Source: Acidobacteriota bacterium
GTDB lineage: Bacteria > Acidobacteriota > Blastocatellia > Pyrinomonadales > Pyrinomonadaceae
Direction: 5' to 3'
Length of the DNA stretch: 64,000 nucleotides
Assembly (NCBI GenBank): GCA_019639195.1
Contig: JAHBSI010000004.1
Coordinates: forward strand, 62,001-126,000
In this document: positions 1-64,000 of the stretch, piece after piece
Layout: every line of letters starts with the position of its first letter
How positions within the stretch are numbered: the stretch's first letter is position 1
Program-made: the position numbers and the translations under genes
Notes under the pieces: generated by a model
What the model was told of the DNA's origin: nothing
Databases searched by the model: none
What the model saw: only the letters and a program-made list of their open reading frames with translations

Positions 1-107
1 TGTGTGATGTAACTTGACCCGTGGCTTCTCAACGCTACACCGCCGACAACAACAAAATCGACACCCGCTGCCACCAACGAACTTATTGCCTCCAACAGGC
101 TTATCAT
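1..107 (-). CDS. Nucleotidyltransferase-like protein, 5' part only
   Basis: Reading leftward from an ATG at 107, 35 codons stay open to the window edge. The peptide contains DFVVVGGVALRSHGSSYIT, which resembles the GG-containing start of the nucleotidyltransferase fold (the GGxA...HG stretch that precedes the catalytic Asp pair in minimal NTases). The catalytic Asp residues would lie beyond the edge, so activity cannot be judged. An AGGA ribosome-binding site lies 9 bases before the ATG. The gene follows the small ORF at 114-323 by 6 bases in the same direction, so the two are probably co-transcribed. Substrate unknown. Confidence 0.6.
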   Translation of the reverse strand, partial: MISLLEAISSLVAAGVDFVVVGGVALRSHGSSYIT

Positions 108-113
108 CAAACT

Positions 114-323
114 TTATCCTTTATTTCGATGTTTCGCCCGTTTTACCGCCGCCTCCAGCTGAAGCAGATCGTTCAACATCTTATCGTTATCCCGAAGCCG
201 CTCGGCCGGTGTCTTTTTTAGATTTCGGGCAAGCAAGGTAAGGTCGATGCCGAACTCTGCGGCCTCGGCGATCTTGCTGCCGGGCGTCGGGTTCAGGAGT
301 TTTTCCTCGGGTGTCCGTTTCAT
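114..323 (-). CDS. Small hypothetical protein paired with a nucleotidyltransferase gene
   Basis: This 69-residue, charged and mostly helical protein has no signal peptide or membrane segment. The central stretch LARNLKKTPAERLRDND resembles small proteins (xxNLrlTPaERLr...) that are often encoded directly before nucleotidyltransferase-like genes in bacteria; that link is from memory of the family pattern. Here an NTase-like ORF indeed starts 6 bases after the stop. It could be a regulatory or antitoxin-like partner, but nothing in the sequence proves this. The start is an ATG at 323 with a weak ribosome-binding site. Confidence 0.6.
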   Translation of the reverse strand: MKRTPEEKLLNPTPGSKIAEAAEFGIDLTLLARNLKKTPAERLRDNDKMLNDLLQLEAAVKRAKHRNKG

Positions 324-332
324 AATGCTATT

Positions 333-1169
333 TTACGGCAATTCGAGAGCGCCGGCTCGTTTTTCTGCCTTTTGCTCGTCGGTCAATCTTCCGTAGCCGT
401 AGATCGCATTTTCCCAGGTGCCGTACATCGCGTTCGGCAGAACGATGTAATCCTTGCCGAAATGCTCGCGGGCCTTCTCGACCTCCGCGAATCTCTCTTC
501 GACGGACTTCTTCTCGAACACGTTCGAAAGATCATCGAGGTTGTCGCCGACCTGCATCACGATGCGGTATTTTGCGCGTATGATGTCGCGGCGTGCTTCC
601 TTGCTCGATTCCTTCTGCCGCAGCATCACGTTCTCGTCCGTAATATCGTTGAAGCCGACCTTTTTCAGATTGTCCATCGTCGCGGCCTTCTGCACTTCGT
701 CACGGTTCGAAACGTAGAAGATCTTGACGCCGCGTGAGTGTGCGTAATTCAAAAAATCGACCGCACCCGGAATGGCCTTCGCCTTTCGCATATCGCCCCA
801 GGCGTACCAGTCCGCGAGGTTGAACGCCTTGTTGTTCCTGATGCCGTAGGCCTGTGCAGGCGAATTGTCGAGCACTGTCTCGTCGATATCGACCATGATC
901 GCACGCGGCATTTTTCGCTCGGCCTTTGGCAGACGTTTGAGATTCTTCTTCTCGAAATCTGCGTCGAGCCGGAGACGCGCGATGTTGAACGCCTGATAGC
1001 AGAGAGCACGGTATTCACCCGCCTTCTGCATATAGAGCACCCCCGCCGTCTGGTACGAATTATCGACGGCCGCGGCCGGCTTTTGGGCTGCCGAGCCTGT
1101 CGCAAAATATGTTGCGGCCGACGCACCGGTCGCGATCGTCAGTAAAAGAGCAAGGAATTTGAGTTTCAT
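333..1169 (-). CDS. Secreted HAD-superfamily acid phosphatase, e(P4)/class B-like
   Basis: The 278-residue protein has a Sec signal peptide (hydrophobic residues 4-19, cleavage near the Ala-rich stretch) and so acts outside the cytoplasm. HAD motif I is DIDETVLDNS (about residue 93), motif II is the VSNRD stretch, and motif IV is GDNLDDL; together they hold the nucleophile Asp and the Mg2+ ligands. The order and the late YGTWENAIYGY segment match the 5'-nucleotidase, lipoprotein e(P4) family, which dephosphorylates nucleotides and other phosphomonoesters. Unlike e(P4), there is no lipobox cysteine in the signal peptide, so it is probably soluble periplasmic. It ends 9 bases upstream of the small ORF start at 323. 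Confidence 0.9.
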   Translation of the reverse strand: MKLKFLALLLTIATGASAATYFATGSAAQKPAAAVDNSYQTAGVLYMQKAGEYRALCYQAFNIARLRLDADFEKKNLKRLPKAERKMPRAIMVDIDETVLDNSPAQAYGIRNNKAFNLADWYAWGDMRKAKAIPGAVDFLNYAHSRGVKIFYVSNRDEVQKAATMDNLKKVGFNDITDENVMLRQKESSKEARRDIIRAKYRIVMQVGDNLDDLSNVFEKKSVEERFAEVEKAREHFGKDYIVLPNAMYGTWENAIYGYGRLTDEQKAEKRAGALELP

Positions 1170-1260
1170 AGTCGTTCGAGATGCCCGTGTTTGCGAGCTA
1201 TTGACGATTATAGTTCATTCTCGAACGGAAAAAGGAGGACAAACCGCACGGATCGACACA

Positions 1261-1296
1261 AAACGCACAAAACGCACAAAATGCACAGAATGCACA
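1261..1296. repeat. Four 9-bp imperfect tandem repeats
   Basis: Between the phosphatase and MATE genes the + strand reads aaacgcaca twice, then aaatgcaca and gaatgcaca. The array ends 7 bp from the 3' end of the MATE gene. It looks like a simple tandem repeat without a coding role. Confidence 0.8.
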
Positions 1297-1303
1297 AAAG
1301 TTC

Positions 1304-2761
1304 TTAGGCGGGCTGGCGGTCGATGTTGACCTTGATGTGGCGCCATTTGCCCTGGTTGAAACGCAAAACGCTCAGGACACAACGGGTTACGTGGCCCGTC
1401 AGCACGGCAAGCCAGATGTGTATCGGCTCAAGCGTACTGGTTTCGCGGATGATGAAACAGATACTCAACGGCACGATCACCTGCGAGACGATCGAGATAA
1501 AAAGCGGACTTTTTGTGTCGCCGGCACCCTGGAGGCCGCCTGTGTAGGAAAGCGCCGTCGTAATGAACAGCCCGGAAATGCTCAATACACGCAGCAATTC
1601 CGTGCCGACCTTGACGACCGCCGGATCCGTCAACCCGAAAATCGCAAGCATCGCTTCCGGAAAGAAGAGAAACGCGGCTCCGACGACCGCGGCACCGATC
1701 ATCCCAAACCGCGACGCGGTCCGAACGGCCTTTGCCGCGCGGTCCGGCGAACCCGCACCGATATTTTGCCCGACCACGGCACCGGCCGCTCCCATCAATG
1801 CGTTTGACGACCACGTCACGAGCAGAAAAAGCTGGCCGTAACCGACCGCAAATGCAGCCTGGGCCGCCGCACCGTTCGTGACCGAGCCCATAAATGTCAG
1901 CATCAGAACGCCGCCGACATTCATCGCGATGCCTTGAAAACCGGCGGGCAATCCGAACCGGAAAAGTTCGCGGATAATGCCCCAATCCGGTGCAAAACCG
2001 CTTTTTGGGAAGCTCACGACCCAGCTGCCGGCATAGAGTTTGTAGAGTGCGAAAAGGCCGACCGACCCCGACGCGATACAGGTGCCGATCGCTGAACCCG
2101 CGGCCCCGAACGACGGTATCGGTCCTAATCCGCTGATGAAAATGACGTTGAGCACGAGATTCAGCACCGTCATTACGATGCCGAGGACCATCGGCGTTTT
2201 TGCGTCACCGGCCGAACGCAACGCCCCGCTCAGCATAAAATAGATCAGCATCCCGAAACTGCACGTGAACATTATCCGCAGGAAGGGAAGCGCGTCTTCG
2301 ATCACGGTCGCATCATGCGTCACAAAACCGAGCAGATGCGGCGCGGCGAAATAACCGATCGGTGCGAGAATGCCGAGTGCGAGAAAAAAACAGGTAAGAA
2401 AGCCTTGATAGACCGTGCGGTTCACTTTTTCGTGGTCGCCCGCTCCTGCAAACCGTGCGACGAGCACGCTCATTCCGATGAAGATCGACGAGACGAAAAC
2501 GATCACGACCAGGAAGATCTGGAAGCTCACGCCGATCGCCGCGTTCGCCTTGTAGCCGAGCAGATGGCCGACCAAAATGTGATCGACCCAGCCTTGGACA
2601 CCGCTGATGATATTCGTAAAAACGGCGGGCCACGCGATCTTCCAAACCGCGGATGTTAGCGGGCCTTCGACGATCGATCGATCGAATTTCGCCGGTCTTT
2701 TCTCACCGGTCTCCTCGGTGGTTTGGCCGTCGGTCTGCTCCTCGCTTAGGCTCTGATCCAT
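1304..2761 (-). CDS. MATE family multidrug/Na+(H+) antiporter
   Basis: The 485-residue integral membrane protein has about twelve hydrophobic segments arranged as two homologous halves. The N-terminal half begins with AWPAVFTNIISGVQGWVDHILVG, followed by the RFAGAGDHEKV loop; in the second half, FGLPAGFQGIAMN and VGQNIGAGSPDRA repeat the pattern. These are typical of MATE exporters, which expel cationic drugs or metabolites using a cation gradient. A hydrophilic N-terminal extension of about 35 residues, rich in Glu and Thr, precedes the first helix. The length fits the family. The substrate cannot be predicted. Confidence 0.92.
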   Translation of the reverse strand: MDQSLSEEQTDGQTTEETGEKRPAKFDRSIVEGPLTSAVWKIAWPAVFTNIISGVQGWVDHILVGHLLGYKANAAIGVSFQIFLVVIVFVSSIFIGMSVLVARFAGAGDHEKVNRTVYQGFLTCFFLALGILAPIGYFAAPHLLGFVTHDATVIEDALPFLRIMFTCSFGMLIYFMLSGALRSAGDAKTPMVLGIVMTVLNLVLNVIFISGLGPIPSFGAAGSAIGTCIASGSVGLFALYKLYAGSWVVSFPKSGFAPDWGIIRELFRFGLPAGFQGIAMNVGGVLMLTFMGSVTNGAAAQAAFAVGYGQLFLLVTWSSNALMGAAGAVVGQNIGAGSPDRAAKAVRTASRFGMIGAAVVGAAFLFFPEAMLAIFGLTDPAVVKVGTELLRVLSISGLFITTALSYTGGLQGAGDTKSPLFISIVSQVIVPLSICFIIRETSTLEPIHIWLAVLTGHVTRCVLSVLRFNQGKWRHIKVNIDRQPA

Positions 2762-2802
2762 AAAAGACAGTTACAACAAGTCAGGGAAAAAGCGTAGCAA
2801 AT

Positions 2803-3198
2803 CTAACTCTTCGTGCGAAATGGTACGAGTTCACGGAGTCTAACGTCACGCAGATAAAGCCCCAGCCAGAGCATTATTCCGAGATAGACCGGGAACAACA
2901 TATGCGTGAAGATCGGATTGCCAATGCGAACGTGTGTTGCAACAGCTCCACCCAAATAACCCGTCAAGAGGATCGCCCCGATGACAGCGGTTTGCGGCAC
3001 GGCATACAGGATCGTGCATACCAACAGCGTGATCCCGAGTGGCAGAATGACACTCTCGTTGTACCCAAGAGCAACGGTGCCGGTGACGACGGGCTCCGGC
3101 CTAACGAATTTGCCGACTGCGTCCAACAAAAGAAAAAGGATCGGAAGGGCCGACAATATTCGTCCCGCCCAAAGTGCGCTTTTTGATACTTCCGTCAT
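2803..3198 (-). CDS. DoxX-like small membrane protein
   Basis: The 131-residue protein has four predicted helices: a first one around ILSALPILFLLLDAVGKF, then VILPLGITLLVCTILYAV, a Gly-rich AVIGAILLTGYLGGAVATHV and a last IMLWLGLYL. The GYLGGAVATHVR motif is typical of the DoxX-like family. The reading frame is open further upstream (to 3492), but the ATG at 3198 has a clear GGAG site 12 bases before it and the family-like start MTEVSKSALW, so the upstream extension is not used. It follows the glyoxalase-like gene in the same direction and may be controlled by the same HxlR operators. Function unknown. Confidence 0.85.
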   Translation of the reverse strand: MTEVSKSALWAGRILSALPILFLLLDAVGKFVRPEPVVTGTVALGYNESVILPLGITLLVCTILYAVPQTAVIGAILLTGYLGGAVATHVRIGNPIFTHMLFPVYLGIMLWLGLYLRDVRLRELVPFRTKS

Positions 3199-3278
3199 AA
3201 GATCTTCTCTTCTCCAAAAACTGAAACGAGAGCGGCCAGTTACTTCACCGCTCTCGGTCGAAAGTTTGTCCCGTGCTT

Positions 3279-3710
3279 TTATGCGTGCTGAGCTTCCTGA
3301 TGTTCGACCATCCAGTTGATGCCGAACTTGTCGGTCAGCATTCCCCAGTATGATCCCCAGAACATGACCTGCAGCGGCATTGATGGATTGCCGCCTTCCG
3401 AAAGTCCTGCGTAGATCCGATCTGCTTCTTCGCGGCTTTCTGCCGAGATCGAGATCGAAAAGTTGTTCCCGGCGGTCAGAGGAAACGGGCAAACGCCATC
3501 CGGAGCATCACTGCCCATGAGGACATTGTCGCCGATCGGCAGCGAGACGTGCATGATCAGGTTCTTTGCGTGATCGGGCACAGGCATTCCCATATCCGTA
3601 TCGCCCATTCTCAGCAGCATCATAAACTCTCCGCCGAATACCGAGCGGTAGAATTCGAAGGCTTCTTCACAGCTGTCCTTGAAGTTTATGTATGGATTCA
3701 TTTTTGGCAT
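3279..3710 (-). CDS. VOC/PhnB-like glyoxalase-fold protein
   Basis: The 143-residue protein begins MPKMNPYINFKDSCEEAFEFYRSVFGG, the standard opening of PhnB-like members of the vicinal-oxygen-chelate superfamily, and ends with the FWGSYWGMLTDKFGINWMV signature. These proteins are built from two beta-alpha-beta-beta-beta modules; their substrates are mostly unknown. The ATG at 3710 is preceded by an AGGAG site; the longer open frame to 3944 would run through the promoter and the start of the divergent regulator gene and is rejected. The divergent HxlR regulator gene and the operators between them suggest HxlR-controlled expression, as is common for VOC genes. Confidence 0.9.
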   Translation of the reverse strand: MPKMNPYINFKDSCEEAFEFYRSVFGGEFMMLLRMGDTDMGMPVPDHAKNLIMHVSLPIGDNVLMGSDAPDGVCPFPLTAGNNFSISISAESREEADRIYAGLSEGGNPSMPLQVMFWGSYWGMLTDKFGINWMVEHQEAQHA

Positions 3711-3766
3711 TTGTTTTATTTCTCCTGCTATTTCTTGTATTTGAGATACTGAATCTAACACAAGAT

Positions 3767-3806
3767 ACTTGTATAATGCAAGTGAGATAACTTGCATTCT
3801 GCAAGT
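3767..3806. promoter_or_regulatory. Two tandem 17-bp palindromic operators, probable HxlR sites
   Basis: At 3790-3806 the sequence ACTTGCA-TTC-TGCAAGT is a perfect inverted repeat. At 3767-3783 ACTTGTA-TAA-TGCAAGT is the same repeat with one mismatch. Their centres are 23 bp apart, about two helical turns, in the gap between the divergent VOC and HxlR genes. HxlR-type dimers are known to bind such divergent spacers; the assignment to this regulator is an inference from position. Confidence 0.7.
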
Positions 3807-3824
3807 TGTGCTATACTTGAACCT

Positions 3825-4295
3825 ATGGATGGAGAGGCAAAACTCCCGATGCGCTCGGACTGTCCCGTAAATTTCACTGTTGAGATCCTCGGCGATAAAT
3901 GGTCGCTCGTGCTTATGCGCGACATCCTTTTTTGGGGAAAGCATACTTACGGCGAATTGCTCAACCGAGACGAACGTATCTCAACGAATATTCTGGCGGC
4001 ACGTCTCGAATATCTCGAGCGTCAGGGCCTGATCCAGCGAGAGCCGGACCCGAAAGACAAGCGAAAGGACCGCTTTCGTGCTACTGAACGCGGCATCGAA
4101 CTCATCCCGATCATCGTTGAAATGGTGGCGTGGGCTGCAAAACACGAAGGCTGGCACGCGCTCGGGCCAAAAGGCTCACCCGGTCAGATGAGTCTCATTA
4201 GGCGAGCGGTAAACACAAAGAATAAATATCCGACGATCGAAAAATTCAAGGAAAAGGTGCGGAAGGGCGGATACATTTTTGAGGATTTTGCTTAA
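3825..4295 (+). CDS. HxlR/MarR-type winged-helix transcriptional regulator
   Basis: The 156-residue protein contains the HxlR domain: CPVNFTVEILGDKWSLVLMRDI, then the recognition region RISTNILAARLEYLERQGLI and the wing with DPKDKRKDRFRATERG. A single Cys near the N terminus (SDCPV) is the usual conserved cysteine of thiol- or aldehyde-sensing HxlR proteins. The ATG at 3825 is preferred over the open frame to 3792 because the latter would overlap the operator. A TATACT element lies only 8 bases before the ATG, so the message may have almost no leader. It likely regulates itself and the divergent VOC-DoxX genes. Confidence 0.9.
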   Translation: MDGEAKLPMRSDCPVNFTVEILGDKWSLVLMRDILFWGKHTYGELLNRDERISTNILAARLEYLERQGLIQREPDPKDKRKDRFRATERGIELIPIIVEMVAWAAKHEGWHALGPKGSPGQMSLIRRAVNTKNKYPTIEKFKEKVRKGGYIFEDFA

Positions 4296-4309
4296 TAGTT
4301 CTGCGGTCC

Positions 4310-4942
4310 TTACTTGTCCCCGATCTCGAAACGGCATTTCGGAAGGCCGGTGCGATCACACTTTTCGACGACCTTTTCACCCGTGATCTCTGCCACGAGG
4401 CTTTCCGCGACCTTGCAGACCTCCGGATGTTCCGCGACAACATCCGCAAAGGGGCAGCACTCGCTCTCGATCCTCGTTCCGCTCGGATCACGAACAATAT
4501 TCGCCGCACCGCCAAGCTCTTCCAGCGTTGAAAGGGCCGCATTCAGCTTTTCTGTCCGGCTTTTTGCGGGCGGCGTGCCGCGATCCGCTGCGATCGTTCT
4601 GCCCACTTCCCGCAGTGTTTGTATGAACGCACGCGGTGCCAAATTCTTCTTGAAACCGGCCAGAAGGCGGTTCAGCAGGGAATCATACGCCGTCGGGAAT
4701 AGATGCCTTGCGTCCTCGGCAAGTCCATAAACGAAGTGCGGTTTGCGAAAGCCTTTTACCGTTCCTCTCTGCAGGACGATCGCGTCACGCTCAAGAGCCA
4801 ACAGGTGAGCGCGAACTGCGTTATCTGTTATCCCTAACTCGGCCGCAAGATCATTCACCGTACGGTCGCTGCCCCGTAATGCAAGGACGATACGTCCGCG
4901 AGTGCTGTCAAAGAATCTTTCGTCAAATTTCGTCTGAGCCAT
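4310..4942 (-). CDS. SufR-like winged-helix regulator with C-terminal cysteine cluster
   Basis: The 210-residue protein has an ArsR/DeoR-like helix-turn-helix at residues 10-75 (DLAAELGITDNAVRAHLLAL) and a C-terminal region with cysteines at 162, 163, 176, 195 and 203. The spacing CPFADVV...PEVC (C163-x12-C176) followed by two more cysteines, with a final CRFEI, matches the Fe-S ligand arrangement of SufR-type repressors. It is therefore probably an Fe-S or redox-sensing regulator. It is transcribed divergently from the small membrane protein gene at 5086, across a promoter containing palindromes. The target genes are inferred from position only. Confidence 0.8.
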   Translation of the reverse strand: MAQTKFDERFFDSTRGRIVLALRGSDRTVNDLAAELGITDNAVRAHLLALERDAIVLQRGTVKGFRKPHFVYGLAEDARHLFPTAYDSLLNRLLAGFKKNLAPRAFIQTLREVGRTIAADRGTPPAKSRTEKLNAALSTLEELGGAANIVRDPSGTRIESECCPFADVVAEHPEVCKVAESLVAEITGEKVVEKCDRTGLPKCRFEIGDK

Positions 4943-4987
4943 ATTCCCTCAACTCAACAATAGCAAAAATAAAGAAATATTACAATA

Positions 4988-5030
4988 AGTCAAAATAATG
5001 CTTGACTAATTAGAATGATAAGAATATTCT
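4988..5030 (+). promoter_or_regulatory. Sigma70-type promoter overlapped by palindromes
   Basis: The -35 TTGACT (5002-5007) and -10 TATTCT (5025-5030) are 17 bp apart and face the gene at 5086. AGTCAA at 4988-4993 and TTGACT at 5002-5007 form an inverted repeat covering the -35, and AGAATATTCT at 5021-5030 is a perfect palindrome covering the -10. Both are plausible binding sites for the divergent SufR-like regulator. Confidence 0.65.
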
Positions 5031-5085
5031 GCTTCTACAGCACTGAATTTTCGCTGAATAAAACAAACTGAAGGAAGGGAAACAA

Positions 5086-5511
5086 ATGGACACGATAATG
5101 ACAGCAACAGGGGCGATCGCGGACGAAGCGGCCGCAGATAAGACATCAACCGCCGGTTATCAGGCGTTTCGCATTTTACAATTCGGATTCATCGTGGCGC
5201 CGATCATTGCCGGTGCGGACAAGTTTCTGCATCTGCTTGTTAACTGGGACCAGTATTTGCCGGGTTTTGTGAACAATATGCTCGGCGGTCACGGCCACGA
5301 GTTTATGTACGTGGTCGGTGTTATCGAGATCGTTGCGGGCATTGGCGTATTCCTGATGCCGAAAATATTCTCGTACGTGGTAATGGCATGGCTGCTCGCG
5401 ATCATCGTCAATCTTCTGTTGATCCCGGGATATTTCGACGTCGCATTGCGTGACCTCGGCCTCGCCATCGGTGCACTCGCACTCGCGAGACTCAGCCGCG
5501 AGTATGCGTGA
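5086..5511 (+). CDS. Small DoxX-like integral membrane protein
   Basis: The 141-residue protein has a polar N terminus of about 25 residues and four predicted transmembrane helices (ILQFGFIVAPIIAGADKF; EFMYVVGVIEIVAGIGVFL; YVVMAWLLAIIVNLLL; LGLAIGALALARL). Close relatives are sometimes wrongly labelled as a tRNA thiouridylate methyltransferase in databases; nothing here supports such an activity. An AAGGAAGG site precedes the ATG. It sits behind a strong promoter divergent from the SufR-like regulator and 42 bases before the DUF488 gene, so the two are probably an operon. Function unknown; a role in redox stress is a guess from context. Confidence 0.8.
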   Translation: MDTIMTATGAIADEAAADKTSTAGYQAFRILQFGFIVAPIIAGADKFLHLLVNWDQYLPGFVNNMLGGHGHEFMYVVGVIEIVAGIGVFLMPKIFSYVVMAWLLAIIVNLLLIPGYFDVALRDLGLAIGALALARLSREYA

Positions 5512-5553
5512 TCCGTTGAAAAAGCTCCTATACTAAGAATGGAGAGTTTTCAT

Positions 5554-5898
5554 ATGTCACTGAGTATCAAACGATCTTACGAGACGCCGGCGGCTGCGGA
5601 TGGCAAACGGATACTGATCGACCGTCTGTGGCCGCGAGGCCTCTCAAAAGAGAAAGCACGCATCGACCTTTGGATGAAGGAGATCGCTCCGAGCACCGAA
5701 CTAAGGAAGTGGTTCGGTCACGACCCGGAGAAATGGAAGGAGTTCCAAACTCGCTACAAGAAAGAGCTTGCCGTCAATTCCGACCTTGTCGATTCGATTC
5801 GCAAGATGGCAAAGCACGACCCAGTCACGCTCATATATTCCGCAAAAGATGAAGAGCACAACGACGCGGTCGTCCTCCTTGCGTATCTAAAGAAATAG
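5554..5898 (+). CDS. DUF488 family protein (YeaO-like)
   Basis: The 114-residue cytoplasmic protein shows the full DUF488 signature: [20 protein letters not shown], then [22 protein letters not shown] and a final [18 protein letters not shown]. The family has a Rossmann-like fold and no firmly known activity. An ATG at 5539 is in frame, but GGAGAG at 5541-5546 lies 7 bases before the ATG at 5554, which also gives the usual family start [10 protein letters not shown]. Probably co-transcribed with the preceding membrane protein gene. Confidence 0.88.
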
Positions 5899-5904
5899 GG
5901 AGGG

Positions 5905-7140
5905 TTAGCTTGCCGGGAGATCCTTTTTGGCGAGGAGCGCAACGGCCACCGCGGCTATAAACGCGCCGGCGGATGCGATCGTTACGCCATAGAAGGCGAC
6001 CGTGTAATCACCGCCGTGAAGGTCGGCGAGATAGCCGGTAATTTTGCCGCCGATCGCCGCACCGATGACCTCGATAAGAGTGATCGTGCCGAGAATTCGT
6101 CCTGCATCCGCCCGCCCGAAAAGTTCGGAGGCCTGACGCTGGATCAAAACGAATGTCCCGCCGTAACCCAAAGCAAACGGCAACAGAAAAACAAGTGCCG
6201 TAGCCGCAGTCAGGTTAAAAAGCACTAGAGATGCGGCAAAAAGCAAGCCTGCACAGAACGTCATCACGCGGACGGCCCCAAGCTTGTCGCTCGCAAATCC
6301 GGCCAGGAATTTTCCGCCGATGCTGATCGCAAAAAGCGCCGACTGAGCGAATGCGGCGGTCTCTGCCGACACGCCGATCTTTGGCGTCTGCAGGTAGAGA
6401 ATGAACTGCTGGCTTGTCGCAAAGATCGGATAGAAGACGAGTGCCGAACAGGCCGCAAGAGCCCAAAATATGGGCGTGCGGAGAGCATTTCCCCACGACG
6501 AACCCTGAGCTGTCGGGCCTTTACTCGAATCTGCCGCTTGCACTTCCAGTTCGCGAACAAAGATCAGCACTGCCGGCAACAGGGCGAGCCAGACGAGGCC
6601 GCTCAGGGCCGCCATCGCGTTCCTCCAACCGTAATGCGCGATCAGCGGCGACGCGATCAGCGGGATCAAAGCACCACCCAAACTCGTGCCGACAAGTGTG
6701 ATACCAAGAGCCGTGCCTCGGCCTTGTTCAAACCAACGCGAAACCAGCACAACGCACGGTGCAACGCCGATAAATCCGAGCGATGCGCCCATCAATGCGC
6801 GTGCGATATAGATCGAATTTGCAGTTTCACCCTGCGAATGGAGCACAAGTCCGCATCCGAGCAGGACGCAGCCGACGACCATCAGATTCTTTAACGGAAA
6901 ACGCAGTGCGAGCCATCCGCCGACGAGCGAGAAGACGCCCGAGAGTAGGAACGTGATATTCGCCGAATTCGCGATGAATGTCTCGGCGTGAGCGGCCGCG
7001 ATCGCTCCGCTCGCGACGAACTCTTCGCGGAGTGGTTTGTAGAACGGCGGAAGTCCGCCTATCGAGAGGCCGTTGCTCACCGCAAGTGAGACGGTTGCAA
7101 CGGCCACGGAGCTCCACGCAGGAATGCGTTGGTTGTGCAC
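5905..7140 (-). CDS. Major facilitator superfamily transporter
   Basis: The 411-residue protein has about twelve hydrophobic helices in two groups of six. The first half contains the FPLKNLMVVG loop and the long helix RALMGASLGFIGVAPCVVLVSRWFEQGRGTA cut by the typical R-G-A loop; the second half contains GGKFLAGFASDKLG, the motif-A-like loop between helices 7 and 8. The arrangement is closest to oxalate/formate or monocarboxylate type MFS members, but the substrate is not clear. The start is a GTG one base after the stop of the upstream peptidase gene, which suggests translational coupling. Confidence 0.85.
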   Translation of the reverse strand: MHNQRIPAWSSVAVATVSLAVSNGLSIGGLPPFYKPLREEFVASGAIAAAHAETFIANSANITFLLSGVFSLVGGWLALRFPLKNLMVVGCVLLGCGLVLHSQGETANSIYIARALMGASLGFIGVAPCVVLVSRWFEQGRGTALGITLVGTSLGGALIPLIASPLIAHYGWRNAMAALSGLVWLALLPAVLIFVRELEVQAADSSKGPTAQGSSWGNALRTPIFWALAACSALVFYPIFATSQQFILYLQTPKIGVSAETAAFAQSALFAISIGGKFLAGFASDKLGAVRVMTFCAGLLFAASLVLFNLTAATALVFLLPFALGYGGTFVLIQRQASELFGRADAGRILGTITLIEVIGAAIGGKITGYLADLHGGDYTVAFYGVTIASAGAFIAAVAVALLAKKDLPAS

Positions 7141-7141
7141 G

Positions 7142-8950
7142 CTAATATTTTACGGGAGTGATGATCCTGCCGACAGGATAAACGCCTTGTTTCTGATTGA
7201 GAAAATACGGCGTTCTCTCATAAAAGAACTGAAGGCGGGCTCGCGGATTCCGGGCAAAATTCGGGTCAAGCAGGTTTCGATCGAATTCCTCTTTAAGTTT
7301 TGGGTCCTTTGCGAGCATTTCGCGGGCAAGTTTCTCGAGAGCATAGCCCGACCCGAACTCCTTTAGCTCAAAGATCGAGTTGAAAAAGCCCCACTGCACG
7401 AACGAATCAGGACCGGCAGGCTCAAGCAGGTGAATCGCAACATTCGCCGCTTCCTGATCCATCGGGACGATGACCGAGCCGGCGATAAATGTGCGTTTCT
7501 CAGTGTAAACGACCGGTTTTGTCCGCAGCGTGATGCGGTTCTCGAATGACGATGTCGCCCATTTCGGCTCGGTCAGGTGATAGCTTTCGACCTCGATCGT
7601 TAGCGGTTTCTTGATCGTCCGAATTTTTATTCCCTGCATTTTCAGAACCTCGATAACGTCCTTGTATTGCGGCGGAATAATGTAAGCGAGCGGCGGTGCG
7701 ACGGAATCTACCACGCGGCCTTCGTCGTATTTCTTGATCGTATATTCTTTGGGCGTCGTGCCGTAAACGAGCATCTTGCCGCCGGAAATATCCGAATCCT
7801 GAATAGAATATTCCACGCCCTTGAACTTCATTTCCGTCGCCTTGTCGGTGACCGAGATATTCAGCGGATATTCGCGTTTCGGGTCGTACGTCTTGCCGCG
7901 TTCAACAGTTTGCGTGTCGGCCATCGTATCGACGGCAAACAGGCTTTCGCGGGATCGCCCTACTTCTTCGATGAAGTATCGAAGCGTGTCGTAAGTGCCG
8001 CGAACGCGGGACTTATACGGTTTGTAAACGTGAGTTTCGATAAGCAGGCCGACGCGATTTCGCAGCGGTGTGTAACCCGTCGAGAATCGCGGTGTCGCGA
8101 TGAATGTTGCGATGCCGCTTGTGATCTCGCGGCCGGCAAACTCGACATAGTGTGTGAGAATATTGCCTTCCTTTTCGATCTTCGGGACGACGATCTTGTC
8201 AAAATGCTCGTCCATCCAATCTTTGATCTTCGGATCGACCTCCTGAAAATGTGCGTACTCGTATGTGATGTTGTATTGAAAATCCGCACCGTCGGTTACG
8301 TGACAATCGATGAAAACATCAGGATCCCACTCATTCCAGAGCTTCAGCCAGCCGCGGGTCTCGGGCGCGTCAGCCTTCATATAATCACGGTTGAGATTCA
8401 GGTTCGTCGCGTTGCCGCGAAAACCCATTTCTGCCGGCCCGTTCTGTGCAAAGCGCATATACGGGTTCGAATTTTCGTGGCCATCGACGTTGTAGATCAC
8501 CTGAAAGAGAATGACCACGTGGTCGAGCAATTTTGTTCGTGTTTTGGTGATCGCGATGTCACGGAGCAGGGCGAATCCCGCATCCTTCCCGTCGATCTCG
8601 CCGGCGTGGATCCCTGCCTGGACGAGCACAACGGCCTTTCCTTGTTCCCGTGCAAGTTTTGGTGAGAATGCCCCGTCGCTTGCAGCGATAAGCAGCGGAA
8701 GATCGCGGCCCTCACCGCTTTTTCCATACGTCGCGTATTTGATGAGCGGAGATGCTGCATCAAGCTTTTTAGCAAACTCCACGGCCTGATCGTAAGTGCC
8801 GGTGCGGTCGTAATTCGTCTTTTCGGCCACCGTTTGCCACTCACGCGGCACTTTCCCCATATCGCTCTGGGCAAGACCGTTCTCGGCGGCAAACAAAATT
8901 CCGATGGAAAGCACGGCAAATGCAATGCCGAAACGCGTTGAGATTTTCAT
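7142..8950 (-). CDS. Secreted M14 family zinc carboxypeptidase
   Basis: The 602-residue protein has a Sec signal peptide ending near FAAENGLAQS. The M14 zinc ligands are visible: HAGEIDGKDAG (HxxE, about residue 115), and the third His in FIDCHVTDG. NLNRDYMKAD supplies the substrate-carboxylate Asn-Arg pair and LLIETHVYKPYKSRV contains the likely catalytic Glu. M14 enzymes remove C-terminal residues from peptides; here the location would be the periplasm or outside the cell. About 250 C-terminal residues after the catalytic domain form an uncharacterised beta-rich extension, common in secreted members. The MFS gene follows after one base, so peptide import may be linked. Confidence 0.9.
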   Translation of the reverse strand: MKISTRFGIAFAVLSIGILFAAENGLAQSDMGKVPREWQTVAEKTNYDRTGTYDQAVEFAKKLDAASPLIKYATYGKSGEGRDLPLLIAASDGAFSPKLAREQGKAVVLVQAGIHAGEIDGKDAGFALLRDIAITKTRTKLLDHVVILFQVIYNVDGHENSNPYMRFAQNGPAEMGFRGNATNLNLNRDYMKADAPETRGWLKLWNEWDPDVFIDCHVTDGADFQYNITYEYAHFQEVDPKIKDWMDEHFDKIVVPKIEKEGNILTHYVEFAGREITSGIATFIATPRFSTGYTPLRNRVGLLIETHVYKPYKSRVRGTYDTLRYFIEEVGRSRESLFAVDTMADTQTVERGKTYDPKREYPLNISVTDKATEMKFKGVEYSIQDSDISGGKMLVYGTTPKEYTIKKYDEGRVVDSVAPPLAYIIPPQYKDVIEVLKMQGIKIRTIKKPLTIEVESYHLTEPKWATSSFENRITLRTKPVVYTEKRTFIAGSVIVPMDQEAANVAIHLLEPAGPDSFVQWGFFNSIFELKEFGSGYALEKLAREMLAKDPKLKEEFDRNLLDPNFARNPRARLQFFYERTPYFLNQKQGVYPVGRIITPVKY

Positions 8951-9005
8951 AGGATCGAGGGATATACGCAGTTTAAGTGCGTTTAGGTTTCACATGTCTC
9001 GGTGC

Positions 9006-9656
9006 TTACTCTTGCCGAAGGTAACCCGGCAGTGCTCCGATATTCCGTTCATCCGCGATCGGCGCACCGAGCGTCGTTTCAAATGGTACAACGCCGGCCC
9101 AGACGTTGATCGAATGATCTTCCTCATCGTCCTTCGGCGGCCCAACACGGACCTTTGCCGAGGCCTCGTCTATCGGAAGACGAAGCACCGTCGTGGCTTT
9201 CAGCTCTTTATCTGAGGGCGGTCGAACGTCTTTCCAGCGATCGCGAATGATGTGTTCGCTCAGGATCTCAAGCGCCCGGTTCTTTTCTTCTTTCTCAGTG
9301 ATTAGTTCGGCCTTTCCGAAAATGACGACGGAGCGGTAATTCATTGAGTGGTGAAACGCAGATCGTGCTAGCACCAGCCCGTCAAGGATCGTCACGGTAA
9401 CGCAGACATCGACGCCCTTCGAAAGATCCCGGAGCATTTGGCTTGCCGCAGAACCGTGAATTATCAGGTTGTTTCCGTCTCGGCCGTAGCCGGTCGGAAT
9501 AACGACCGGTCCGTGTTCGGTGTTGAACCCGACGTGGCAAATGAAAGCCTCGTCGAGAATTGCCTCGATCGTTTCGCGGTCGTAACGCGCGCGGTCAGGC
9601 AGCCGTTTTACCCGAACACGCTTTGTTGCCGGAACTGCATTTTGGGTCTCGTTCAT
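9006..9656 (-). CDS. Pyridoxamine 5'-phosphate oxidase-like FMN-binding protein
   Basis: The 216-residue protein matches the PPOX/NimA-like split-barrel flavin proteins: RVKRLPDRARYDRETIEAILDEAFICHVGF at the start, the FMN-phosphate loop GSAASQMLRDLSKG, and NYRSVVIFGKAELI. Such proteins bind FMN or haem and are typically small reductases or oxidases, some of which inactivate nitroimidazoles. No true PdxH substrate-binding C terminus is seen, so vitamin B6 synthesis is unlikely. It follows polA by 3 bases in the same direction. Confidence 0.85.
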   Translation of the reverse strand: MNETQNAVPATKRVRVKRLPDRARYDRETIEAILDEAFICHVGFNTEHGPVVIPTGYGRDGNNLIIHGSAASQMLRDLSKGVDVCVTVTILDGLVLARSAFHHSMNYRSVVIFGKAELITEKEEKNRALEILSEHIIRDRWKDVRPPSDKELKATTVLRLPIDEASAKVRVGPPKDDEEDHSINVWAGVVPFETTLGAPIADERNIGALPGYLRQE

Positions 9657-9659
9657 AAG

Positions 9660-12380
9660 TTATTTCGCATCCATCCAATTATCACCGACTCCGGCTTCGA
9701 CGATCAGCGGGACATCGAGCTCGGCGGCAGCTTCCATTTCACGTTTGATGATCTCCGTGGCTCGTTCAACTTCATTCTCCGGAGCCTCAAAAAGCAATTC
9801 GTCGTGCACCTGCATTATCATTTTCGTCTCAAGCTTTTCTGCGCGAAGGGCGTTTTCGACGCGGATCATCGCGATCTTTACGATGTCGCTCGCCGTGCCC
9901 TGAATCGGCATATTTATCGCCTCGCGTTCCTGCCTCGCCCGCACCGTGAAATTACGGTCGTTGATCGACGGAAAATATCGCCGTCGGCCAAAAAGCGAGG
10001 TCACAAACCCGTTCTTTTTCGCTTCCTGCGGTATCTCATCCATATATTTGCGGATGCCTTTGTACGTCGCAAAATAATCGTCGATCACCTTGCGGGCCTC
10101 CCCACGTGAGATGCCGACGCGCGTCGAGAGGCCGAATGCCTCGACCGCATAGGCGATGCCGAAATTCACGATCTTAGCGAGACGGCGTTTCTCCTTGAGG
10201 TCATCCTCGTCCTTTGCCCCAAACACGAGCCGTGCAGTGTTGGCGTGAATATCCTCGCCATCCTGAAACGCCTTTGTCATCACGGCGTCTTTTGTGATGT
10301 GAGCAAGGATACGCAATTCGAGCTGCGAATAGTCGGCTGAGATAAGCTTTTTGCCGCTCTCGGGAATGAACGCCCGGCGGATCTCCTGGCCGAGCTTTGT
10401 TCGAACGGGAATGTTCTGCAGATTCGGATCGGTCGAGCTCAGGCGTCCCGTGGCCGCGACGGTTTGGTTGAGACAGCCGTGAATGCGGCCGTCTTCACGG
10501 ATCAGCTTCGGAAGAGCCTCGGCGTAGGTCGCTCGGAGCTTGTCCATCTCGCGATAATCAATGATGAGCTGGGCGATCTCGTAGGTCTGCGCAAGTTCGA
10601 CAAGGACGTCGTGGCTTGTCGAGACCTGGCCGGTTGCGGTCTTTTTGCCAGTTTCGATATTCAGCTCAGCAAAGACCTCACCGACCTGCTTTGGCGATCC
10701 GATATTGAATTCGCGGCCCGCGATCTCGAACAGACGTTTGCTCAACGCCTCGAGCTGCTCCTTGATGTCCGCAGAAAAGCGTATCAGGGCGTCACCATCG
10801 ACCTTCATCCCGACCAATTCGATCCCAGCGAGAACATCGATCGTTGGGAGCTCGATGTCTGCATAAACGCGTTCCTGATCATTTGCCCGAAGCTTTTGCC
10901 GCAGTACAGGTGCGACCCGTGCCGCGATATCGGCAAGTTCGGCGGTGCGAAAGGCAGCTTCGTCGAAGCCCTCGGGAATGGAACGTGCAATGTCGCTGTC
11001 AAGATAAGCCTGGGCGAGAAAGTCGATCGGATATTGAGCTCGGCCGGGATCGAGCAAGTAGGCCGCGACCATCACATCGTCCGTGACCGCAACCGGACGC
11101 ACACCGAGCTTCAACAGCGTGCCGTTGACGGATTTTGCGTCGAAGGCCGCCTTGTCGAGAAACTTATTCGTCAGGATGTCGCGTATCGTGCTGACCGCTT
11201 TTTCCCGGCCGCCTTCAAACGCTTCAAGATCGATGTAGAACGCTTCGCCATTCCCGAGTGCGATGCCGACCCCAAGAGGCGCGAGCTTGTCATAGACACT
11301 CGTGCGGCCTTCCGAGTTAGCGTCATTTACGGAATAGCCGAATTCGTCCGTCTCAAAGAGTTTTCTGACAACCTTGTCGAGGTCAGTTTGCGTCGTGACC
11401 ACGGCATAGGAAGTTTGGACGCTTGCCGCTGCTCCGCCGTCTCCTGTGTGGGTCGGAACGCTGTCGAAAAGACCGGCGGAACCATCTGAAAACTCCTTTA
11501 TCAGTGCCTTGAACTCAAGTTCGCGAAAGAGTTCGTATGCCTTTTCGCGGTCGGGAGCACGATGAGCAAGCGACGCCAGGTCAAGTTCGATCGGAACTTC
11601 GCAGTGGATCGTCGCGAGGTCCAAGCTTTGCTCTATCAGCTCGCGATTGTTCAGCAGGCTTTCGCGATAGGTCTTGTGCGTAACTTCTTCGGCACGATCC
11701 ATCGCCTCGCGGGCTGAGCCGAATTCGAGCACGAGTTTCAACGCACCTTTTTCGCCGATGCCGGGAGCACCGGGAATGTTATCGACGGAATCTCCCATCA
11801 ACCCGAGCAGATCGATTATCTTGCCCGGCGGAACACCGAACTTCTTCTCGACCCACGCTTCGTCGCACCACTCGATCGGCGGAACGGGAACTTTTCGCCG
11901 AAGATTCTGCGCGTTTTGGCGCATTGCGACGACGTTCGGATCCTGAACAAGCTGGCAGAGGTCCTTGTCGTTCGAGACAATTACGCACTGCATCCCTTTT
12001 GCGGCGATCTGCTTTGAGAATGTGCCGATAATGTCATCGGCCTCGTAACCGTCTAGCTTTACGACCGGAATGCTGAAAGCCTCGCAGACGTTTTCGATGT
12101 AGGGAAGTTGAGAAACGAGGTCGTCCGGCATCGCTTCGCGGTTCGCCTTGTAATCGACATACGAATCATGGCGGAAGGTTGGGGCGAAAGTATCCCAGAC
12201 AGCCGCTATGTAATCGGGCTTCTCATCGTTCAACAGCTTTCGAAGCATATTCGTAAAGACGAATACAGCCTGCGTCACCTGGCCCTTGCTGTTTCGAAGA
12301 GGCTCCTGCTTCATGCCCATCGGAGCAAAAAATGCCCGATAGACGTGACTCATCGCGTCGATCAGAAATACTCGCTTCAT
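9660..12380 (-). CDS. polA: DNA polymerase I
   Basis: The 906-residue protein has all three PolA regions. The N-terminal 5' nuclease (residues 1-290) shows FLIDAMSHVYRAFFA, GYEADDIIGT and GLMGDSVDNIPGAPGIGEKGA. The middle region has the 3'-5' exonuclease fold. The polymerase domain contains motif A DYSQLELRILAHI, the O-helix RRLAKIVNFGIAYAV and motif C QVHDELLFE. It fills gaps in repair and removes Okazaki primers. In the exonuclease region the first acidic motif, usually DTE, reads VNDANSEG, and the ExoII N..D pair is changed (FDAKSVNG), so proofreading is probably lost. It lies between a DUF1990 gene and a PPOX gene in the same direction. Confidence 0.97.
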   Translation of the reverse strand: MKRVFLIDAMSHVYRAFFAPMGMKQEPLRNSKGQVTQAVFVFTNMLRKLLNDEKPDYIAAVWDTFAPTFRHDSYVDYKANREAMPDDLVSQLPYIENVCEAFSIPVVKLDGYEADDIIGTFSKQIAAKGMQCVIVSNDKDLCQLVQDPNVVAMRQNAQNLRRKVPVPPIEWCDEAWVEKKFGVPPGKIIDLLGLMGDSVDNIPGAPGIGEKGALKLVLEFGSAREAMDRAEEVTHKTYRESLLNNRELIEQSLDLATIHCEVPIELDLASLAHRAPDREKAYELFRELEFKALIKEFSDGSAGLFDSVPTHTGDGGAAASVQTSYAVVTTQTDLDKVVRKLFETDEFGYSVNDANSEGRTSVYDKLAPLGVGIALGNGEAFYIDLEAFEGGREKAVSTIRDILTNKFLDKAAFDAKSVNGTLLKLGVRPVAVTDDVMVAAYLLDPGRAQYPIDFLAQAYLDSDIARSIPEGFDEAAFRTAELADIAARVAPVLRQKLRANDQERVYADIELPTIDVLAGIELVGMKVDGDALIRFSADIKEQLEALSKRLFEIAGREFNIGSPKQVGEVFAELNIETGKKTATGQVSTSHDVLVELAQTYEIAQLIIDYREMDKLRATYAEALPKLIREDGRIHGCLNQTVAATGRLSSTDPNLQNIPVRTKLGQEIRRAFIPESGKKLISADYSQLELRILAHITKDAVMTKAFQDGEDIHANTARLVFGAKDEDDLKEKRRLAKIVNFGIAYAVEAFGLSTRVGISRGEARKVIDDYFATYKGIRKYMDEIPQEAKKNGFVTSLFGRRRYFPSINDRNFTVRARQEREAINMPIQGTASDIVKIAMIRVENALRAEKLETKMIMQVHDELLFEAPENEVERATEIIKREMEAAAELDVPLIVEAGVGDNWMDAK

Positions 12381-12407
12381 TTGGCGTTAGTTTATCACGC
12401 AGAAGCC

Positions 12408-12974
12408 TTATCGACTGACCGCCCGAAGCATCGCTTTTTTTGAATCGCGAACGAAAGAGCGTTGAAGATATCGGCTGATCGGATACCCGAGCTTTGCAAA
12501 GAAGGCTTTCGGCTGTGAGAACGCAAAGATGTCATACCAGACATCTTCTGTCTCCGGATCGAATTCGACCGAAAAACGCTCCTCACCGGTTTCGACATGT
12601 TCGCGAAGGGTGCCGTAGGCGAATCCGAATCTATCAGGCTCGTCGATAACATAGACGATCCGGGCCGAACTCATAGAGTAGAACCCGAAATGGCGGACAA
12701 TTAGCGCAACATTGCGGCCAATTTCGATCGGTGTGTCTGAGCGAACAAGGTTTACCCAGCCAAGATCGAACATTTTCCATTCGCGGATCGCCTGTTTTGC
12801 GCGCCCGAAGTCCGCAAGGCCTTTTCCAAGAACGATCCGGTTGTGATCGACATCAAATCCCGCAGGCGGCTCTGTCGCGGTCGCGCCGACATCAGGATAC
12901 GAGAACTCGCTGCCGGCGGCGTTTGCAAGGAATTTGTCGATCGAGGCGTCGTCAGGTTTTACGGGCAGGAACAT
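12408..12974 (-). CDS. DUF1990 family protein
   Basis: The 188-residue protein matches DUF1990: NRIVLGKGLADFGRAKQAIREWKMFDLGW, then GRNVALIVRHFGFYSMSSARIVYVID, and FAYGTLREHVETGEERF. Members have a steroidogenic-acute-regulatory-like beta fold and unknown function. There is no signal peptide. It precedes polA by 27 bases and shares its direction, so the two may be co-transcribed, though the link is probably not functional. The promoter would lie in the gap shared with tRNA-Glu. Confidence 0.85.
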   Translation of the reverse strand: MFLPVKPDDASIDKFLANAAGSEFSYPDVGATATEPPAGFDVDHNRIVLGKGLADFGRAKQAIREWKMFDLGWVNLVRSDTPIEIGRNVALIVRHFGFYSMSSARIVYVIDEPDRFGFAYGTLREHVETGEERFSVEFDPETEDVWYDIFAFSQPKAFFAKLGYPISRYLQRSFVRDSKKAMLRAVSR

Positions 12975-13014
12975 TACAGGCTGAATCTAAAGGTTTTTTG
13001 GCGTCCCGGCAAGT

Positions 13015-13044
13015 TTGACAATAAATTTACGGCTACGTTATTCT
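13015..13044 (+). promoter_or_regulatory. Promoter of tRNA-Glu
   Basis: TTGACA at 13015-13020 and TATTCT at 13039-13044 are separated by 18 bp and point toward the tRNA gene. The predicted 5' leader contains TTCGCC (13050-13055) complementary to GGCGAA just downstream, a possible leader hairpin removed by RNase P. Confidence 0.65.
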
Positions 13045-13088
13045 AACCGTTCGCCTAAACGGGCGAAAGGCGAGCGTTTTCGCACTGT

Positions 13089-13163
13089 GTCCGGTTCGTC
13101 TAGGGGTTAGGACACCGCCCTTTCACGGCGGCAACACGGGTTCAAATCCCGTACCGGATACCA
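13089..13163 (+). tRNA. tRNA-Glu (TTC)
   Basis: The cloverleaf is complete: acceptor GTCCGGT pairs with ACCGGAT (one G-U), the D arm holds GGGGTTAGGAC, the anticodon stem CCGCC/GGCGG carries the loop CTTTCAC with anticodon TTC, and the T arm has GGGTTCAAATCCC. The discriminator is A and CCA is encoded. Confidence 0.97.
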
Positions 13164-13208
13164 TCTTTTTTGGAAAAGGCAGCATCACACTTTCGGGTTT
13201 TGCACGCG

Positions 13209-13247
13209 AATTCGCCTGCACTCAACAACTGAGTCGGCGAATTTTTT
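13209..13247 (+). terminator. Rho-independent terminator of tRNA-Glu
   Basis: AATTCGCC (13209-13216) pairs perfectly with GGCGAATT (13236-13243), with an inner ACTC/GAGT pairing, followed by a run of T. It ends only 12 bases before the start codon of the TPR gene. Confidence 0.88.
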
Positions 13248-13258
13248 GTTTTTTTGAG

Positions 13259-15058
13259 ATGAAAAGAACCATTTTTACCAGCTTTCTCGCGACATTCCTC
13301 GGTGTGATCCTCGTGGCAACCGCATTCTCACAGGCTCAGGCGACCGACACGGTTATGGTCCTGCCGTTTGAGAATACGAGCGGAAAGGCCGAATTCAATT
13401 GGGTCGGCGAGAGTTTTGCTGCCGCCCTGAGCGAGCTGCTTCAGGTGCCGACGCTCAACGTCGTATCCAACGACGAGCGAAAGATCCTGCAGCAAAAGCT
13501 CCGCATACCGCTGACGTCGCTCCCGAGCCTCGCGACATCGCTAAAACTCGCCCGTGAGAAAGGTGCAACTATGCTGATCACAGGTACATACAATATCGTA
13601 CCTGCTCAAGGCGATACGGCGGCGGTCATTACCGTTACTGCGAAGATCGTCCGCGTCAATGAAGGCCGTTTTTTGAGCGAATATATCGACGGCAAGCAGG
13701 TCACGCGCGATATCAACCTTACGGACGCACTCGGCAACCTGCAGTCAATTCAGGGTCAGATCGCATACCAGATCCTTTACCAACGCGATAAATCCCTGCC
13801 GTATTCGCAGAACGATATCATTTCGACCGCGAGCAAAGTGCCTGCCCGTGCCTTTGAGGCATATACGAAAGGGCTGCTCACAAACCTGACGGATGCCCGA
13901 GAGAATTATTTCAAGAATGCGATGCGCCTCTACAACGCCGATGTTCCCGACGGAGTCTATTCGGCGGCCGCACTCGAACTCGGCCATCTTTACCTCGCGG
14001 AAAAGAAGCTGAACGAGGCTCAGGACGCTTTCGAGCAGGTAATTAACGGCTACCAGCAGTGCGTCGAGCGGGCCAAGTCGTCAGCAAGGCCTGTCAGGTG
14101 CAACGGCGACGACTATGCCGAGGCCGCGTTTTACGACGGCCTGATACAGCTGCGTGCCGGGCGTTTTGAGATGGCGCTCGGGATCCTGAGGCCGCTTGCC
14201 GAAGACCTTAAGCTCACGGCGATCTATAACGCAATTGGTGTGATCTCCGTGCAAGGTTCTCGCGCCGAGAAGAAAAATCCGGCCAAGGCCGCCGCCATGC
14301 TCGCAGAAGGTGTTTCACTCCTCAAGAAAGCGGCCGAATCCGAGCCGAATAATGACAATATTCGTTTCAATTACGGAGCCGCACTATTTATCAGCGGCGA
14401 TATGGCCGAAGCAGAAAAGAGCCTGAAAGCTGCGATCGCCTCAAACGCGAACGATGGCGATGCATACTTCCTTCTCGCAAAGGCGATGGAAGCACAGAAA
14501 GATCCGCTTGCCGCTCAGATCGACAATCAGGCCCGGCAAAAGCTGACGGCGAATAATCGTTACGCGTCGCTCCAGAAAGATTGGGAGAAGTCCAAAACCG
14601 TCGATGATGTCCCTCTGCGCGTCGAACAGCCTTCGAGGAAAGACTTCGTAGCCGTCATTTTGAGCCGCAAACAGGGGACGACCGTCCAGCCGCAGGTGAA
14701 TGAAACAGAAACGCTGCTGGCGAAGGCCCGCAAGCTGGTCGCCGACGGGCAGGATGACGAAGCAATGCCGGTTCTACGCCGTATCCTTGCGAGCGAGCCG
14801 ATGAGTGCTGACAGCTATCTACTGCTTGGCAAGATACATCTTCGCCGCGGTGACATCGATCAAGCGATCAGTTCGTTCAAGACATCGATCTTTTGGGACA
14901 GCCGCAAGATCGAAGCTCACGTCAACCTCGGTAAGATCTACGTTGAAAAGGGCGATTGCCAACAGGCAAAGACGTATGCGGCCTCGGCGGCTGAGATCGA
15001 TGAGAACAATGAAGACGTGATCGCCCTCGAACGTCTTGCCGACCGCTGCTCAAAATAA
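13259..15058 (+). CDS. Secreted TPR protein with TolB/FlgO-like N-terminal domain
   Basis: The 599-residue protein begins with a Sec signal peptide (hydrophobic core near residues 5-21, cleavage near FSQAQA). Residues 30-130 (VMVLPFENTSGKAEFNWVGESFAAALSELL ... MLITGTYNI) resemble the TolB/CsgG-like domain that many bacteria couple to TPR arrays. The rest is a chain of TPR units, for example ALELGHLYLAEKKLNEAQDAFEQVI, RFNYGAALFISGDMAEAEKSLKAAI and SYLLLGKIHLRRGDIDQAISSFKTSI. It is probably a periplasmic scaffold; partner proteins are unknown. Its ATG lies 12 bases after the tRNA terminator with no good ribosome-binding site. Confidence 0.85.
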   Translation: MKRTIFTSFLATFLGVILVATAFSQAQATDTVMVLPFENTSGKAEFNWVGESFAAALSELLQVPTLNVVSNDERKILQQKLRIPLTSLPSLATSLKLAREKGATMLITGTYNIVPAQGDTAAVITVTAKIVRVNEGRFLSEYIDGKQVTRDINLTDALGNLQSIQGQIAYQILYQRDKSLPYSQNDIISTASKVPARAFEAYTKGLLTNLTDARENYFKNAMRLYNADVPDGVYSAAALELGHLYLAEKKLNEAQDAFEQVINGYQQCVERAKSSARPVRCNGDDYAEAAFYDGLIQLRAGRFEMALGILRPLAEDLKLTAIYNAIGVISVQGSRAEKKNPAKAAAMLAEGVSLLKKAAESEPNNDNIRFNYGAALFISGDMAEAEKSLKAAIASNANDGDAYFLLAKAMEAQKDPLAAQIDNQARQKLTANNRYASLQKDWEKSKTVDDVPLRVEQPSRKDFVAVILSRKQGTTVQPQVNETETLLAKARKLVADGQDDEAMPVLRRILASEPMSADSYLLLGKIHLRRGDIDQAISSFKTSIFWDSRKIEAHVNLGKIYVEKGDCQQAKTYAASAAEIDENNEDVIALERLADRCSK

Positions 15059-15244
15059 TGGTATTCGCGGGCACTGCTCGACTGATATAATTGAAATTCC
15101 CTCGGGCAGTTTGAAGGCTGTTTGAGTCGGTTGAAAAAAAATCTGGAACTCTCGGGTATTTGTGGCACGCTACGTGCTTAAGAGAATAGTGGCTAGCTTG
15201 ATGAGATTTATCAAGACCCCGCCGCCAACTCTACTCCGAGCGCG

Positions 15245-15266
15245 GTTTGCCACTGTGCTCTTACAC
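15245..15266. repeat. 22-bp motif, copy 1
   Basis: This 22-bp sequence begins GTTTGCCACTGTG and ends CTCTTACAC. It is identical to 24748-24769 in another intergenic region; the flanks differ. The reverse strand holds GTG-TAAGAG-CAC, a possible small hairpin. Copy 1 is 33 bp before a terminator on the + strand. Confidence 0.8.
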
Positions 15267-15299
15267 CTTCCGAGCGTTCCTTCAGTTGTCCTACCATAC

Positions 15300-15327
15300 A
15301 AGCCCGGTCTCGCTAGAGACCGGGCTT
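15300..15327 (+). terminator. Rho-independent terminator
   Basis: AAGCCCGGTCTC pairs perfectly over 12 bp with GAGACCGGGCTT around the loop GCTA, followed by TCTTACTTTT. It would end the TPR transcript or an RNA carrying the 22-bp motif. The stem is nearly symmetrical, but the reverse strand has no strong T run. Confidence 0.8.
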
Positions 15328-15479
15328 TCTTACTTTTGCAGAGCGAATTGGGCGAAAGCCCGTAAAACAGGGCGTTTCGTTCAAATTGAATGAAACCCGA
15401 TCTTTATGCGCGCCCGATCTGGTCCAAACGGTGGGTTTTATTTCAAATTGACAGAGTGGCCGCCTCATCTGACCCGAAA

Positions 15480-15520
15480 GTGACAGGTTCCGTCACGGAG
15501 AAGGTGACAATTTGCGTCAC
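15480..15520. promoter_or_regulatory. Paired GTGAC-N7-GTCAC operators upstream of lnt
   Basis: GTGAC-aggttcc-GTCAC at 15480-15496 and GTGAC-aatttgc-GTCAC at 15504-15520 are two 17-bp inverted repeats with the same arms and unrelated centres. Their centres are 24 bp apart. This is the expected pattern for a dimeric regulator bound twice on one DNA face. The regulator is unknown. Confidence 0.55.
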
Positions 15521-15617
15521 AGAGCGTTCACGATGCCGTATTTTCGTTCATATTGAATTGACCAAATCGGTCACACAGACACGGCTTTCGTCGTCCGAAA
15601 CTGTTAAAATTCATTTG

Positions 15618-17297
15618 GTGATTCGATTTCTGAAAAAAGTTACCCCAAGTTTGCGGAACGCTGCGTTGGCGCTCGCCTCCGCCTTGATGCTCGTCCTCGC
15701 ATTTCCGGATACCGGATGGTGGTGGCTCGCATGGTTTGCATTCGTTCCTGTTCTTCTTGCAGTTGTTGATGAAAGGAATTCAGTGACCGCGTTCGTGCTT
15801 GGGCAGTTCTTCGGGACGGCGTACTTTTTTGGCACCACATGGTGGCTCGCGTATGCACCGATCCATTACGGCGGTTTTCCGGCGGTTTTTGCATATTTGC
15901 TGATATTTTTCGCCTGCGTGATCGTCGGATTCTTCCCGGCGGTGTTCGCTGCGATCTTCAACTTCGTGTGGCGAAAGTACGGCTCGTGGAGTTTGCTTGC
16001 CGCTCCCTTTATTTGGGTGGGAAGCGAATATCTGCGGCTTTTGCTTACGGGAAATAATTGGAATGCGATCGGATACTCACAGGCCTTCGGCCTTCAGGCG
16101 ATCCTGAATGCGGCGTCGGTCGGCGGTGTTTACCTTGTGAGCTTCAATATCGTCGCTTTCAGCACGCTTGTCGTCGCTGCGATCAAGGTAACAGCCGCTG
16201 CGGCTGATCCTTTCAAAAGCCGGATCCCGCTGCTCGCATTAAGTACGTATTTCGTCGCCCCGGCCGGCATCATATACCTTTTGGTTGATCCGACCCTCAG
16301 AACGGCGTTTTCGGACAGACGAAAAAGAAATCTCTCGCTCGCGTTGGTGGCTGTTTCAACTTGTGCCGCTGCATTGATGTTCTTTTTTGCGGCCGGAGCG
16401 AGAACAGAAGCAAAGCCTTCGTCGCCGTCGGACCTCGCTGCAACTGCAGTTGTCGTTCAAGCAGACGTGCCGATGACGCCGCTCTCGGCCGTCAAACTCG
16501 ATCAGCTCCGCAGCCGACAGATACAGCTTGCCTCCGAAGGCCTCGCAAAGGTCCAGAACGGTACGCGTCTCGTTATTCTGCCTGAATCTCCGATGAACTA
16601 TATGTACACGGATGATCGCGAATTTCAGACCTTCATCAATGATTTCGCGCGTAGGAACAACGCATGGGTGCTTTTCAATTCAGCGGAACCGGATAACGAA
16701 TCGACGAGGTACTTCAATTCCGCCGTGATGATCGACCCAAACGGCAGGAAAGCGGGACAGTACGACAAAGTTCATCTTGTTCCGTTCGGCGAGGCGATGC
16801 CGTTTCCGCTTGACGGCGTGCTGCCGGGCCTTGTCGGAACTTTTGCCTACGGCAGGGAATTCGACACTTTGCCGGTCGGCGACGCGAAGGCAGGGATACT
16901 GATCTGCTTTGAATCGAATTTCGGCACGCTTTCCCGCAGGTTCGTTGGCGACGGCGCAGACGTTCTTATCGAGCTCACAAACGACGGCTATCTGGGCCCG
17001 ACGCCCGTTCTGCGGCAGCATCTTGCTAATGCGGTGTTTCGTGCTGTTGAAACGTCGCGGCCGGTGCTGCGTGCGACGAATGTCGGCGTCACGGGTTATA
17101 TCGATGAGCGCGGCCAGATATCAGACACGCTTCCCGTGTATCAGGAAGGCACTAGGATCTGGCCAGTCAAACGGGGCAATGGGGAATTGACCTTCTACGT
17201 TCGATTCGGCGATTGGGTTGCGTGGCTGGGAATCGCGGTCACACTCGCGTTGATCGGTTATTCCTTTTTCCTTGGCCGAAAACGAGACGCGATTTAG
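15618..17297 (+). CDS. lnt: Apolipoprotein N-acyltransferase
   Basis: Lnt adds the third acyl chain to lipoproteins in the inner membrane of Gram-negative bacteria. The N-terminal half has about seven helices and includes the FPDTGWWWLAWFAFVPVL and EYLRLLLTGNNWNAIGYSQA stretches. The C-terminal nitrilase-like domain has LVILPESPM (catalytic Glu), QYDKVHLVPFGEAMPF (Lys) and GILICFESNFG (nucleophile Cys), ending in a final membrane helix. The frame is open from 15390, but the segment before 15618 does not look like protein and overlaps operators. The GTG at 15618 leads directly into the first helix and gives a usual length of 559 residues. Confidence 0.92.
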   Translation: MIRFLKKVTPSLRNAALALASALMLVLAFPDTGWWWLAWFAFVPVLLAVVDERNSVTAFVLGQFFGTAYFFGTTWWLAYAPIHYGGFPAVFAYLLIFFACVIVGFFPAVFAAIFNFVWRKYGSWSLLAAPFIWVGSEYLRLLLTGNNWNAIGYSQAFGLQAILNAASVGGVYLVSFNIVAFSTLVVAAIKVTAAAADPFKSRIPLLALSTYFVAPAGIIYLLVDPTLRTAFSDRRKRNLSLALVAVSTCAAALMFFFAAGARTEAKPSSPSDLAATAVVVQADVPMTPLSAVKLDQLRSRQIQLASEGLAKVQNGTRLVILPESPMNYMYTDDREFQTFINDFARRNNAWVLFNSAEPDNESTRYFNSAVMIDPNGRKAGQYDKVHLVPFGEAMPFPLDGVLPGLVGTFAYGREFDTLPVGDAKAGILICFESNFGTLSRRFVGDGADVLIELTNDGYLGPTPVLRQHLANAVFRAVETSRPVLRATNVGVTGYIDERGQISDTLPVYQEGTRIWPVKRGNGELTFYVRFGDWVAWLGIAVTLALIGYSFFLGRKRDAI

Positions 17298-17321
17298 ACT
17301 AGGCACGCCTTAGGCTATAAT
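17294..17321 (+). promoter_or_regulatory. Predicted prfB promoter
   Basis: TTAGAC (17294-17299) and a perfect TATAAT (17316-17321) are 16 bp apart. The -35 overlaps the lnt stop codon, giving prfB its own promoter within the lnt-prfB-radA row. Confidence 0.6.
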
Positions 17322-17358
17322 ATCCTGCCGCCTGAGCTTTTCGAGCGGCGCACGAAGT

Positions 17359-18466
17359 ATGGAACTTGCAGAACTGCACACAAAACACGAAGAGATCAAA
17401 GATAAAGTTGCCCAACTTGGGAGGTTTCTTTGACGCGCCTCAAAAACGTTCAGAACTAGAAAAACTCGAAAAACAGATCGCCGAGCCGGGTTTTTGGGAT
17501 GATTCGGCTGCCGCGCAGAAGGTCGTCCAGCAGCGTTCGCGTATCGAAAAAGCGCTCGAACGCCAGTCTGCATTTGAGACAGGTGTCTCCGATGCCGATG
17601 TGCTTTTTGAATTTGCGGAAAGCGACGAGGCGTCCGCCGCGGAACTCGAAGAGCTGATCGCAAAGCTCGAAAGGGAAGTTGCCGCGGCCGAGATCGAATC
17701 CTTGCTCTCGGGGGAAACTGATGCAAACAACGCGATCTGCTCGCTTCAGGCAGGAGCTGGCGGCACCGATGCTCAGGATTTTGCTCAGATGCTGCTGCGA
17801 ATGTATTTGCGTTGGGCCGAGCGGAGAGGCTTCAAGGCAGAGATACTCGACGAGCAGCCGGGAAGCGAAGCGGGCATAAAGTCAGCAACATTTCGGATCG
17901 AAGGCGATTATGCCTACGGCCTTCTCGCTGCGGAGGCGGGCGTGCACCGCCTTGTGCGAATATCGCCCTTCAACTCCGGGGGCAGCCGCGAAACCTCATT
18001 CGCTTCGATGTTCGTCTCGCCTGAGATCGATGAGAATATCGAGGTGAATATCGAGGACAAAGACCTGCGGGTTGACACATATCGTTCAACCGGAGCGGGC
18101 GGCCAGCATGTGAACACGACGGATTCGGCCGTCAGGATCACGCATTTACCGACCGGGATCGTTGTTACCTGCCAGAATCAGCGTTCGCAGATCCAGAATC
18201 GTGCGGTCGCAATGCAGGTCCTTCGCTCGAAGCTCTACGAACTCGAACTCGAAAAACGTCGTGAAGGTGCCGCCGAACTGGAGGCGGGCAAGATGGACAT
18301 CTCATTCGGCTCTCAGATACGCAACTACGTGCTGCATCCGTACCGTCTGGTCAAAGACACGCGGACAAAGCACGAGACCGCCGATGTTGAAGCCGTTCTT
18401 GACGGCGAGATCGACGAATTTATTCAGGAAGTTCTCATCTTCAAGAAAGGAGCGGCCGCAAGGTAA
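17359..18466 (+). CDS. prfB: Peptide chain release factor 2, with programmed +1 frameshift
   Basis: RF2 ends translation at UGA and UAA. A first frame of 24 codons starts at ATG 17359 (MELAELHTKH) and stops at TGA 17431-17433; a +1 shift there joins it to the main frame (DAPQKRSELEKLEKQIAEPGFWDD). The main part holds the tripeptide anticodon-region SPF (ISPFNSGGSRE), specific for RF2, and the catalytic GGQ in STGAGGQHVNTTDSAVRI. The total of 369 residues fits the family. Translating the main frame alone from an upstream start would miss the genuine N terminus. It sits between lnt and radA. Confidence 0.97.
17419..17434 (+). promoter_or_regulatory. prfB autoregulatory +1 frameshift site
   Basis: The site reads GGGAGG-TTT-CTT-TGA-C. 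It has an internal Shine-Dalgarno-like GGGAGG three bases before the slippery CTT codon, which is followed by in-frame UGA and then C. This is the classic RF2 arrangement: low RF2 lets the ribosome slip CUU to UUU and enter the +1 frame. Confidence 0.96.
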
Positions 18467-18472
18467 CGCGAT

Positions 18473-19843
18473 ATGGCAAAGCAGCCCGCGACCATTTTTG
18501 TCTGTTCGAACTGCGGGGCCCAGTCGCGCAAATGGCTCGGACAATGTGGTGACTGCGGCGAGTGGAATACTTTCGCCGAAGAGAGATTTCGTCCGGCTGC
18601 GGGCAGGAAACTGGCCGGAAGTTCGCTAAATTATCGCCCGGCCGAGGCGTTTGCCTACGGGGCGATCGTTTCCGACGAGGACGAACGCACGGCTTCCGGC
18701 ATCGAGGAATTCGATCGCGTGCTGGGCGGCGGCATCGTTGCCGGCTCGCTCGTTCTGATCGGCGGCGCTCCCGGCATTGGCAAATCGACGCTCGTGCTGC
18801 AGATGGCCGAACGTCTTGTCGCCTCAGGCACGTCAGTGCTTTATGTCTCGGGCGAAGAATCCGAGCGGCAAATAAAACTGCGGGGAACGCGGCTTGGCAT
18901 CGGGGCCGACGGCCTCTTCATCATGCCGGAGACGAATCTCGTTTCGATACTGGACGAGGTCGCAAAGATGCGGCCGAATGTCGTGATAGTCGATTCGATC
19001 CAAACGGTCTTTAGCCCCGCCATCGAGTCTGCTCCGGGAAGCGTTTCACAGGTTCGCGAGGTCGCCTCGCAACTGATGATGTTCGCAAAACAGACCGGAA
19101 CGCCCGTTTTCCTCACCGGCCACGTTACAAAAGAAGGCTCCATCGCCGGCCCGAGGACGCTCGAGCACATCGTCGATACTGTTATCTACTTCGAGGGTGA
19201 CCGACATCACAATCACCGCATTATTCGGGCGACGAAGAATCGCTTCGGTGCGGCGAACGAGATCGGTGTGTTTGAGATGACCGGCACGGGGCTGATAGCG
19301 GTCGGCAATCCATCCGAGCTTTTCCTGCAGGAACGGCCAGCGAATGCCACCGGCTCGGTCGTGACCGTTTGCATGGAAGGCACGCGGCCGATGCTCGTCG
19401 AAATTCAAGCTCTCGCAAGCGGTACAAAATACGGCTCCGGGCGGCGTATGACGCAGGGTTTTGACCACAATCGAACATCGCTGCTGATCGCCGTTATGGA
19501 GAAGCGGCTTGGGATGCAGCTTGGTGCAGACGATGTGTTTGTGAACGTCGCGGGCGGCTTCGAGATCGACGAACCTGCGGCCGATCTTGGCGTGATCGCG
19601 GCGATCGCGTCGAGCTTTCGCAACCTAGTCATCCCGCCCGAAACGGCAGTGTTCGGCGAGGTTGGCCTGACCGGCGAAGTTCGAGGCGTTCTTCAAGCAC
19701 AGGCCCGTGCCCGCGAGGCTCAGACTCTTGGTTTTAAGAAACTAATTATTCCCGAATCAAATCGCAAAGGTCTCGAAAAGCTCCTCGGTGTACGCGTTGT
19801 CGGCATCAGGGATCTCGAGCAACTGATGGACGAACTCTTCTAA
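18473..19843 (+). CDS. radA: DNA repair protein RadA/Sms
   Basis: The 456-residue protein has the N-terminal zinc finger CSNCGAQSRKWLGQCGDCGEW, a RecA-like ATPase with Walker A GGAPGIGKST and Walker B VVIVDSIQTVF, the RadA-specific KNRFG motif, and a C-terminal Lon-like domain (GGFEIDEPAADLGVIAAIASS ... EVGLTGEVRGV). RadA is a DnaB-like helicase that extends strand exchange in recombination and repair. It starts 6 bases after prfB, so the two are likely co-transcribed. Confidence 0.97.
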   Translation: MAKQPATIFVCSNCGAQSRKWLGQCGDCGEWNTFAEERFRPAAGRKLAGSSLNYRPAEAFAYGAIVSDEDERTASGIEEFDRVLGGGIVAGSLVLIGGAPGIGKSTLVLQMAERLVASGTSVLYVSGEESERQIKLRGTRLGIGADGLFIMPETNLVSILDEVAKMRPNVVIVDSIQTVFSPAIESAPGSVSQVREVASQLMMFAKQTGTPVFLTGHVTKEGSIAGPRTLEHIVDTVIYFEGDRHHNHRIIRATKNRFGAANEIGVFEMTGTGLIAVGNPSELFLQERPANATGSVVTVCMEGTRPMLVEIQALASGTKYGSGRRMTQGFDHNRTSLLIAVMEKRLGMQLGADDVFVNVAGGFEIDEPAADLGVIAAIASSFRNLVIPPETAVFGEVGLTGEVRGVLQAQARAREAQTLGFKKLIIPESNRKGLEKLLGVRVVGIRDLEQLMDELF

Positions 19844-19925
19844 TTCCTTCTTGCAGTGTCGGTCGCGGGAACAAATAGCTCACACGCTTCGTATCTTTCT
19901 CTGTTCCCAAACGGAGAGAATGATA

Positions 19926-20420
19926 ATGAAGACCCGAGTACTATTTCTTTGCACGCTCCTTTTAACCCTATCGATCGTCGCTGCTGCAAAAGCTAATACG
20001 AAAGACGAAGCCGAACTAAAGGCACTCGTCCAGCAAATGGGAAGTGCCCAGATGGCGTTTGACGTAAAACAGCTCGATTCGCTTCTTACTGAGGACTATA
20101 TCGAGATCTCTCCACTTGGCGAGTTCGACCCGCGTGAGAAGGTTCTTGGATTTTACGCACCCGAAATGAAACCTCCCGGCGGGAAGATGCCGGGCTCACT
20201 CGACTTCAGCGAATACTCGATCCGAGTTTACGGGAAGACCGCAGTAGTGATCGTTAAGGAAACGTTCACACTACCGCCCGCCGATGGAAAGCCTTCATCA
20301 TCACGCAGCCTGCGTGTTATGTTCGTATGTCGCCGCGAGAAAACGGGTTGGAAGGCGGCCTCAGCACAATACACAGGTATTCGGCCGAAGCAGCCCGCTG
20401 TCGCACCAAAACCAAATTGA
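19926..20420 (+). CDS. Secreted SnoaL/DUF4440-like protein
   Basis: The 164-residue protein has a signal peptide (VLFLCTLLLTLSIVAAAKA) followed by an NTF2-like cone domain: ELKALVQQMGSAQMAFDVKQLDSLLTEDYIEISPLGE and a beta half ending in WKAASAQYTGI. Such domains often bind small ligands; no catalytic residue can be assigned. GGAGAGA at 19913-19919 sits 6 bases before the ATG at 19926, so that start is chosen over ATG 19920 and over the longer open frame. Monocistronic; convergent with the PilZ gene. Confidence 0.82.
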   Translation: MKTRVLFLCTLLLTLSIVAAAKANTKDEAELKALVQQMGSAQMAFDVKQLDSLLTEDYIEISPLGEFDPREKVLGFYAPEMKPPGGKMPGSLDFSEYSIRVYGKTAVVIVKETFTLPPADGKPSSSRSLRVMFVCRREKTGWKAASAQYTGIRPKQPAVAPKPN

Positions 20421-20439
20421 TCGAATTTGCGGTCCGGCA

Positions 20440-20889
20440 CTAAATGTCCGGTGCCATTATCTTATCGAGGATGCTGTCCGTCTTTGCACGAATATCAGTA
20501 ACGCGAGGGCTTGGGTGTTCATTCAAGAACGATGGCGGTGTGTGAAAGGGATCGACCTGTATCGGTACGCCTTCTTCGTCAAGGCGATGCGTGATAATGG
20601 TCGAGATCAATTCCTGTTCGAATTGCGTAAGGTTTAGAAATCTAACGCCGAGGCCCGTGTGGTCGAATCGATAAAGTGCCTTGCACCAGAGCGGCAAGTA
20701 GTTTCCGTTCGGGAGCTCGATCTCCATGCGGAATTCATCGCCCACATAGATATTCTCTTCCCATCCTGTGAAACATCCGCCAATGCTTATCTGCTGAAGC
20801 CGTGTCTGCTGCCGCTCACCGTATTTGGTGATGATAGTCGCCGGAATATCCAGCGAGAATCGAATGTGTTGGCGTTGGCTGATAGACAT
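20440..20889 (-). CDS. PilZ domain protein
   Basis: The 149-residue protein has the PilZ c-di-GMP binding elements: RQHIRFSLDIPATI (the RxxxR arm) and QQISIGGCF in place of the (D/N)xSxxG motif. The second position of that motif is weakened (ISIGG), so c-di-GMP binding is plausible but not certain. A tail of about 55 residues without clear homology follows the barrel. The ATG at 20889 is used; the open frame to 20910 starts at TTG. No cyclase or phosphodiesterase gene is nearby. Confidence 0.8.
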   Translation of the reverse strand: MSISQRQHIRFSLDIPATIITKYGERQQTRLQQISIGGCFTGWEENIYVGDEFRMEIELPNGNYLPLWCKALYRFDHTGLGVRFLNLTQFEQELISTIITHRLDEEGVPIQVDPFHTPPSFLNEHPSPRVTDIRAKTDSILDKIMAPDI

Positions 20890-20963
20890 TGACGAACCGG
20901 CGTGACCCAAAAAAGCTGTCGACAGCCTATTTTAGCCGTTTGCGGTAGCCTCTAGCAACACAA

Positions 20964-21002
20964 AAAGGCCGGCCTCGAAAGTTGCTTCCGAGACCGGCCT
21001 TT
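20964..21002 (-). terminator. Terminator of the bacilliredoxin gene
   Basis: AAAGGCCGG and CCGGCCTTT form a perfect 9-bp stem continued by CTCG/CGAG after one mismatch. On the minus strand it is followed by TTTTTG, directly downstream of the gene ending at 21021. Confidence 0.85.
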
Positions 21003-21020
21003 CTCCAAGAGCTTAAAAAA

Positions 21021-21464
21021 TTAGCCTGCGGCCGCTTCGTCCTTAGCCGATGTTTCTTCAAAAGCTTCGGCGAGTGCCTGGCCGATCATCTGCGGCGGAC
21101 GGCCTTCGAGGTCGCGGCGCTCGAACATCTTTACCAATTTTCCGTTCTTCAAGAACGCGATCGAGGGCGAGGACGACTGATAGCCGGTAAAGTACTGACG
21201 TGCGGTCTCGGTCGCGTCAATGTCTGCGCCTGCAAAGACCGTGATCGCACGGTCGGGCTTTACCGCTGCATGCTGGTAGGCCATTGCGATGCCGGGACGA
21301 ACACCGCCCGCGGCACATCCGCAAACAGAATTGACCACGACCATAAGCGTGCCATTCGTATCCTTGACGGCCGCTTCGACCGCTTCACTCGTTTTTGTTT
21401 CTTCGATCCCAAGGCTTGCGAGCTCAGCACGCATTCCGTGGATCATCATTTCTGGGTAGGGCAT
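21021..21464 (-). CDS. Bacilliredoxin (BrxA/BrxB, YphP/YqiW family)
   Basis: The 147-residue thioredoxin-fold protein has the family active site CGC in VVVNSVCGCAAGGVRPG and the typical opening MPYPEMMIHGMRAELASLGIEE. In Bacillus these proteins remove bacillithiol from S-thiolated proteins; in organisms without bacillithiol the partner thiol is unknown. The usual family length is 140-150 residues. AGGAG precedes the ATG. It is monocistronic with its own terminator. Confidence 0.93.
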   Translation of the reverse strand: MPYPEMMIHGMRAELASLGIEETKTSEAVEAAVKDTNGTLMVVVNSVCGCAAGGVRPGIAMAYQHAAVKPDRAITVFAGADIDATETARQYFTGYQSSSPSIAFLKNGKLVKMFERRDLEGRPPQMIGQALAEAFEETSAKDEAAAG

Positions 21465-21602
21465 AATTTCTCCTAAAGGCCGACATACCTGACCTTTTTT
21501 TCAAGTATCAGGGATTCGGAGAACGTTCGTCAAGTTTGCCGTCCGGTTCTTTAATTCTTACTATCAACAGCAGGCGAGTTACGATCGCTCTAGGTTCTCA
21601 AA

Positions 21603-22157
21603 ATGCCCGTCGAAACCGAAAAGAAATTCAGACTCGACCGCGTTCAGTTGGAGGCTATCGCTCGTCGACTCGAGGCAAGCTCCGCCGAGTTTCTCTACGA
21701 ACGATTCGAAGAGAATAGCCTTTTTCGCGGAGGCGTGCTCGACGAGCGAAAGGCAGTTCTTCGCCTTCGAAAAACCGAGACGACGGCGTTTTTGACATAC
21801 AAAGAGGCGGCGGGCTTTGAGGGCGGGATTAAAGAACGGATCGAATTCGAAACGGAGATCACCGATGCGGATGCTGTCCGCGAGATCATTTTCAGGCTCG
21901 GGTGCCGCCCATCTGTCGTGTATGAAAAACGGCGAAAGGCCTGGCACATTTTGAATTGCGAGGTTGTGCTCGACGAACTCCCATTCGGCTTTTTCCTGGA
22001 GATCGAAGGTTCAAAAGACGATATCCTCAAGACCGAAAAGCTGCTCGGGATCGAGGACCTTACCGTCGAATCGAATACTTATCCGAGCCTCACCGCTCAA
22101 TATGGAAAAGCTGTGAATGGCGTAATGGAAGCTCGATTCGGCGATCGCGGCCTCTAG
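21603..22157 (+). CDS. CYTH domain protein (class IV adenylate cyclase / triphosphatase type)
   Basis: The 184-residue protein opens with VETEKKFRLD, a version of the ExExK triphosphate-binding motif, and shows alternating charged strands (LRLRKTETTAFLTYKEAA; IKERIEFETEITDADAV; VVYEKRRKAWHI; CEVVLDELPFGFFLEIEG). These line the triphosphate tunnel of CYTH enzymes, which act as cAMP-forming cyclases, thiamine-triphosphatases or polyphosphatases. Substrate cannot be assigned by sequence alone. It is convergent with tsaE, overlapping it by 4 bases. Confidence 0.85.
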   Translation: MPVETEKKFRLDRVQLEAIARRLEASSAEFLYERFEENSLFRGGVLDERKAVLRLRKTETTAFLTYKEAAGFEGGIKERIEFETEITDADAVREIIFRLGCRPSVVYEKRRKAWHILNCEVVLDELPFGFFLEIEGSKDDILKTEKLLGIEDLTVESNTYPSLTAQYGKAVNGVMEARFGDRGL

Positions 22158-22591
22158 GCCGTCACGGTCTCGACGTTTATCCTTCGCGGATCGTCACCGT
22201 CGCCAGTGATCGATATCTTGATTACACGGCCGGCGGCAGGGATCGATGAGAGCCGGTCGGGCCATTCGATGATGACAGCGGCTCTAGGATTCTCAAGGAT
22301 CTCGGGGAGGCCGACGGCCGTCGCCGCATCCGTCTTACTATCAAGTCGCCATAGGTCAATGTGGTAGACATCGAGCTCATTGAGCTTGTATAAATTCACA
22401 AGCGTAAAACTAGGGCTGGTAACCTCCTCAGCATCAAAGCCCGAGCCTTGAAGGATCCCTTTAGTCAGGAGCGTCTTTCCGGCTCCAAGTTCGCCGGAAA
22501 CGAGGAGAAGATCGCCGCCGCGAAGCCGCCGGCCGATCTGCTCGCCTAATGCAAATGTCTCTTCCGGCGTGTTCGTGACAACTTCGCTCAT
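22154..22591 (-). CDS. tsaE: tRNA threonylcarbamoyladenosine synthesis ATPase TsaE
   Basis: The 145-residue P-loop protein has Walker A GELGAGKTLLTKG, TSPSFTLVNLY and the Walker B-like VYHIDLWRL, followed by VIIEWPDRL. TsaE cycles the TsaBD complex that makes t6A at position 37 of ANN-decoding tRNAs. The ATG at 22591 overlaps the stop of the upstream gene (TAATG), so that start is preferred over the open frame to 22624. tsaE behind a NAD(P)HX repair gene is a common bacterial arrangement, here interrupted by one small gene. Confidence 0.95.
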   Translation of the reverse strand: MSEVVTNTPEETFALGEQIGRRLRGGDLLLVSGELGAGKTLLTKGILQGSGFDAEEVTSPSFTLVNLYKLNELDVYHIDLWRLDSKTDAATAVGLPEILENPRAAVIIEWPDRLSSIPAAGRVIKISITGDGDDPRRINVETVTA

Positions 22592-22998
22592 TAGTTGATC
22601 GGGATCCCGACTTGTGAGAACCACGACAGCTTGTCCCAGTAGCCACGCTGATAGATAATCAAGCCATTATGAAACTGGAAGAAGCCGCAGCCGCGTATTT
22701 CAAAGCTCTTACCCGTAGGTTCAGTTTCGCCGAACTCGCTCAAAAATGTGCCGCCGCCGATCCATTCCCACGCGGCCCAATCACCGTCTCCAAGCAGATT
22801 CTCGACCTTTGACCAGGCGTCCGGGAACGCAATGAAGAAAGCGGCAGTATCCCGCCTAATTTGGTCCTTGCCGTATGACGGCTCTCCGGCCGCCACTTGA
22901 AAATTCACCGCATTCTCGGCGTAACACGCAACCACACGCTCGGTGTCACGTGCTTGAAAGGCATTGATCCAATTCTCTAAAAGATCTTTTGATGTCAT
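22591..22998 (-). CDS. SnoaL-like/NTF2-fold protein
   Basis: The 135-residue protein is a SnoaL-type domain: MTSKDLLENWINAFQARDTERVVACYAENAVNFQVA, then FIAFPDAWSKVENLLGDGDWAAWEWIGGGTF and FFQFHNGLIIYQRGYWD. Polyketide cyclases of this type exist, but most members have unknown ligands. It has no signal peptide. Its start directly abuts the stop of the NAD(P)HX gene and its stop overlaps the tsaE start, so all three are translated from one message. Confidence 0.85.
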   Translation of the reverse strand: MTSKDLLENWINAFQARDTERVVACYAENAVNFQVAAGEPSYGKDQIRRDTAAFFIAFPDAWSKVENLLGDGDWAAWEWIGGGTFLSEFGETEPTGKSFEIRGCGFFQFHNGLIIYQRGYWDKLSWFSQVGIPIN

Positions 22999-24585
22999 CT
23001 ACTTTTTACCAAATGCAGCAAAAACTTCCGTCAGACACTCTCTGACATCAGATGCGGTCATCACACGCTTACCAAATTTTTTCTCAGCAAAGTCTCCGGC
23101 CATTCCGGCGATGAGGGCGGCCGCGACCACGGTCTTGAAAACATCCACATTCATCGCCGTCGCTTGAGCCAAAAAGCCGCCGATGATACCAGTCAAAGTA
23201 TCTCCGTTACCGGCTTTTCCAAGCCCGGAATTTCCGGTCGGATTGACAACGACCTTGCCGTCTGGCGAACCAATAAGCACGCGTTCGCCCTTTAGGACAA
23301 GGATAACATTGTGTTTCACCGCAAACTCACGCACGACACCAACGCGGTCCGCGTCCAGATCCGCCGTTGTCTTTCCGCTTAGCCGTCGAAACTCGCCTTC
23401 GTGCGGCGTTAGGATCAGGGCAGGGCCGTTTGACGTGTCCATAGAAAATGGTGACAGCAAATTCAAAGCATCGGCATCGAGAACCAACGGTTGACGGCGC
23501 GAGCCAACGATCTTTTCAACAAACCTTTTTGTGTCCTCGCTTTGCGAAAGTCCGCAGCCGATCGCGATCGAATCTGCCTTTTCGAGGAGGTCGCCGAGTT
23601 CGTCGATCGCCGCTTCTGCGATCGCACCGCTGTCTGTTTCGCTGACGCCGCGGACCATCACCTCCGGCAGCACGCGTGCCGCTACAGAGTCTTTAGACGA
23701 CCGAGGCGTTACGACGGTCACGAGTCCTACGCCGGAACGCATTGCAGAATTGGCCGCGAGAACCGCCGCACCGGAAAACTCTTCTGAACCCGCGATAACA
23801 AGTGAATGGCCGCGTCGATTCTTGTAGGAACTATGCGAAAATGCGGTCTCCGCCAGCCAATCGCTAGCGCTGCACGGTTCAGCAAGATAATTCTTCGTAT
23901 CAAACTCTCTGACAAGCTCGGTGGGCGAACCGATCTGCGCAACCACCAACTCGCCGCCGAAACTTGATGCAGGTGCGGCAGCATTTGCGAGTTTTGGTGC
24001 AGTGAAAGTGACGGTGAGATCGGCCCGAAAAGTTTCGCCGATCGGCTGGGCGAGGTCAGCGTTCAAGCCTGACGGAACGTCAACAGAAACCGCAAGGCGG
24101 CCTGCGTTCATAGTGTTGAGCTGTCGAATGACACCCGCAAGCCAGGGCTCGAGCGGACGGTTTAGCCCCGTGCCGAACATCGAATCGACCATGACGTCCC
24201 AATTGGCGTTCGACGCCGTCAGCCAAGCGTCAAATTCTTCCGGGGAGCTAATTTCCTGCAGGTTCGCGACGGTCCCAACCGCCTTGTCGAAATTGACCCG
24301 AGCGTCGCCTTTTGTGTCCGCAACCCTCCCAAAAAGCACGACCTCGACGGTTGCACCGGCCGCGGCCACCTTTCTTGCCAGAGCGGCACCATCGCCTCCA
24401 TTATTTCCTTTACCGCAGAGGATCAGGAACGACCTGCCCGCGACCGAACCGCCAAGCTTCTCAGTTATCACGTCCGCAACTGCCTGAGCGGCATTCTCCA
24501 TCAATTGGAGCGATGGAATGCCGTATCGCTCGGTCGTCAGGCGATCCACCTCGCGCATTTGGGCTGCTGTCAAGATCGGCTGCAT
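22999..24585 (-). CDS. nnr: Bifunctional NAD(P)H-hydrate epimerase/dehydratase
   Basis: The 528-residue protein joins two enzymes. The N-terminal YjeF epimerase half (about 1-215) has LCGKGNNGGDGAALARKV and VDSMFGTGLNRPL. The C-terminal ribokinase-like dehydratase half has VIAGSEEFSGAAVLAANSAMRSGVGLVTV, PLVLDADALNLL, LTPHEGEFRRL and GNSGLGKAGNGDTLTGIIGGFLAQ. Together they repair hydrated, damaged NAD(P)H using ADP or ATP. The fused form is usual in bacteria. It leads an operon with the SnoaL-like gene and tsaE. Confidence 0.95.
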   Translation of the reverse strand: MQPILTAAQMREVDRLTTERYGIPSLQLMENAAQAVADVITEKLGGSVAGRSFLILCGKGNNGGDGAALARKVAAAGATVEVVLFGRVADTKGDARVNFDKAVGTVANLQEISSPEEFDAWLTASNANWDVMVDSMFGTGLNRPLEPWLAGVIRQLNTMNAGRLAVSVDVPSGLNADLAQPIGETFRADLTVTFTAPKLANAAAPASSFGGELVVAQIGSPTELVREFDTKNYLAEPCSASDWLAETAFSHSSYKNRRGHSLVIAGSEEFSGAAVLAANSAMRSGVGLVTVVTPRSSKDSVAARVLPEVMVRGVSETDSGAIAEAAIDELGDLLEKADSIAIGCGLSQSEDTKRFVEKIVGSRRQPLVLDADALNLLSPFSMDTSNGPALILTPHEGEFRRLSGKTTADLDADRVGVVREFAVKHNVILVLKGERVLIGSPDGKVVVNPTGNSGLGKAGNGDTLTGIIGGFLAQATAMNVDVFKTVVAAALIAGMAGDFAEKKFGKRVMTASDVRECLTEVFAAFGKK

Positions 24586-24651
24586 AGGTCAACAGCTACT
24601 GTAACATACCTGTTTTGAATGGTTTAGCAAACCTGTGGGCAAAATGCCAAA

Positions 24652-24684
24652 AAACCGCGTCGGCTCGCTTTACCGACGCGGTTT
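24652..24684 (-). terminator. Strong terminator downstream of tRNA-Arg
   Basis: AAACCGCGTCGG and CCGACGCGGTTT form a perfect 12-bp stem around a 9-base loop. On the minus strand it is followed by TTTTTTGGC. It ends a minus-strand transcript coming from the tRNA-Arg side. Confidence 0.88.
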
Positions 24685-24747
24685 CCCGGAAACTAACTCA
24701 GTTGGAGACTGCGAATAGACCTCTGGCGTTCACTTTGGCAGGTTTTT

Positions 24748-24769
24748 GTTTGCCACTGTGCTCTTACAC
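24748..24769. repeat. 22-bp motif, copy 2
   Basis: The sequence is identical to 15245-15266 over 22 bp. It lies between tRNA-Arg and its downstream terminator. On the minus strand it starts GTGTAAGAGCACAGTGG and is followed about 65 bp later by the terminator, so it may belong to a small RNA of up to 200 nt. Flanks share only short pieces (GAACG, GGAAG) with copy 1. Confidence 0.8.
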
Positions 24770-24859
24770 GCTTTTCTTCCGTTCATTTAAAGAAAACGTA
24801 CATTAGCCTTTCGTTTCCACAAAATCCGGCCTTTCTTGCTTATTTTTTCAGGGCTTTGG

Positions 24860-24936
24860 TGGTGGTCCCGGCTGGATTCGAACCAGCGGCCTTCCGCTTA
24901 GGAGGCGGACGCTCTATCCAACTGAGCTACGGGACC
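24860..24936 (-). tRNA. tRNA-Arg (CCT)
   Basis: On the minus strand the acceptor GGTCCCG pairs with CGGGACC, the anticodon stem CCGCC/GGCGG-type arm carries the loop CTCCTAA with anticodon CCT, and the T arm reads CTGGTTCGAATCCAG. CCA is encoded. It lies 23 bases downstream of apt in the same direction. Confidence 0.97.
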
Positions 24937-24959
24937 GGAAACTACTGAATTTGAACCGC

Positions 24960-25481
24960 CTAGCTGTCGTAGCGAACCAGCGACTGAACATTATAACCCG
25001 CGAACTTGTCGCGGCCCTTAAGAAAGTCCAGTTCTACGACAAAAAGCAGCCCTGCGACCGTGCCGCCGACGCTCTCAACAAGGTCAACGACGGCGCGTGC
25101 CGTACCGCCCGTTGCAAGCAGATCGTCGACGATCAATACGTTGTGGCCGGCACTGACCGCGTCCTTGTGCATTTCGAGGGTGTCCGTGCCGTATTCAAGG
25201 TCGTAGGAGATCGAGACACGCTCGGCGGGGAGCTTCTTCGGTTTGCGAACCGGGATAAAGCCCGCGTCGAGTTTGTATGCGACCGGTGCACCAAAAATAA
25301 AGCCGCGTGATTCCACGCCGATCACGGTATCGACCTTGTGTCCGTTCGCGAGCTCAGCAAGAGCATTGACCGAGTCACGCAGGCCTGTGGGGTCGAGCAA
25401 GAGCGTCGTTATGTCGTAAAAGTTAATGCCGGGTTTTGGGAAATCCGGCACTTCTCGGATAAGTTTCTTTAAGTTTTCCAT
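24960..25481 (-). CDS. apt: Adenine phosphoribosyltransferase
   Basis: The 173-residue enzyme converts adenine and PRPP into AMP in purine salvage. It shows the family start [42 protein letters not shown], and the PRPP-binding loop [14 protein letters not shown]. Length is normal for the family. It follows the acylphosphatase gene by 9 bases and is itself followed by tRNA-Arg. Confidence 0.97.
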
Positions 25482-25490
25482 TCTCTTCTA

Positions 25491-25763
25491 TTATTTTTCG
25501 ATCCTGAACGTAGAGTATTCGCCCGTCGGTTCTTCAACGATCTCCTCGAGCATTTCGACCGCAGAATACGGCGGCCCGGCGGCGATGTCTTCCTTAAAGG
25601 CCGCAACTGCAGGCTCAATGCCTTCGGCAAAAGCCTCAACACGGCCGTCGCTCAAGTTCCTAATAAAGCCGCGGATCTGGTGCTTCGCCGCAGATCGCTG
25701 TGCAAAGTAGCGAAACCCGACGCCCTGAACTCTTCCGCTTACAAAATATCGCCTTGCGATCAT
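25491..25763 (-). CDS. acyP: Acylphosphatase
   Basis: The 90-residue protein has the signature VSGRVQGVGFRYFAQRSA with the catalytic Arg, and GFIRNLSDGRVEAFAEG with the catalytic Asn. It hydrolyses acyl phosphates such as acetyl phosphate or carbamoyl phosphate. It forms a two-gene operon with apt. Confidence 0.95.
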   Translation of the reverse strand: MIARRYFVSGRVQGVGFRYFAQRSAAKHQIRGFIRNLSDGRVEAFAEGIEPAVAAFKEDIAAGPPYSAVEMLEEIVEEPTGEYSTFRIEK

Positions 25764-25844
25764 CCTTCATTTTGGCCGAATCGAACGCCCGCGTTAAATT
25801 GTGCCAACCTTTTCGTGAGTTGTCCAAACCCTCAAAAATGTCTA

Positions 25845-25945
25845 TTGACAAGATATTGTGGTCGTGTTTAAACTATTCACAATAAAGACGACTGAAGGAC
25901 GCGCTCGGACGGGAATGAGTAAGATGCATTCCTGACGGGTGTTTT
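25845..25945 (+). ncRNA. Possible small RNA between acyP and comEC
   Basis: A perfect TTGACA at 25845-25850 is followed 18 bases later by TAAACT, facing right in a gap where both neighbours lie on the minus strand. About 35 bases downstream, GGAATG and CATTCC form a stem-loop, followed 8 bases on by GTGTTTTTC. The transcript would contain GAAGGACG, a possible CsrA-type AAGGA site. No ORF of any length fits. The terminator is weak, so this is tentative. Confidence 0.25.
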
Positions 25946-25950
25946 TCTAT

Positions 25951-28638
25951 TTAACGGTCCGATTCCGGCGTTATGAAGCTTGATACCGCCATTTCGCGTC
26001 CGTCAGTTTGGATCGTGATCATTCCGTAGCCGCCGGTCGTCAAAACGGCCGCACCTGAATCTTCCCAAGCCGAAACAACCTCCTGATGCGGATGGCCGAA
26101 TTGCGAATGGCGTCCGACGGAGATCACCGCCCACGCGGCCTTTGTTGCGGCGATAAAGTCCGCGGTTGACGACGTTCGGCTGCCGTGATGAGCGACCTTG
26201 ATGACGTCAGAATTAAGCTGCGTGCCGGAGGCGAGCAATTCCTGCTCGGCGTTACGCTCAATGTCGGCGGTCAGCAGCAACGCACGACTGCCGAACACAA
26301 GCCGCATGACGAGCGAATGATCGTTGTCCGATGGCCCCGCAACATCGCCGGCCGGATAAAGGATCTCGACGCGCACACCGCCGATGTCAAGAACGCGTCC
26401 ACGGCCGAGGGTTTCGGTTGGGACGTGCTTACTATCCAGAACGGCTTTTAACTCCGCCAGTTCAGGATCATCGGCGGGAAGCCGCCCAAGAATAGTTTTT
26501 CCGATGGCGAAGCTATTCACAACGTCGATCAGGCCGCCGGTGTGATCAATGTCCGCATGGGAGGCGACGAGGTAGTCGATGCGCGAGTAGCCTTTCGCCC
26601 AGAGCACGGGCGAGACCACCCGTTCGCCGATATTTGACGTGTCGGCCTGAAAAGCCTCCTGATCTTTTTCGTCTGGGTAACTCAAATGCCTTCCGCCGCC
26701 GTCAACCAGCATCGTTTCGCCGTTCGGAAAAGTGATAAAGATCGCATCACCCTGCCCGACATCAATGATGTCCGCCCGAAGTCTGCCGTTCTTTGATGGT
26801 GCAGAGAATGGATGCAGAGCGATGATTGCGGCAAGGGCACAAGCGGCGATTGCTCCAGCGTAAACGCCGTTCTCGACGACCGTATCCCGCAGAAGCCGGA
26901 ATGGGTTCCAAACTACGCAGGCAAATACGAGGATCGCGACGACGATCGCATAAATTATGTAGATCGCACTCGCGGCGCCGGAATAGGTTGGGAGCCGAAA
27001 GCTGAAGAATGCGAGGTTCGAGATGGCTTCCGGAATAAGCAGATTCAAAGAATTACAAATTTCCGCAACGGCAAAGAGCGGCCTTGCGAGCGTTTCGCTG
27101 ACCGCAGCTATACCGATGCCGAAGACCGCCGCGAAACTTTCGATCGCGAGGAAGAATCCTACCCAAAGGTTGCTGAAAACAGACCCGATCGAGATCCGGT
27201 GAAAGTAGATCACGGAAAGAGGAAGGATCGCGAGCTGTACCGCGACAGAGACAAAAAGAGCTTCGAATATATACCGAATAAAGCGCTGTGGGCCTCCTAA
27301 TATCTTTCCGCCGAGCAGCGGAGATTTATCGACATTAGCCGACCAAAGGTCTGTGACCTGATGGCGTTCCCAGGTAGTCGGGTTCCAATAGAGCATCTCG
27401 CAAAACTTCCGCAGCCATTGCTGAATATTCGGCGGAAATGGCGTTTCGGCTGACGGCATCCACGCACCGATCGACTTCAGCTTTAGGATCACCGGAATGG
27501 CGAAGAGTGCGATCGCCGCGACGCTGGCAATTGTGAGTTGGAACGATGCGTCGAACAAACTTGCAGGCTTCCAGGCGAGCAGGATCACGGCCGCAAGGCC
27601 AAGCTGGTTCGCGATGCCTTTCGTCCGATACATCGCATATCCGAGAAGTCCCGCAGTTATCATCAGCGATGCGCGGACGACCGGAAGTTCTGCCCCGACC
27701 GCGATCGTGTATATCCACAATGGAACTATCGCGACGGCAAAATGCAGCCAACGTCTTCGGGTGAAAAACCGTGCGATCAGCAGCAGAACTGCAGCAATGA
27801 ACGTAATGTGCAGGCCCGAGATGACAAGCACGTGAAACGTTCCGCCTTCGCGGTAAACATCCGCAGTCGCTTTGTCCAGCAAACTACGGTCGCCCAGCAA
27901 GCTCGCGGCGAGAACGCCCGCGGTCGATGGCGAAAGATGTCTCTTGAAAGCCGCGACCGCTCTCGAGCGTTGCTGATAGACGAATGCGAGCGGGAGGAAT
28001 GCGGGTTCATCGCCGAGATGCTCGATCAGCATCGGGCTTTTGATCCGTGCAGAGGCATCGACGCCGTTGAGATCCATGCGTGCGATGTTCGAGACCACGC
28101 CGGGATCGCGAAAGTCGTCTTCGCGTTCGAGCACGCATGTAAAACGTATCAGTGAACCGTAAGCCAGGTCATCCGGCGAGGAGGTTTTCTCCGTCACAAA
28201 TGCGATCACGGTGCCTGAGGCATGACGCTCAACGCCTTTGAAGGAAACCGAACGAACTGCGAGTTGGAAACGCCTGCCGTATGGTGTCAATTCAACGGGC
28301 CCGCTGATGACGCCGGTAAGCTCGACTATCCCGTAAGTCGGAAGAACTTTTGATTCGATGAATGCCCTGATCCGATCAGGTGCAACGCTGCCTTTCGCGG
28401 CGGAGAAGCAGAATGCACCGCCAAACAGGAACGCGATGCAAAGTAGGGCCGTCGCATATTGTGTGGTTCTGACGGCGAAGGCTGCGCCCGCCGGTATGAG
28501 CGATAATGCCAGCCAGACCCAGATACTCACATTCCCGCAATACGACGCTGTCGTGATGCCGCAGGCAAAACACACCGCTAAGATCGCGAGCGGCCAAAGC
28601 GAGAAGAGTTTTGCGGTATTACGCGCCGTTCTCGTCAT
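25951..28638 (-). CDS. comEC: ComEC/Rec2 DNA uptake channel
   Basis: The 895-residue membrane protein has an N-terminal OB-like domain (AFIESKVLPTYGIVELTGVISGPVEL), a central competence domain with many helices (HLSPSTAGVLAASLLGDRSLLD and FHVLVISGLHITFIAAVLLL, the ISGxH signature) and a C-terminal metallo-beta-lactamase-like domain (DVGQGDAIFITFPNGETMLVDGG; SHADIDHTGGLID; KVAHHGSRTSS). It forms the inner-membrane channel for transforming DNA and degrades one strand. The ATG overlaps the comEA stop (ATGA), so that start is used. With comEA it suggests natural competence. Confidence 0.96.
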   Translation of the reverse strand: MTRTARNTAKLFSLWPLAILAVCFACGITTASYCGNVSIWVWLALSLIPAGAAFAVRTTQYATALLCIAFLFGGAFCFSAAKGSVAPDRIRAFIESKVLPTYGIVELTGVISGPVELTPYGRRFQLAVRSVSFKGVERHASGTVIAFVTEKTSSPDDLAYGSLIRFTCVLEREDDFRDPGVVSNIARMDLNGVDASARIKSPMLIEHLGDEPAFLPLAFVYQQRSRAVAAFKRHLSPSTAGVLAASLLGDRSLLDKATADVYREGGTFHVLVISGLHITFIAAVLLLIARFFTRRRWLHFAVAIVPLWIYTIAVGAELPVVRASLMITAGLLGYAMYRTKGIANQLGLAAVILLAWKPASLFDASFQLTIASVAAIALFAIPVILKLKSIGAWMPSAETPFPPNIQQWLRKFCEMLYWNPTTWERHQVTDLWSANVDKSPLLGGKILGGPQRFIRYIFEALFVSVAVQLAILPLSVIYFHRISIGSVFSNLWVGFFLAIESFAAVFGIGIAAVSETLARPLFAVAEICNSLNLLIPEAISNLAFFSFRLPTYSGAASAIYIIYAIVVAILVFACVVWNPFRLLRDTVVENGVYAGAIAACALAAIIALHPFSAPSKNGRLRADIIDVGQGDAIFITFPNGETMLVDGGGRHLSYPDEKDQEAFQADTSNIGERVVSPVLWAKGYSRIDYLVASHADIDHTGGLIDVVNSFAIGKTILGRLPADDPELAELKAVLDSKHVPTETLGRGRVLDIGGVRVEILYPAGDVAGPSDNDHSLVMRLVFGSRALLLTADIERNAEQELLASGTQLNSDVIKVAHHGSRTSSTADFIAATKAAWAVISVGRHSQFGHPHQEVVSAWEDSGAAVLTTGGYGMITIQTDGREMAVSSFITPESDR

Positions 28639-28925
28639 TTGGCGCACACCAATTGCTTGAATTCAAGGAATCGGCTTTCGCTCATACCGCGAATTAGCAG
28701 GAGCTGTTCCGGCCGCCGAAACTTGCCGTGCGTGGAGCGAAATTCAAGTATCAGTTTTGCCGTCGGCCCGCCGACGCCGGGCAAGCGGACGAGTTCATCT
28801 TCGCTTGCGGCATTCAGGTCAAGTTGTCCGGTCGAACATGCGGCGGGCGGTGTTTCGTAATGGACGCGCCTTGAGCAGGACGAAAGCAGAAGAGCGCAGA
28901 TTAGCACGAGGATGGGAGAACGCAT
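28635..28925 (-). CDS. comEA: ComEA-like helix-hairpin-helix lipoprotein
   Basis: The 96-residue protein has a lipoprotein signal peptide with lipobox LSSC (Cys 17) and one helix-hairpin-helix domain: LDLNAASEDELVRLPGVGGPTAKLILEFRSTHG, followed by FRRPEQLLLIRGM. ComEA binds double-stranded DNA in the periplasm and pulls it toward ComEC. Most ComEA proteins are anchored by a transmembrane helix; a lipid anchor is a variation. Its stop overlaps the comEC start. Confidence 0.9.
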   Translation of the reverse strand: MRSPILVLICALLLSSCSRRVHYETPPAACSTGQLDLNAASEDELVRLPGVGGPTAKLILEFRSTHGKFRRPEQLLLIRGMSESRFLEFKQLVCAK

Positions 28926-28951
28926 CTGATCGGGGAGTTAGATGGACTTTC

Positions 28952-31417
28952 TTACTGTTCGTTCTCCATTTCCGCGAGATCCTGCACGTCCTCAAACGCC
29001 TTTGCAAGCACAGGCCGTGCACGAGTGGAACCGTCCATCTCGCCGATATAACCATCGATCACCATTGCGTCGAGGATCGCAGCCGCGCGTCCGTATCCTA
29101 TCCGCAATTGACGCTGCAGCAGAGAGGTCGAACCGCGTTTTGCCTGAACGACCGATCTCAACGCTTCGAAGTACAACGGATCCTGTCGCCCCGGTGCGGA
29201 ATTTCCGCCGCCGCCGGCTTCTTCCTCGCCCTCGACGATCGTCTTGTCGTACGTTGCCTCGACCTTTTGAGCCTTTATGAACTCGACGACCTTCTTGATC
29301 TCGGCTTCGTTCACGAAGGCACCGTGCACGCGGGTCACGTTCGAATTGCCCGGTGGCAGGAAGAGCATGTCGCCCATACCGAGCAAACCTTCAGCCCCGT
29401 TGGAATCAATGATCGTGCGGCTGTCCACCTTGGACGAAACGCGGAACGAGATACGCGAAGGGAAGTTCGCCTTGATCAAGCCCGTGATAACGTCAACAGA
29501 CGGCCGCTGCGTCGCAAGTATCAGATGAATGCCGACGGCACGTGCCATCTGCGCGAGACGCGTGATCGATTCTTCGACGTCCTTGCCCGAAACCATCATC
29601 AGGTCAGCAAGTTCGTCGATAATGATCACGATGTAGGGCAGGATCTTGTGCGGTTCGCCGTTATCATCCCATTGCTCGAGGGCGTTTCGGCGTTTTGCTT
29701 CTACGTTGTAGCCGTCGATGTTGCGAACACCGTAGCCGGCAAGCTCCTTGTAACGGCGTTCCATCTCGCCGACGGCCCAGCGAAGTGCGTTCGACGCGCG
29801 TTTCGGGTCGGTGATGATCGGCACCGCGAGATGTGGAATGTCGGCATAAAGCCCTAATTCCAAGCGCTTGGGATCGACCATTATGAATTTCACTTCGTCG
29901 GGTTTTGCCTTATAAAGGATCGACATCACGAGCGTGTTCACGCCGACCGATTTTCCCGCACCGGTCGCGCCGGCGATAAGCAGGTGCGGCATCTTCGCAA
30001 GCTCGGTCACGTAATTCGTGCCGTCGATCGTCTTACCCAATGCGAGCGTAAGAAGAGCGTTGGAGTCCTCGAATTCCGGGCTTTCGACGATCTCACGCAG
30101 GAAGATCGTTTCGCGTTTGCGGTTCGGGACCTCGATGCCGACGTAGGCTTTGCCCGGAATGCGGTCGATGCGTATAGACTCGGCTTTCAATGCGAGGCAG
30201 AGGTCATCGACAAGTCCCGTTACACGCGAATATTTCACGCCGGCGTCCGGCTTGAATTCGTATGTCGTAACGACCGGGCCGCGGGTGATATTCATCACTT
30301 TGCCGCCGACATTGAATTCCGTCGTCTTGTCCGTCAGGTCTTTCGCGGTCGCGAAAAGTTCGTTCTCGTCCTGCTTGATCTTCGGAGCAGGCGGCGTCAG
30401 CAGTTCGGCGGTCGGGAGCTTGTAGTCATCGTAATCCGTCGAAGCTCCCGGAACCGGGCCAGAGTCGGCATCGGCCGTTTCTAACTTCTTCTTGCGCGTG
30501 CGTTTGGGAGCAGCGTCAGCAGCCGGTTCTTCGGGCAGTTCGCCGTCGGCCACCTTTGTGGTGGCATACGGGTCGGCATCCACCGTCGGCACGGAAACAT
30601 CAGAGGTTTCTTCAACCGCGATATTCTTAGTTCGCTTTGCGATCGAAGGCGATTGGCCGTCGATCTCCGGCATCACGATCGTCGGGGGAATTTCGGCGTC
30701 GTCCGCTTTTTCTCGCAATTCGCGGCGTTTTTCTGCACGTAATTTGGCGGCCGAATCATCCGTCGAACCGGCCGGCATCAAACGCTCGAACCAGCCGCTT
30801 GCACGCACATAGATCCCGCCGCCCGCAACTTCCATATGCGAAAGAAAACCGGCGAGCGTTGCGTTCGTGACAAGTATCAGCGAGCAAGCCAACACCGCGG
30901 CAAGCAAGATGCCCGCCCCGACGTTGCCGATCAGATGTGCGGTGCCCCGGGCTGTCGCTTCGCCGACGATCGCTCCGTAGCCGCCAAGAAGTGCGATAAG
31001 GCCGGCGAGCGAAACAGACAGGAATACAAAGCCCGCAACTCGAAGGCCGCTTGGCCTAAGGCTCGATGCTCGGAAGACGCGCCACGCGATCAGCCCGATC
31101 AGGAATGGGAAGAAGTATGCTGTCCAGCCAAAAAGATTCAGGAGAAGAGCGGCGATATTTGACCCGATCGGCCCGACCCAATTCCGTGTGCCGGCCGTGC
31201 TGCCCGTTGAGAAAAGCGACCGGTCCGCGGGGCTGTTCGTAACAAGGCTCAAAAAGACCAGCAATGCCGCCGCGGCAACGATGATCGCGACGATATCGTT
31301 CGAAAGCGAATGCTCCTGAACCTTGCCTTTTTTGGCGAGCAGCGTCGTGCCGTCCGCAAGGCAAAAGTTTATATCGTCGTCTTTATAGACCGTTTTGCAG
31401 GCTGGGCAGACTTTCAT
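28952..31417 (-). CDS. ftsK: DNA translocase FtsK with N-terminal zinc-ribbon head
   Basis: FtsK moves chromosome ends through the division septum and activates dimer resolution. The 821-residue protein has four membrane helices (about 45-180), a low-complexity linker, a RecA-like motor with Walker A IAGATGAGKSVGVNT and Walker B YIVIIIDELADLMM, and a C-terminal winged-helix gamma domain (SLLQRQLRIGYGRAAAILDAM) that reads KOPS-like sites. Unusually the first 30 residues form a small zinc-ribbon-like head, CPACKTVYKDDDINFCLADG. The final 27-base gap to comEA suggests independent transcription of comEA. Confidence 0.96.
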   Translation of the reverse strand: MKVCPACKTVYKDDDINFCLADGTTLLAKKGKVQEHSLSNDIVAIIVAAAALLVFLSLVTNSPADRSLFSTGSTAGTRNWVGPIGSNIAALLLNLFGWTAYFFPFLIGLIAWRVFRASSLRPSGLRVAGFVFLSVSLAGLIALLGGYGAIVGEATARGTAHLIGNVGAGILLAAVLACSLILVTNATLAGFLSHMEVAGGGIYVRASGWFERLMPAGSTDDSAAKLRAEKRRELREKADDAEIPPTIVMPEIDGQSPSIAKRTKNIAVEETSDVSVPTVDADPYATTKVADGELPEEPAADAAPKRTRKKKLETADADSGPVPGASTDYDDYKLPTAELLTPPAPKIKQDENELFATAKDLTDKTTEFNVGGKVMNITRGPVVTTYEFKPDAGVKYSRVTGLVDDLCLALKAESIRIDRIPGKAYVGIEVPNRKRETIFLREIVESPEFEDSNALLTLALGKTIDGTNYVTELAKMPHLLIAGATGAGKSVGVNTLVMSILYKAKPDEVKFIMVDPKRLELGLYADIPHLAVPIITDPKRASNALRWAVGEMERRYKELAGYGVRNIDGYNVEAKRRNALEQWDDNGEPHKILPYIVIIIDELADLMMVSGKDVEESITRLAQMARAVGIHLILATQRPSVDVITGLIKANFPSRISFRVSSKVDSRTIIDSNGAEGLLGMGDMLFLPPGNSNVTRVHGAFVNEAEIKKVVEFIKAQKVEATYDKTIVEGEEEAGGGGNSAPGRQDPLYFEALRSVVQAKRGSTSLLQRQLRIGYGRAAAILDAMVIDGYIGEMDGSTRARPVLAKAFEDVQDLAEMENEQ

Positions 31418-31581
31418 ACCGGAATTCCACGTCTTGAAGGATCGTTAATGCAGAAAAGCGCGTAAACCGTCGCCCTGTTCCCTTGATCAGGCCCGGCGAC
31501 GCATATCTAACTTAAGTTCTACGCAATTAAGCGTCGTTCTGTCAACAATTAAATGGCATAACCTCAGCGATCCATTACATT

Positions 31582-32035
31582 TTAATCGCCGAACGTTGCA
31601 TACTCGTTCACGCTGACTCTTTGACTCGACACCACCTCTTCGCCAAACGCCGCGAAGTATTTTCGATTCACCACCGCCGACCGTATCCCGTATAGTCTTT
31701 GCGCACCTCGTCGGACGTCATCGTGTACTTATTCCCACTGACTCTCTGCGGCGAAGAGACCTCTTCACCAAACGCCGCAAAGTCTTTTCGGTTAGTGACG
31801 GCGCCGTCTTCGTTCGTCGTAACCCTCGGGCTCCCCAAGTGATCCGCGGTCAAATAGCTCACTTGCTGAACGGTCGCCAATGCACTCGAGTACTCGGCTA
31901 TCAATACTCCTGATGCGTCATAAACGAAAATCGTGGCCTCGGTCGAGGTCACTTTCTTAACTCTTTTGCCTTCGCCATCGTCAACATACGTCGCATGCGG
32001 CGTCCAATCCGAACTGTCGCGCCGCGTTGCGAGGT
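31582..32035 (-). pseudogene. RHS-repeat protein remnant, two broken pieces
   Basis: Reading leftward, 32035-31668 encodes a piece with YVDDGEGKRVKKVTSTEAT, VYDASGVLIAEYSS and YLTADHLGSPRVTTNEDG, typical RHS C-terminal core repeats. It breaks off at KDYTGYGRRW, where an intact RHS protein would continue with the core end and a toxin tip. Directly after a frame change a second piece (about 31673-31582) repeats NRKYFAAFGEEV and then also stops. There is no start codon with a ribosome-binding site and no secretion domain. This is the debris of an RHS gene or cassette. Confidence 0.85.
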
Positions 32036-32037
32036 TG

Positions 32038-32721
32038 CTACTTCGTCGGTGCACGGTCCTTGATCTTGATCGATTCGAGAAATTGAGCCATCTGCGGCTC
32101 CCAAAACTCGCGATCTCTTTCATGGAAGCGGGTTTGTATCGTGTAACGTAGATCGTGATTGAAGATATAGCAATTCATAGATACGTCCAGTCCACCATCA
32201 CGGAAGCGTGTTCGGACGGTGACGCAAATTGCGGTGCCTCCGCCGATGGGTTTTAATTCCGGACCAAGCCACTCGACAACCGAATCTCCATCATCTTTCG
32301 CCTTCTTGATTACTGCGACCTTTAGCTCCTCAAAGCTACGCTTTATTGCGGCACTTTCCAGGGTGACCGGGCTGGTCAGATCTTGGCAAAGCAGCCCATC
32401 GCACGGGTCGATACGGATGTCGACATCGCCAAAATCCGGAGTGCTCCCGGGGAGCGTTCCGCCCTTCGATGATGAAGCCGAAAAGATCGGCTCTAAGCCC
32501 TCAAACTTCCCTACATCTACGTGATTTATCGGCCCCCTCTCAATTTGGGGTTCGAACAATGGACGCAAGGAATTCGGGAGCCGAAACTCGCCGAAATCCT
32601 TTAGGTCGAACAAGTCACTGTTTTTCGACTGTTGCTGTCCGGAGACCGTAAAGATCACGCCTGCGAAAATAAAAGAAGTTAGGAAAAATCGAAATAAGAC
32701 TGTTTGATATTTCTTGAGCAC
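32038..32721 (-). CDS. Secreted hypothetical protein
   Basis: The 227-residue protein starts at a GTG (32721) with GGAGG 7 bases before it, leading into the signal peptide VLKKYQTVLFRFFLTSFIFAGVIFTVSG. The mature part has CDGLLCQD (two Cys that may form a disulfide) and a beta-rich end with VTVRTRFRDGGLDVSMNCYIFNHDLRYTIQTRF. The family was not recognised. The frame stays open upstream to 33090, but that part is antisense to the BON gene and not real. The gene ends 2 bases before the RHS remnant begins, so its downstream DNA was probably rearranged. Confidence 0.75.
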   Translation of the reverse strand: MLKKYQTVLFRFFLTSFIFAGVIFTVSGQQQSKNSDLFDLKDFGEFRLPNSLRPLFEPQIERGPINHVDVGKFEGLEPIFSASSSKGGTLPGSTPDFGDVDIRIDPCDGLLCQDLTSPVTLESAAIKRSFEELKVAVIKKAKDDGDSVVEWLGPELKPIGGGTAICVTVRTRFRDGGLDVSMNCYIFNHDLRYTIQTRFHERDREFWEPQMAQFLESIKIKDRAPTK

Positions 32722-32822
32722 TAGAATACCTCCACTTCCCGCGTGTTTATGATTAACTCGGGTTTCTAAACAACCTGCCGGCTTAACGACCGTATCGCTC
32801 ATTAAAACAAGCGACGTTTCAT

Positions 32823-32852
32823 AGATTACACAAAGTTGCATTGCCTTGTCAA
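32823..32852 (-). promoter_or_regulatory. Promoter of the secreted hypothetical gene
   Basis: On the minus strand TTGACA (32852-32847) and TAATCT (32828-32823) are separated by 18 bp. It lies about 100 bp upstream of the GTG start at 32721. Confidence 0.6.
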
Positions 32853-32898
32853 CACTTTTTTCGTCAACCGCGAGCCGGACCATTTTGGGCGCAAAAAA

Positions 32899-32927
32899 GG
32901 CCGTCCGGAGGGATATTCCGGGCGGCC
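32899..32927 (-). terminator. Terminator of the BON-domain gene
   Basis: GGCCGTCCGG pairs with CCGGGCGGCC (one G-U) around a 9-base loop and is followed on the minus strand by TTTTTTGCG. It lies 24 bases after the BON gene stop. Confidence 0.85.
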
Positions 32928-32950
32928 CGAATGAGGAAGGAGCGTGGGAA

Positions 32951-33511
32951 TCAAACACTGAACGGTTTTCCGACGCGAAGGTCGTTTGTGACCTTAAAGA
33001 CGCCCGGTACGCCGCTGGCAAGGATGTAGATCGTGTCCTTCTGGCTCTTGTTTGCGACCCAGCCTTCCAGGCTGACACGGCCGTTCTCAACGATGATACG
33101 CACGGACGGATTCGGCTCCTGTAAGAGGCCGCCGATCACGGGTTGTGGTGCGAGAGTTCGGAGCATTTGGATCCGAATATGATCGTCAGCAGCATTGCTG
33201 TTGAGGTCCTGAATGTTGTTGACCACGCTCGTCACGCCTGGCAGCTTTTCGACCGCCTTTTTGGCTAATGATGACGTGCCGAGCGATAGCACCTTGCCGG
33301 ATAATGTCACGGCTCCATTGTCATTGAGGGCAAACGAAATGTGGTCAAAAACACCGTAATTCGGCAGATTTTCGATCGTCTTCATTATTTTTTTCTCGAG
33401 CATTGCGGATGAACCCGCAGCTGCCTTCGAATTGTCCTGAGCGAATGAGATGCTTGCGAACGCAAATAACGCCGCAATGGTTAGAAATAGTACTGATCTA
33501 GAAAGCTTCAT
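32951..33511 (-). CDS. Secreted protein with two BON domains
   Basis: The 186-residue protein has a signal peptide (SVLFLTIAALFAFASISFAQD) and two BON domains, the first around SFALNDNGAVTLSGKVLSLG and KLPGVTSVVNNI, the second around IIVENGRVSLEGWVANKSQKD and GVPGVFKVTNDLRVG. BON proteins such as OsmY bind membranes and act in the periplasm under envelope stress. GGAGG lies 8 bases before the ATG at 33511; a GTG nine bases earlier is less likely. It is monocistronic. Confidence 0.9.
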   Translation of the reverse strand: MKLSRSVLFLTIAALFAFASISFAQDNSKAAAGSSAMLEKKIMKTIENLPNYGVFDHISFALNDNGAVTLSGKVLSLGTSSLAKKAVEKLPGVTSVVNNIQDLNSNAADDHIRIQMLRTLAPQPVIGGLLQEPNPSVRIIVENGRVSLEGWVANKSQKDTIYILASGVPGVFKVTNDLRVGKPFSV

Positions 33512-33626
33512 GATTTTCACCTCCTCTCCTTAAAGCGTTCAAGCGGGAGAATAGGACGCCCAACGGGAAGTTCAATCATTCGACGCTTCGAAAATGAAAA
33601 ACGTGGCTTATCAATCGAAATTTTTT

Positions 33627-34073
33627 TTAGCGGGTCTGTCGAATGGCCTCAAATAGTACGATGCCGACGCTTGTTGCAAGATTCAGGCTGCGCACATTCG
33701 GGTTCGACATTGGGATCTTGAGGCAGGTCGCGGAATTCTCAAGGAGAATGCTCTCGGGAAGGCCGCGTGTTTCGGGCCCGAAGACAAGACAATCCGTTTC
33801 ACGAAAGGCAAATTCGACGTGATCGGTTGAGGCTTTTGTCGAAAGATATAGAAATCGCGAGTCGGGAAGCGACGCCTTTAGCTCGTTGAGATCAAGGTGG
33901 CGATGAAGTTCGACAAATTGCCAATAGTCCAGTCCGGAGCGTTTCAGCGTGCGGTCATCCATACGAAAACCGGTCACGCCGACGATGTGGAGCGGAGTGT
34001 TCGTCGCGGCACAAAGCCTTGCGATATTGCCGGTATTCGGCGGGATCTCGGGTTCGTAGAGGGCAACGTGCAT
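33627..34073 (-). CDS. trmL: tRNA (cytidine(34)-2'-O)-methyltransferase TrmL
   Basis: The 148-residue SPOUT-type enzyme begins MHVALYEPEIPPNTGNIARLCAA and has the trefoil-knot signature LVFGPETRGLPESIL followed by IPMSNPNVRSLNLATSVGIVLFEA. TrmL methylates the ribose at the wobble position of tRNA-Leu species using SAM. Length is typical. The promoter probably lies in the gap before 34292, shared with a divergent gene. Confidence 0.95.
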   Translation of the reverse strand: MHVALYEPEIPPNTGNIARLCAATNTPLHIVGVTGFRMDDRTLKRSGLDYWQFVELHRHLDLNELKASLPDSRFLYLSTKASTDHVEFAFRETDCLVFGPETRGLPESILLENSATCLKIPMSNPNVRSLNLATSVGIVLFEAIRQTR

Positions 34074-34291
34074 CGGTTCGCGGTATCAGGATTTTACCAA
34101 ACGCATTGCAGATAATGCCGTTCCAAAAAGACTAGACTGCATCTTTTTCGGCATGAGTTTCATCAATATGTCGAGCGGACGCCGCGGCAGAATGCTTCTG
34201 TCGAATAAAGAAACGGTCTGATATTGTGCTACAATCCGCCTTTTACGAATTCAACAAGGGTAATTTTCACCGAAGAGATCCGGTGCATCGA

Positions 34292-35128
34292 ATGAGAATA
34301 AGAGTTCTAGTTTTGCTTTTCGCCGTTTTGTCGCTTTCAACTGCTGCTGCCTTCGGGCAGGAGGCCCAGCCGAGTCCAACGCCGACGCCCGCAGCTGACG
34401 AGCCGCCAAAGCCGATGCCGACACCGGACCTTAAGGCGATCTCAAACAAACCGGCCACCGCAGAACAGGTCGCGGAGACCGCGATCTTCATCTACGGCCT
34501 CGGCGGCGGAAGGCCGCGGCTCGATCAGATCCGCAAGACGACGATCGAAAAGGGCTTCACAAAGCACACGGATGCCGACGGCAAGGTCCAGCAGGGAGAT
34601 TATGAGACGTCCATCATTCGCGCCTCGGATCTTTACGCAGAAAAGATCCGTATGGACCGGAGCTTTGCGGATGCGAGATACTCTTTGATCTGGGCGGACG
34701 GCAAAACAACGGGCGTTTATAATACGACCTTTTTCACTCCGGACGATGCGGTCGTAAAGGGCTTCGAAGACGGTATCTTTCGCGGACTCGAAGGCCTGCT
34801 CCGATACAAGGAGAATGGCTCGACCCTTGAGCTCGCCGGCCGCGAAAAGGACCTCGGCGTCGAATTCTTCCTGATCGATGTCACTGACAAATCGAGCCGA
34901 AAAACGCGGTATTACGTCTCGGTGAAGTCCTTTCAGGTCAAGATGCTTACTTACGAACACAACGGCGTAAAATACAAGCGAAAATTCTACGATTACAACT
35001 ATGTGCAGGGAACTCTCGTTCCTTCGCACTCGGTTCTCTATGCTGATGGCAAGATGGTTGAGGACACTCAGATCAAGTCAATTTCGTTTGGTCAGCAGGT
35101 AAATTCGGACCTTTTTAGGACGAACTAA
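34292..35128 (+). CDS. Secreted protein, possible LolA/outer-membrane-lipoprotein-sorting fold
   Basis: The 278-residue protein has a signal peptide (VLVLLFAVLSLSTAAAFGQ) followed by a Pro-Thr-rich linker with PTPTPAADEPPKPMPTP. The rest is mixed helix and beta with repeated YENG/GDYET-like strands (SLIWADGKTTGVYNTTFF; RYYVSVKSFQVKMLTYEHNGVKYKRKFYDY), which recalls LolA/LolB-like antiparallel sheets, but no family signature can be claimed. The ATG at 34292 is chosen because it begins the signal peptide; TACAAT upstream may be its -10. Confidence 0.75.
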   Translation: MRIRVLVLLFAVLSLSTAAAFGQEAQPSPTPTPAADEPPKPMPTPDLKAISNKPATAEQVAETAIFIYGLGGGRPRLDQIRKTTIEKGFTKHTDADGKVQQGDYETSIIRASDLYAEKIRMDRSFADARYSLIWADGKTTGVYNTTFFTPDDAVVKGFEDGIFRGLEGLLRYKENGSTLELAGREKDLGVEFFLIDVTDKSSRKTRYYVSVKSFQVKMLTYEHNGVKYKRKFYDYNYVQGTLVPSHSVLYADGKMVEDTQIKSISFGQQVNSDLFRTN

Positions 35129-35218
35129 CCAAAACTTTTTGCAACCTTCATCTTAGTTCGTCGTGAGCATTGGCAGTCGGCGGCCGAGCCTTCGGCTGTT
35201 TCCGACCAAGGAGGAACA

Positions 35219-35806
35219 ATGCACGTCAGAACATCCCTTTTTCGCGCGTTCGCTGCTTTAGCCGGGACTCTCCTGATCGCTGCTGCTGGTTTTGCGCAGC
35301 AGACATCCGAGAAACCTCGAGAGAGTTTTAATTTTGTAATGCAATTTGTCGAAGCCGGAGCTGCGGGCAGCAATCTCGGCGAGCCGGCAGATGGTTGGAA
35401 GAAGATCGAGAAGCAGCTTCCAAACGACCTGCGGCCTTCGGCTTTCAGGAAAGTTGGAGAGTTTTGGGCGAGAGGCGCCATGGGCGGCGGACTTTCTTTC
35501 TCCGGCATCTGGTCGGATGCTTCTGCAGATACGAACCTGGTTGGTGCAGGCGTAAACTGGGCTTTCGATGGTCTTGGAGGCGACGGTGACAAGGTCGTAG
35601 CAAACGAATTCAAAATGAACCTTGTTTTGCCCGCCGGAATGTTCAAATTGCCCTTGGGTGCGCCGACACCGGAGCGTTGGCTTTCATTCTCGACGAGAGA
35701 ACTCGCCGTCGACAGAAACGTGCCGACATTGCTTACGACATTCGATCTGCCCGGCACACGCAGAAAGATCTTCGTCGTGCTGATCGCGACGCCGGTTGCG
35801 AATTAG
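35219..35806 (+). CDS. Secreted hypothetical protein
   Basis: The 195-residue protein starts at an ATG with a strong AAGGAGG site and has a signal peptide (AFAALAGTLLIAAAGFAQQ). The mature part has ARGAMGGGLSFSGIWSDAS and a region of alternating polar and hydrophobic residues, consistent with a beta-rich extracytoplasmic protein. No known domain was recognised. An antisense frame at 35125-35757 is long but lacks a ribosome-binding site and is rejected. Confidence 0.75.
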   Translation: MHVRTSLFRAFAALAGTLLIAAAGFAQQTSEKPRESFNFVMQFVEAGAAGSNLGEPADGWKKIEKQLPNDLRPSAFRKVGEFWARGAMGGGLSFSGIWSDASADTNLVGAGVNWAFDGLGGDGDKVVANEFKMNLVLPAGMFKLPLGAPTPERWLSFSTRELAVDRNVPTLLTTFDLPGTRRKIFVVLIATPVAN

Positions 35807-35960
35807 CGATATTTTGCAGAGTTTCCGCAACAAAGCGGCGGCCCGGGCGTGAGTTCTTTTGGCACGCCGCTTTTGTTCAAGTGGCAGATGGCTTAAATTG
35901 TATGGATGCAGGGCACACGACGCGTTTCATTTCCCGACAAAGGAGGGCTGTACCTTCCAG

Positions 35961-36548
35961 ATGCCTGAGGAGAAGCGTTCGGACCACGAGCTCATCGATG
36001 CCACAAAAAATGGTGACGAGTCAGCGTTCACGGAGATCGTTGCGCGGTATAAAAGCCCGATCACGAACTATCTGTACCGCTTTCTCAATAACTATGAGGA
36101 TGCCGTCGATCTCGCACAGGAGACTTTTGTCCGAGTGTATTTCGCGATCGACCGGTACCATACTCAATTCGCTTTCTCTACCTATATCTATCGGATCGCA
36201 ACAAATCTTGCGATCAGCGAGATAAGGCGGCGAAAACGACGCCGACTGTTCTCGATCTCGGGGATCCTGGCCGGTGACAAGGACGAAGCGACCGAGTTCG
36301 AGATCCCGGATGAGAGATCGCTTCCGGAGACCGAGCTCCTTGATAGTGAGAGAGATAGGCAGATCGCAAAAGCGATCGCAGCGCTGCCGGAAAAGTATCG
36401 AATCCCGATAATTCTTCGTGATGTTCAGGGACGATCGTATGAGGAAGTTTCGGCGGTGATGGACCTTGGATTGGGAACAACAAAGTCGCGTATCAGCCGC
36501 GGTCGAGCACTTTTGAAAGAGAAGCTGCAGGATTATTTGCAGAAGTAA
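35961..36548 (+). CDS. ECF RNA polymerase sigma factor
   Basis: The 195-residue protein has region 2 (AVDLAQETFVRVYFAIDRY and TYIYRIATNLAISEIRRRKRRR, which binds core and the -10) and region 4 (AIAALPEKYRIPIILRDVQGRSYEEVSAVMDLGLGTTKSRISRGRALL, which binds the -35). It is of the RpoE-like ECF type. AGGAGGG lies 13 bases before the ATG. The next gene starts 6 bases later and encodes a membrane protein that is probably its anti-sigma factor. The signal sensed is unknown. Confidence 0.95.
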   Translation: MPEEKRSDHELIDATKNGDESAFTEIVARYKSPITNYLYRFLNNYEDAVDLAQETFVRVYFAIDRYHTQFAFSTYIYRIATNLAISEIRRRKRRRLFSISGILAGDKDEATEFEIPDERSLPETELLDSERDRQIAKAIAALPEKYRIPIILRDVQGRSYEEVSAVMDLGLGTTKSRISRGRALLKEKLQDYLQK

Positions 36549-36553
36549 CAGCA

Positions 36554-37360
36554 ATGGTTAATAGGGCCAACAACACAGATCTTGAGTTTGAAGACACTGA
36601 GCTTGCGGATTTGCTTGGGGCGTTGCCGCAGGTCTCTGCACCGAATGACTTTGAGTTTCGCGTCTCGGCTCGGATCGCATCTGCTCATTCTGCCGCGAAG
36701 CCGCGAGGTCTGTTCGGTGCTCTGCGAATCGCGGTTCCGGCTGCCGCATTGCTGGCCGTTACTGCGACCGCTCTTTTTTTGAATCCTTACTGGGGCACTA
36801 CTGAGCCCGTTTCTACTCCCGCCGAAGTCGCGGTCGTCGGGCGACCCGCAGAGAACCCGGCATCGATCCCGCAACGGGAAACGACTGACATTCCGGCAAC
36901 GACCTTCGCGTCGAACGGACCTGCGTTAGAACCGGCAAAGCGAATGCCGTTGAACGATCAGCTCGCTTCTGCACGATCTAGCGGACCGTCGAATGACGAT
37001 CCTGCGGGCACGTCGTTCGTCGAATCCGGCACTCAGGGTGAAAAGATATATCCGCGTGGGATCAACCCGAATGTTGATTCACAGCCGACATCGCCAAATG
37101 CAAGACAGGCGGGGATCGCGATCCGCGATGTCCTATCACAGCTTGGTATCTCGTTCACGCCGACGGCAAATGGCCTTCGGATCAATTCCATCGCCGCTAA
37201 CAGCCTTGCGGCCCGCTCAGGCTTGAATGCGGAGGACGTTATCGAATCTCTCAATGGTCAGCGAGTTTCGGCGGACACGATGCTCTACGGAGCTTTCACG
37301 GCACGCCGTATCGTTGTTCACCGCGACGGAAAAACGATCGAACTCAGCCTAGGCCGGTAA
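36554..37360 (+). CDS. Putative membrane anti-sigma factor with C-terminal PDZ domain
   Basis: The 268-residue protein has a cytoplasmic N terminus of about 57 residues (EFEDTELADLLGALPQVSAPNDFEFRVSARI), one transmembrane helix at residues 58-76, an 80-residue Pro/Ser/Thr-rich linker and a C-terminal PDZ-like domain (about 185-268: LRINSIAANSLAARSGLNAEDVIESLNGQRV). Its place directly after the ECF sigma gene suggests it holds the sigma factor at the membrane. It lacks the HxxxCxxC zinc motif of many anti-sigma factors. A PDZ normally belongs to the protease that cuts anti-sigmas, so its presence here is unusual. Confidence 0.75.
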   Translation: MVNRANNTDLEFEDTELADLLGALPQVSAPNDFEFRVSARIASAHSAAKPRGLFGALRIAVPAAALLAVTATALFLNPYWGTTEPVSTPAEVAVVGRPAENPASIPQRETTDIPATTFASNGPALEPAKRMPLNDQLASARSSGPSNDDPAGTSFVESGTQGEKIYPRGINPNVDSQPTSPNARQAGIAIRDVLSQLGISFTPTANGLRINSIAANSLAARSGLNAEDVIESLNGQRVSADTMLYGAFTARRIVVHRDGKTIELSLGR

Positions 37361-37496
37361 ACATCTTTCTACAACGGATCATTTGAGACTCTCCGACAAT
37401 GCTGCCGGAGGTCTCTTTCGTCTGCCCGCACGGCTTTTGCTGGTGTATAATCGACCTTCTCTTAGATCCAATATTCTTAAGGTTCGGTGCGTATCT

Positions 37497-39170
37497 ATGA
37501 AAAAGCTCATTGCGGTCCTTTCTCTTTTGCTCCTCGCTCTTCCGTCGTTCGCCTTTTCGCAGACGATCACGGCCGATGTCGTAGTAAGAAACGCGAATAT
37601 TCGAACGATGGATGATAAACGGTCGGTAGTTCGCGCATTGGCGGTGATCAACGGCCGTATCGCCGCACTCGGGAGCGACGAGGAGATGGCAAAGCTTGTC
37701 GGACCAAAGACGCGCGTTATTGACGCCGGCGGGAAGACGATGATTCCCGGATTCAACGATGCCCACCTGCATTTCACCGAAGGCGGAAGGCAGCTTTCGC
37801 TGGTGGATCTTCGCTCGTCGCAGTCGCCGGAAGAATTTGCACAGCGAATAAAGGATTATGTCGGGAAGCTGAAAGAAGGCGAATGGGTCACGGGCGGCCG
37901 CTGGGATCATGAAAACTGGAAGCCAGCGAACCTTCCGACCAAAGAGCTTATTGATAAGGTGGCGCCAAAGAACCCCGTCTTTGTAAATCGTCTCGACGGT
38001 CACATGGCCGTTGCGAACAGCCTGGCGTTAAAGCTTGCCGGTGTGACGAAGGACACGAAAGATGTTGCGGGCGGCGTGATCGTTCGCGATGCGAATGGCG
38101 AACCTACCGGCGTGCTAAAAGATGCGGCGATGGATCTTGTCTCGCGTGTCATTCCGGATCAGACGTTTGAGCAGCGGCTTGCGTCGGCCGAGGCTGCCAC
38201 GAACTATGCGGCAAGCCTTGGGGTCACAAGCGCGCAGGATATGCAGGCCGGAGAGAATCTTGCCGTGTATCAAGAGCTTCTAAGCGAAGGCAAACTGAAA
38301 ACAAGGCTTTATGCCGGAGCGGATCTGGCCGATTGGAAGTCGCGAGTGCACGTCGGCATTCGCCATGCATTTGGCGGCGAAATGCTTCGCATAGGCACGT
38401 TGAAAGGCTATGGCGACGGTAGCCTTGGCTCATCCACAGCATGGTTCTTTGCGCCTTATGCCGACACACCTTCGACTAGCGGCGTACCGAGCGCCGAGAT
38501 GCCGCACCTCTACGAGCATGTTTTGGCGGCTGATAAGAATGGCCTTCAGGTAATGATCCACGCGATCGGCGACCGCACGAACGCGACGGTACTTGATATT
38601 TACGAGCGCGTGGAAAAGGAAGACGGCCCGAAGGATCGGCGTTTTCGCATCGAGCACGCACAGCATTTGCGTGTCAGCGACATTCCGCGTTTCGCAAAGC
38701 TCGGAGTTGTAGCGTCGATGCAGCCGGTCCACCTAACGGACGACGGCCGCTGGGCCGAAAAGCGGATTGGCAAAGAACGGCTGAAAGGAACGTACGCATT
38801 CAAGGCGTTATTGGATAGCGGTGCTCACGTTGCATTTGGTACGGATTGGTCGGTCGCACCTCTGAATCCGCTTTTTGGTATCTACGCCGCTGTTACGCGC
38901 AGAACCACCGACAACAAGAATCCCGACGGCTGGCTTCCGGATGAGAAGATCTCGGTCGATGCGGCGGTTCGCTGCTACACGCTCGGGTCTGCGTATGCCG
39001 AATTTCAGGAAAATGAAAAGGGTACGCTTGAGGTCGGAAAACTTGCAGATATGGTGATCCTTTCCGAAGATATTTTCTCGATCGATCCGACGACGATCGC
39101 GAACGTTAAGGTTCTTAAGACGATAGTCGGGGGAAAGGTCGTTTTCGATTCAGCTTCTGCTGCAAAATAG
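37497..39170 (+). CDS. Secreted amidohydrolase (YtcJ-like)
   Basis: The 557-residue protein has a signal peptide (LIAVLSLLLLALPSFAFSQ) and the amidohydrolase_3 arrangement: ADVVVRNANIRTMDDKR, the metal-binding PGFNDAHLHFTEGG, VMIHAIGDRTNATVLD, FRIEHAQHL and VAFGTDWSVAPLNP with the catalytic Asp. It ends GKLADMVILSEDIF. Such enzymes hydrolyse amides or imides; the substrate is unknown. A TATAAT (37445-37450) precedes the ATG by about 50 bases. Confidence 0.92.
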   Translation: MKKLIAVLSLLLLALPSFAFSQTITADVVVRNANIRTMDDKRSVVRALAVINGRIAALGSDEEMAKLVGPKTRVIDAGGKTMIPGFNDAHLHFTEGGRQLSLVDLRSSQSPEEFAQRIKDYVGKLKEGEWVTGGRWDHENWKPANLPTKELIDKVAPKNPVFVNRLDGHMAVANSLALKLAGVTKDTKDVAGGVIVRDANGEPTGVLKDAAMDLVSRVIPDQTFEQRLASAEAATNYAASLGVTSAQDMQAGENLAVYQELLSEGKLKTRLYAGADLADWKSRVHVGIRHAFGGEMLRIGTLKGYGDGSLGSSTAWFFAPYADTPSTSGVPSAEMPHLYEHVLAADKNGLQVMIHAIGDRTNATVLDIYERVEKEDGPKDRRFRIEHAQHLRVSDIPRFAKLGVVASMQPVHLTDDGRWAEKRIGKERLKGTYAFKALLDSGAHVAFGTDWSVAPLNPLFGIYAAVTRRTTDNKNPDGWLPDEKISVDAAVRCYTLGSAYAEFQENEKGTLEVGKLADMVILSEDIFSIDPTTIANVKVLKTIVGGKVVFDSASAAK

Positions 39171-39205
39171 GATAAAATTCTTCGTTTGAGGACAAATACA
39201 TACAT

Positions 39206-39745
39206 ATGAAATTCAAAAGTCTCATTATTCTCGCAGGTTTGATCTTCGCCATTTCGGCAACTGCCTTTGGCCAGGAAAAGGGAATGGAAGGAATGGAAGG
39301 CGGCAAGAAGCCTACCGAAGCCGACAAGACGGCCGTGATCCCGACCGACGGCTGGCTCAAGCGCGGTGACGCGATCGGCAAATCCAAGAAGGTCTCGCTC
39401 TCAAAGGCACTTGCCAAACCCGAAAAATTCGCTGGCAAGAAGGTCATTATCGAAGGTGTGGTCGTCCGTTCGTGCAAGATGGAAGGCTGCTGGGCCGAGG
39501 TTGCTGAAAAGCAGGGCGATAAGAGCGTTCGCGTAAAGATGAAGGGCCACGCGTTCTTCATTCCGCTCCAATCTGCCGGTGCACTCGCACGTGTCGAGGG
39601 CGAATTCCAGGTCAAAACGCTTACGAAGGCGGAGGTCGATCACATGATCGAGGAAGACGGCGCCAAGTTCGAGAATCGGAATGCTGACGGTTCGGTCACG
39701 GAGATCTCTTTTGAGGCCACAGGCATCGAGCTGAAACGCAGCTAG
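39206..39745 (+). CDS. Secreted DUF4920 domain protein
   Basis: The 179-residue protein has a signal peptide (SLIILAGLIFAISATAFGQ) and a C-terminal OB-like domain with VIIEGVVVRSCKMEGCWAEVAEK, where the CKMEGC pair fits the DUF4920 family. A GMEGMEGG stretch follows the signal cleavage. Function unknown; some relatives are near metal or redox genes. It starts 35 bases after the amidohydrolase stop and has its own terminator, so the two are probably one unit. Confidence 0.85.
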   Translation: MKFKSLIILAGLIFAISATAFGQEKGMEGMEGGKKPTEADKTAVIPTDGWLKRGDAIGKSKKVSLSKALAKPEKFAGKKVIIEGVVVRSCKMEGCWAEVAEKQGDKSVRVKMKGHAFFIPLQSAGALARVEGEFQVKTLTKAEVDHMIEEDGAKFENRNADGSVTEISFEATGIELKRS

Positions 39746-39771
39746 TAATACGCGGCGGCGAGTTCGCATAT

Positions 39772-39813
39772 CGGCGGAGTTTGATCCTTTTTAGATCGGA
39801 CTTCCGCCGTTTT
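39772..39813 (+). terminator. Terminator after the DUF4920 gene
   Basis: CGGCGGA (39772-39778) and TCCGCCG (39803-39809) form a perfect 7-bp stem followed by TTTTAG. The loop contains an internal GATC/GATC pairing. Confidence 0.75.
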
Positions 39814-39880
39814 AGTGTCAGGTTGGACTTGTGCCCGCTGTTTTGCCAGAATTGCACCAATTCCAGTTCTCAATTAACGA

Positions 39881-41704
39881 ATGACCGCTCCTAATCTCAA
39901 AGACTTCGATAAGATTCCGCAGAATTTACCTTCATATTGCCTAGAGGCCTTTCAAAGGCGTGGTAAGTCGCCCGTCGTCGGTTTTAAGAACGGCGACTCA
40001 TGGGAGTTCTTAAAGGGCAGTGAGATGGTGGACCGCGTCCGTGTTTACGCCGCGGGGCTTGAGGCCTGGGGTATCGCGTCGGGCGACCGCATCGCAATAA
40101 TTTCGGAGAATCGACCCGAATGGTCGCTTGTCGATCTCGCTATCCTAAGCCTTGGCGCCGTCAACGTTCCCATCTATACGACGCAGGCCGTCGAGCAGAT
40201 ACGCTACATTCTTGAAAATTCCGGGGCCAAGATGCTTTTCATCTCCGGTGAAAAACTCTGGAGGCACTCGCGCGAAGGCGTTCAGACGGTCGAGAGCCTT
40301 CAGAAAGTTATTTTCTTTGACGACTCAAAGGAGCGCGGTGCATCGTCTGTCACACTCGAGGAACTCGAAAATGCGGGCCGCGAGTATCTGAAGGAATATC
40401 CGCATTTTCTTGAGGACAAGATCGCGGCCATCTCCGCAGACGACCTTGCGACAATTATCTACACATCTGGTACTACGGGAACGCCAAAGGGCGTGATGCT
40501 TACGCACGATAATTTTGTGTCGAACATCCAGTCCATCTCAAAAGGCCTTCCCATTCTGTCGCACGACCGAAGCCTCGCGGTGCTGCCGCTCTCGCATATC
40601 TTCGAGCGGGCAGTATTTTACGTGCTTACGGCCAATGGTGTGCTCGTCCACTATTGTTCGGCATTCGAGCAGATCGCAAATTACCTGAAAGAGGTAAAAC
40701 CGACCATAATGACGGCCGTCCCGCGGCTTTTTGAACAGGTGCATCACAAGATCGTCAAGAAAGGAATGTCTGCCGGCGGGATGAAGACACGTCTTTTCGA
40801 GTGGTCGCTTGGGATCGGACAGGAATATTGGTCGTATAAAGATCGCCACGAGCGGGTGCCCGCCGGGCTGAAAGCAAAGCATCTGCTGGCCGACCGTTTC
40901 GTATTCTCAAAATGGCGTGAAGGCGTCGGCGGCGCCCTTAGATTCTTCGTCTCGGGCGGCGCTCCGCTCTCAAAAAAGCTGAGTTATGCGTTCTGGGCCG
41001 CAGGAATACCGATTTTGCAGGGTTACGGGATGACCGAAGCGTGTATCGTTTGTGCGAACCGTCCCGACGATAACAAGGTCGGCTCGATCGGGCGTCCATT
41101 TGACGGCATCGAGATGAAGATCGCCGAAAAAGACGGCGAGGTCCTGATTCGCGGACGCAGTGTGATGCTCGGCTATTACAACGATCCGGAGGCGACGACG
41201 CTCGCGGTCGATCCCGAAGGCTTTTACCACACCGGCGACATTGGCTATACCGATACCGACGGCCATTTTTACATCACCGACCGCCTAAAGGACCTTTTCA
41301 AGCTCTCAAACGGCAAATATGTAGCTCCCTTACAGGTTGAAAGCCTCCTGAAACAAAGCCCGCTCGTCGCTCAGGCCGTTGTCGTCGGTTCCGGCCGGAA
41401 ACAGGTCGGAGCCCTTATCGTGCCTGATTGGGAAGCTCTGAAAGAAGAAATGAGGTCCATCGGAGCCGATGTTTCGCGTCCTCGAGAGGAACTCGCCGCC
41501 GATCCCGCCTTTGCAAAACGTGTTCAAAAGGATGCTGTCGCGCTTACGGCGGAGCTTTCGGATTACGAGCGCGTAAAGCGAGTTGCACTCCTGCCCCGTG
41601 AATTCTCTATCGACAAGGGCGAAATGACCCCGACACTCAAGATCAAACGCAGCGTCGTGGATGAGAAGTACGGTCCGCAAATTGATGAGATCTGCGGAGG
41701 TTGA
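39881..41704 (+). CDS. Long-chain acyl-CoA synthetase (AMP-forming)
   Basis: The 607-residue ligase activates fatty acids to acyl-CoA through acyl-AMP. It shows the P-loop IIYTSGTTGTPKGVMLTHDN, the VLPLSHIFERAVFYV stretch, QGYGMTEACIVC, YHTGDIGYTDTDGHFYITDR (with catalytic Asp) and LFKLSNGKYVAP in the hinge region, ending with the KIKRSVV segment. The FFVSGGAPLSKKL stretch is typical of the FadD15-like long-chain group. The protein is cytoplasmic or membrane-associated. It is the last gene before the ribosomal array and is not related to it in function. Confidence 0.93.
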   Translation: MTAPNLKDFDKIPQNLPSYCLEAFQRRGKSPVVGFKNGDSWEFLKGSEMVDRVRVYAAGLEAWGIASGDRIAIISENRPEWSLVDLAILSLGAVNVPIYTTQAVEQIRYILENSGAKMLFISGEKLWRHSREGVQTVESLQKVIFFDDSKERGASSVTLEELENAGREYLKEYPHFLEDKIAAISADDLATIIYTSGTTGTPKGVMLTHDNFVSNIQSISKGLPILSHDRSLAVLPLSHIFERAVFYVLTANGVLVHYCSAFEQIANYLKEVKPTIMTAVPRLFEQVHHKIVKKGMSAGGMKTRLFEWSLGIGQEYWSYKDRHERVPAGLKAKHLLADRFVFSKWREGVGGALRFFVSGGAPLSKKLSYAFWAAGIPILQGYGMTEACIVCANRPDDNKVGSIGRPFDGIEMKIAEKDGEVLIRGRSVMLGYYNDPEATTLAVDPEGFYHTGDIGYTDTDGHFYITDRLKDLFKLSNGKYVAPLQVESLLKQSPLVAQAVVVGSGRKQVGALIVPDWEALKEEMRSIGADVSRPREELAADPAFAKRVQKDAVALTAELSDYERVKRVALLPREFSIDKGEMTPTLKIKRSVVDEKYGPQIDEICGG

Positions 41705-41755
41705 TCCAGTTTTTGGGGATGACTTCAATTTGTTGGTTTTGCCCACCACCTCGCC

Positions 41756-41784
41756 TTGACACAACATTGAGAAATTCGTAGTAT
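41756..41784 (+). promoter_or_regulatory. Promoter of the ribosomal array
   Basis: TTGACA (41756-41761) and TAGTAT (41779-41784) are separated by exactly 17 bp. This is the best consensus promoter in the window and is 317 bp upstream of rpsL. Confidence 0.8.
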
Positions 41785-42100
41785 CTAAAGTTTCGGACTT
41801 TAACGGGCCGGGAGTCTTGTGGGTTCTTTTGAGTTTGCAGGACAGAAGATACTTGAGAATCGAAGCAGGAATTGTAGCGTAAAGCGGTTTGCGGACACCC
41901 GTAAACGCGGCACAAAAGAGACACTTCTTAACACGCCACGCCACAGCAAAGTGAGATTTTTCAAGGATTTAAGAGCTTAAATTTAATTCATTCAGCAAAG
42001 ATGCTGCTTGAGCTAACTGCCGGACATAAGCGATCCGGCAAGAGTCAGGTAAGACTTTGATTTTGCCTATTTTGGCTGGAAAGAGAACGAGAAAGAAACG
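41785..42100 (+). other. Long rpsL 5' leader without a gene
   Basis: This 316-bp stretch lies between the promoter and rpsL. No ORF in it looks genuine. It includes a perfect 7-bp stem-loop at 42018-42040 (TGCCGGA / TCCGGCA, loop of 9) about 60 bases before the rpsL start. The length of the leader suggests regulation at the RNA level, but no known ribosomal leader motif was recognised. Confidence 0.6.
42018..42040 (+). promoter_or_regulatory. Stem-loop in the rpsL leader
   Basis: TGCCGGA (42018-42024) and TCCGGCA (42034-42040) are perfectly complementary. No T run follows, so it is not a standard terminator; an attenuation or protein-binding role is possible. Confidence 0.6.
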
Positions 42101-42481
42101 ATGCCGACGATCAACCAACTAGTTCGAAAGGGACGCCAACGCGTGCAGTATAAGACCGCGAGTCCCGCCCTGCAGGCGAATCCGCAAAAACGCGGCGTTT
42201 GCACACGTGTTTACACGTCCACACCGAAAAAGCCTAACTCGGCCCTTCGTAAGGTGGCCCGTGTCCGTTTGACGAACCAGATCGAGGTTACGACCTACAT
42301 TCCGGGTATCGGCCACAACCTGCAGGAGCACTCGATCGTGCTCATCCGCGGCGGCCGTGTTAAGGACCTTCCGGGTGTGCGTTACCACGTTGTTCGCGGA
42401 ACGCTCGACGCTTCGGGCGTCGCGAACCGCAATCAGGCCCGTTCGAAGTACGGTGCCAAGAGGCCAAAGGGGGCGAAATAG
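42101..42481 (+). CDS. rpsL: 30S ribosomal protein S12
   Basis: The 126-residue protein lies at the decoding centre and controls accuracy. [20 protein letters not shown] carries the Lys whose mutation gives streptomycin resistance, here wild type, and [12 protein letters not shown] holds the second resistance region. Length and start ([12 protein letters not shown]) are typical. It opens the array. Confidence 0.99.
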
Positions 42482-42494
42482 CAGTAAGCAGGAG

Positions 42495-42534
42495 GCAGCA
42501 GGCAGGGAGCTAAGCGCTCTTAACAGCCGGCTGC
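42495..42534 (+). other. Stem-loop between rpsL and rpsG
   Basis: GCAGC-a-GGC pairs with GCC-g-GCTGC, with an inner GAGC/GCTC. It lies in an 81-bp gap and has no T run, so it is unlikely to be a terminator. Confidence 0.55.
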
Positions 42535-42562
42535 TGACGGTTCACAGCTCACTAAGAGAGAT

Positions 42563-43033
42563 ATGCCAAGACGTAGAGTTGCAGCAAAAAGAGAGATCCT
42601 TCCCGACCCGATCTACAACAGCATCGCGGTCACAAAGTTCATCAATGGCTTGATGTGGCAGGGAAAAAAGACCGTAGCAGAGCAGATCTTCTACGGTGCG
42701 ATGACGAAGATCGGCGAAAAGACCGGCGAGGAACCGCTCAAGGTCTTCAAGAAGGCCCTTGACACCGTGGCTCCGACGCTTGAGGTCAAATCGCGTCGTA
42801 TCGGCGGTGCGACGTATCAGGTGCCGCTCGAAGTTTCGCGCGATCGCCGCAATACGCTTGCGATCCGCTGGATCGTCTCAAACGCCCGCAATCGCAGTGA
42901 AAAGACGATGGAAGATCGGCTTGTCGGCGAACTTCTCGATTCAACGAATGGCCGCGGCGGCGCTCTGAAGAAGAAAGACGACGTTCACCGCATGGCAGAA
43001 GCGAACAAGGCGTTCGCTCACTATAGGTTCTAG
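42563..43033 (+). CDS. rpsG: 30S ribosomal protein S7
   Basis: The 156-residue protein begins assembly of the 30S head by binding the 16S 3' domain and contacts mRNA at the E site. [20 protein letters not shown] at the start and [23 protein letters not shown] in the middle are characteristic. In E. coli S7 also represses its own operon. Length normal. Confidence 0.99.
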
Positions 43034-43042
43034 GAAGATTTA

Positions 43043-43077
43043 ACCACAGAGGTCACAGGGGAATCGTGCTCTGTGGT
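43043..43077 (+). other. Stem-loop between rpsG and fusA
   Basis: ACCACAGAG (43043-43051) and CTCTGTGGT (43069-43077) form a perfect 9-bp stem with a 17-base loop. It ends 12 bases before the fusA start. Its arm resembles that of the secY-adk hairpin (CCACAG). Confidence 0.75.
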
Positions 43078-43088
43078 GAAAATTAGCA

Positions 43089-45185
43089 ATGGCTACAATT
43101 AGTTTAGACAAATTTAGAAACATCGGGATCATGGCCCACATTGATGCGGGCAAGACCACGACGTCCGAGCGCATTCTGTTTTACACCGGTGTTTCCCACA
43201 AGATCGGCGAGGTTCACGAAGGAACCGCGACGATGGACTGGATGGAACAGGAGCAGGAACGCGGCATCACGATCACGTCTGCTGCGACCACCTGTTTCTG
43301 GAAAAGAAATGGCGTAGAGCATCGCATTAATATTATCGACACGCCGGGCCACGTAGACTTCACGATGGAAGTCGAGCGTTCGCTGCGTGTCCTTGACGGT
43401 GCGGTCGCTGTCTTTGACGGCGTCGCAGGCGTCGAACCGCAGTCGGAAACGGTTTGGCGTCAGGCTGATAAATACGGTGTTCCGCGTATTTGTTTTATTA
43501 ACAAGCTCGACCGTGCCGGTGCTTCGTTTGAAAGAAGTTTCAACTCGATCCTGACCCGACTCGGTGCAAATGCGGTTGCTTTGCAGATACCGATCGGCGA
43601 AGAGGATCACCTAAAAGGCGTCGTTGATCTGATCGCCATGAAGGGCCTGATCTGGAACGACGAAACGAAGGGAGCACAGTACGAGACCACGGACATTCCT
43701 GCCGACCTCGTTGATTCTGCGAAAGAGTGGCGTGAAAAGCTCGTTGAGGCTGCAGCCAGCGTCGATGACGATCTGATGATGAAATACCTCGAAGGCGAGG
43801 AAATTTCTGAGACCGAGATCCGAAACGCCATTCGCAAAGGAACTCTTGAGCTCAAGATAGTCCCGGTCGTTACCGGTTCCGCATTTAAGAATAAAGGCGT
43901 CCAAACACTGCTTGACGCCGTCGTTGATTACCTCCCGAGCCCGCTCGATATTCCTGCTGTTGAAGGTACGAATCCGAAGTCAGATGCCGTTGAGAGCCGC
44001 GCAGCGGACGCAAAAGAGCCGTTCTCCGGCCTTGTGTTCAAGCTGATGGCCGACAAGCATCTGGGTCAACTCGCCTTTGTCCGTATCTATTCGGGCACGG
44101 TTACGTCAGGCTCGTACGTTTACAACACGATCAAGAATTCGAAAGAACGCGTCGGCCGCCTGATGCTCATGCACGCCAATAAGCGTGAAGACGTTGAATC
44201 GGCGGCAGCCGGTGAGATCGTCGCGATCGGCGGTATGAAGAACGTGACGACGGGCGACACGATCTCGGACGAAACGAAACAGATCATCCTTGAATCGATG
44301 GAATTCCCGGATCCTGTTGTGCGTGTTGCGGTCGAACCGAAGACGCGTGCCGACCAGGACAAGATGGGCATCGCACTCAATCGCCTTGCTCAGGAAGACC
44401 CGTCGTTCCAAGTTTCGACCGACCACGAGACGGGCCAGACGATCATCGCCGGTATGGGCGAACTCCACCTCGAGATCATCGTCGATCGTATGAAGCGTGA
44501 GTTCGGAGTTGAGGCGAACGTAGGTAAGCCGCAGGTTGCATACCGCGAAACGATCACGATCGCCGCTCCGGGCAAAGAGATCTTCAAGAAGCAGTCGGGC
44601 GGCCGCGGACAGTTCGGCCACGTCGAGCTTCAGGTCGAGCCTGCACCGGGCGAAGGCTACGTTTTCGAGGACAAGATCACAGGCGGCGCGATCCCGCGTC
44701 AGTTCATCAAGCCGGTCTCCGAAGGTATTCAGGACGCAATGCGTCGCGGATTCCTCGCCGGATACGAGCTTGTTGACATCAAAGCAAGCCTTGTTTTCGG
44801 TTCGTACCACGAAGTTGACTCGGATGAGCGTTCGTTCCACATCGCGGGTTCGCTCGCATTTCAGGATGCCGTTAAGAAGGCAAAGCCTGTTCTGCTCGAG
44901 CCGATCATGCGTGTCGAGGTCGTGACGCCTGAAGAGTATATGGGTTCTGTCAACGGCGACCTTAACCGCCGCCGCGGCCAGATCGAGAAGATGGAGCCGC
45001 GTCCGGGCAATGTTTCGGTCGTTACGGCATTTGTGCCGCTGTCGGAGATGTTCGGTTATACGACCGACCTTCGTTCGGCGACACAGGGACGAGCAACATC
45101 GTCGATGCACTTTGAGCGTTATGCTGAGGCACCGCGAAACGTTGCAGAAGAGATCATTGCCAAGGTCAAAGGGGCAAGCAGCTAG
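43089..45185 (+). CDS. fusA: Elongation factor G
   Basis: The 698-residue GTPase drives translocation of tRNA and mRNA. P-loop AHIDAGKTT, switch [11 protein letters not shown], and NKLDRAG are in the G domain, and [15 protein letters not shown] and [14 protein letters not shown] in the later domains. It is a canonical bacterial EF-G of normal length. No second copy is seen in the window. Confidence 0.99.
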
Positions 45186-45186
45186 A

Positions 45187-45223
45187 AAGGGATGAAGGGT
45201 AGGAGCCTGGTCTTCAATCCCTT
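45187..45223 (+). other. Stem-loop between fusA and tuf
   Basis: AAGGGATGAAG pairs with CTTC-a-ATCCCTT: 11 bp with one bulged base and a loop of 14. It begins 2 bases after the fusA stop and lies 34 bases before tuf, without a T run. Confidence 0.7.
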
Positions 45224-45256
45224 CTCATAAATTAAGAAAACAGGAAACTTAACATT

Positions 45257-46444
<1,188 letters not shown>

Positions 46445-46450
46445 GAGATT

Positions 46451-46771
46451 ATGTTGAACGAAAAGATCCGCATCAAGTTGAAGGCCTACGATCACCGCGT
46501 CCTCGATCAATCGACGACCGAGATCGTTGACACTGCAAAGCGTACAGGAGCCAGGATCGCAGGGCCGATCCCGCTTCCGACGGTCAAGAACAAATGGACC
46601 GTGCTTCGCGGACCGCACGTTGACAAGAAGTCACGTGAGCAGTTCGAGATCCGCACGCACAAGCGTCTGATGGATATTCTCGACCCGACGGCCGAAACGG
46701 TCGATGCGTTGATGAAGCTTGATCTTCCGGCTGGTGTTGATGTCGAGATCAAGGCGTTTGGCAAAAACTAG
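46451..46771 (+). CDS. rpsJ: 30S ribosomal protein S10 (NusE)
   Basis: The 106-residue protein is part of the 30S head and, as NusE, joins NusB in antitermination. [21 protein letters not shown], then [29 protein letters not shown] are the family signature. Its start is 6 bases after tuf, so the S10 block here is fused to the str block without its own promoter in the gap. Confidence 0.99.
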
Positions 46772-46780
46772 GGAATTTGC

Positions 46781-46855
46781 GATTTGCGAATCTCGAAAGC
46801 CGGTCGGCTGAAAAGCCGGCCGCAGACGAGAGCCGCAGATCGAAGGTCGCAAATC
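46781..46855 (+). promoter_or_regulatory. Two-tier stem-loop between rpsJ and rplC, GNRA loop
   Basis: GATTTGCGA (46781-46789) pairs perfectly with TCGCAAATC (46847-46855). Inside it, CGGTCGGCT and AGCCGGCCG form a 9-bp stem (one G-U) closed by a GAAA tetraloop (46801-46822), and CTCG (46792-46795) can pair with CGAG (46827-46830). The structure ends 6 bases before the rplC start and could cover its ribosome-binding site. Confidence 0.75.
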
Positions 46856-46861
46856 AAGATT

Positions 46862-47500
46862 ATGATCAGTGGAATCATTGGCAGAAAAATGGGTATGACG
46901 CAGCTCTTCGCTGAGGACGGCACGGTTACCCCCGTGACGGTCATCAAAGCGGGACCCTGCGTTGTGATCCAGACAAAGAGTGTCGCGGGACGCGATGGTT
47001 ACAACGCTGTCCAGCTTGGACTTGTCGAAGAGAAGCCGGTTCGTCTTAAGAACGTTTCGAAGCCGCTTCGCGGACACTTTGAGATCACGGGCGGCGGAGT
47101 TCCGCCAACCCGCGTGTTGAAGGAGATCCGCCTTGCAGCCGAGCCGGAAGCTTCGGTCGGTGACCAGGTGAAGGTCGATGTTTTCGCGGATGGAGACAAG
47201 ATCGAGGTCGTAGGCCGGTCAAAAGGCCGCGGTTTCGCAGGTACCGTAAAGCGTCATAACTTCGCACGCGGCCCTGAGTCGCACGGTTCGATGAACGTTC
47301 GTCGGCCGGGTTCTATCGGTCAGTCCGCATATCCGTCGCGTGTTATCAAGGGTACGCGTTCGTCGGGACACATGGGTGACGATAGGGTGACGATCAAGGG
47401 CCTGACGGTCGCAAAGGTCGATGTTGATAACAATCTGCTTATGATCCGCGGTGCAGTGCCGGGAGCAAATGGCAGTCTCGTAGTAGTTAAGAAAAGTTAA
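46862..47500 (+). CDS. rplC: 50S ribosomal protein L3
   Basis: The 212-residue protein reaches into the peptidyl transferase centre. [20 protein letters not shown] starts it, and [13 protein letters not shown] is near the end. The frame is open upstream to 46784, but that stretch is the stem-loop region; the ATG at 46862 gives the family start. Length typical. Confidence 0.98.
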
Positions 47501-47524
47501 GAGGTCGCGGCGTGCCGCGTGCGG

Positions 47525-47539
47525 CGGGCCAGTTGCCCG
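47525..47539 (+). other. Stem-loop between rplC and rplD
   Basis: CGGGC-cagtt-GCCCG is a perfect 5-bp hairpin. It sits next to a second GC-rich hairpin, GCCG-cgtg-CGGC, at 47514-47525. Both lie in a 63-bp gap. Confidence 0.5.
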
Positions 47540-47563
47540 TCACTCTAAACAACGGAGAAGATT

Positions 47564-48388
47564 ATGCCTACCGTAAAGGTTCGCAATTTGAAGAATAAAG
47601 AGGTCGGTGACATTCAGTTGTCGGATGCCGTTTTTGGTGCCGAGCTGAACGAATCGCTCATCCACGCAGCGGTGATGAATTACCGTGCGAATGGCCGTCA
47701 AGGAACGTCCGCGACAAAGACTCGCGGTAATGTTTCGGGTTCGGGCCGCAAGCTCTGGAAGCAGAAAGGGACGGGCCGTGCGCGTATCGCATCGCTCCGC
47801 TCGCCTCTCTGGAAGGGCGGCGGTAATGTTCACGGACCGCAGCCGCGCGACTGGTCATACCAGATGCCGAAGAAGATGCGCCGCGGTGCATTGCGTTCGG
47901 CTTTGTCGGAAAGGCTTCGTGAAGGGAATCTGATCATCGTTGACGAGATCGGTTTTGCAGCACCAAAGACCAAAGATTTTCTTGCCGCTCTTGCTGCTCT
48001 CGGGCTTGTCGAGAACGCAAAGCGTGCAAAGACGCTGATCGTTGATTCGCTTGATAATGCGAACCTCGTGCTTTCTTCGCGGAATGTTCAGAAGACGAAA
48101 GTGACGAATAGCTTCGGGCTGAACATCTACGACATCGTCTATCACGAAAAGCTCGTGATCTCGAAGGCGGCCGTTGAGGAGATCGTTTCGCTACTTGATC
48201 CGAAGCAGGAAGGGGTCGCGGAGGCTCCTGCTGAGAAGCCGGCAAAGGCGAAGAAGGCGGCTCCCGCTAAGACGGATGTGGACGCTGAGGCTCCGGCGAA
48301 AGAGAAGAAAGCTGCGGCCAAAAAGCCTGCAAAAGAGGTAGTCGAAGAAGCGGCACCTGCGGCTGAGGAGGCGACCGAAAATGAGTAA
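47564..48388 (+). CDS. rplD: 50S ribosomal protein L4 with long C-terminal tail
   Basis: L4 lines the exit tunnel and in E. coli represses its own operon. Residues 1-213 are a normal L4, with [19 protein letters not shown] and [15 protein letters not shown] in the tunnel loop. Residues 214-274 form an added low-complexity tail of Ala, Lys, Glu and Pro ([17 protein letters not shown]), first basic and then acidic. The usual length is about 205-215. The gene overlaps rplW by 8 bases. Confidence 0.98.
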
Positions 48389-48710
48389 CTTGAGCGTTTG
48401 GGATATTTTGAGATCGCCCGTTATCACGGAAAAGAGCGTCATTCTCAAGGAAGATTCGACCGAAGAGGATACGGATCGGAAGCAGGGCCAGGTCCTGACA
48501 TTCCGTGTTGATAAGAAGGCAACAAAGCCTGAGATCAAGTCGGCTGTTGAAGAGATCTTCAACGTAAAGGTCGCGACCGTTCGCACCGTCCAGTGCGAAG
48601 GCAAGATGAAGCGTCGCGGACGTATCGAAGGACGTCGCCCGGATTGGAAAAAGGCCTATGTGACCCTGAAGAAGGGCGAGCCGATGGTTGATTACGCAGA
48701 AGCAATTTGA
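48381..48710 (+). CDS. rplW: 50S ribosomal protein L23
   Basis: The 109-residue protein forms the docking site for trigger factor and SRP at the tunnel exit. [19 protein letters not shown] and [24 protein letters not shown] are typical. A small acidic insertion, [12 protein letters not shown], makes it about 10 residues longer than most. It starts inside the last codons of rplD. Confidence 0.98.
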
Positions 48711-48719
48711 TCGTGAGCG

Positions 48720-48769
48720 GTTGGCCGCAGGGAATGAGCAGGAAAAGCTGCTTATTGCACGCCGCCAAC
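48720..48769 (+). other. Two-tier stem-loop between rplW and rplB
   Basis: AATGAGCAG (48733-48741) pairs with CTGCTTATT (48748-48756, one G-U) around a loop GAAAAG. Outside it GTTGGC and GCCAAC pair perfectly (48720-48725 and 48764-48769). It ends 13 bases before rplB. Confidence 0.65.
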
Positions 48770-48782
48770 TGACAACTGAGTT

Positions 48783-49613
48783 ATGGGAATCAAGAGATTA
48801 AAACCGACATCGCCGGCACGACGCTATCAGACCTATCTGACACGCGACGAGCTGACGCCGGGAGCAACACCCGAGAAATCGTTGCTCGAACCGAAAAAGA
48901 GGATCTCCGGCCGCAATAGCGACGGCCGTATTACGATCCGCCGACGCGGCGGAGGCCACAAGCGTTTTTACCGCGTGATCGATTTCAAGCGCGACAAGGC
49001 CGGTATTCCGGGCAAGGTCGCACAGATCGAGTACGATCCGAACCGTTCGGCTCATATCGCTCTGATCAACTATCTTGACGGCGAGAAGCGTTACATTATC
49101 GCACCGCTCGGCCTGAAGGTCGGGACATCGATCTTGAGCGGCGCCGATGCCGATATTCTGCCGGGCAACGCACTGCCGATCACCAATATCCCGCTTGGTA
49201 CGGAAGTTCACAATATCGAACTTCGTCCTGGAAAGGGCGGCCAGATGGTTCGGTCTGCGGGCGGATTCGCACAGATCATCGCAAAGGATGGCGATTTTGC
49301 ACAGCTTCGTATGCCCTCGGGTGAAGTTCGACGCGTTCCCGTGGTTTGCTACGCAACGGTCGGGCAGGTCGGCAACACCGAGCACGAGAATGTCTCGCTT
49401 GGTAAGGCGGGCCGAAATCGCTGGAAGGGCAAGAGGCCGAAAGTTCGCGGTGTTGCGATGAACCCGGTCGATCACCCGCATGGCGGTGGTGAAGGCAAAA
49501 CGTCGGGCGGACGCAATCCCGTTACGCCTTGGGGACAGCCGACCCGCGGTTATAAGACGCGTCGCAATAAGCGTACGGATCATATGATCGTCCGCGACAG
49601 ACGTAAGAAGTAA
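48783..49613 (+). CDS. rplB: 50S ribosomal protein L2
   Basis: The 276-residue protein supports peptidyl transferase activity and subunit joining. [17 protein letters not shown] is near the start, and [19 protein letters not shown] holds the conserved His essential for function. Normal length. Confidence 0.99.
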
Positions 49614-49646
49614 GGTTTTTTGATAGTCAAGAGGACTGTTTAAGAT

Positions 49647-49937
49647 ATGCCACGTTCAGTTAAAAAAGGCCCGTTCATCGACCTGAGTGTTCAAAAGGTC
49701 GTAAAACGCATCACAAGCGGCGGTGCGAAGCCTCCGGCGATCCGCACGTGGTCGCGACGCTCGACGATCTCGCCGGATATGGTAGGCCTGACCTTTGGAG
49801 TTCACAACGGCAAGCGCCACATCCCCGTTTTTGTTACGGAGAATATGGTCGGCCACAAGCTTGGCGAATTTTCACCGACACGCGTCTTTAAGGGCCATCC
49901 GGGCACAAAAGCAGAAAAGGCGGCGAAGAGGAAATAA
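49647..49937 (+). CDS. rpsS: 30S ribosomal protein S19
   Basis: The 96-residue protein binds the 30S head with S13. It has the [18 protein letters not shown] start, the [17 protein letters not shown] centre and the [11 protein letters not shown] end. rplV follows immediately with no gap. A small AGTC-aagag-GACT hairpin (49626-49638) is in the 33-bp gap before it. Confidence 0.98.
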
Positions 49938-50597
49938 ATGGAAGCGGTAGCAAAGACAAAATATTTGAAAGGCAGCCCGCGAAAGACGCGCCTCGTGATC
50001 GATATGATCCGCGGCGAAAATGTCTCGCGTGCACTCGCTATTCTTAAATTCACGGACAAGCGTGCTGCGGACCCGATCGCACAGTGTTTGAGTTCGGCGA
50101 TCGCTAACGCGACCTACAAGGCCGAGCAGGAGAACATCGCGATCGACCCTGATGATCTCTGGGTGAAGACCTGCTTTGTCGATATGGGCCCGACAAAAGG
50201 CCGTAAGCGTATGCGTCCTGCACCGCAGGGGCGTGCGTATCGCGAACAGCGTCACTATTGCCACATCACGATCCACGTGACGAGCGAAGACCAGCCGAAG
50301 ACCGAGAAGGAACTTCGAGCAGAGGCCGCAAAGGCAAAGAAAGCGGCGGCACCGAAGGTCGAGAAGAAGAAGGCTGAGAAGCCCGCTGCAAAGAAGGCTG
50401 AAAAGGCAAAGGCAGAGGAGATCGAGGCAAAGGTTGAGACGCCGGCGGTCGAAGATGTTGCGGAAGCGACGCCTGTCGAAGCGGTAGAGGCCGCTACGGT
50501 CGAGACGGAAGCTGCGGCACCGGCTGTTGAAGAGAGTTCGGCTGATGCGTCGGTTGAGAGCACTCAGGAAGGCAGCGAGGAAACAGGAAAGGAATAG
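49938..50597 (+). CDS. rplV: 50S ribosomal protein L22 with long C-terminal tail
   Basis: L22 lines the tunnel constriction with L4. Residues 1-118 are a regular L22 (KTKYLKGSPRKTRLVIDMIRG; RAYREQRHYCHITIHV). Residues 119-219 are an added tail, basic at first (AAKAKKAAAPKVEKKKAEKP) and then very acidic (ETEAAAPAVEESSADASVES). Usual length is about 110-120, so the tail nearly doubles the protein. It resembles the tail on L4 in composition. Confidence 0.98.
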   Translation: MEAVAKTKYLKGSPRKTRLVIDMIRGENVSRALAILKFTDKRAADPIAQCLSSAIANATYKAEQENIAIDPDDLWVKTCFVDMGPTKGRKRMRPAPQGRAYREQRHYCHITIHVTSEDQPKTEKELRAEAAKAKKAAAPKVEKKKAEKPAAKKAEKAKAEEIEAKVETPAVEDVAEATPVEAVEAATVETEAAAPAVEESSADASVESTQEGSEETGKE

Positions 50598-50621
50598 GCC
50601 CCGAGCCAACAAGAGCGAAAT

Positions 50622-51353
50622 ATGGGACAGAAAGTTCATCCTTACGGCTTTAGGGTCGGATACAACAAAGATTGGCACTCGCACTGGTACGCGAAGCAGG
50701 ATTTTGCCGCGTTCCTCGCAGAAGATCTGAAGCTCAAGCGCGTGCTCAAGAAGAAATTCGCCGGCGGCGGTGTTTCGCACATCGATATCGAGCGTGCGGC
50801 TGCTCGCTTGAAGATCGTGATCTACACTTCGCGTCCCGGTATCATCATCGGACGCAAAGGCGCGGAGATCGACAAGCTGCGCGAAGACCTTGCACGCAAG
50901 ACCGGCCGCGACGTTATGATCTCGATCCTCGAGATCAAGCATCCTGAGCTTAACGCTCAGCTTCAGGCTGAGAAGATCGCACAGCAGCTCGAAAAACGTA
51001 TCGCTTTTCGCCGTGCGATGAAAAAGACGATGGAAGAGTCGATCCGCTTCGGTGCTCAGGGCATCAAGGTGATGATCGCCGGCCGTCTGAACGGTGCTGA
51101 GATCGCACGTACGGAATGGTCGCTTCAGGGACGTCTTCCGCTGCATACACTGCGTGCGGATATTGATTTTGGGTTTGCGGAGGCTCTTACAACGTTCGGT
51201 ATCATCGGCGTGAAGGTCTGGATCTATCGCGGTGAGATCCTCGATCCCAAGGCATCGATGGCTCGTGGTACGACGACCGACCCGATGAACGAAGTTAAGG
51301 TTGATCGCAGTGCGATGCGTGACCGCCGTCCGCGTCGCGACGACAGGAGATAG
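50622..51353 (+). CDS. rpsC: 30S ribosomal protein S3
   Basis: The 243-residue protein forms the mRNA entry site with S4 and S5. [20 protein letters not shown] starts it; the KH-domain loop is [36 protein letters not shown] is the C-terminal domain. The C terminus ends in an Arg/Asp-rich tail. Length is normal. Confidence 0.99.
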
Positions 51354-51360
51354 TAGTTTG

Positions 51361-51411
51361 CGAATTGAAAGGTTTCGATGCACAAGGTCGAGACTTTAGG
51401 TTCGGGATTCG
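51361..51411 (+). other. Stem-loop between rpsC and rplP
   Basis: AAGGTTTCGA pairs with TCGAGACTTT over 10 bp (two G-U) around a 9-base loop (51369-51397). An outer CGAAT/ATTCG pair (51361-51365, 51407-51411) extends it. No T run. Confidence 0.65.
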
Positions 51412-51428
51412 AATTTGAGGATTAAGTT

Positions 51429-51857
51429 ATGTTGATGCCGAAGAAGGTAAAGCACCGAAGGGTTATGAAAGGCCGTATGCGCGGAAAAGCGACACGCGGC
51501 GAAAAGCTTAACTTTGGTGACTTTGGGCTCAAAACGCTTGAGGCCGGCTGGATCACCGATCGTCAGATCGAAGCAGCTCGTATCGCGATGACGCGTCACG
51601 TCAAACGCGGCGGCAAGATCTGGATCCGTATGTTCCCAGATAAGCCGATCACGAAGAAGCCGGCGGAAACACGTATGGGTTCGGGCAAAGGCGCGCCGGA
51701 TCACTGGGTCGCTGTCGTCAAGCCGGGCCGTGTTCTGTACGAGATCCAGGGCGTTGATGAGGCATTAGCACGCGAGGCAATGCAGCTTGCGGCACAAAAG
51801 CTCCCGGTCAAGACGAAATTCGTCTCGCGGGCTGACCTCGAAGGAGGCATCGTTTAA
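51429..51857 (+). CDS. rplP: 50S ribosomal protein L16
   Basis: The 142-residue protein lies near the A site and is needed for 50S maturation. [19 protein letters not shown] at the start and [19 protein letters not shown] in the middle are characteristic. Length normal; rpmC follows after 5 bases. Confidence 0.99.
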
Positions 51858-51862
51858 GAGAA

Positions 51863-52078
51863 ATGAAACGCAAGGAGCAGTTAGATCAGTTAAAGGATAT
51901 GAGCGTCGAGGAGCTCAACGAGCAAGCCGAAGCTCTCAAAGAGTCGCTTTTTCGTTTGAAGTTCCGCAAGGCACTCGGTGTTGGCGAAACGTTGAACGAC
52001 ATTCGCCGTGAGAAGAAAACATTGGCACGCGTTTACACGCTGCTGAATAAGAAGGGAAGCGACGCAGAAGCGGCCTAA
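51863..52078 (+). CDS. rpmC: 50S ribosomal protein L29
   Basis: The 71-residue helical protein sits beside L23 at the tunnel exit. MSVEELNEQAEALKESLFRL and RKALGVGETLNDIRREKKTLARV are the two family helices. The order rplP-rpmC-rpsQ is standard. Confidence 0.97.
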   Translation: MKRKEQLDQLKDMSVEELNEQAEALKESLFRLKFRKALGVGETLNDIRREKKTLARVYTLLNKKGSDAEAA

Positions 52079-52104
52079 GGCTCGGCGTAAGCATTTGATC
52101 AGCA

Positions 52105-52416
52105 ATGGCTACTAACAAACAAGAAGAAGAGATCGTGAGATCGGACGCCCCGACCGTCGTTAAGGCCGGTCGCAAACGCATCGAAAAGGTCGGTGTCGTG
52201 GCTTCGGACAAAATGACGAAGACGGTAACCGTCCGCGTCGATCGCCAGGTGAAGCATCCGGTCTATCGCAAATACGTCAAGAAGCGAAAGAAATTCATGG
52301 CTCACAACGATCTGGAAGCAAAGGTTGGCGATCGCGTAAGGATCGTGGAAACGCGGCCGATGTCTGCAAGAAAGCGTTGGCGTGTTGCTGAGATCCTTCA
52401 GCGTGCGGAAAGTTAA
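52105..52416 (+). CDS. rpsQ: 30S ribosomal protein S17
   Basis: The 103-residue protein is an early binder of the 16S 5' domain. Its OB-fold has [21 protein letters not shown] and [18 protein letters not shown]. An added N-terminal segment of about 25 residues ([20 protein letters not shown]) makes it longer than the usual 80-90. Confidence 0.98.
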
Positions 52417-52431
52417 GACGGATTTTTAGTA

Positions 52432-52468
52432 AACGCCGGCGGCTCGTGTTGATCGAGGCCGAGGCGTT
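52432..52468 (+). other. Stem-loop between rpsQ and rplN
   Basis: AACGCC and GGCGTT pair perfectly, with CGGCTCG/CGAGGCCG inside (one bulge). It lies in a 71-bp gap, 19 bases before rplN. Confidence 0.65.
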
Positions 52469-52487
52469 CAAGTCGGAGTAAATAGTT

Positions 52488-52856
52488 ATGATTCAGATGC
52501 AGACCTCCTTGGCGGTCGCTGACAATTCAGGTGCAAAGCGTGTCGTGATGATCATGCCCGTAGGCGGTTCGACCAGCAAGATCGCACGTCTCGGCGACAC
52601 GATCAAAGTAACGGTCAAAGAAGCCGCACCCGATGGCACGGCAAAGAAGGGAAAGGTTTACAACGCAGTGATCGTCCGCACGCACAAGGAAGTTCGCCGC
52701 CGCGACGGTTCCTATATTCGTTTTGATGAGAACGCGGCCGTCCTTATCAAGGACGACGGAACTCCGATCGGAACACGCGTTTTCGGCCCTGTGGCCCGCG
52801 AACTTCGCGAGAAGAACTTTATGAAGATCGTAAGTCTCGCTCCGGAGGTTATCTAA
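52488..52856 (+). CDS. rplN: 50S ribosomal protein L14
   Basis: The 122-residue protein forms an intersubunit bridge and is the binding site for ribosomal silencing factor. [20 protein letters not shown] and [20 protein letters not shown] are typical. Exact family length. Confidence 0.99.
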
Positions 52857-52862
52857 GAGGAA

Positions 52863-53303
52863 ATGAAACCGGTAAAGACAGGTACAGTAAACAGCAAGAT
52901 CAAACGCGGCGACCAGGTCGTTTTCATCGCGGGCAAGGAATATAACCGCTATGATTCGGCCGGCAAGCGTCAGCCGTATCGCGGCAAGATCATCGCCGTC
53001 GATGCTCGTAACGGCAAGGTCAAGGTCGAGGGTGCGATGATGGTCAAACGCCACGTCAAACCCGTTCCGCAGCTCAACCGCGAAGGCGGCATCAAAGAGC
53101 AGGAAGCGTGGGTAAGCGCTTCGAACGTCGCTCTCGTCGATCCGGAGACCGGCAAGCCGACCCGCGTTAAGATCGAGATCCGCGACGGCAAGAAAGTTCG
53201 CGTTGCAAAGAGCGGCAAAGTTATCGCCGAAACCGGTGAATACCGCCGCGAACCGAGCCACAAGCTCGAAGGCGTCGATGACGTTAACGAAGCAGAAGGA
53301 TAA
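52863..53303 (+). CDS. rplX: 50S ribosomal protein L24
   Basis: The 146-residue protein starts 50S assembly by binding 23S domain I. The KOW motif is KIKRGDQVVFIAGKE. About 40 extra residues at the C terminus (KSGKVIAETGEYRREPSHKL and on) exceed the usual 105. Spacing to rplN is 6 bases. Confidence 0.97.
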   Translation: MKPVKTGTVNSKIKRGDQVVFIAGKEYNRYDSAGKRQPYRGKIIAVDARNGKVKVEGAMMVKRHVKPVPQLNREGGIKEQEAWVSASNVALVDPETGKPTRVKIEIRDGKKVRVAKSGKVIAETGEYRREPSHKLEGVDDVNEAEG

Positions 53304-53312
53304 TTTTTACAG

Positions 53313-53345
53313 GCCGGCAACGCGTTTTTTCGTGCGGGTCCCGGC
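53313..53345 (+). other. Stem-loop between rplX and rplE
   Basis: GCCGG (53313-53317) pairs with CCGGC (53341-53345), with CGCG/TGCG inside and a T-rich loop. It lies 10 bases after the rplX stop. Confidence 0.5.
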
Positions 53346-53375
53346 AACAGAAAGGCAGGAGAAGCCACTAATAAA

Positions 53376-53915
53376 ATGGCAAGGTTAAAAGATAAATACA
53401 GAGACGAGATCGCTCCGGCACTCGCAAAGGAATTCGGGATCAAGAACCCGATGGCGATCCCGAAGATCGAGAAGGTCGTGATCAACATGGGCCTCGGCGA
53501 GGCATCATCGAACGCGAAGCTTCTTGATGTCGCGGCCGAAGAATTGAAGTCGATCACCGGACAGAAGCCGGTCGTCACGAAAGCGAAGAAATCGATCGCG
53601 GCGTTCAAGCTTCGTCAGGGAATGAGCATCGGCACGATGGTCACTCTTCGCGGCGAGAGAATGTTCGAATTTCTCGATCGTCTGATCTCGGTCGCTCTTC
53701 CGCGTGTTAGAGACTTTCGCGGCATCTCGGGCAAGGCTTTTGACGGACGGGGCAACTACACGCTCGGCATTCGTGAACAGTTGATCTTTCCTGAGATCGA
53801 TTTTAACAAGGTCGATAAGACCCGCGGAATGAACATTTCGATCGTGACGACGGCTCGCAATGACGACGAAGCGCGTTCGCTTCTTAAAGGGCTCGGAATG
53901 CCCTTCAGGCAATAA
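53376..53915 (+). CDS. rplE: 50S ribosomal protein L5
   Basis: The 179-residue protein binds 5S rRNA and the P-site t[40 protein letters not shown] and the late [19 protein letters not shown] are the family marks. Length normal. Confidence 0.99.
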
Positions 53916-53918
53916 GTT

Positions 53919-54224
53919 ATGGCAAAGATCAGCAAGGTAGTTAAAAACAACAGGCGAAAGGCGATGGTCGCAAACTATGCCGAACGCCGCCGCGAACTCA
54001 AAAAGGTCATCAACAATCCGGCGTCTTCGCCCGAGCAGGTTGATGAAGCGGTACTGAAGCTTCAGAAGATGCCGCGCGATGCGAGCCCGATCCGCGTTCG
54101 CAACCGCTGCTCGCAGACCGGACGTCCGCGTGGATTCTTGCGTAAATTCGGCATCTCGCGTGTCGCGCTTCGAGATCTCGCACGTGAAGGCCACATTCCC
54201 GGCGTTGTGAAGTCGAGCTGGTAG
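53919..54224 (+). CDS. rpsN: 30S ribosomal protein S14, zinc-free form
   Basis: The 101-residue protein is the long form of S14. It contains [20 protein letters not shown] and lacks the CxxC...CxxC zinc ligands of the short form. The long form in the spc block is usual in many Gram-negative phyla. It starts 3 bases after rplE. Confidence 0.97.
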
Positions 54225-54263
54225 AAAGAGTTTTTTGAATAGGTTACGGAGTAAAGAAGAACA

Positions 54264-54656
54264 ATGACAGACCCAATAGCCGATATGCTTACACGGATCC
54301 GCAACGCGATCGCTGCGAATCATCCGCGTGTCGATATTCCAGGTTCGAAGCTTAAGATGGAAGTCGCCCGAATTCTGAAAGAAGAGGGCTACATCAACAG
54401 CTTTTCGACCAAGGGAGAAGGGCCGAAGTACGCGATCCGCGTATTCCTGCGTTACGACACTAAGGGCGTTTCGTCGATCACGCATCTTTCGCGTGTGTCG
54501 CGTCCGGGCCGCCGTGTTTACGTGGGTTCGCAGGAGATCCCGAAGGTTCTCGGCGGATACGGCATCAATATTGTATCGACCTCGAAAGGTCTGATGAGCG
54601 GCAAGAAGGCTCGCGCAGAAAAGATCGGCGGTGAACTCATTGCCGAGATCTACTAA
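54264..54656 (+). CDS. rpsH: 30S ribosomal protein S8
   Basis: The 130-residue protein is a core 16S binder and the translational repressor of the spc operon in E. coli. DPIADMLTRIRNAIAANHPRV starts it, and ISTSKGLMSGKKAR-type (here VSTSKGLMSGKKARAEKIGG) ends it. Length normal. Confidence 0.98.
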   Translation: MTDPIADMLTRIRNAIAANHPRVDIPGSKLKMEVARILKEEGYINSFSTKGEGPKYAIRVFLRYDTKGVSSITHLSRVSRPGRRVYVGSQEIPKVLGGYGINIVSTSKGLMSGKKARAEKIGGELIAEIY

Positions 54657-54713
54657 AAGCTTAAGAAAGAGGGCAGACGAGAGCATCAGGCTCCGGACGC
54701 CTCGGTAAATGTT

Positions 54714-55274
54714 ATGTCACGAGTAGGAAAAAAACCGATCGCTATACCGTCGGGTGTAACCGTTACGATCAGCGATGACAAACTCGAAGTAAAAGGCCCG
54801 AAAGGCACGCTTTCGACCCCGATCCCTGCAGGCGTAAGCTTCAAGCAGGAAGAGGGTTCGCTTGTTGCGGAACGCGCAAGCGACGACGAGGCTGCATTTC
54901 ACGGCCTGGCGCGTGCCCTTGCGAATAACGCAGTTGTCGGCGTTACGGAAGGCTTTTCGAAGGCAATGGATGTTGTCGGCGTCGGGTATAAGGCAGAGGT
55001 CCAGGGCAAGAAGATCCTTTTTGCTCTCGGATACTCGCACCCGATCGAGTATCCGCTTCCGGAAGGTATCGAAGCGAAGGCCGAGCGTCTAAATACAAAG
55101 GCGTCGATCAATCAGTATCAGACGACGATCACTCTCTCCGGCATCGACAAGCAGAAGCTTGGACAGGTCGCGGCAGAACTTAACCGTCTCCGCAAGCCTG
55201 ATGCTTACAAAGGAAAGGGCATCCGCTACGCCGATAAATATTACAGGCTCAAACCCGGAAAGACCGGTAAATAG
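54714..55274 (+). CDS. rplF: 50S ribosomal protein L6
   Basis: The 186-residue protein sits near the factor-binding site. [19 protein letters not shown] starts it, and [19 protein letters not shown] is at the end. A weak GC hairpin pairing is possible in the 57-bp gap before it (54673-54703). Confidence 0.98.
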
Positions 55275-55295
55275 GGCTGGGACAGGACAAGAGTT

Positions 55296-55688
55296 ATGGC
55301 ACAGAAAAGCAGAGCAGATATTCGCCAGGGCGTACATAGCCGCATCAGGAAGAAAGTGCGCGGCACCGCCGAGCGTCCGCGGCTTGCGGTCTTTCGCAGC
55401 CTGAACCACATTTACGCGCAGGTCATTGATGATGCGAACGGCAAGACGATCGCATCGGCATCAACGGCGGAAAAAGGTTATTCGGGCAAGACGGGCGGGA
55501 ACATTGATGCCGCGAAAGAGATCGGGAAATCGATCGCTGAGCGTGCGTTGAAGGCGGGCGTATCGAGCGTCGTCTTCGACCGCGGCGGTTATCTCTATCA
55601 TGGCCGCGTCAAGGCTCTTCTCGACGCATCGCGCGAGAACGGACTGAACAAGCACGAGGCAAAACAGAACGCAGGCGAGGCCGCCTAA
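55296..55688 (+). CDS. rplR: 50S ribosomal protein L18
   Basis: The 130-residue protein binds 5S rRNA with L5. [20 protein letters not shown] and [21 protein letters not shown] are typical. An Asn-rich tail of about 15 residues ([16 protein letters not shown]) is added compared with most members. Confidence 0.98.
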
Positions 55689-55703
55689 ACAGCATCATTA
55701 GAA

Positions 55704-56210
55704 ATGAATAAGAAACAGAGAATTTCACCTGCAGGCTTGCTCCTTAAAGATCAGCTCATCTCGATCAATCGTGTAACGAAGGTCGTTAAGGGCGGTAAGA
55801 ACCTTTCGTTCGCAGCACTCGTAGTTATTGGCGACGAAGCGGGTCACGTTGGTTTTGGAACCGGCAAGGCCAAGGAAGTGCCGAATGCGATCAAGAAGGC
55901 GGTCGAGGCGGCAAAGAACAACCTTATCCGTGTGCCGCTGATCGATGGCACGCTTCCGCACGAACTGATCGGCGAATACGGTGCAGGCCGCGTTCTGATG
56001 AAGCCGGCAGCTGAAGGTACCGGAGTTATCGCGGGCGGCGCAGTTCGTGCCGTTATGCAATCGCTCGGCGTTCACAATGTTCGTACCAAGATCCTCGGGT
56101 CGAACAACGCACATAACGTCATTCGAGCGACCTTCGATGGATTGGTCCGGATGAAGGATCCGATGGAAGTCGCAAGGTTGCGCGGCAAGCAGGTCGAGGA
56201 ACTTGTATAG
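55704..56210 (+). CDS. rpsE: 30S ribosomal protein S5
   Basis: The 168-residue protein helps mRNA helicase activity and accuracy. It contains [39 protein letters not shown] and [21 protein letters not shown]. The loop linked to spectinomycin resistance (VKGGK) is wild type. Length normal. Confidence 0.99.
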
Positions 56211-56220
56211 GGTTCAGAGT

Positions 56221-56237
56221 GCGAGCTTCCAGCTCGT
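56221..56237 (+). other. Stem-loop between rpsE and rpmD
   Basis: CGAGCT-tcc-AGCTCG is a perfect 6-bp hairpin with a 3-base loop, extended by a G-U pair. It sits 12 bases before the rpmD ATG and could cover or present its start region. Confidence 0.65.
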
Positions 56238-56248
56238 AAGAAACTGAT

Positions 56249-56458
56249 ATGGCAAAGAAAGCAGAAAATTCGACAGCCGGAAGCATAAAGATCCAGTACT
56301 ACAGAAGTATGATCGGCTATGCTAAAAAGCAGAAAGAGATCGTAAAGAGTCTTGGCATTACGAAGCTGAATCAGACCGTTACGCGGCCTGATTCGCCCGC
56401 AACGCGTGGTATCGTTGCAAAAGTGCCGCATCTGCTGAGAATAGTAAGCGGCGAATAG
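56249..56458 (+). CDS. rpmD: 50S ribosomal protein L30
   Basis: The 69-residue protein has the L30 core [24 protein letters not shown] and the [18 protein letters not shown] end. Acidobacterial and related genomes usually keep this gene between rpsE and rplO, as here. A polar N-terminal extension of about 10 residues is present. Confidence 0.95.
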
Positions 56459-56475
56459 CGAGTGGTGAGGAAAAC

Positions 56476-56928
56476 ATGGCTTTATCATTAAATAATTTAC
56501 ATCCTGCGCCGGGTTCGACACACAAGAAGAAGCGAGTCGGCCGCGGTCCCGGTTCGGGCCTTGGAAAGACTTCGGGCCGTGGGCACAAGGGCCAGAAATC
56601 ACGTTCGGGTTATTCGAGCCGCCCGGGATTCGAGGGCGGACAGATGCCCTTGCAGCGTCGTCTTCCGAAGCGCGGATTTACGAATATCTTCAAGAAGCAG
56701 TGGCTCGAGATCAGCCTTGCAAAGATCGAGCAGAACTTTGAGTCCGGTGATGAAGTTACGCCGCAGATCCTGCACGATCGCGGCCTCATCAAGAAGGCCA
56801 AACACGATCTTGTGATCCTCGGCAACGGGGACTTTACAAAGTCGCTGAAGATCAGTGCTCACCGCTTTACAAAGACGGCGAAGGAAAAGATCGAGAAGGC
56901 GGGCGGTTCCGCGACTCAGATCGGATAG
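56476..56928 (+). CDS. rplO: 50S ribosomal protein L15
   Basis: The 150-residue protein is a late 50S assembly protein. Its N-terminal Gly/Arg/Lys-rich extension contains [20 protein letters not shown], and its C-terminal part has [20 protein letters not shown]. Length normal. Confidence 0.98.
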
Positions 56929-56948
56929 ACACGCAGAGATTTATTTTT

Positions 56949-56975
56949 GAGAGCGGCGGCTTTTGCAAAGCTCTC
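56949..56975 (+). other. Stem-loop between rplO and secY
   Basis: GAGAGC (56949-56954) and GCTCTC (56970-56975) pair perfectly around a 15-base loop. A GGTC-aa-GACC pairing follows at 56980-56989. Confidence 0.55.
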
Positions 56976-57008
56976 GTTTGGTCAAGACCTTTTTAAGCCG
57001 AGACTTAT

Positions 57009-58427
57009 ATGGAGAAGTTTTTTAACGCGGTCCAAAATATGTTCCGGATCGCCGAGCTGCGAAAGAGAATATTCTTTACGCTCGGGCTTCTGGCAGTTTA
57101 TCGCCTGGGTGCTCACATTACCGCACCCGGCATCGATAAGGTTCGTCTCGAAGCGGTTTGGGGCGAGGTTGCCGGTACTTTGCTTGGCGTTCTCGACCTT
57201 TTCTCCGGCGGAAATTTCCGCACGATCTCCGTATTTGCCCTCGGTGTTACGCCGTACATCACTGCGTCCATCATTATGCAGCTGATGCCGGTCCTTTCGC
57301 CGGCCGTTAAGAAGATACAGGAAGAGGGCGAGGTCGGCCGTCAGAAATTGAATCAGTGGACGCGTTACGCGACCGTCGGCCTTTGCGCCGTCCAGACATT
57401 CTTTGTTGCGACCTGGCTTTCGCGCAATCAGGTCATCGCCGACAATTGGGTGGCATCGGCGATGATCGTTGTTACGCTCACGACCGGTTCGATCTTCGTG
57501 ATGTGGCTCGGCGAGCAGATCACTGAACGCGGAGTCGGCAACGGTATATCGCTACTCATCTTTGCGGGTATCGTGATCGGCCTGCCGCGTGGGCTTACAC
57601 AGGTCTCCGAACGCGTCAGCAGCGGCGACGCAGCTTCGACGCTTGGCGTGGTCTTCCTGGTCGTTGTTCTTGTTGCCCTCATCGCAGTGATCGTCTATGT
57701 CGAATCTGCGAGGCGGAACATCGCGATCAGTTATGCGAACAGACGTGTGGGCAGCCAAACATTCCGTGGGCAGGAAACAAGCCTTCCGCTGAAGATAAAT
57801 ATGGGCGGCGTTATTCCGGTGATCTTCGCATCCTCGGTGCTCGCTCTGCCTCAAACAGTGTTCGCGGCCTTTCCGCCGGATCCGAACAACCCGAATGCTC
57901 TCTGGACGAAGGTTTATACATTCTTCCAGCAGTTCCATGGCGGCGACCCGTATTACGAACTTGTGTTCCTGTCGCTGATCGTTCTATTCACGTTCTTCTA
58001 TATCACGATCATCTTCAATACGGATGAGGTCGCTGATAACTTGAGAAAGCACGGCGGATTTGTGGCCGGCATCCGGCCCGGAGCTCCAACGGCTGATTAC
58101 CTGAACGATATTATGACGAAGCTGACGACCGTCGGTGCGATCTATCTCGCACTTGTCGCGTTCATTCCTCAGCTTCTTTTGAGCGGATTCAAGGTTGCTC
58201 GTCTTCCGTTCTTCGGCGCAGGCCTTGATAACTTTTTGACTTCGACACCCGGCCTTAGCTGGATCCCAACGGGACTTGGATACCAGTTCTATTTCGGCGG
58301 CACATCCCTGCTGATCTTGGTCGGTGTTGCAATGGATACGGTTGCGCAGATCGAGGCTCAGCTCGTGATGAGGAACTACGAAGGATTCCTCGGCGCAGGT
58401 TCGAGACTTCGCGGCCGCAGAAGCTAA
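57009..58427 (+). CDS. secY: Sec translocon channel subunit SecY
   Basis: The 472-residue protein has ten transmembrane helices and forms the inner-membrane channel for Sec secretion with SecE and SecG. Recognisable parts are FALGVTPYITASIIMQLM in helix 2, EQITERGVGNGISLLIFAG, and the C-terminal FLGAGSRLRGRRS. It is somewhat longer than E. coli SecY (443), mainly through the periplasmic loop around FAAFPPDPNNPNALWTKVYT. Confidence 0.99.
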   Translation: MEKFFNAVQNMFRIAELRKRIFFTLGLLAVYRLGAHITAPGIDKVRLEAVWGEVAGTLLGVLDLFSGGNFRTISVFALGVTPYITASIIMQLMPVLSPAVKKIQEEGEVGRQKLNQWTRYATVGLCAVQTFFVATWLSRNQVIADNWVASAMIVVTLTTGSIFVMWLGEQITERGVGNGISLLIFAGIVIGLPRGLTQVSERVSSGDAASTLGVVFLVVVLVALIAVIVYVESARRNIAISYANRRVGSQTFRGQETSLPLKINMGGVIPVIFASSVLALPQTVFAAFPPDPNNPNALWTKVYTFFQQFHGGDPYYELVFLSLIVLFTFFYITIIFNTDEVADNLRKHGGFVAGIRPGAPTADYLNDIMTKLTTVGAIYLALVAFIPQLLLSGFKVARLPFFGAGLDNFLTSTPGLSWIPTGLGYQFYFGGTSLLILVGVAMDTVAQIEAQLVMRNYEGFLGAGSRLRGRRS

Positions 58428-58442
58428 CGCCCTTTTTTGAAG

Positions 58443-58507
58443 GCCACAGCGAGCACGGGAGCTTTGGAGAGACGATCTCTTTCCACACTCTAGGTGCTCT
58501 CTGTGGC
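58443..58507 (+). other. Long stem-loop between secY and adk
   Basis: GCCACAG-c-GAGCAC (58443-58456) pairs with GTGCTC-t-CTGTGGC (58494-58507): 13 pairs with one mismatch. In its loop AGAGA-cga-TCTCT (58468-58480) forms a second hairpin. It ends 12 bases before the adk ATG. The arm shares CCACAG with the rpsG-fusA hairpin. Confidence 0.75.
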
Positions 58508-58519
58508 AAGTTACTTTAG

Positions 58520-59167
58520 ATGAATAAGATAATCGTACTCATCGGTGCTCCGGGAGCAGGTAAGGGAACGCAGGCTCGACTGTTGAATGAGCGGAAGGGA
58601 ATTCTGCAGATCTCGACCGGCGATATGTTCCGTGCGATGAAGTCCGGCGATACGCCGCTTGCCCGCGAAGTACAGGCGGTTATGGCCGCGGGCGCTCTTG
58701 TCTCGGACGATCTTACTTTCAAGGTGGTGCAGGAGCGGACGTCCCAAGCCGACGCAGCGGGAACGTATATTCTTGACGGTTATCCGCGAACGCTCGTTCA
58801 GGCTGAGCAGTTGGAAGGCCTTGCTGAAGCCCAGGAAAAGGAGATCGTTGCGGTCGAAGTTGATGTTCCGAGAGGCGATCTTTTGAAACGGCTTACTGGG
58901 CGACGGTCCTGCCCGGCCTGCGGCGAGATCTACAATATCTATTCAAAGCCGCCAAAGGTCGAGAATCGCTGCGATGATCATCCCGAGGTCGAGCTCGAGC
59001 ATCGCAAGGACGACCAGGAGGCGACGGTCGCCGCACGGCTTGCGACCTACGATGAGCTTACGGCTCCGCTGCTAGATTATTATCGGAAGACCGATCGCTT
59101 GAAGACGGTCGATGGAACCGGCGATCTTGAGGCGATCTATTCACGGATCGAAAACGCAATTAGCTAA
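58520..59167 (+). CDS. adk: Adenylate kinase
   Basis: The 215-residue enzyme interconverts ATP, AMP and ADP. P-loop GAPGAGKGTQARLL, ISTGDMFRAMKSG for AMP binding, and DGYPRTLVQAEQLEG are typical. The lid carries CPACGEIYN ... RCDDH, the Cys-Cys-Cys-Asp type zinc site of Gram-positive-like long adenylate kinases. adk between secY and map is the usual order. Confidence 0.98.
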   Translation: MNKIIVLIGAPGAGKGTQARLLNERKGILQISTGDMFRAMKSGDTPLAREVQAVMAAGALVSDDLTFKVVQERTSQADAAGTYILDGYPRTLVQAEQLEGLAEAQEKEIVAVEVDVPRGDLLKRLTGRRSCPACGEIYNIYSKPPKVENRCDDHPEVELEHRKDDQEATVAARLATYDELTAPLLDYYRKTDRLKTVDGTGDLEAIYSRIENAIS

Positions 59168-59173
59168 ACGGCA

Positions 59174-59959
59174 ATGATCTTCGCGAAATCAGCAAAGGAC
59201 CTTGATAAAATGCGTGCCGTCGGCGAACTGATCGCGGAGGTGCGAGAGGCGTTGCGTGCGATGGTAGAACCGGGGATCTCGACTCTCGATCTGAACAATG
59301 CTGCGGACAAGATGATTCGCGACGCCGGGGCGATACCGACATTCATTGGCTATCACGGATTTCCGTATGCGATATGCGCGTCGGTCAATCACGAGATCGT
59401 ACACGGTTTTTCGAAGCCCGATCCGCTTAAAGAAGGCGACATCATTTCGCTCGATATGGCCGCGACCTATCAAGGATTTGTAGGCGACACGGCAACGACG
59501 GTCCCGGTCGGGAAGATCTCCGACGAACTCGAACTGCTTATTCGGGTGACGGATGAATGCCTTGCTCTCGGCATCGAAGCCTCGCGAGTGAACAACCGTA
59601 TCGGGGACATCGGTTGGGCCGTTCAGCAGCATGCTGAGAAATTCGGCTACGGGATCGTGCGTGACTACACGGGCCACGGCATCGGGCGAAAGATGCACGA
59701 GGCACCGCAGATACCGAATTACGGGCGGCCCGGCACAAAAGAAAAGATCCGTGCGGGATATTGTTTTGCGATCGAGCCGATGCTGAATATCGGCACCGAG
59801 GAGACACGGACCTTGAGCGATAAATGGACGGTCGTTACTGCGGACGGAAAGCCTTCGGCTCACGCCGAGCACACTTTGGCCGTCACGCCGGATGGCCCGG
59901 AGATCCTGACCCTTACAAAAGAGCAGAAAAGCCGCCAAAAAGCCGCATCTGCGACTTGA
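59174..59959 (+). CDS. map: Methionine aminopeptidase, type I
   Basis: The 261-residue M24 enzyme removes the initiator Met. Metal-binding residues appear in LDMAATYQGFVGDTATTV (two Asp), GHGIGRKMHE (His), AIEPML (Glu) and the late SAHAEHTLAV (Glu). INHEIVHGF-type stretch reads VNHEIVHGFSKP. Length typical. It starts 6 bases after adk. Confidence 0.98.
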   Translation: MIFAKSAKDLDKMRAVGELIAEVREALRAMVEPGISTLDLNNAADKMIRDAGAIPTFIGYHGFPYAICASVNHEIVHGFSKPDPLKEGDIISLDMAATYQGFVGDTATTVPVGKISDELELLIRVTDECLALGIEASRVNNRIGDIGWAVQQHAEKFGYGIVRDYTGHGIGRKMHEAPQIPNYGRPGTKEKIRAGYCFAIEPMLNIGTEETRTLSDKWTVVTADGKPSAHAEHTLAVTPDGPEILTLTKEQKSRQKAASAT

Positions 59960-59984
59960 AAAGCAGGGTCGAACGCGTTAATAT
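59956..59984 (+). promoter_or_regulatory. Internal promoter before infA
   Basis: TTGAAA (59956-59961) and TAATAT (59979-59984) are exactly 17 bp apart. It overlaps the map stop codon region and would give infA-rpmJ-rpsM-rpsK-rpsD-rpoA-rplQ their own start. Confidence 0.65.
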
Positions 59985-60026
59985 AGGTAGTTTGCCCCGT
60001 CTGTAGGGTATTTGCTCTGTGCGACT

Positions 60027-60248
60027 ATGTCGAAAGAAGAAGCAATAGAGGTAACGGCGACCGTCCTTGAGACGCTGCCGAACGCGATGTTCAAGATCGC
60101 CGTGGATGATAACAACCACGAGGTCCTGGCACATATCTCGGGCAAAATGCGGAAGAATTTCATTCGCATTCTCCCGGGAGATAAGGTGCTCGTTGAGCTT
60201 TCGCCCTATGACCTGAAGCGTGGGCGCATAACCTATCGATATAAGTAG
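60027..60248 (+). CDS. infA: Translation initiation factor IF-1
   Basis: The 73-residue OB-fold protein binds the A site of 30S during initiation. [40 protein letters not shown] and [13 protein letters not shown] cover it. An in-frame start at 60012 exists, but 60027 gives the standard length. Confidence 0.98.
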
Positions 60249-60259
60249 GTGACGATAAA

Positions 60260-60373
60260 ATGAAAGTAAGGCCGTCAGTAAAAAAGATCTGTGATAAGTG
60301 CAAGATCGTCCACCGCAAGGGTGTGGTGCGGGTGATCTGCGATAACCCGAAGCACAAACAGCGTCAGGGATAG
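60260..60373 (+). CDS. rpmJ: 50S ribosomal protein L36, zinc form
   Basis: This 37-residue gene lies between infA and rpsM. It reads [17 protein letters not shown] and continues to [13 protein letters not shown]. Three Cys and one His (C-x2-C-x12-C-x4-H) make the zinc site. The start is 11 bases after the infA stop. Confidence 0.97.
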
Positions 60374-60391
60374 TATTTTTTTGGAGAAATT

Positions 60392-60775
60392 ATGGCTCGC
60401 GTAGCAGGTGTTGATCTTCCGCCCAATAAGAGGGCACAAATTGGACTGACCTACATTTACGGTGTGGGTAAATCGCGCGCTTCCTCGGTTCTTGACGAGG
60501 CAGGCATCGGTTACGACGTAAAGATCCGTGACCTTAGCGAGGATGAACTTAACAAGGTTCGTTCTATCCTTGATGCACAGGGTGATATCGAGGGTGACCT
60601 TCGCAAACGTGTTCAGATGGACATTAAGCGTTTGATGGATATCGGCTGCTATCGCGGCCTTCGCCATCGCCGCAGTCTGCCGGTTCGCGGTCAGCGTACG
60701 AGCACGAACGCCCGCACACGTAAAGGTCCGCGTAAGGCCGCTGTTGCTAAGAAGAAGGCTCCGGGCAAGAAATAG
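60392..60775 (+). CDS. rpsM: 30S ribosomal protein S13
   Basis: The 127-residue protein connects 30S head and 50S and contacts the P-site t[23 protein letters not shown], the [19 protein letters not shown] stretch, and a Lys-rich end ([13 protein letters not shown]) are seen. Length is normal. Confidence 0.99.
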
Positions 60776-60784
60776 TTGATGTTG

Positions 60785-60836
60785 CGAGCGGTTGGGCCGC
60801 CGGTGAAAAAGATTCGCCGAATGCCTTTACCGCTCG
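60785..60836 (+). other. Two-tier stem-loop between rpsM and rpsK
   Basis: CGAGCGGT (60785-60792) and ACCGCTCG (60829-60836) pair perfectly over 8 bp. Inside, CGGTGAA-aaaga-TTCGCCG (60801-60819) forms a 7-bp hairpin with one G-U. It ends 19 bases before the rpsK ATG. Confidence 0.7.
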
Positions 60837-60855
60837 ATCTTATTGATACGAGAAA

Positions 60856-61251
60856 ATGGCAAAGACTCCAGCTAAAAAGACTTTTAAGAAGAAGGAAAAG
60901 AAGAATATCCCGGCAGGGATCGTTCACATTTCCGCTTCGTTCAACAACACTCTCATCTCGATCACGGATACGAACGGGAATCTGATCTCGCAGTGCTCTT
61001 CGGGTGCACGCGGGTTCCGCGGTTCGCGTAAGGGTACGCCGTTCGCAGCCCAGCAGGCCGCGGGTGAATGTGCACGCAAGGCCGCAGAGGCCGGTGTTCG
61101 TGAGGTCGAGGTTCGCGTAAGAGGACTCGGAGGCGGCCGTGAATCCGCGATCCGTGCTGTTACGCAGGCGGGAATTCGCGTCACGGCAATTCGTGACACG
61201 ACACCGATCCCGCACAACGGATGCAGGCCGCCGAAGCGCCGCCGCGTCTGA
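60856..61251 (+). CDS. rpsK: 30S ribosomal protein S11
   Basis: The 131-residue protein is part of the 30S platform near the mRNA exit. [20 protein letters not shown] and the invariant end [16 protein letters not shown] are characteristic. Length normal. Confidence 0.99.
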
Positions 61252-61289
61252 GAAACGAGTTCTTATTTATTTTAGATCGAAAGGATGAA

Positions 61290-61305
61290 GGGCGGTTCGC
61301 CGCTC
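61290..61305 (+). other. UUCG-loop hairpin between rpsK and rpsD
   Basis: GGGCGG-TTCG-CCGCTC forms a 6-bp stem (one G-U) closed by a UUCG loop, in a 115-bp gap. A second pairing GGATC / GATCC lies at 61327-61331 and 61350-61354. Confidence 0.6.
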
Positions 61306-61366
61306 GTAAACTTTTCCGAAAAACACGGATCCGGCTATTTAGCACGAGATCCTCGGAGGCAATTTA

Positions 61367-61999
61367 ATGGCTAGATATAGAGATGCGGTGTGCAGGCTTT
61401 GCCGCCGCGAAGGTGCAAAACTTTTCCTTAAGGGCGATCGCTGCTTTAAGCCTTCCTGTGCGATCGAGAAACGCGGAACAAACCCTCCGGGCCAGCATGG
61501 CGGAGCCCGACGCAAGATGCTTGCAGGTTACGGCGAGCAGCTTCGTGAGAAGCAGAAAGTAAAGCGTATTTACTTCATTCTCGAAAAGCAGTTCCGTACG
61601 TACTTCGAAAAAGCCCTTCGCCAGAAAGGCGTTACGGGTGAAAATCTTCTTTTTCTTCTCGAGCGTCGTCTCGACAACGTCGTCTATCGGGCGGGCTTTT
61701 CGACCTCGCGTCGGCAGGCACGTCAGCTCGTCAATCACGGCCATATCACCGTTAACGGCAGAAAGGTGGATATTCCTTCCTTCCAGGTGAAGGTCGGTGA
61801 CGAGGTCGTTGTTAAGGCGAAGACGCAAAGGAATCCGCATGTGGACGGCGCGTGGTCAACGGCTGTTGGCCGTGGACGCCCCGCGTGGCTTTCCGCTGGT
61901 GGACGTGATCTTACGGTCAACGTTGCAGCAAATCCGCGTCGTGAAGATATCGATCAGAACATCAATGAGCAGCTGATCGTTGAACTTTACAGTAAGTAG
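61367..61999 (+). CDS. rpsD: 30S ribosomal protein S4, zinc form
   Basis: The 210-residue protein starts 30S assembly. It keeps the zinc-binding cysteines ([20 protein letters not shown] and then C four residues on), an ancestral form lost in many bacteria. [21 protein letters not shown] is the S4-domain core. In E. coli S4 represses the alpha operon. Confidence 0.98.
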
Positions 62000-62013
62000 T
62001 TTTTTGACCGGCC

Positions 62014-62070
62014 CGGCTGAAGTAGCCGACACGCATAATTGGGGTCCGTTCTTGCTCCAGCGTCTGTCGG
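62014..62070 (+). promoter_or_regulatory. Overlapping, mutually exclusive stem-loops between rpsD and rpoA
   Basis: One fold pairs CGGCT (62014-62018) with AGCCG (62024-62028). The other pairs CCGACA (62026-62031) with TGTCGG (62065-62070) plus CGC/GCG (62032-62034, 62060-62062). The two share bases 62026-62028, so only one can form at a time. Confidence 0.55.
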
Positions 62071-62104
62071 GGACAAAGCCAAAGCCTTTTTATAGAGAAC
62101 AATT

Positions 62105-63118
62105 ATGACACAAGCAAACTGGACAGAATTTCAAATGCCTAGCCGCCTGACCGTCGAGGCAGAGACGCTCAGCGAACGCTACGGCAAGTTCTTTGCGGCT
62201 CCGTTCGAGAGAGGTTTTGGCACGACGGTCGGTAACTCGATCCGACGAGCGTTGCTCTCTTCGATCGAAGGTGCGGCGATCACGGCGGTGAAGATCTCAG
62301 GCGTTGAGCACGAGTTTTCGTCGATCAAAGGCGTTGTCGAAGATGCGACGGACGTCATCCTGAATTTGAAGCAGGTACCGTTCAAACTGCACGGCAGCGG
62401 CCCGAAGATGCTTACCATCAGCCGCAAGGGCGCAGGCGAAGTGACGAGTGCGGACATTGCGGCCGACGGCGATGTCGAGGTGCTAGATACGAACATTCAC
62501 ATCGCGACCATCAGCACCGGCGGTTCGATCGAGATCGAAATGCGGCTCAAACAGGGACGTGGTTACGTCTCTGCAGAACTTAATAATGATGAGGACCTTT
62601 CGGTCGGCTTTATTCCGATCGATTCTGTCCACACGCCGATCAAGAAGGTCAATTACAACGTGGATAAGACCCGTCAGGGCTCGAACACCGAGTTTGACCG
62701 CCTCACGCTCGAGGTTTGGACCGACGGCTCTGTAAAGCCGGAGGATTCGATCGGCCTTGCGGCAAAATTGGTAAAAGATCATATGTCGATCTTTATCAAT
62801 TTTGAGGAAGAGGAAGAAGAATATAAGTACGAAGACATCGCTCGGCCGCCGCTAATGCGTAACGACCTTCTGGACAAGTCGGTCGATGAGCTTGAGCTTT
62901 CCGTTCGCTCGTACAACTGCCTGAAGAATGCTGATATCCGGTCTATCCGCGACCTTATCCGCCGCAGTGAGAAGGATATGCTTCACACCAAGAACTTCGG
63001 CAAGAAATCCCTAACCGAGATCAAGGATATGCTCCACGGAATGGGCCTCGACTTCGGAATGGAATTTGACGAGCAGGGCAACCCGATCCCGGGAACGGGC
63101 GGCAGAGACCTAGATTAA
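62105..63118 (+). CDS. rpoA: RNA polymerase alpha subunit
   Basis: The 337-residue protein has the assembly domain (about 1-235: [34 protein letters not shown]-type region reading [17 protein letters not shown]) and the C-terminal domain ([26 protein letters not shown]) that binds UP elements and activators. Length normal. Position between rpsD and rplQ is standard. Confidence 0.99.
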
Positions 63119-63128
63119 GTGCGGCTGC

Positions 63129-63162
63129 TCAAAGGGTAGTGACTGCGGTCCTTGCCCTTTGA
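63129..63162 (+). other. Stem-loop between rpoA and rplQ
   Basis: TCAAAGGG (63129-63136) and CCCTTTGA (63155-63162) pair perfectly over 8 bp with an 18-base loop. No T run follows. Confidence 0.7.
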
Positions 63163-63186
63163 CCTTTCGCCTTTTCGTTTAAGAAA

Positions 63187-63690
63187 ATGAGACATCAAAA
63201 AGCACATCGTAAACTTGGACGCACGACCGAGCATCGTATGTCGATGCTCCGCAACCTTGCGACCTCGCTTATCAACGCTGATAAGGAATACATCGTTACA
63301 ACCGTTCAGAAGGCAAAAGAACTGCGGCCGTTCGTTGAGAAAGTGATCACGATCGCCCGCAAGGCGGAGCAGGTTTCGGGCGACGACGCAGCAATGCGAA
63401 AAGTGAATCTTCGCCGACAGGCCGCAAAATACTTCCATTCCGGAAACACGACCTTCAAGGTCGCTCAGAGCCGTTTTCGCGGTAAGAAGGGCGAACCGAA
63501 GGAAGCTCCTGTCCGTACGGCCGGCGTTGCAGCCGTCCAGCGGCTTTTCAATGAGCTCGGTGTGCGCTATAAAGACCGTAACGGCGGCTATACACGCATC
63601 ATCAGGCTCGGGCGTCGTCAAGGCGACAATGCCGAGTTGGCAGTTATCGAGCTAGTGGACAATCCGCGTGAACTTGCCGCTAAAGGCTAA
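63187..63690 (+). CDS. rplQ: 50S ribosomal protein L17
   Basis: The 167-residue protein begins MRHQKAHRKLGRTTEHRMSM with the usual N-terminal motif, and ends GGYTRIIRLGRRQGDNAELAVIEL. A central insert of about 35 residues (YFHSGNTTFKVAQSRFRGKK and on) makes it longer than most L17 proteins. It closes the alpha block. Confidence 0.98.
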   Translation: MRHQKAHRKLGRTTEHRMSMLRNLATSLINADKEYIVTTVQKAKELRPFVEKVITIARKAEQVSGDDAAMRKVNLRRQAAKYFHSGNTTFKVAQSRFRGKKGEPKEAPVRTAGVAAVQRLFNELGVRYKDRNGGYTRIIRLGRRQGDNAELAVIELVDNPRELAAKG

Positions 63691-63718
63691 ACACAAATAG
63701 CGGAGGTCAGTGAAGCTT

Positions 63719-64000
63719 ATGAGCGAGACCGGATCGGCAGCGGCGGAAGAAGGAAAAGTGGGCGAAAAGAAAGATACAGGAAAGGACGCATCGACGGGCC
63801 AGTCCTTTGACATGGACGAACTGCAGTCGCTTGCGGCTCTTGTGAACGAGCACGGATTCACGGATTTCGAATTCGAGAACGAGAACATACGTGTGAAGAT
63901 GAGCAAGGCGGCAACTGTAGTTGCTGCACCTGCGATGATGGCCGCTCCGCCTGCGGTTCAGGCCGCATCGACCTCGCCTGTTGCCTCAGCCGCACCAGAA
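63719..64000 (+). CDS. accB: Biotin carboxyl carrier protein of acetyl-CoA carboxylase, N-terminal part
   Basis: The 94 visible residues have an acidic linker followed by FDMDELQSLAALVNEHGFTDFEFENENIRVKM, which matches the N-terminal region of AccB, and an Ala/Pro/Val-rich linker that usually leads to the biotinyl domain. The biotin Lys is beyond the window. GGAGG at 63702-63706 precedes both a GTG at 63710 and the ATG at 63719. The ATG is used, but GTG is possible. accB after rplQ is uncommon in E. coli-like genomes. Confidence 0.75.
   Translation, partial: MSETGSAAAEEGKVGEKKDTGKDASTGQSFDMDELQSLAALVNEHGFTDFEFENENIRVKMSKAATVVAAPAMMAAPPAVQAASTSPVASAAPE

Follow-up and report, generated by a model that had tools for sequence, protein, structure and literature searches.

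Membrane anti-sigma factors and bacterial PDZ proteins

Class I anti-sigma factors (ASDI with or without zinc, including RseA, RskA and RsiW) contain an N-terminal cytoplasmic domain and a membrane helix, and are encoded behind the gene of an ECF sigma factor. According to the available part of the survey of these domains, the majority of predicted contacts to sigma region 2 are made by helix 4, helix 1, which is typical of the complete domain, contacts sigma region 4, and zinc is absent in about 44% of them (PMC7406223). A comparable circuit is RpoE-RseA-RseB of E. coli, which works with DegS and RseP and of which RseB is the third part, as described in the accessible sections of PMC8103513. 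In the portion of PMC6411480 that is available, 93% of microbial PDZ proteins fall into 12 families and 7% are unclassified; eight of the families are those with proteases, the others being Fe-S oxidoreductases, GspC, haem-uptake proteins and ComP-type histidine kinases, and anti-sigma factors are none of the 12. GspC/EpsC of type II secretion comprises a short cytoplasmic N terminus, one membrane helix and a C-terminal PDZ domain, the function of which is called unknown in the introduction of PMC12369372. ComP-type sensor kinases are signalling proteins that carry a PDZ domain but no protease domain, and they have been reported in Acidobacteria (PMC6411480, same portion). No PDZ-bearing anti-sigma factor was found in the titles, abstracts and passages of the open-licence literature searched.

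The window analysed here (64,000 nucleotides, positions 62,001 to 126,000 of contig JAHBSI010000004.1 in assembly GCA_019639195.1) belongs to a 3.2 Mb genome in 7 contigs from an Acidobacteriota bacterium of the family Pyrinomonadaceae. It encodes an ECF sigma factor, P0001, followed by P0002, a predicted membrane anti-sigma factor ending in a PDZ domain (Table 1). P0002 shares the general layout of the class I anti-sigma factors, and its descent from them is shown by zinc-bearing relatives, but the first half of the domain is gone and the periplasmic part is a PDZ domain. The locus has in common with the E. coli circuit, as far as the cited sections describe it, an RpoE/SigW-like sigma factor, PDZ and LolA-type folds nearby, and, elsewhere in the genome, an RseP and a DegS-like protease; unlike there, the PDZ domain lies within the partner itself and seems to lack helix alpha-B, and the LolA-fold neighbour is closer to LolA-type, DUF1329 and LolB proteins than to RseB. 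P0002 resembles GspC/EpsC in outline, but gives no match to the GspC HR domain at E up to 1, scores only 17.3 bits against a cut-off of 150 with the NCBIfam model GspC_delta across its PDZ domain, and is encoded behind a sigma factor. The ComP-type proteins are histidine kinases, whereas P0002 is a predicted anti-sigma factor.

Table 1. Features of the sigma/anti-sigma locus, with positions in the window.
Feature	Position	Strand	Basis
Predicted LolA-fold protein, conserved neighbour of the sigma factor	34292..35128	+	Orthologues; structure model
Second promoter-like site of the same pattern, 5' of the 195-aa gene	35141..35165	+	Sites similarly placed relative to the sigma promoter in G003, G014, G018 and G022
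195-aa protein with signal-peptide-like start	35219..35806	+	Matches neither Pfam nor NCBIfam models
Promoter-like site GCAAC-N16-CGTG, 5' of the sigma/anti-sigma operon	35827..35851	+	Like sites in genus loci
ECF sigma factor P0001, 195 aa	35961..36548	+	Pfam Sigma70_r2 and Sigma70_r4_2 above cut-off
Predicted membrane anti-sigma factor with C-terminal PDZ domain, P0002, 268 aa	36554..37360	+	Pfam; structure model; conservation; zinc finger and PDZ intermediates
Cytoplasmic head, aa 1-52, putative class I anti-sigma remnant	36554..36709	+	Alignment to zinc-bearing relatives; weak NCBIfam matches
Membrane helix, aa 53-75	36710..36778	+	Model helix; hydrophobic by eye
Pro/Ala/Ser-rich periplasmic linker, aa 76-187	36779..37114	+	Composition; mostly low pLDDT
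PDZ domain, aa 188-268, no alpha-B in the model	37115..37357	+	Pfam; structure model; fold and profile matches

The sigma factor and its membrane partner

The sequence-only reading of 35961-37360 had described an ECF sigma factor with a PDZ-bearing membrane partner, and both the Pfam matches and the structure model agree with it; the coordinates of the two genes are correct. P0001 matches Sigma70_r2 with 65.9 bits and Sigma70_r4_2 with 52.9 bits, and fits the definition of an ECF sigma factor, namely region 2 plus region 4 within about 200 amino acids. The closest NCBIfam models are SigW and RpoE, each under its equivalog cut-off. P0001 is 91% identical to its counterparts from Pyrinomonadaceae bacterium Bin_6R and Acidobacteria bacterium SZAS-14. 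By eye, an in-frame ATGGC is present in several relatives some 60 nt 5' of the position of the ATG in the window, where the corresponding triplet (within 35859-35960) reads AGG.

The P0002 gene starts 5 nt after the sigma gene in a different frame. The order proposed for the partner from the letters alone (short head, one membrane helix, Pro/Ser-rich linker, PDZ domain) is what the model contains, with helices at residues 8-22 and 33-45 in the head and 53-75 in the membrane and the PDZ domain at 188-268, the linker being rich in alanine as well (14% Pro, 12% Ala and 10% Ser). The model was built on 11 sequences and its block pLDDT is 83-93 for the PDZ domain and 56-72 for head plus membrane helix, the head alone having 56-65. 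PDZ_2 (PF13180), the cut-off of which is 27 bits, scores 28.5 bits on P0002 and 30.8 bits when the whole genome is scanned, and Pfam matches no trypsin-like protease domain in P0002. Between the membrane helix and the C terminus, mostly just N-terminal of the PDZ domain, the genus proteins contain a GGS/GTS motif (23/30) and a P-x-G motif (24/30). The zinc motif of common anti-sigma factors was rightly said to be missing, as P0002 has no cysteine and HxxxCxxC occurs in none of the 30 genus partner proteins.

The head of P0002 gives no Pfam anti-sigma match at E up to 1, and the NCBIfam anti-sigma models match weakly, under cut-off, beginning at profile positions 38-40. P0002 aligns to the region after the zinc motif of its relatives, so that the N-terminal half of the domain is absent; a complete class I domain with helix 1 was not found, the model having two head helices. 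The aligned segment would correspond to the end of helix 3 and to helix 4. P0002 can thus be predicted to belong to class I from its head homology, its membrane helix and its gene position, as a derived variant and not a typical member, since the first half of the domain is absent.

The PDZ domain and its apparently missing helix

The PDZ domain of P0002 is supported as one of the HtrA/DegS type. The best sequence match of the family profile is PDZ1 of DegP (61.5 bits), followed by DegQ, an Aquifex site-2 protease and, lower, RseP. Foldseek leads from the PDZ model to HtrA proteins, and DegS with activating peptides is among the best structural matches (Z 10.3, rmsd 1.9 over 73 residues). The fold matches listed for the model of the PDZ domain include no GspC, which is no argument against a relation to GspC. 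The likeness to HtrA/DegP is incomplete, as P0002 has no protease domain and its PDZ domain has about 6 residues fewer at alpha-B.

Helix alpha-B forms one wall of the groove in peptide-binding PDZ domains. The model of P0002 has no helix at residues 238-252, where alpha-B is expected. Between D228 and R257, 40 of the 50 family members have a spacing of 29 residues and none of the 50 exceeds it, whereas the spacing is 35, 34 and 35 in three PDZ domains of two HtrA-like proteins from the same genome; these controls were aligned with a profile built from the partner family itself, and five further control domains aligned only partly, the comparison resting on the three that aligned through. Of four family distances below 26, that of L291 is cut by a contig end and that of L058 by local alignment, while L042 and L044, both from the genus, are truly short. 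In the last two the PDZ domain is trimmed further, and the strands around the absent alpha-B are linked by a short turn.

The same genome encodes a PDZ-bearing RseP-like protein (L307) and a DegS-like protein (L004) which comprises a protease domain, one PDZ domain and, by eye, an N-terminal hydrophobic stretch. With these two present, the PDZ domain of P0002 need not replace DegS, and as it seems to lack alpha-B it is more likely a docking or gating module than a DegS-like peptide pocket.

Conservation and origin of the pair

The same pair was sought in related genomes and is conserved. Of the 36 other genus genomes, 35 have a match to the partner with E no higher than 0.001, in G001 and G024 by fragments only; G006 has none. 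In the best 30 matching genus loci the sigma factor lies directly upstream in every case (62-100% identical), and the gap between the genes is -14 to +25 nt as measured with mechanically chosen start codons; four further genus loci agree with this arrangement, and a fifth ends before the sigma factor. By hand count, a family profile built from genus sequences detects both halves of the partner in at least 60 of the 119 genomes in the order (no more than 21 candidates scored per genome): at least 38 of 41 in the genus and at least 22 of 78 elsewhere in the family, the latter spread over at least 9 of 29 genera. In a sample of 396 genomes from the phylum, with no more than 6 candidates scored per genome, at least 23 have a match with E no higher than 1e-18, and these 23 all belong to the Pyrinomonadaceae. 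G134 has the sigma/PDZ pair on two contigs (L290 and L291), each time at the contig end.

Of the 22 labelled rows outside the clade of PDZ-bearing loci, 20 have the same sigma factor followed by a zinc-motif partner, the two zinc-less rows (L084 and L086) both being from other phyla; the partner in Pyrinomonas methylaliphatogenes, for example, has the zinc motif and no PDZ domain. Five relatives (L066, L067, L069, L070 and L284, the last from G074) contain the zinc motif and the PDZ domain together. Over the 72 labelled partners of this wider set, 45 have a PDZ domain without zinc motif, 5 both, 20 the zinc motif only (25/72 with zinc motif) and 2 neither, where the PDZ label was given by a profile from genus PDZ domains and the zinc label by searching the N-terminal 75 residues for the motif. 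In the tree of 73 sigma factors, the 50 PDZ rows and L068, which was kept unlabelled as its partner is cut off, form one clade with support 100/100, and the PDZ character changes once and the zinc motif five times. Loci on copies of the same contigs (L061-L064, L080, L076, L081, L289, L292, L295 and L296) were left out of the tree, as were L290 (a second copy from one genome), L049, L050, L059, L060 and, of the sigma relatives from titled records, every locus after L086.

The PDZ domain would thus have been gained once and the zinc motif lost several times, the number of losses being unsure because the branching order inside the PDZ clade is resolved only in part. With one change of the PDZ domain on the tree, five of the zinc motif and five relatives that have both, the head of P0002 is, on this comparison, a worn-down class I anti-sigma domain from which the zinc-finger half has gone. 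Two further observations concern the relatives by eye: the zinc-motif anti-sigma factor at L052 1024-1938 apparently has three tandem head motifs, and many PDZ-less partners among L071-L083 and L299-L301 have in common a short C-terminal motif, ending in VSFGSQ or a similar sequence, where the PDZ domain would be.

Neighbouring genes

The conserved neighbour of the sigma factor is a predicted LolA-fold protein, the model of which (pLDDT 83) matches the LolA-type structure 3bk5 best, with Z 19.5 and rmsd 3.3 over 205 residues. Orthologues lie 5' of the sigma factor within the PDZ clade and, outside it, in L071, L072 and L074. RseB was considered as its identity; LolA-type, DUF1329 and LolB proteins fit far better, taking the top fold rows at Z 13-19, while RseB and MucB reach Z about 8, lower than many LolA and LolB rows. 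By analogy with RseB in E. coli, it may nevertheless be a third part of the circuit. The 195-aa protein encoded between it and the sigma factor evolves fast, being 23-32% identical in five close relatives, and is possibly co-regulated. In L061 and L062 it is 30-32% identical, as compared with 86-88% for the LolA-fold neighbour and 91% for the sigma factor.

Promoter pattern and predicted targets

All 30 genus loci have GCAAC, GGAAC or a near variant, a spacing of 16-17 and CGTG before the sigma gene, and 29 of them have the strict form G[CGA]AAC-N16-CGTG; the sigma operon is thus predicted to be autoregulated through its GCAAC-N16-CGTG site. The strict pattern also lies 76-102 nt before the secretin gene in 27 of 29 genomes (mononucleotide shuffles 3/1450, reversed pattern 0/29) and 51-59 nt before a pilin gene in 24 of 30 (mononucleotide shuffles 2/1500, reversed pattern 1/30), counts which are not independent trials because the genomes are related. 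L236, at a contig edge, was left out of the orthologue promoter count, and comparison of the orthologues by a matrix with mechanical starts gave 25/30 and 21/30. In the window's own clade (G000, G003, G014 and G022) the pilin site is missing. A stricter genus-wide pattern finds 99 sites in 41 genomes versus 40 for the reversed pattern; these include sites upstream of a secretin gene, a pilin gene, what by eye is a PilC/GspF-like gene, and the small gene next to the sigma factor. A looser pattern shows no excess in G000, the genome of the window, taken alone (29 versus 36 reversed), and it is the orthologue comparison only that was informative. From these sites we infer that the PDZ-paired sigma factor would read the secretin and pilin promoters.

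In 30 chosen genomes from other genera of the family, the secretin has the site in 10 of the 11 PDZ-bearing genomes that were resolved and in 7 of the 18 loci from PDZ-less genomes (the start of L337 is unresolved, G072 has no secretin match and G100 has two loci), so the promoter link does not need the PDZ domain. Sites of the GGAAC type precede the sigma gene in several PDZ-less relatives; the looser pattern was not found before the sigma gene in L068, L069, L070, L073, L076, L081, L085 and L086. Before the LolA-fold gene, 8 of 10 loci have no site and two have looser matches at inconsistent positions. The sigma promoter in the window also lies within a stem (35826-35885), the arms of which flank the -10 site and which is perhaps the terminator of the upstream gene. 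In 25 of the 30 loci at least 5 pairs span the -10 site. A role as terminator is nevertheless not established, since z is only -1.74 in the window and a T-rich tail occurs in just 13 of 30.

The secretin of G000 scores 137.5 bits with the GspD model and 94.8 bits with PilQ, each under cut-off. Within the same region (L220 7383-14103, G000:C4) it is followed by two genes with the pilin-type methylation motif, a second ECF sigma factor and, by eye, an HxxxCxxC gene and a bactofilin-like membrane protein. The secretin itself contains a cohesin-like domain above the Pfam cut-off. In many genomes the second ECF sigma factor (39% identical) is encoded some 2 kb downstream of the secretin, and by hand count it was found in 40 of 41 genus genomes. 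G012, G015 and G062 do not have it in this place and yet retain the secretin site; no strict CGTG site occurs in the 400 nt before it in these three genomes, G062 having GGAAC-N17-CGTA.

Proposed mechanism and alternative explanations

The pair is best read as an autoregulated ECF sigma factor with a membrane anti-sigma factor, the PDZ domain of which docks to or gates an envelope signal, release coming by proteolysis and the sigma factor transcribing its own, secretin and pilin genes; we hold this to be somewhat probable as a whole. P0002 probably holds the sigma factor in check, as suggested by its kinship and gene order, and sigma binding, proteolysis and signal are steps that we infer. The shortened class I head would keep the helix expected to clamp sigma region 2, so that the sigma factor is held at the membrane, and the HtrA-type PDZ domain with the linker would dock to, or be masked by, an envelope partner. 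The signal would perhaps be the state of the pilus/secretin machine or outer-membrane transport, possibly with participation of the LolA-fold protein. A changed contact of the PDZ domain would expose the anti-sigma factor to site-1 and site-2 proteolysis by the DegS-like protease and RseP, and the freed sigma factor would transcribe its own operon, the secretin operon and, in most of the genus, the pilin gene.

The sequence-only reading had gone further in proposing that the PDZ domain could sense the unfolded C termini of outer-membrane proteins directly, in the manner of DegS; on this view binding itself would free the sigma factor. Its sigma/anti-sigma-like pair with a periplasmic PDZ domain is supported, and its DegS-like C-terminus sensing is not supported. 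DegS with activating peptides among the best structural matches would suit such a sensor, as would a LolA-fold neighbour, RseB sharing the LolA fold; yet the model is without alpha-B and the segment is at least 5-6 residues short in 50/50 members, for which reason DegS-like capture is not supported, and the genome has a DegS-like protease and RseP anyway. Binding of C-terminal peptides in the DegS manner is therefore unlikely as judged from the model, and the direct sensor as a whole is very unlikely. The PDZ domain may instead sense nothing and be a shield which blocks intramembrane cleavage until a site-1 protease removes it. The encoded PDZ-bearing RseP and DegS-like protease would fit this, and the long low-confidence linker between membrane helix and PDZ domain would suit cleavage; a plain bulky domain, however, is not expected to stay recognisable as a PDZ domain throughout the 50 rows of a single clade, and we consider a mere shield unlikely. 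Quite unlikely, too, is a role of the anti-sigma factor as GspC-like watchman over a type IV filament machine, where the groove-less PDZ domain and the conserved linker motifs would touch either the secretin or the pilus platform and failed assembly or engagement of the machine would free the sigma factor for more secretin and pilin.

Two other explanations concern the partner and the targets. Were P0002 a co-transcribed envelope protein and not an anti-sigma factor, the silence of the Pfam anti-sigma models would be accounted for, but the relatives which combine the same head motif with a zinc finger and a PDZ domain, and the weak NCBIfam anti-sigma matches, make this highly improbable. The secretin and pilin sites, on the other hand, may belong mainly to the other ECF sigma factor, the PDZ pair controlling only itself and its neighbours. 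ECF sigma factors often have similar promoters, and the second one is nearly universal in the genus and lies about 2 kb behind the secretin in most listed cases; against it, G012, G015 and G062 keep the secretin site though the second sigma factor is not behind the secretin, and lack a strict site before that factor. This division of targets is possible, though we regard it as doubtful, and transcription of the secretin and pilin genes by the PDZ-paired sigma factor is retained in the preferred mechanism.

Significance

We rate the predicted PDZ-bearing anti-sigma factor as a novel form of class I membrane anti-sigma factor. Membrane anti-sigma factors vary above all in their sensor end, and here a sensor can be traced through evolution, with the PDZ domain in one clade, the zinc finger present or absent and relatives having both. 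The predicted link to secretin and pilin offers a testable function, and the absent alpha-B asks what purpose such a PDZ domain serves. If the watchman reading were true, it would amount to an ECF feedback loop inside the pilus/secretin system, with the PDZ domain as a sensor of machine state and not a peptide pocket. The location of the PDZ domain beyond the inner membrane, together with a promoter pattern recurring at pilus and secretion genes, points to a new kind of surface sensor in this family.
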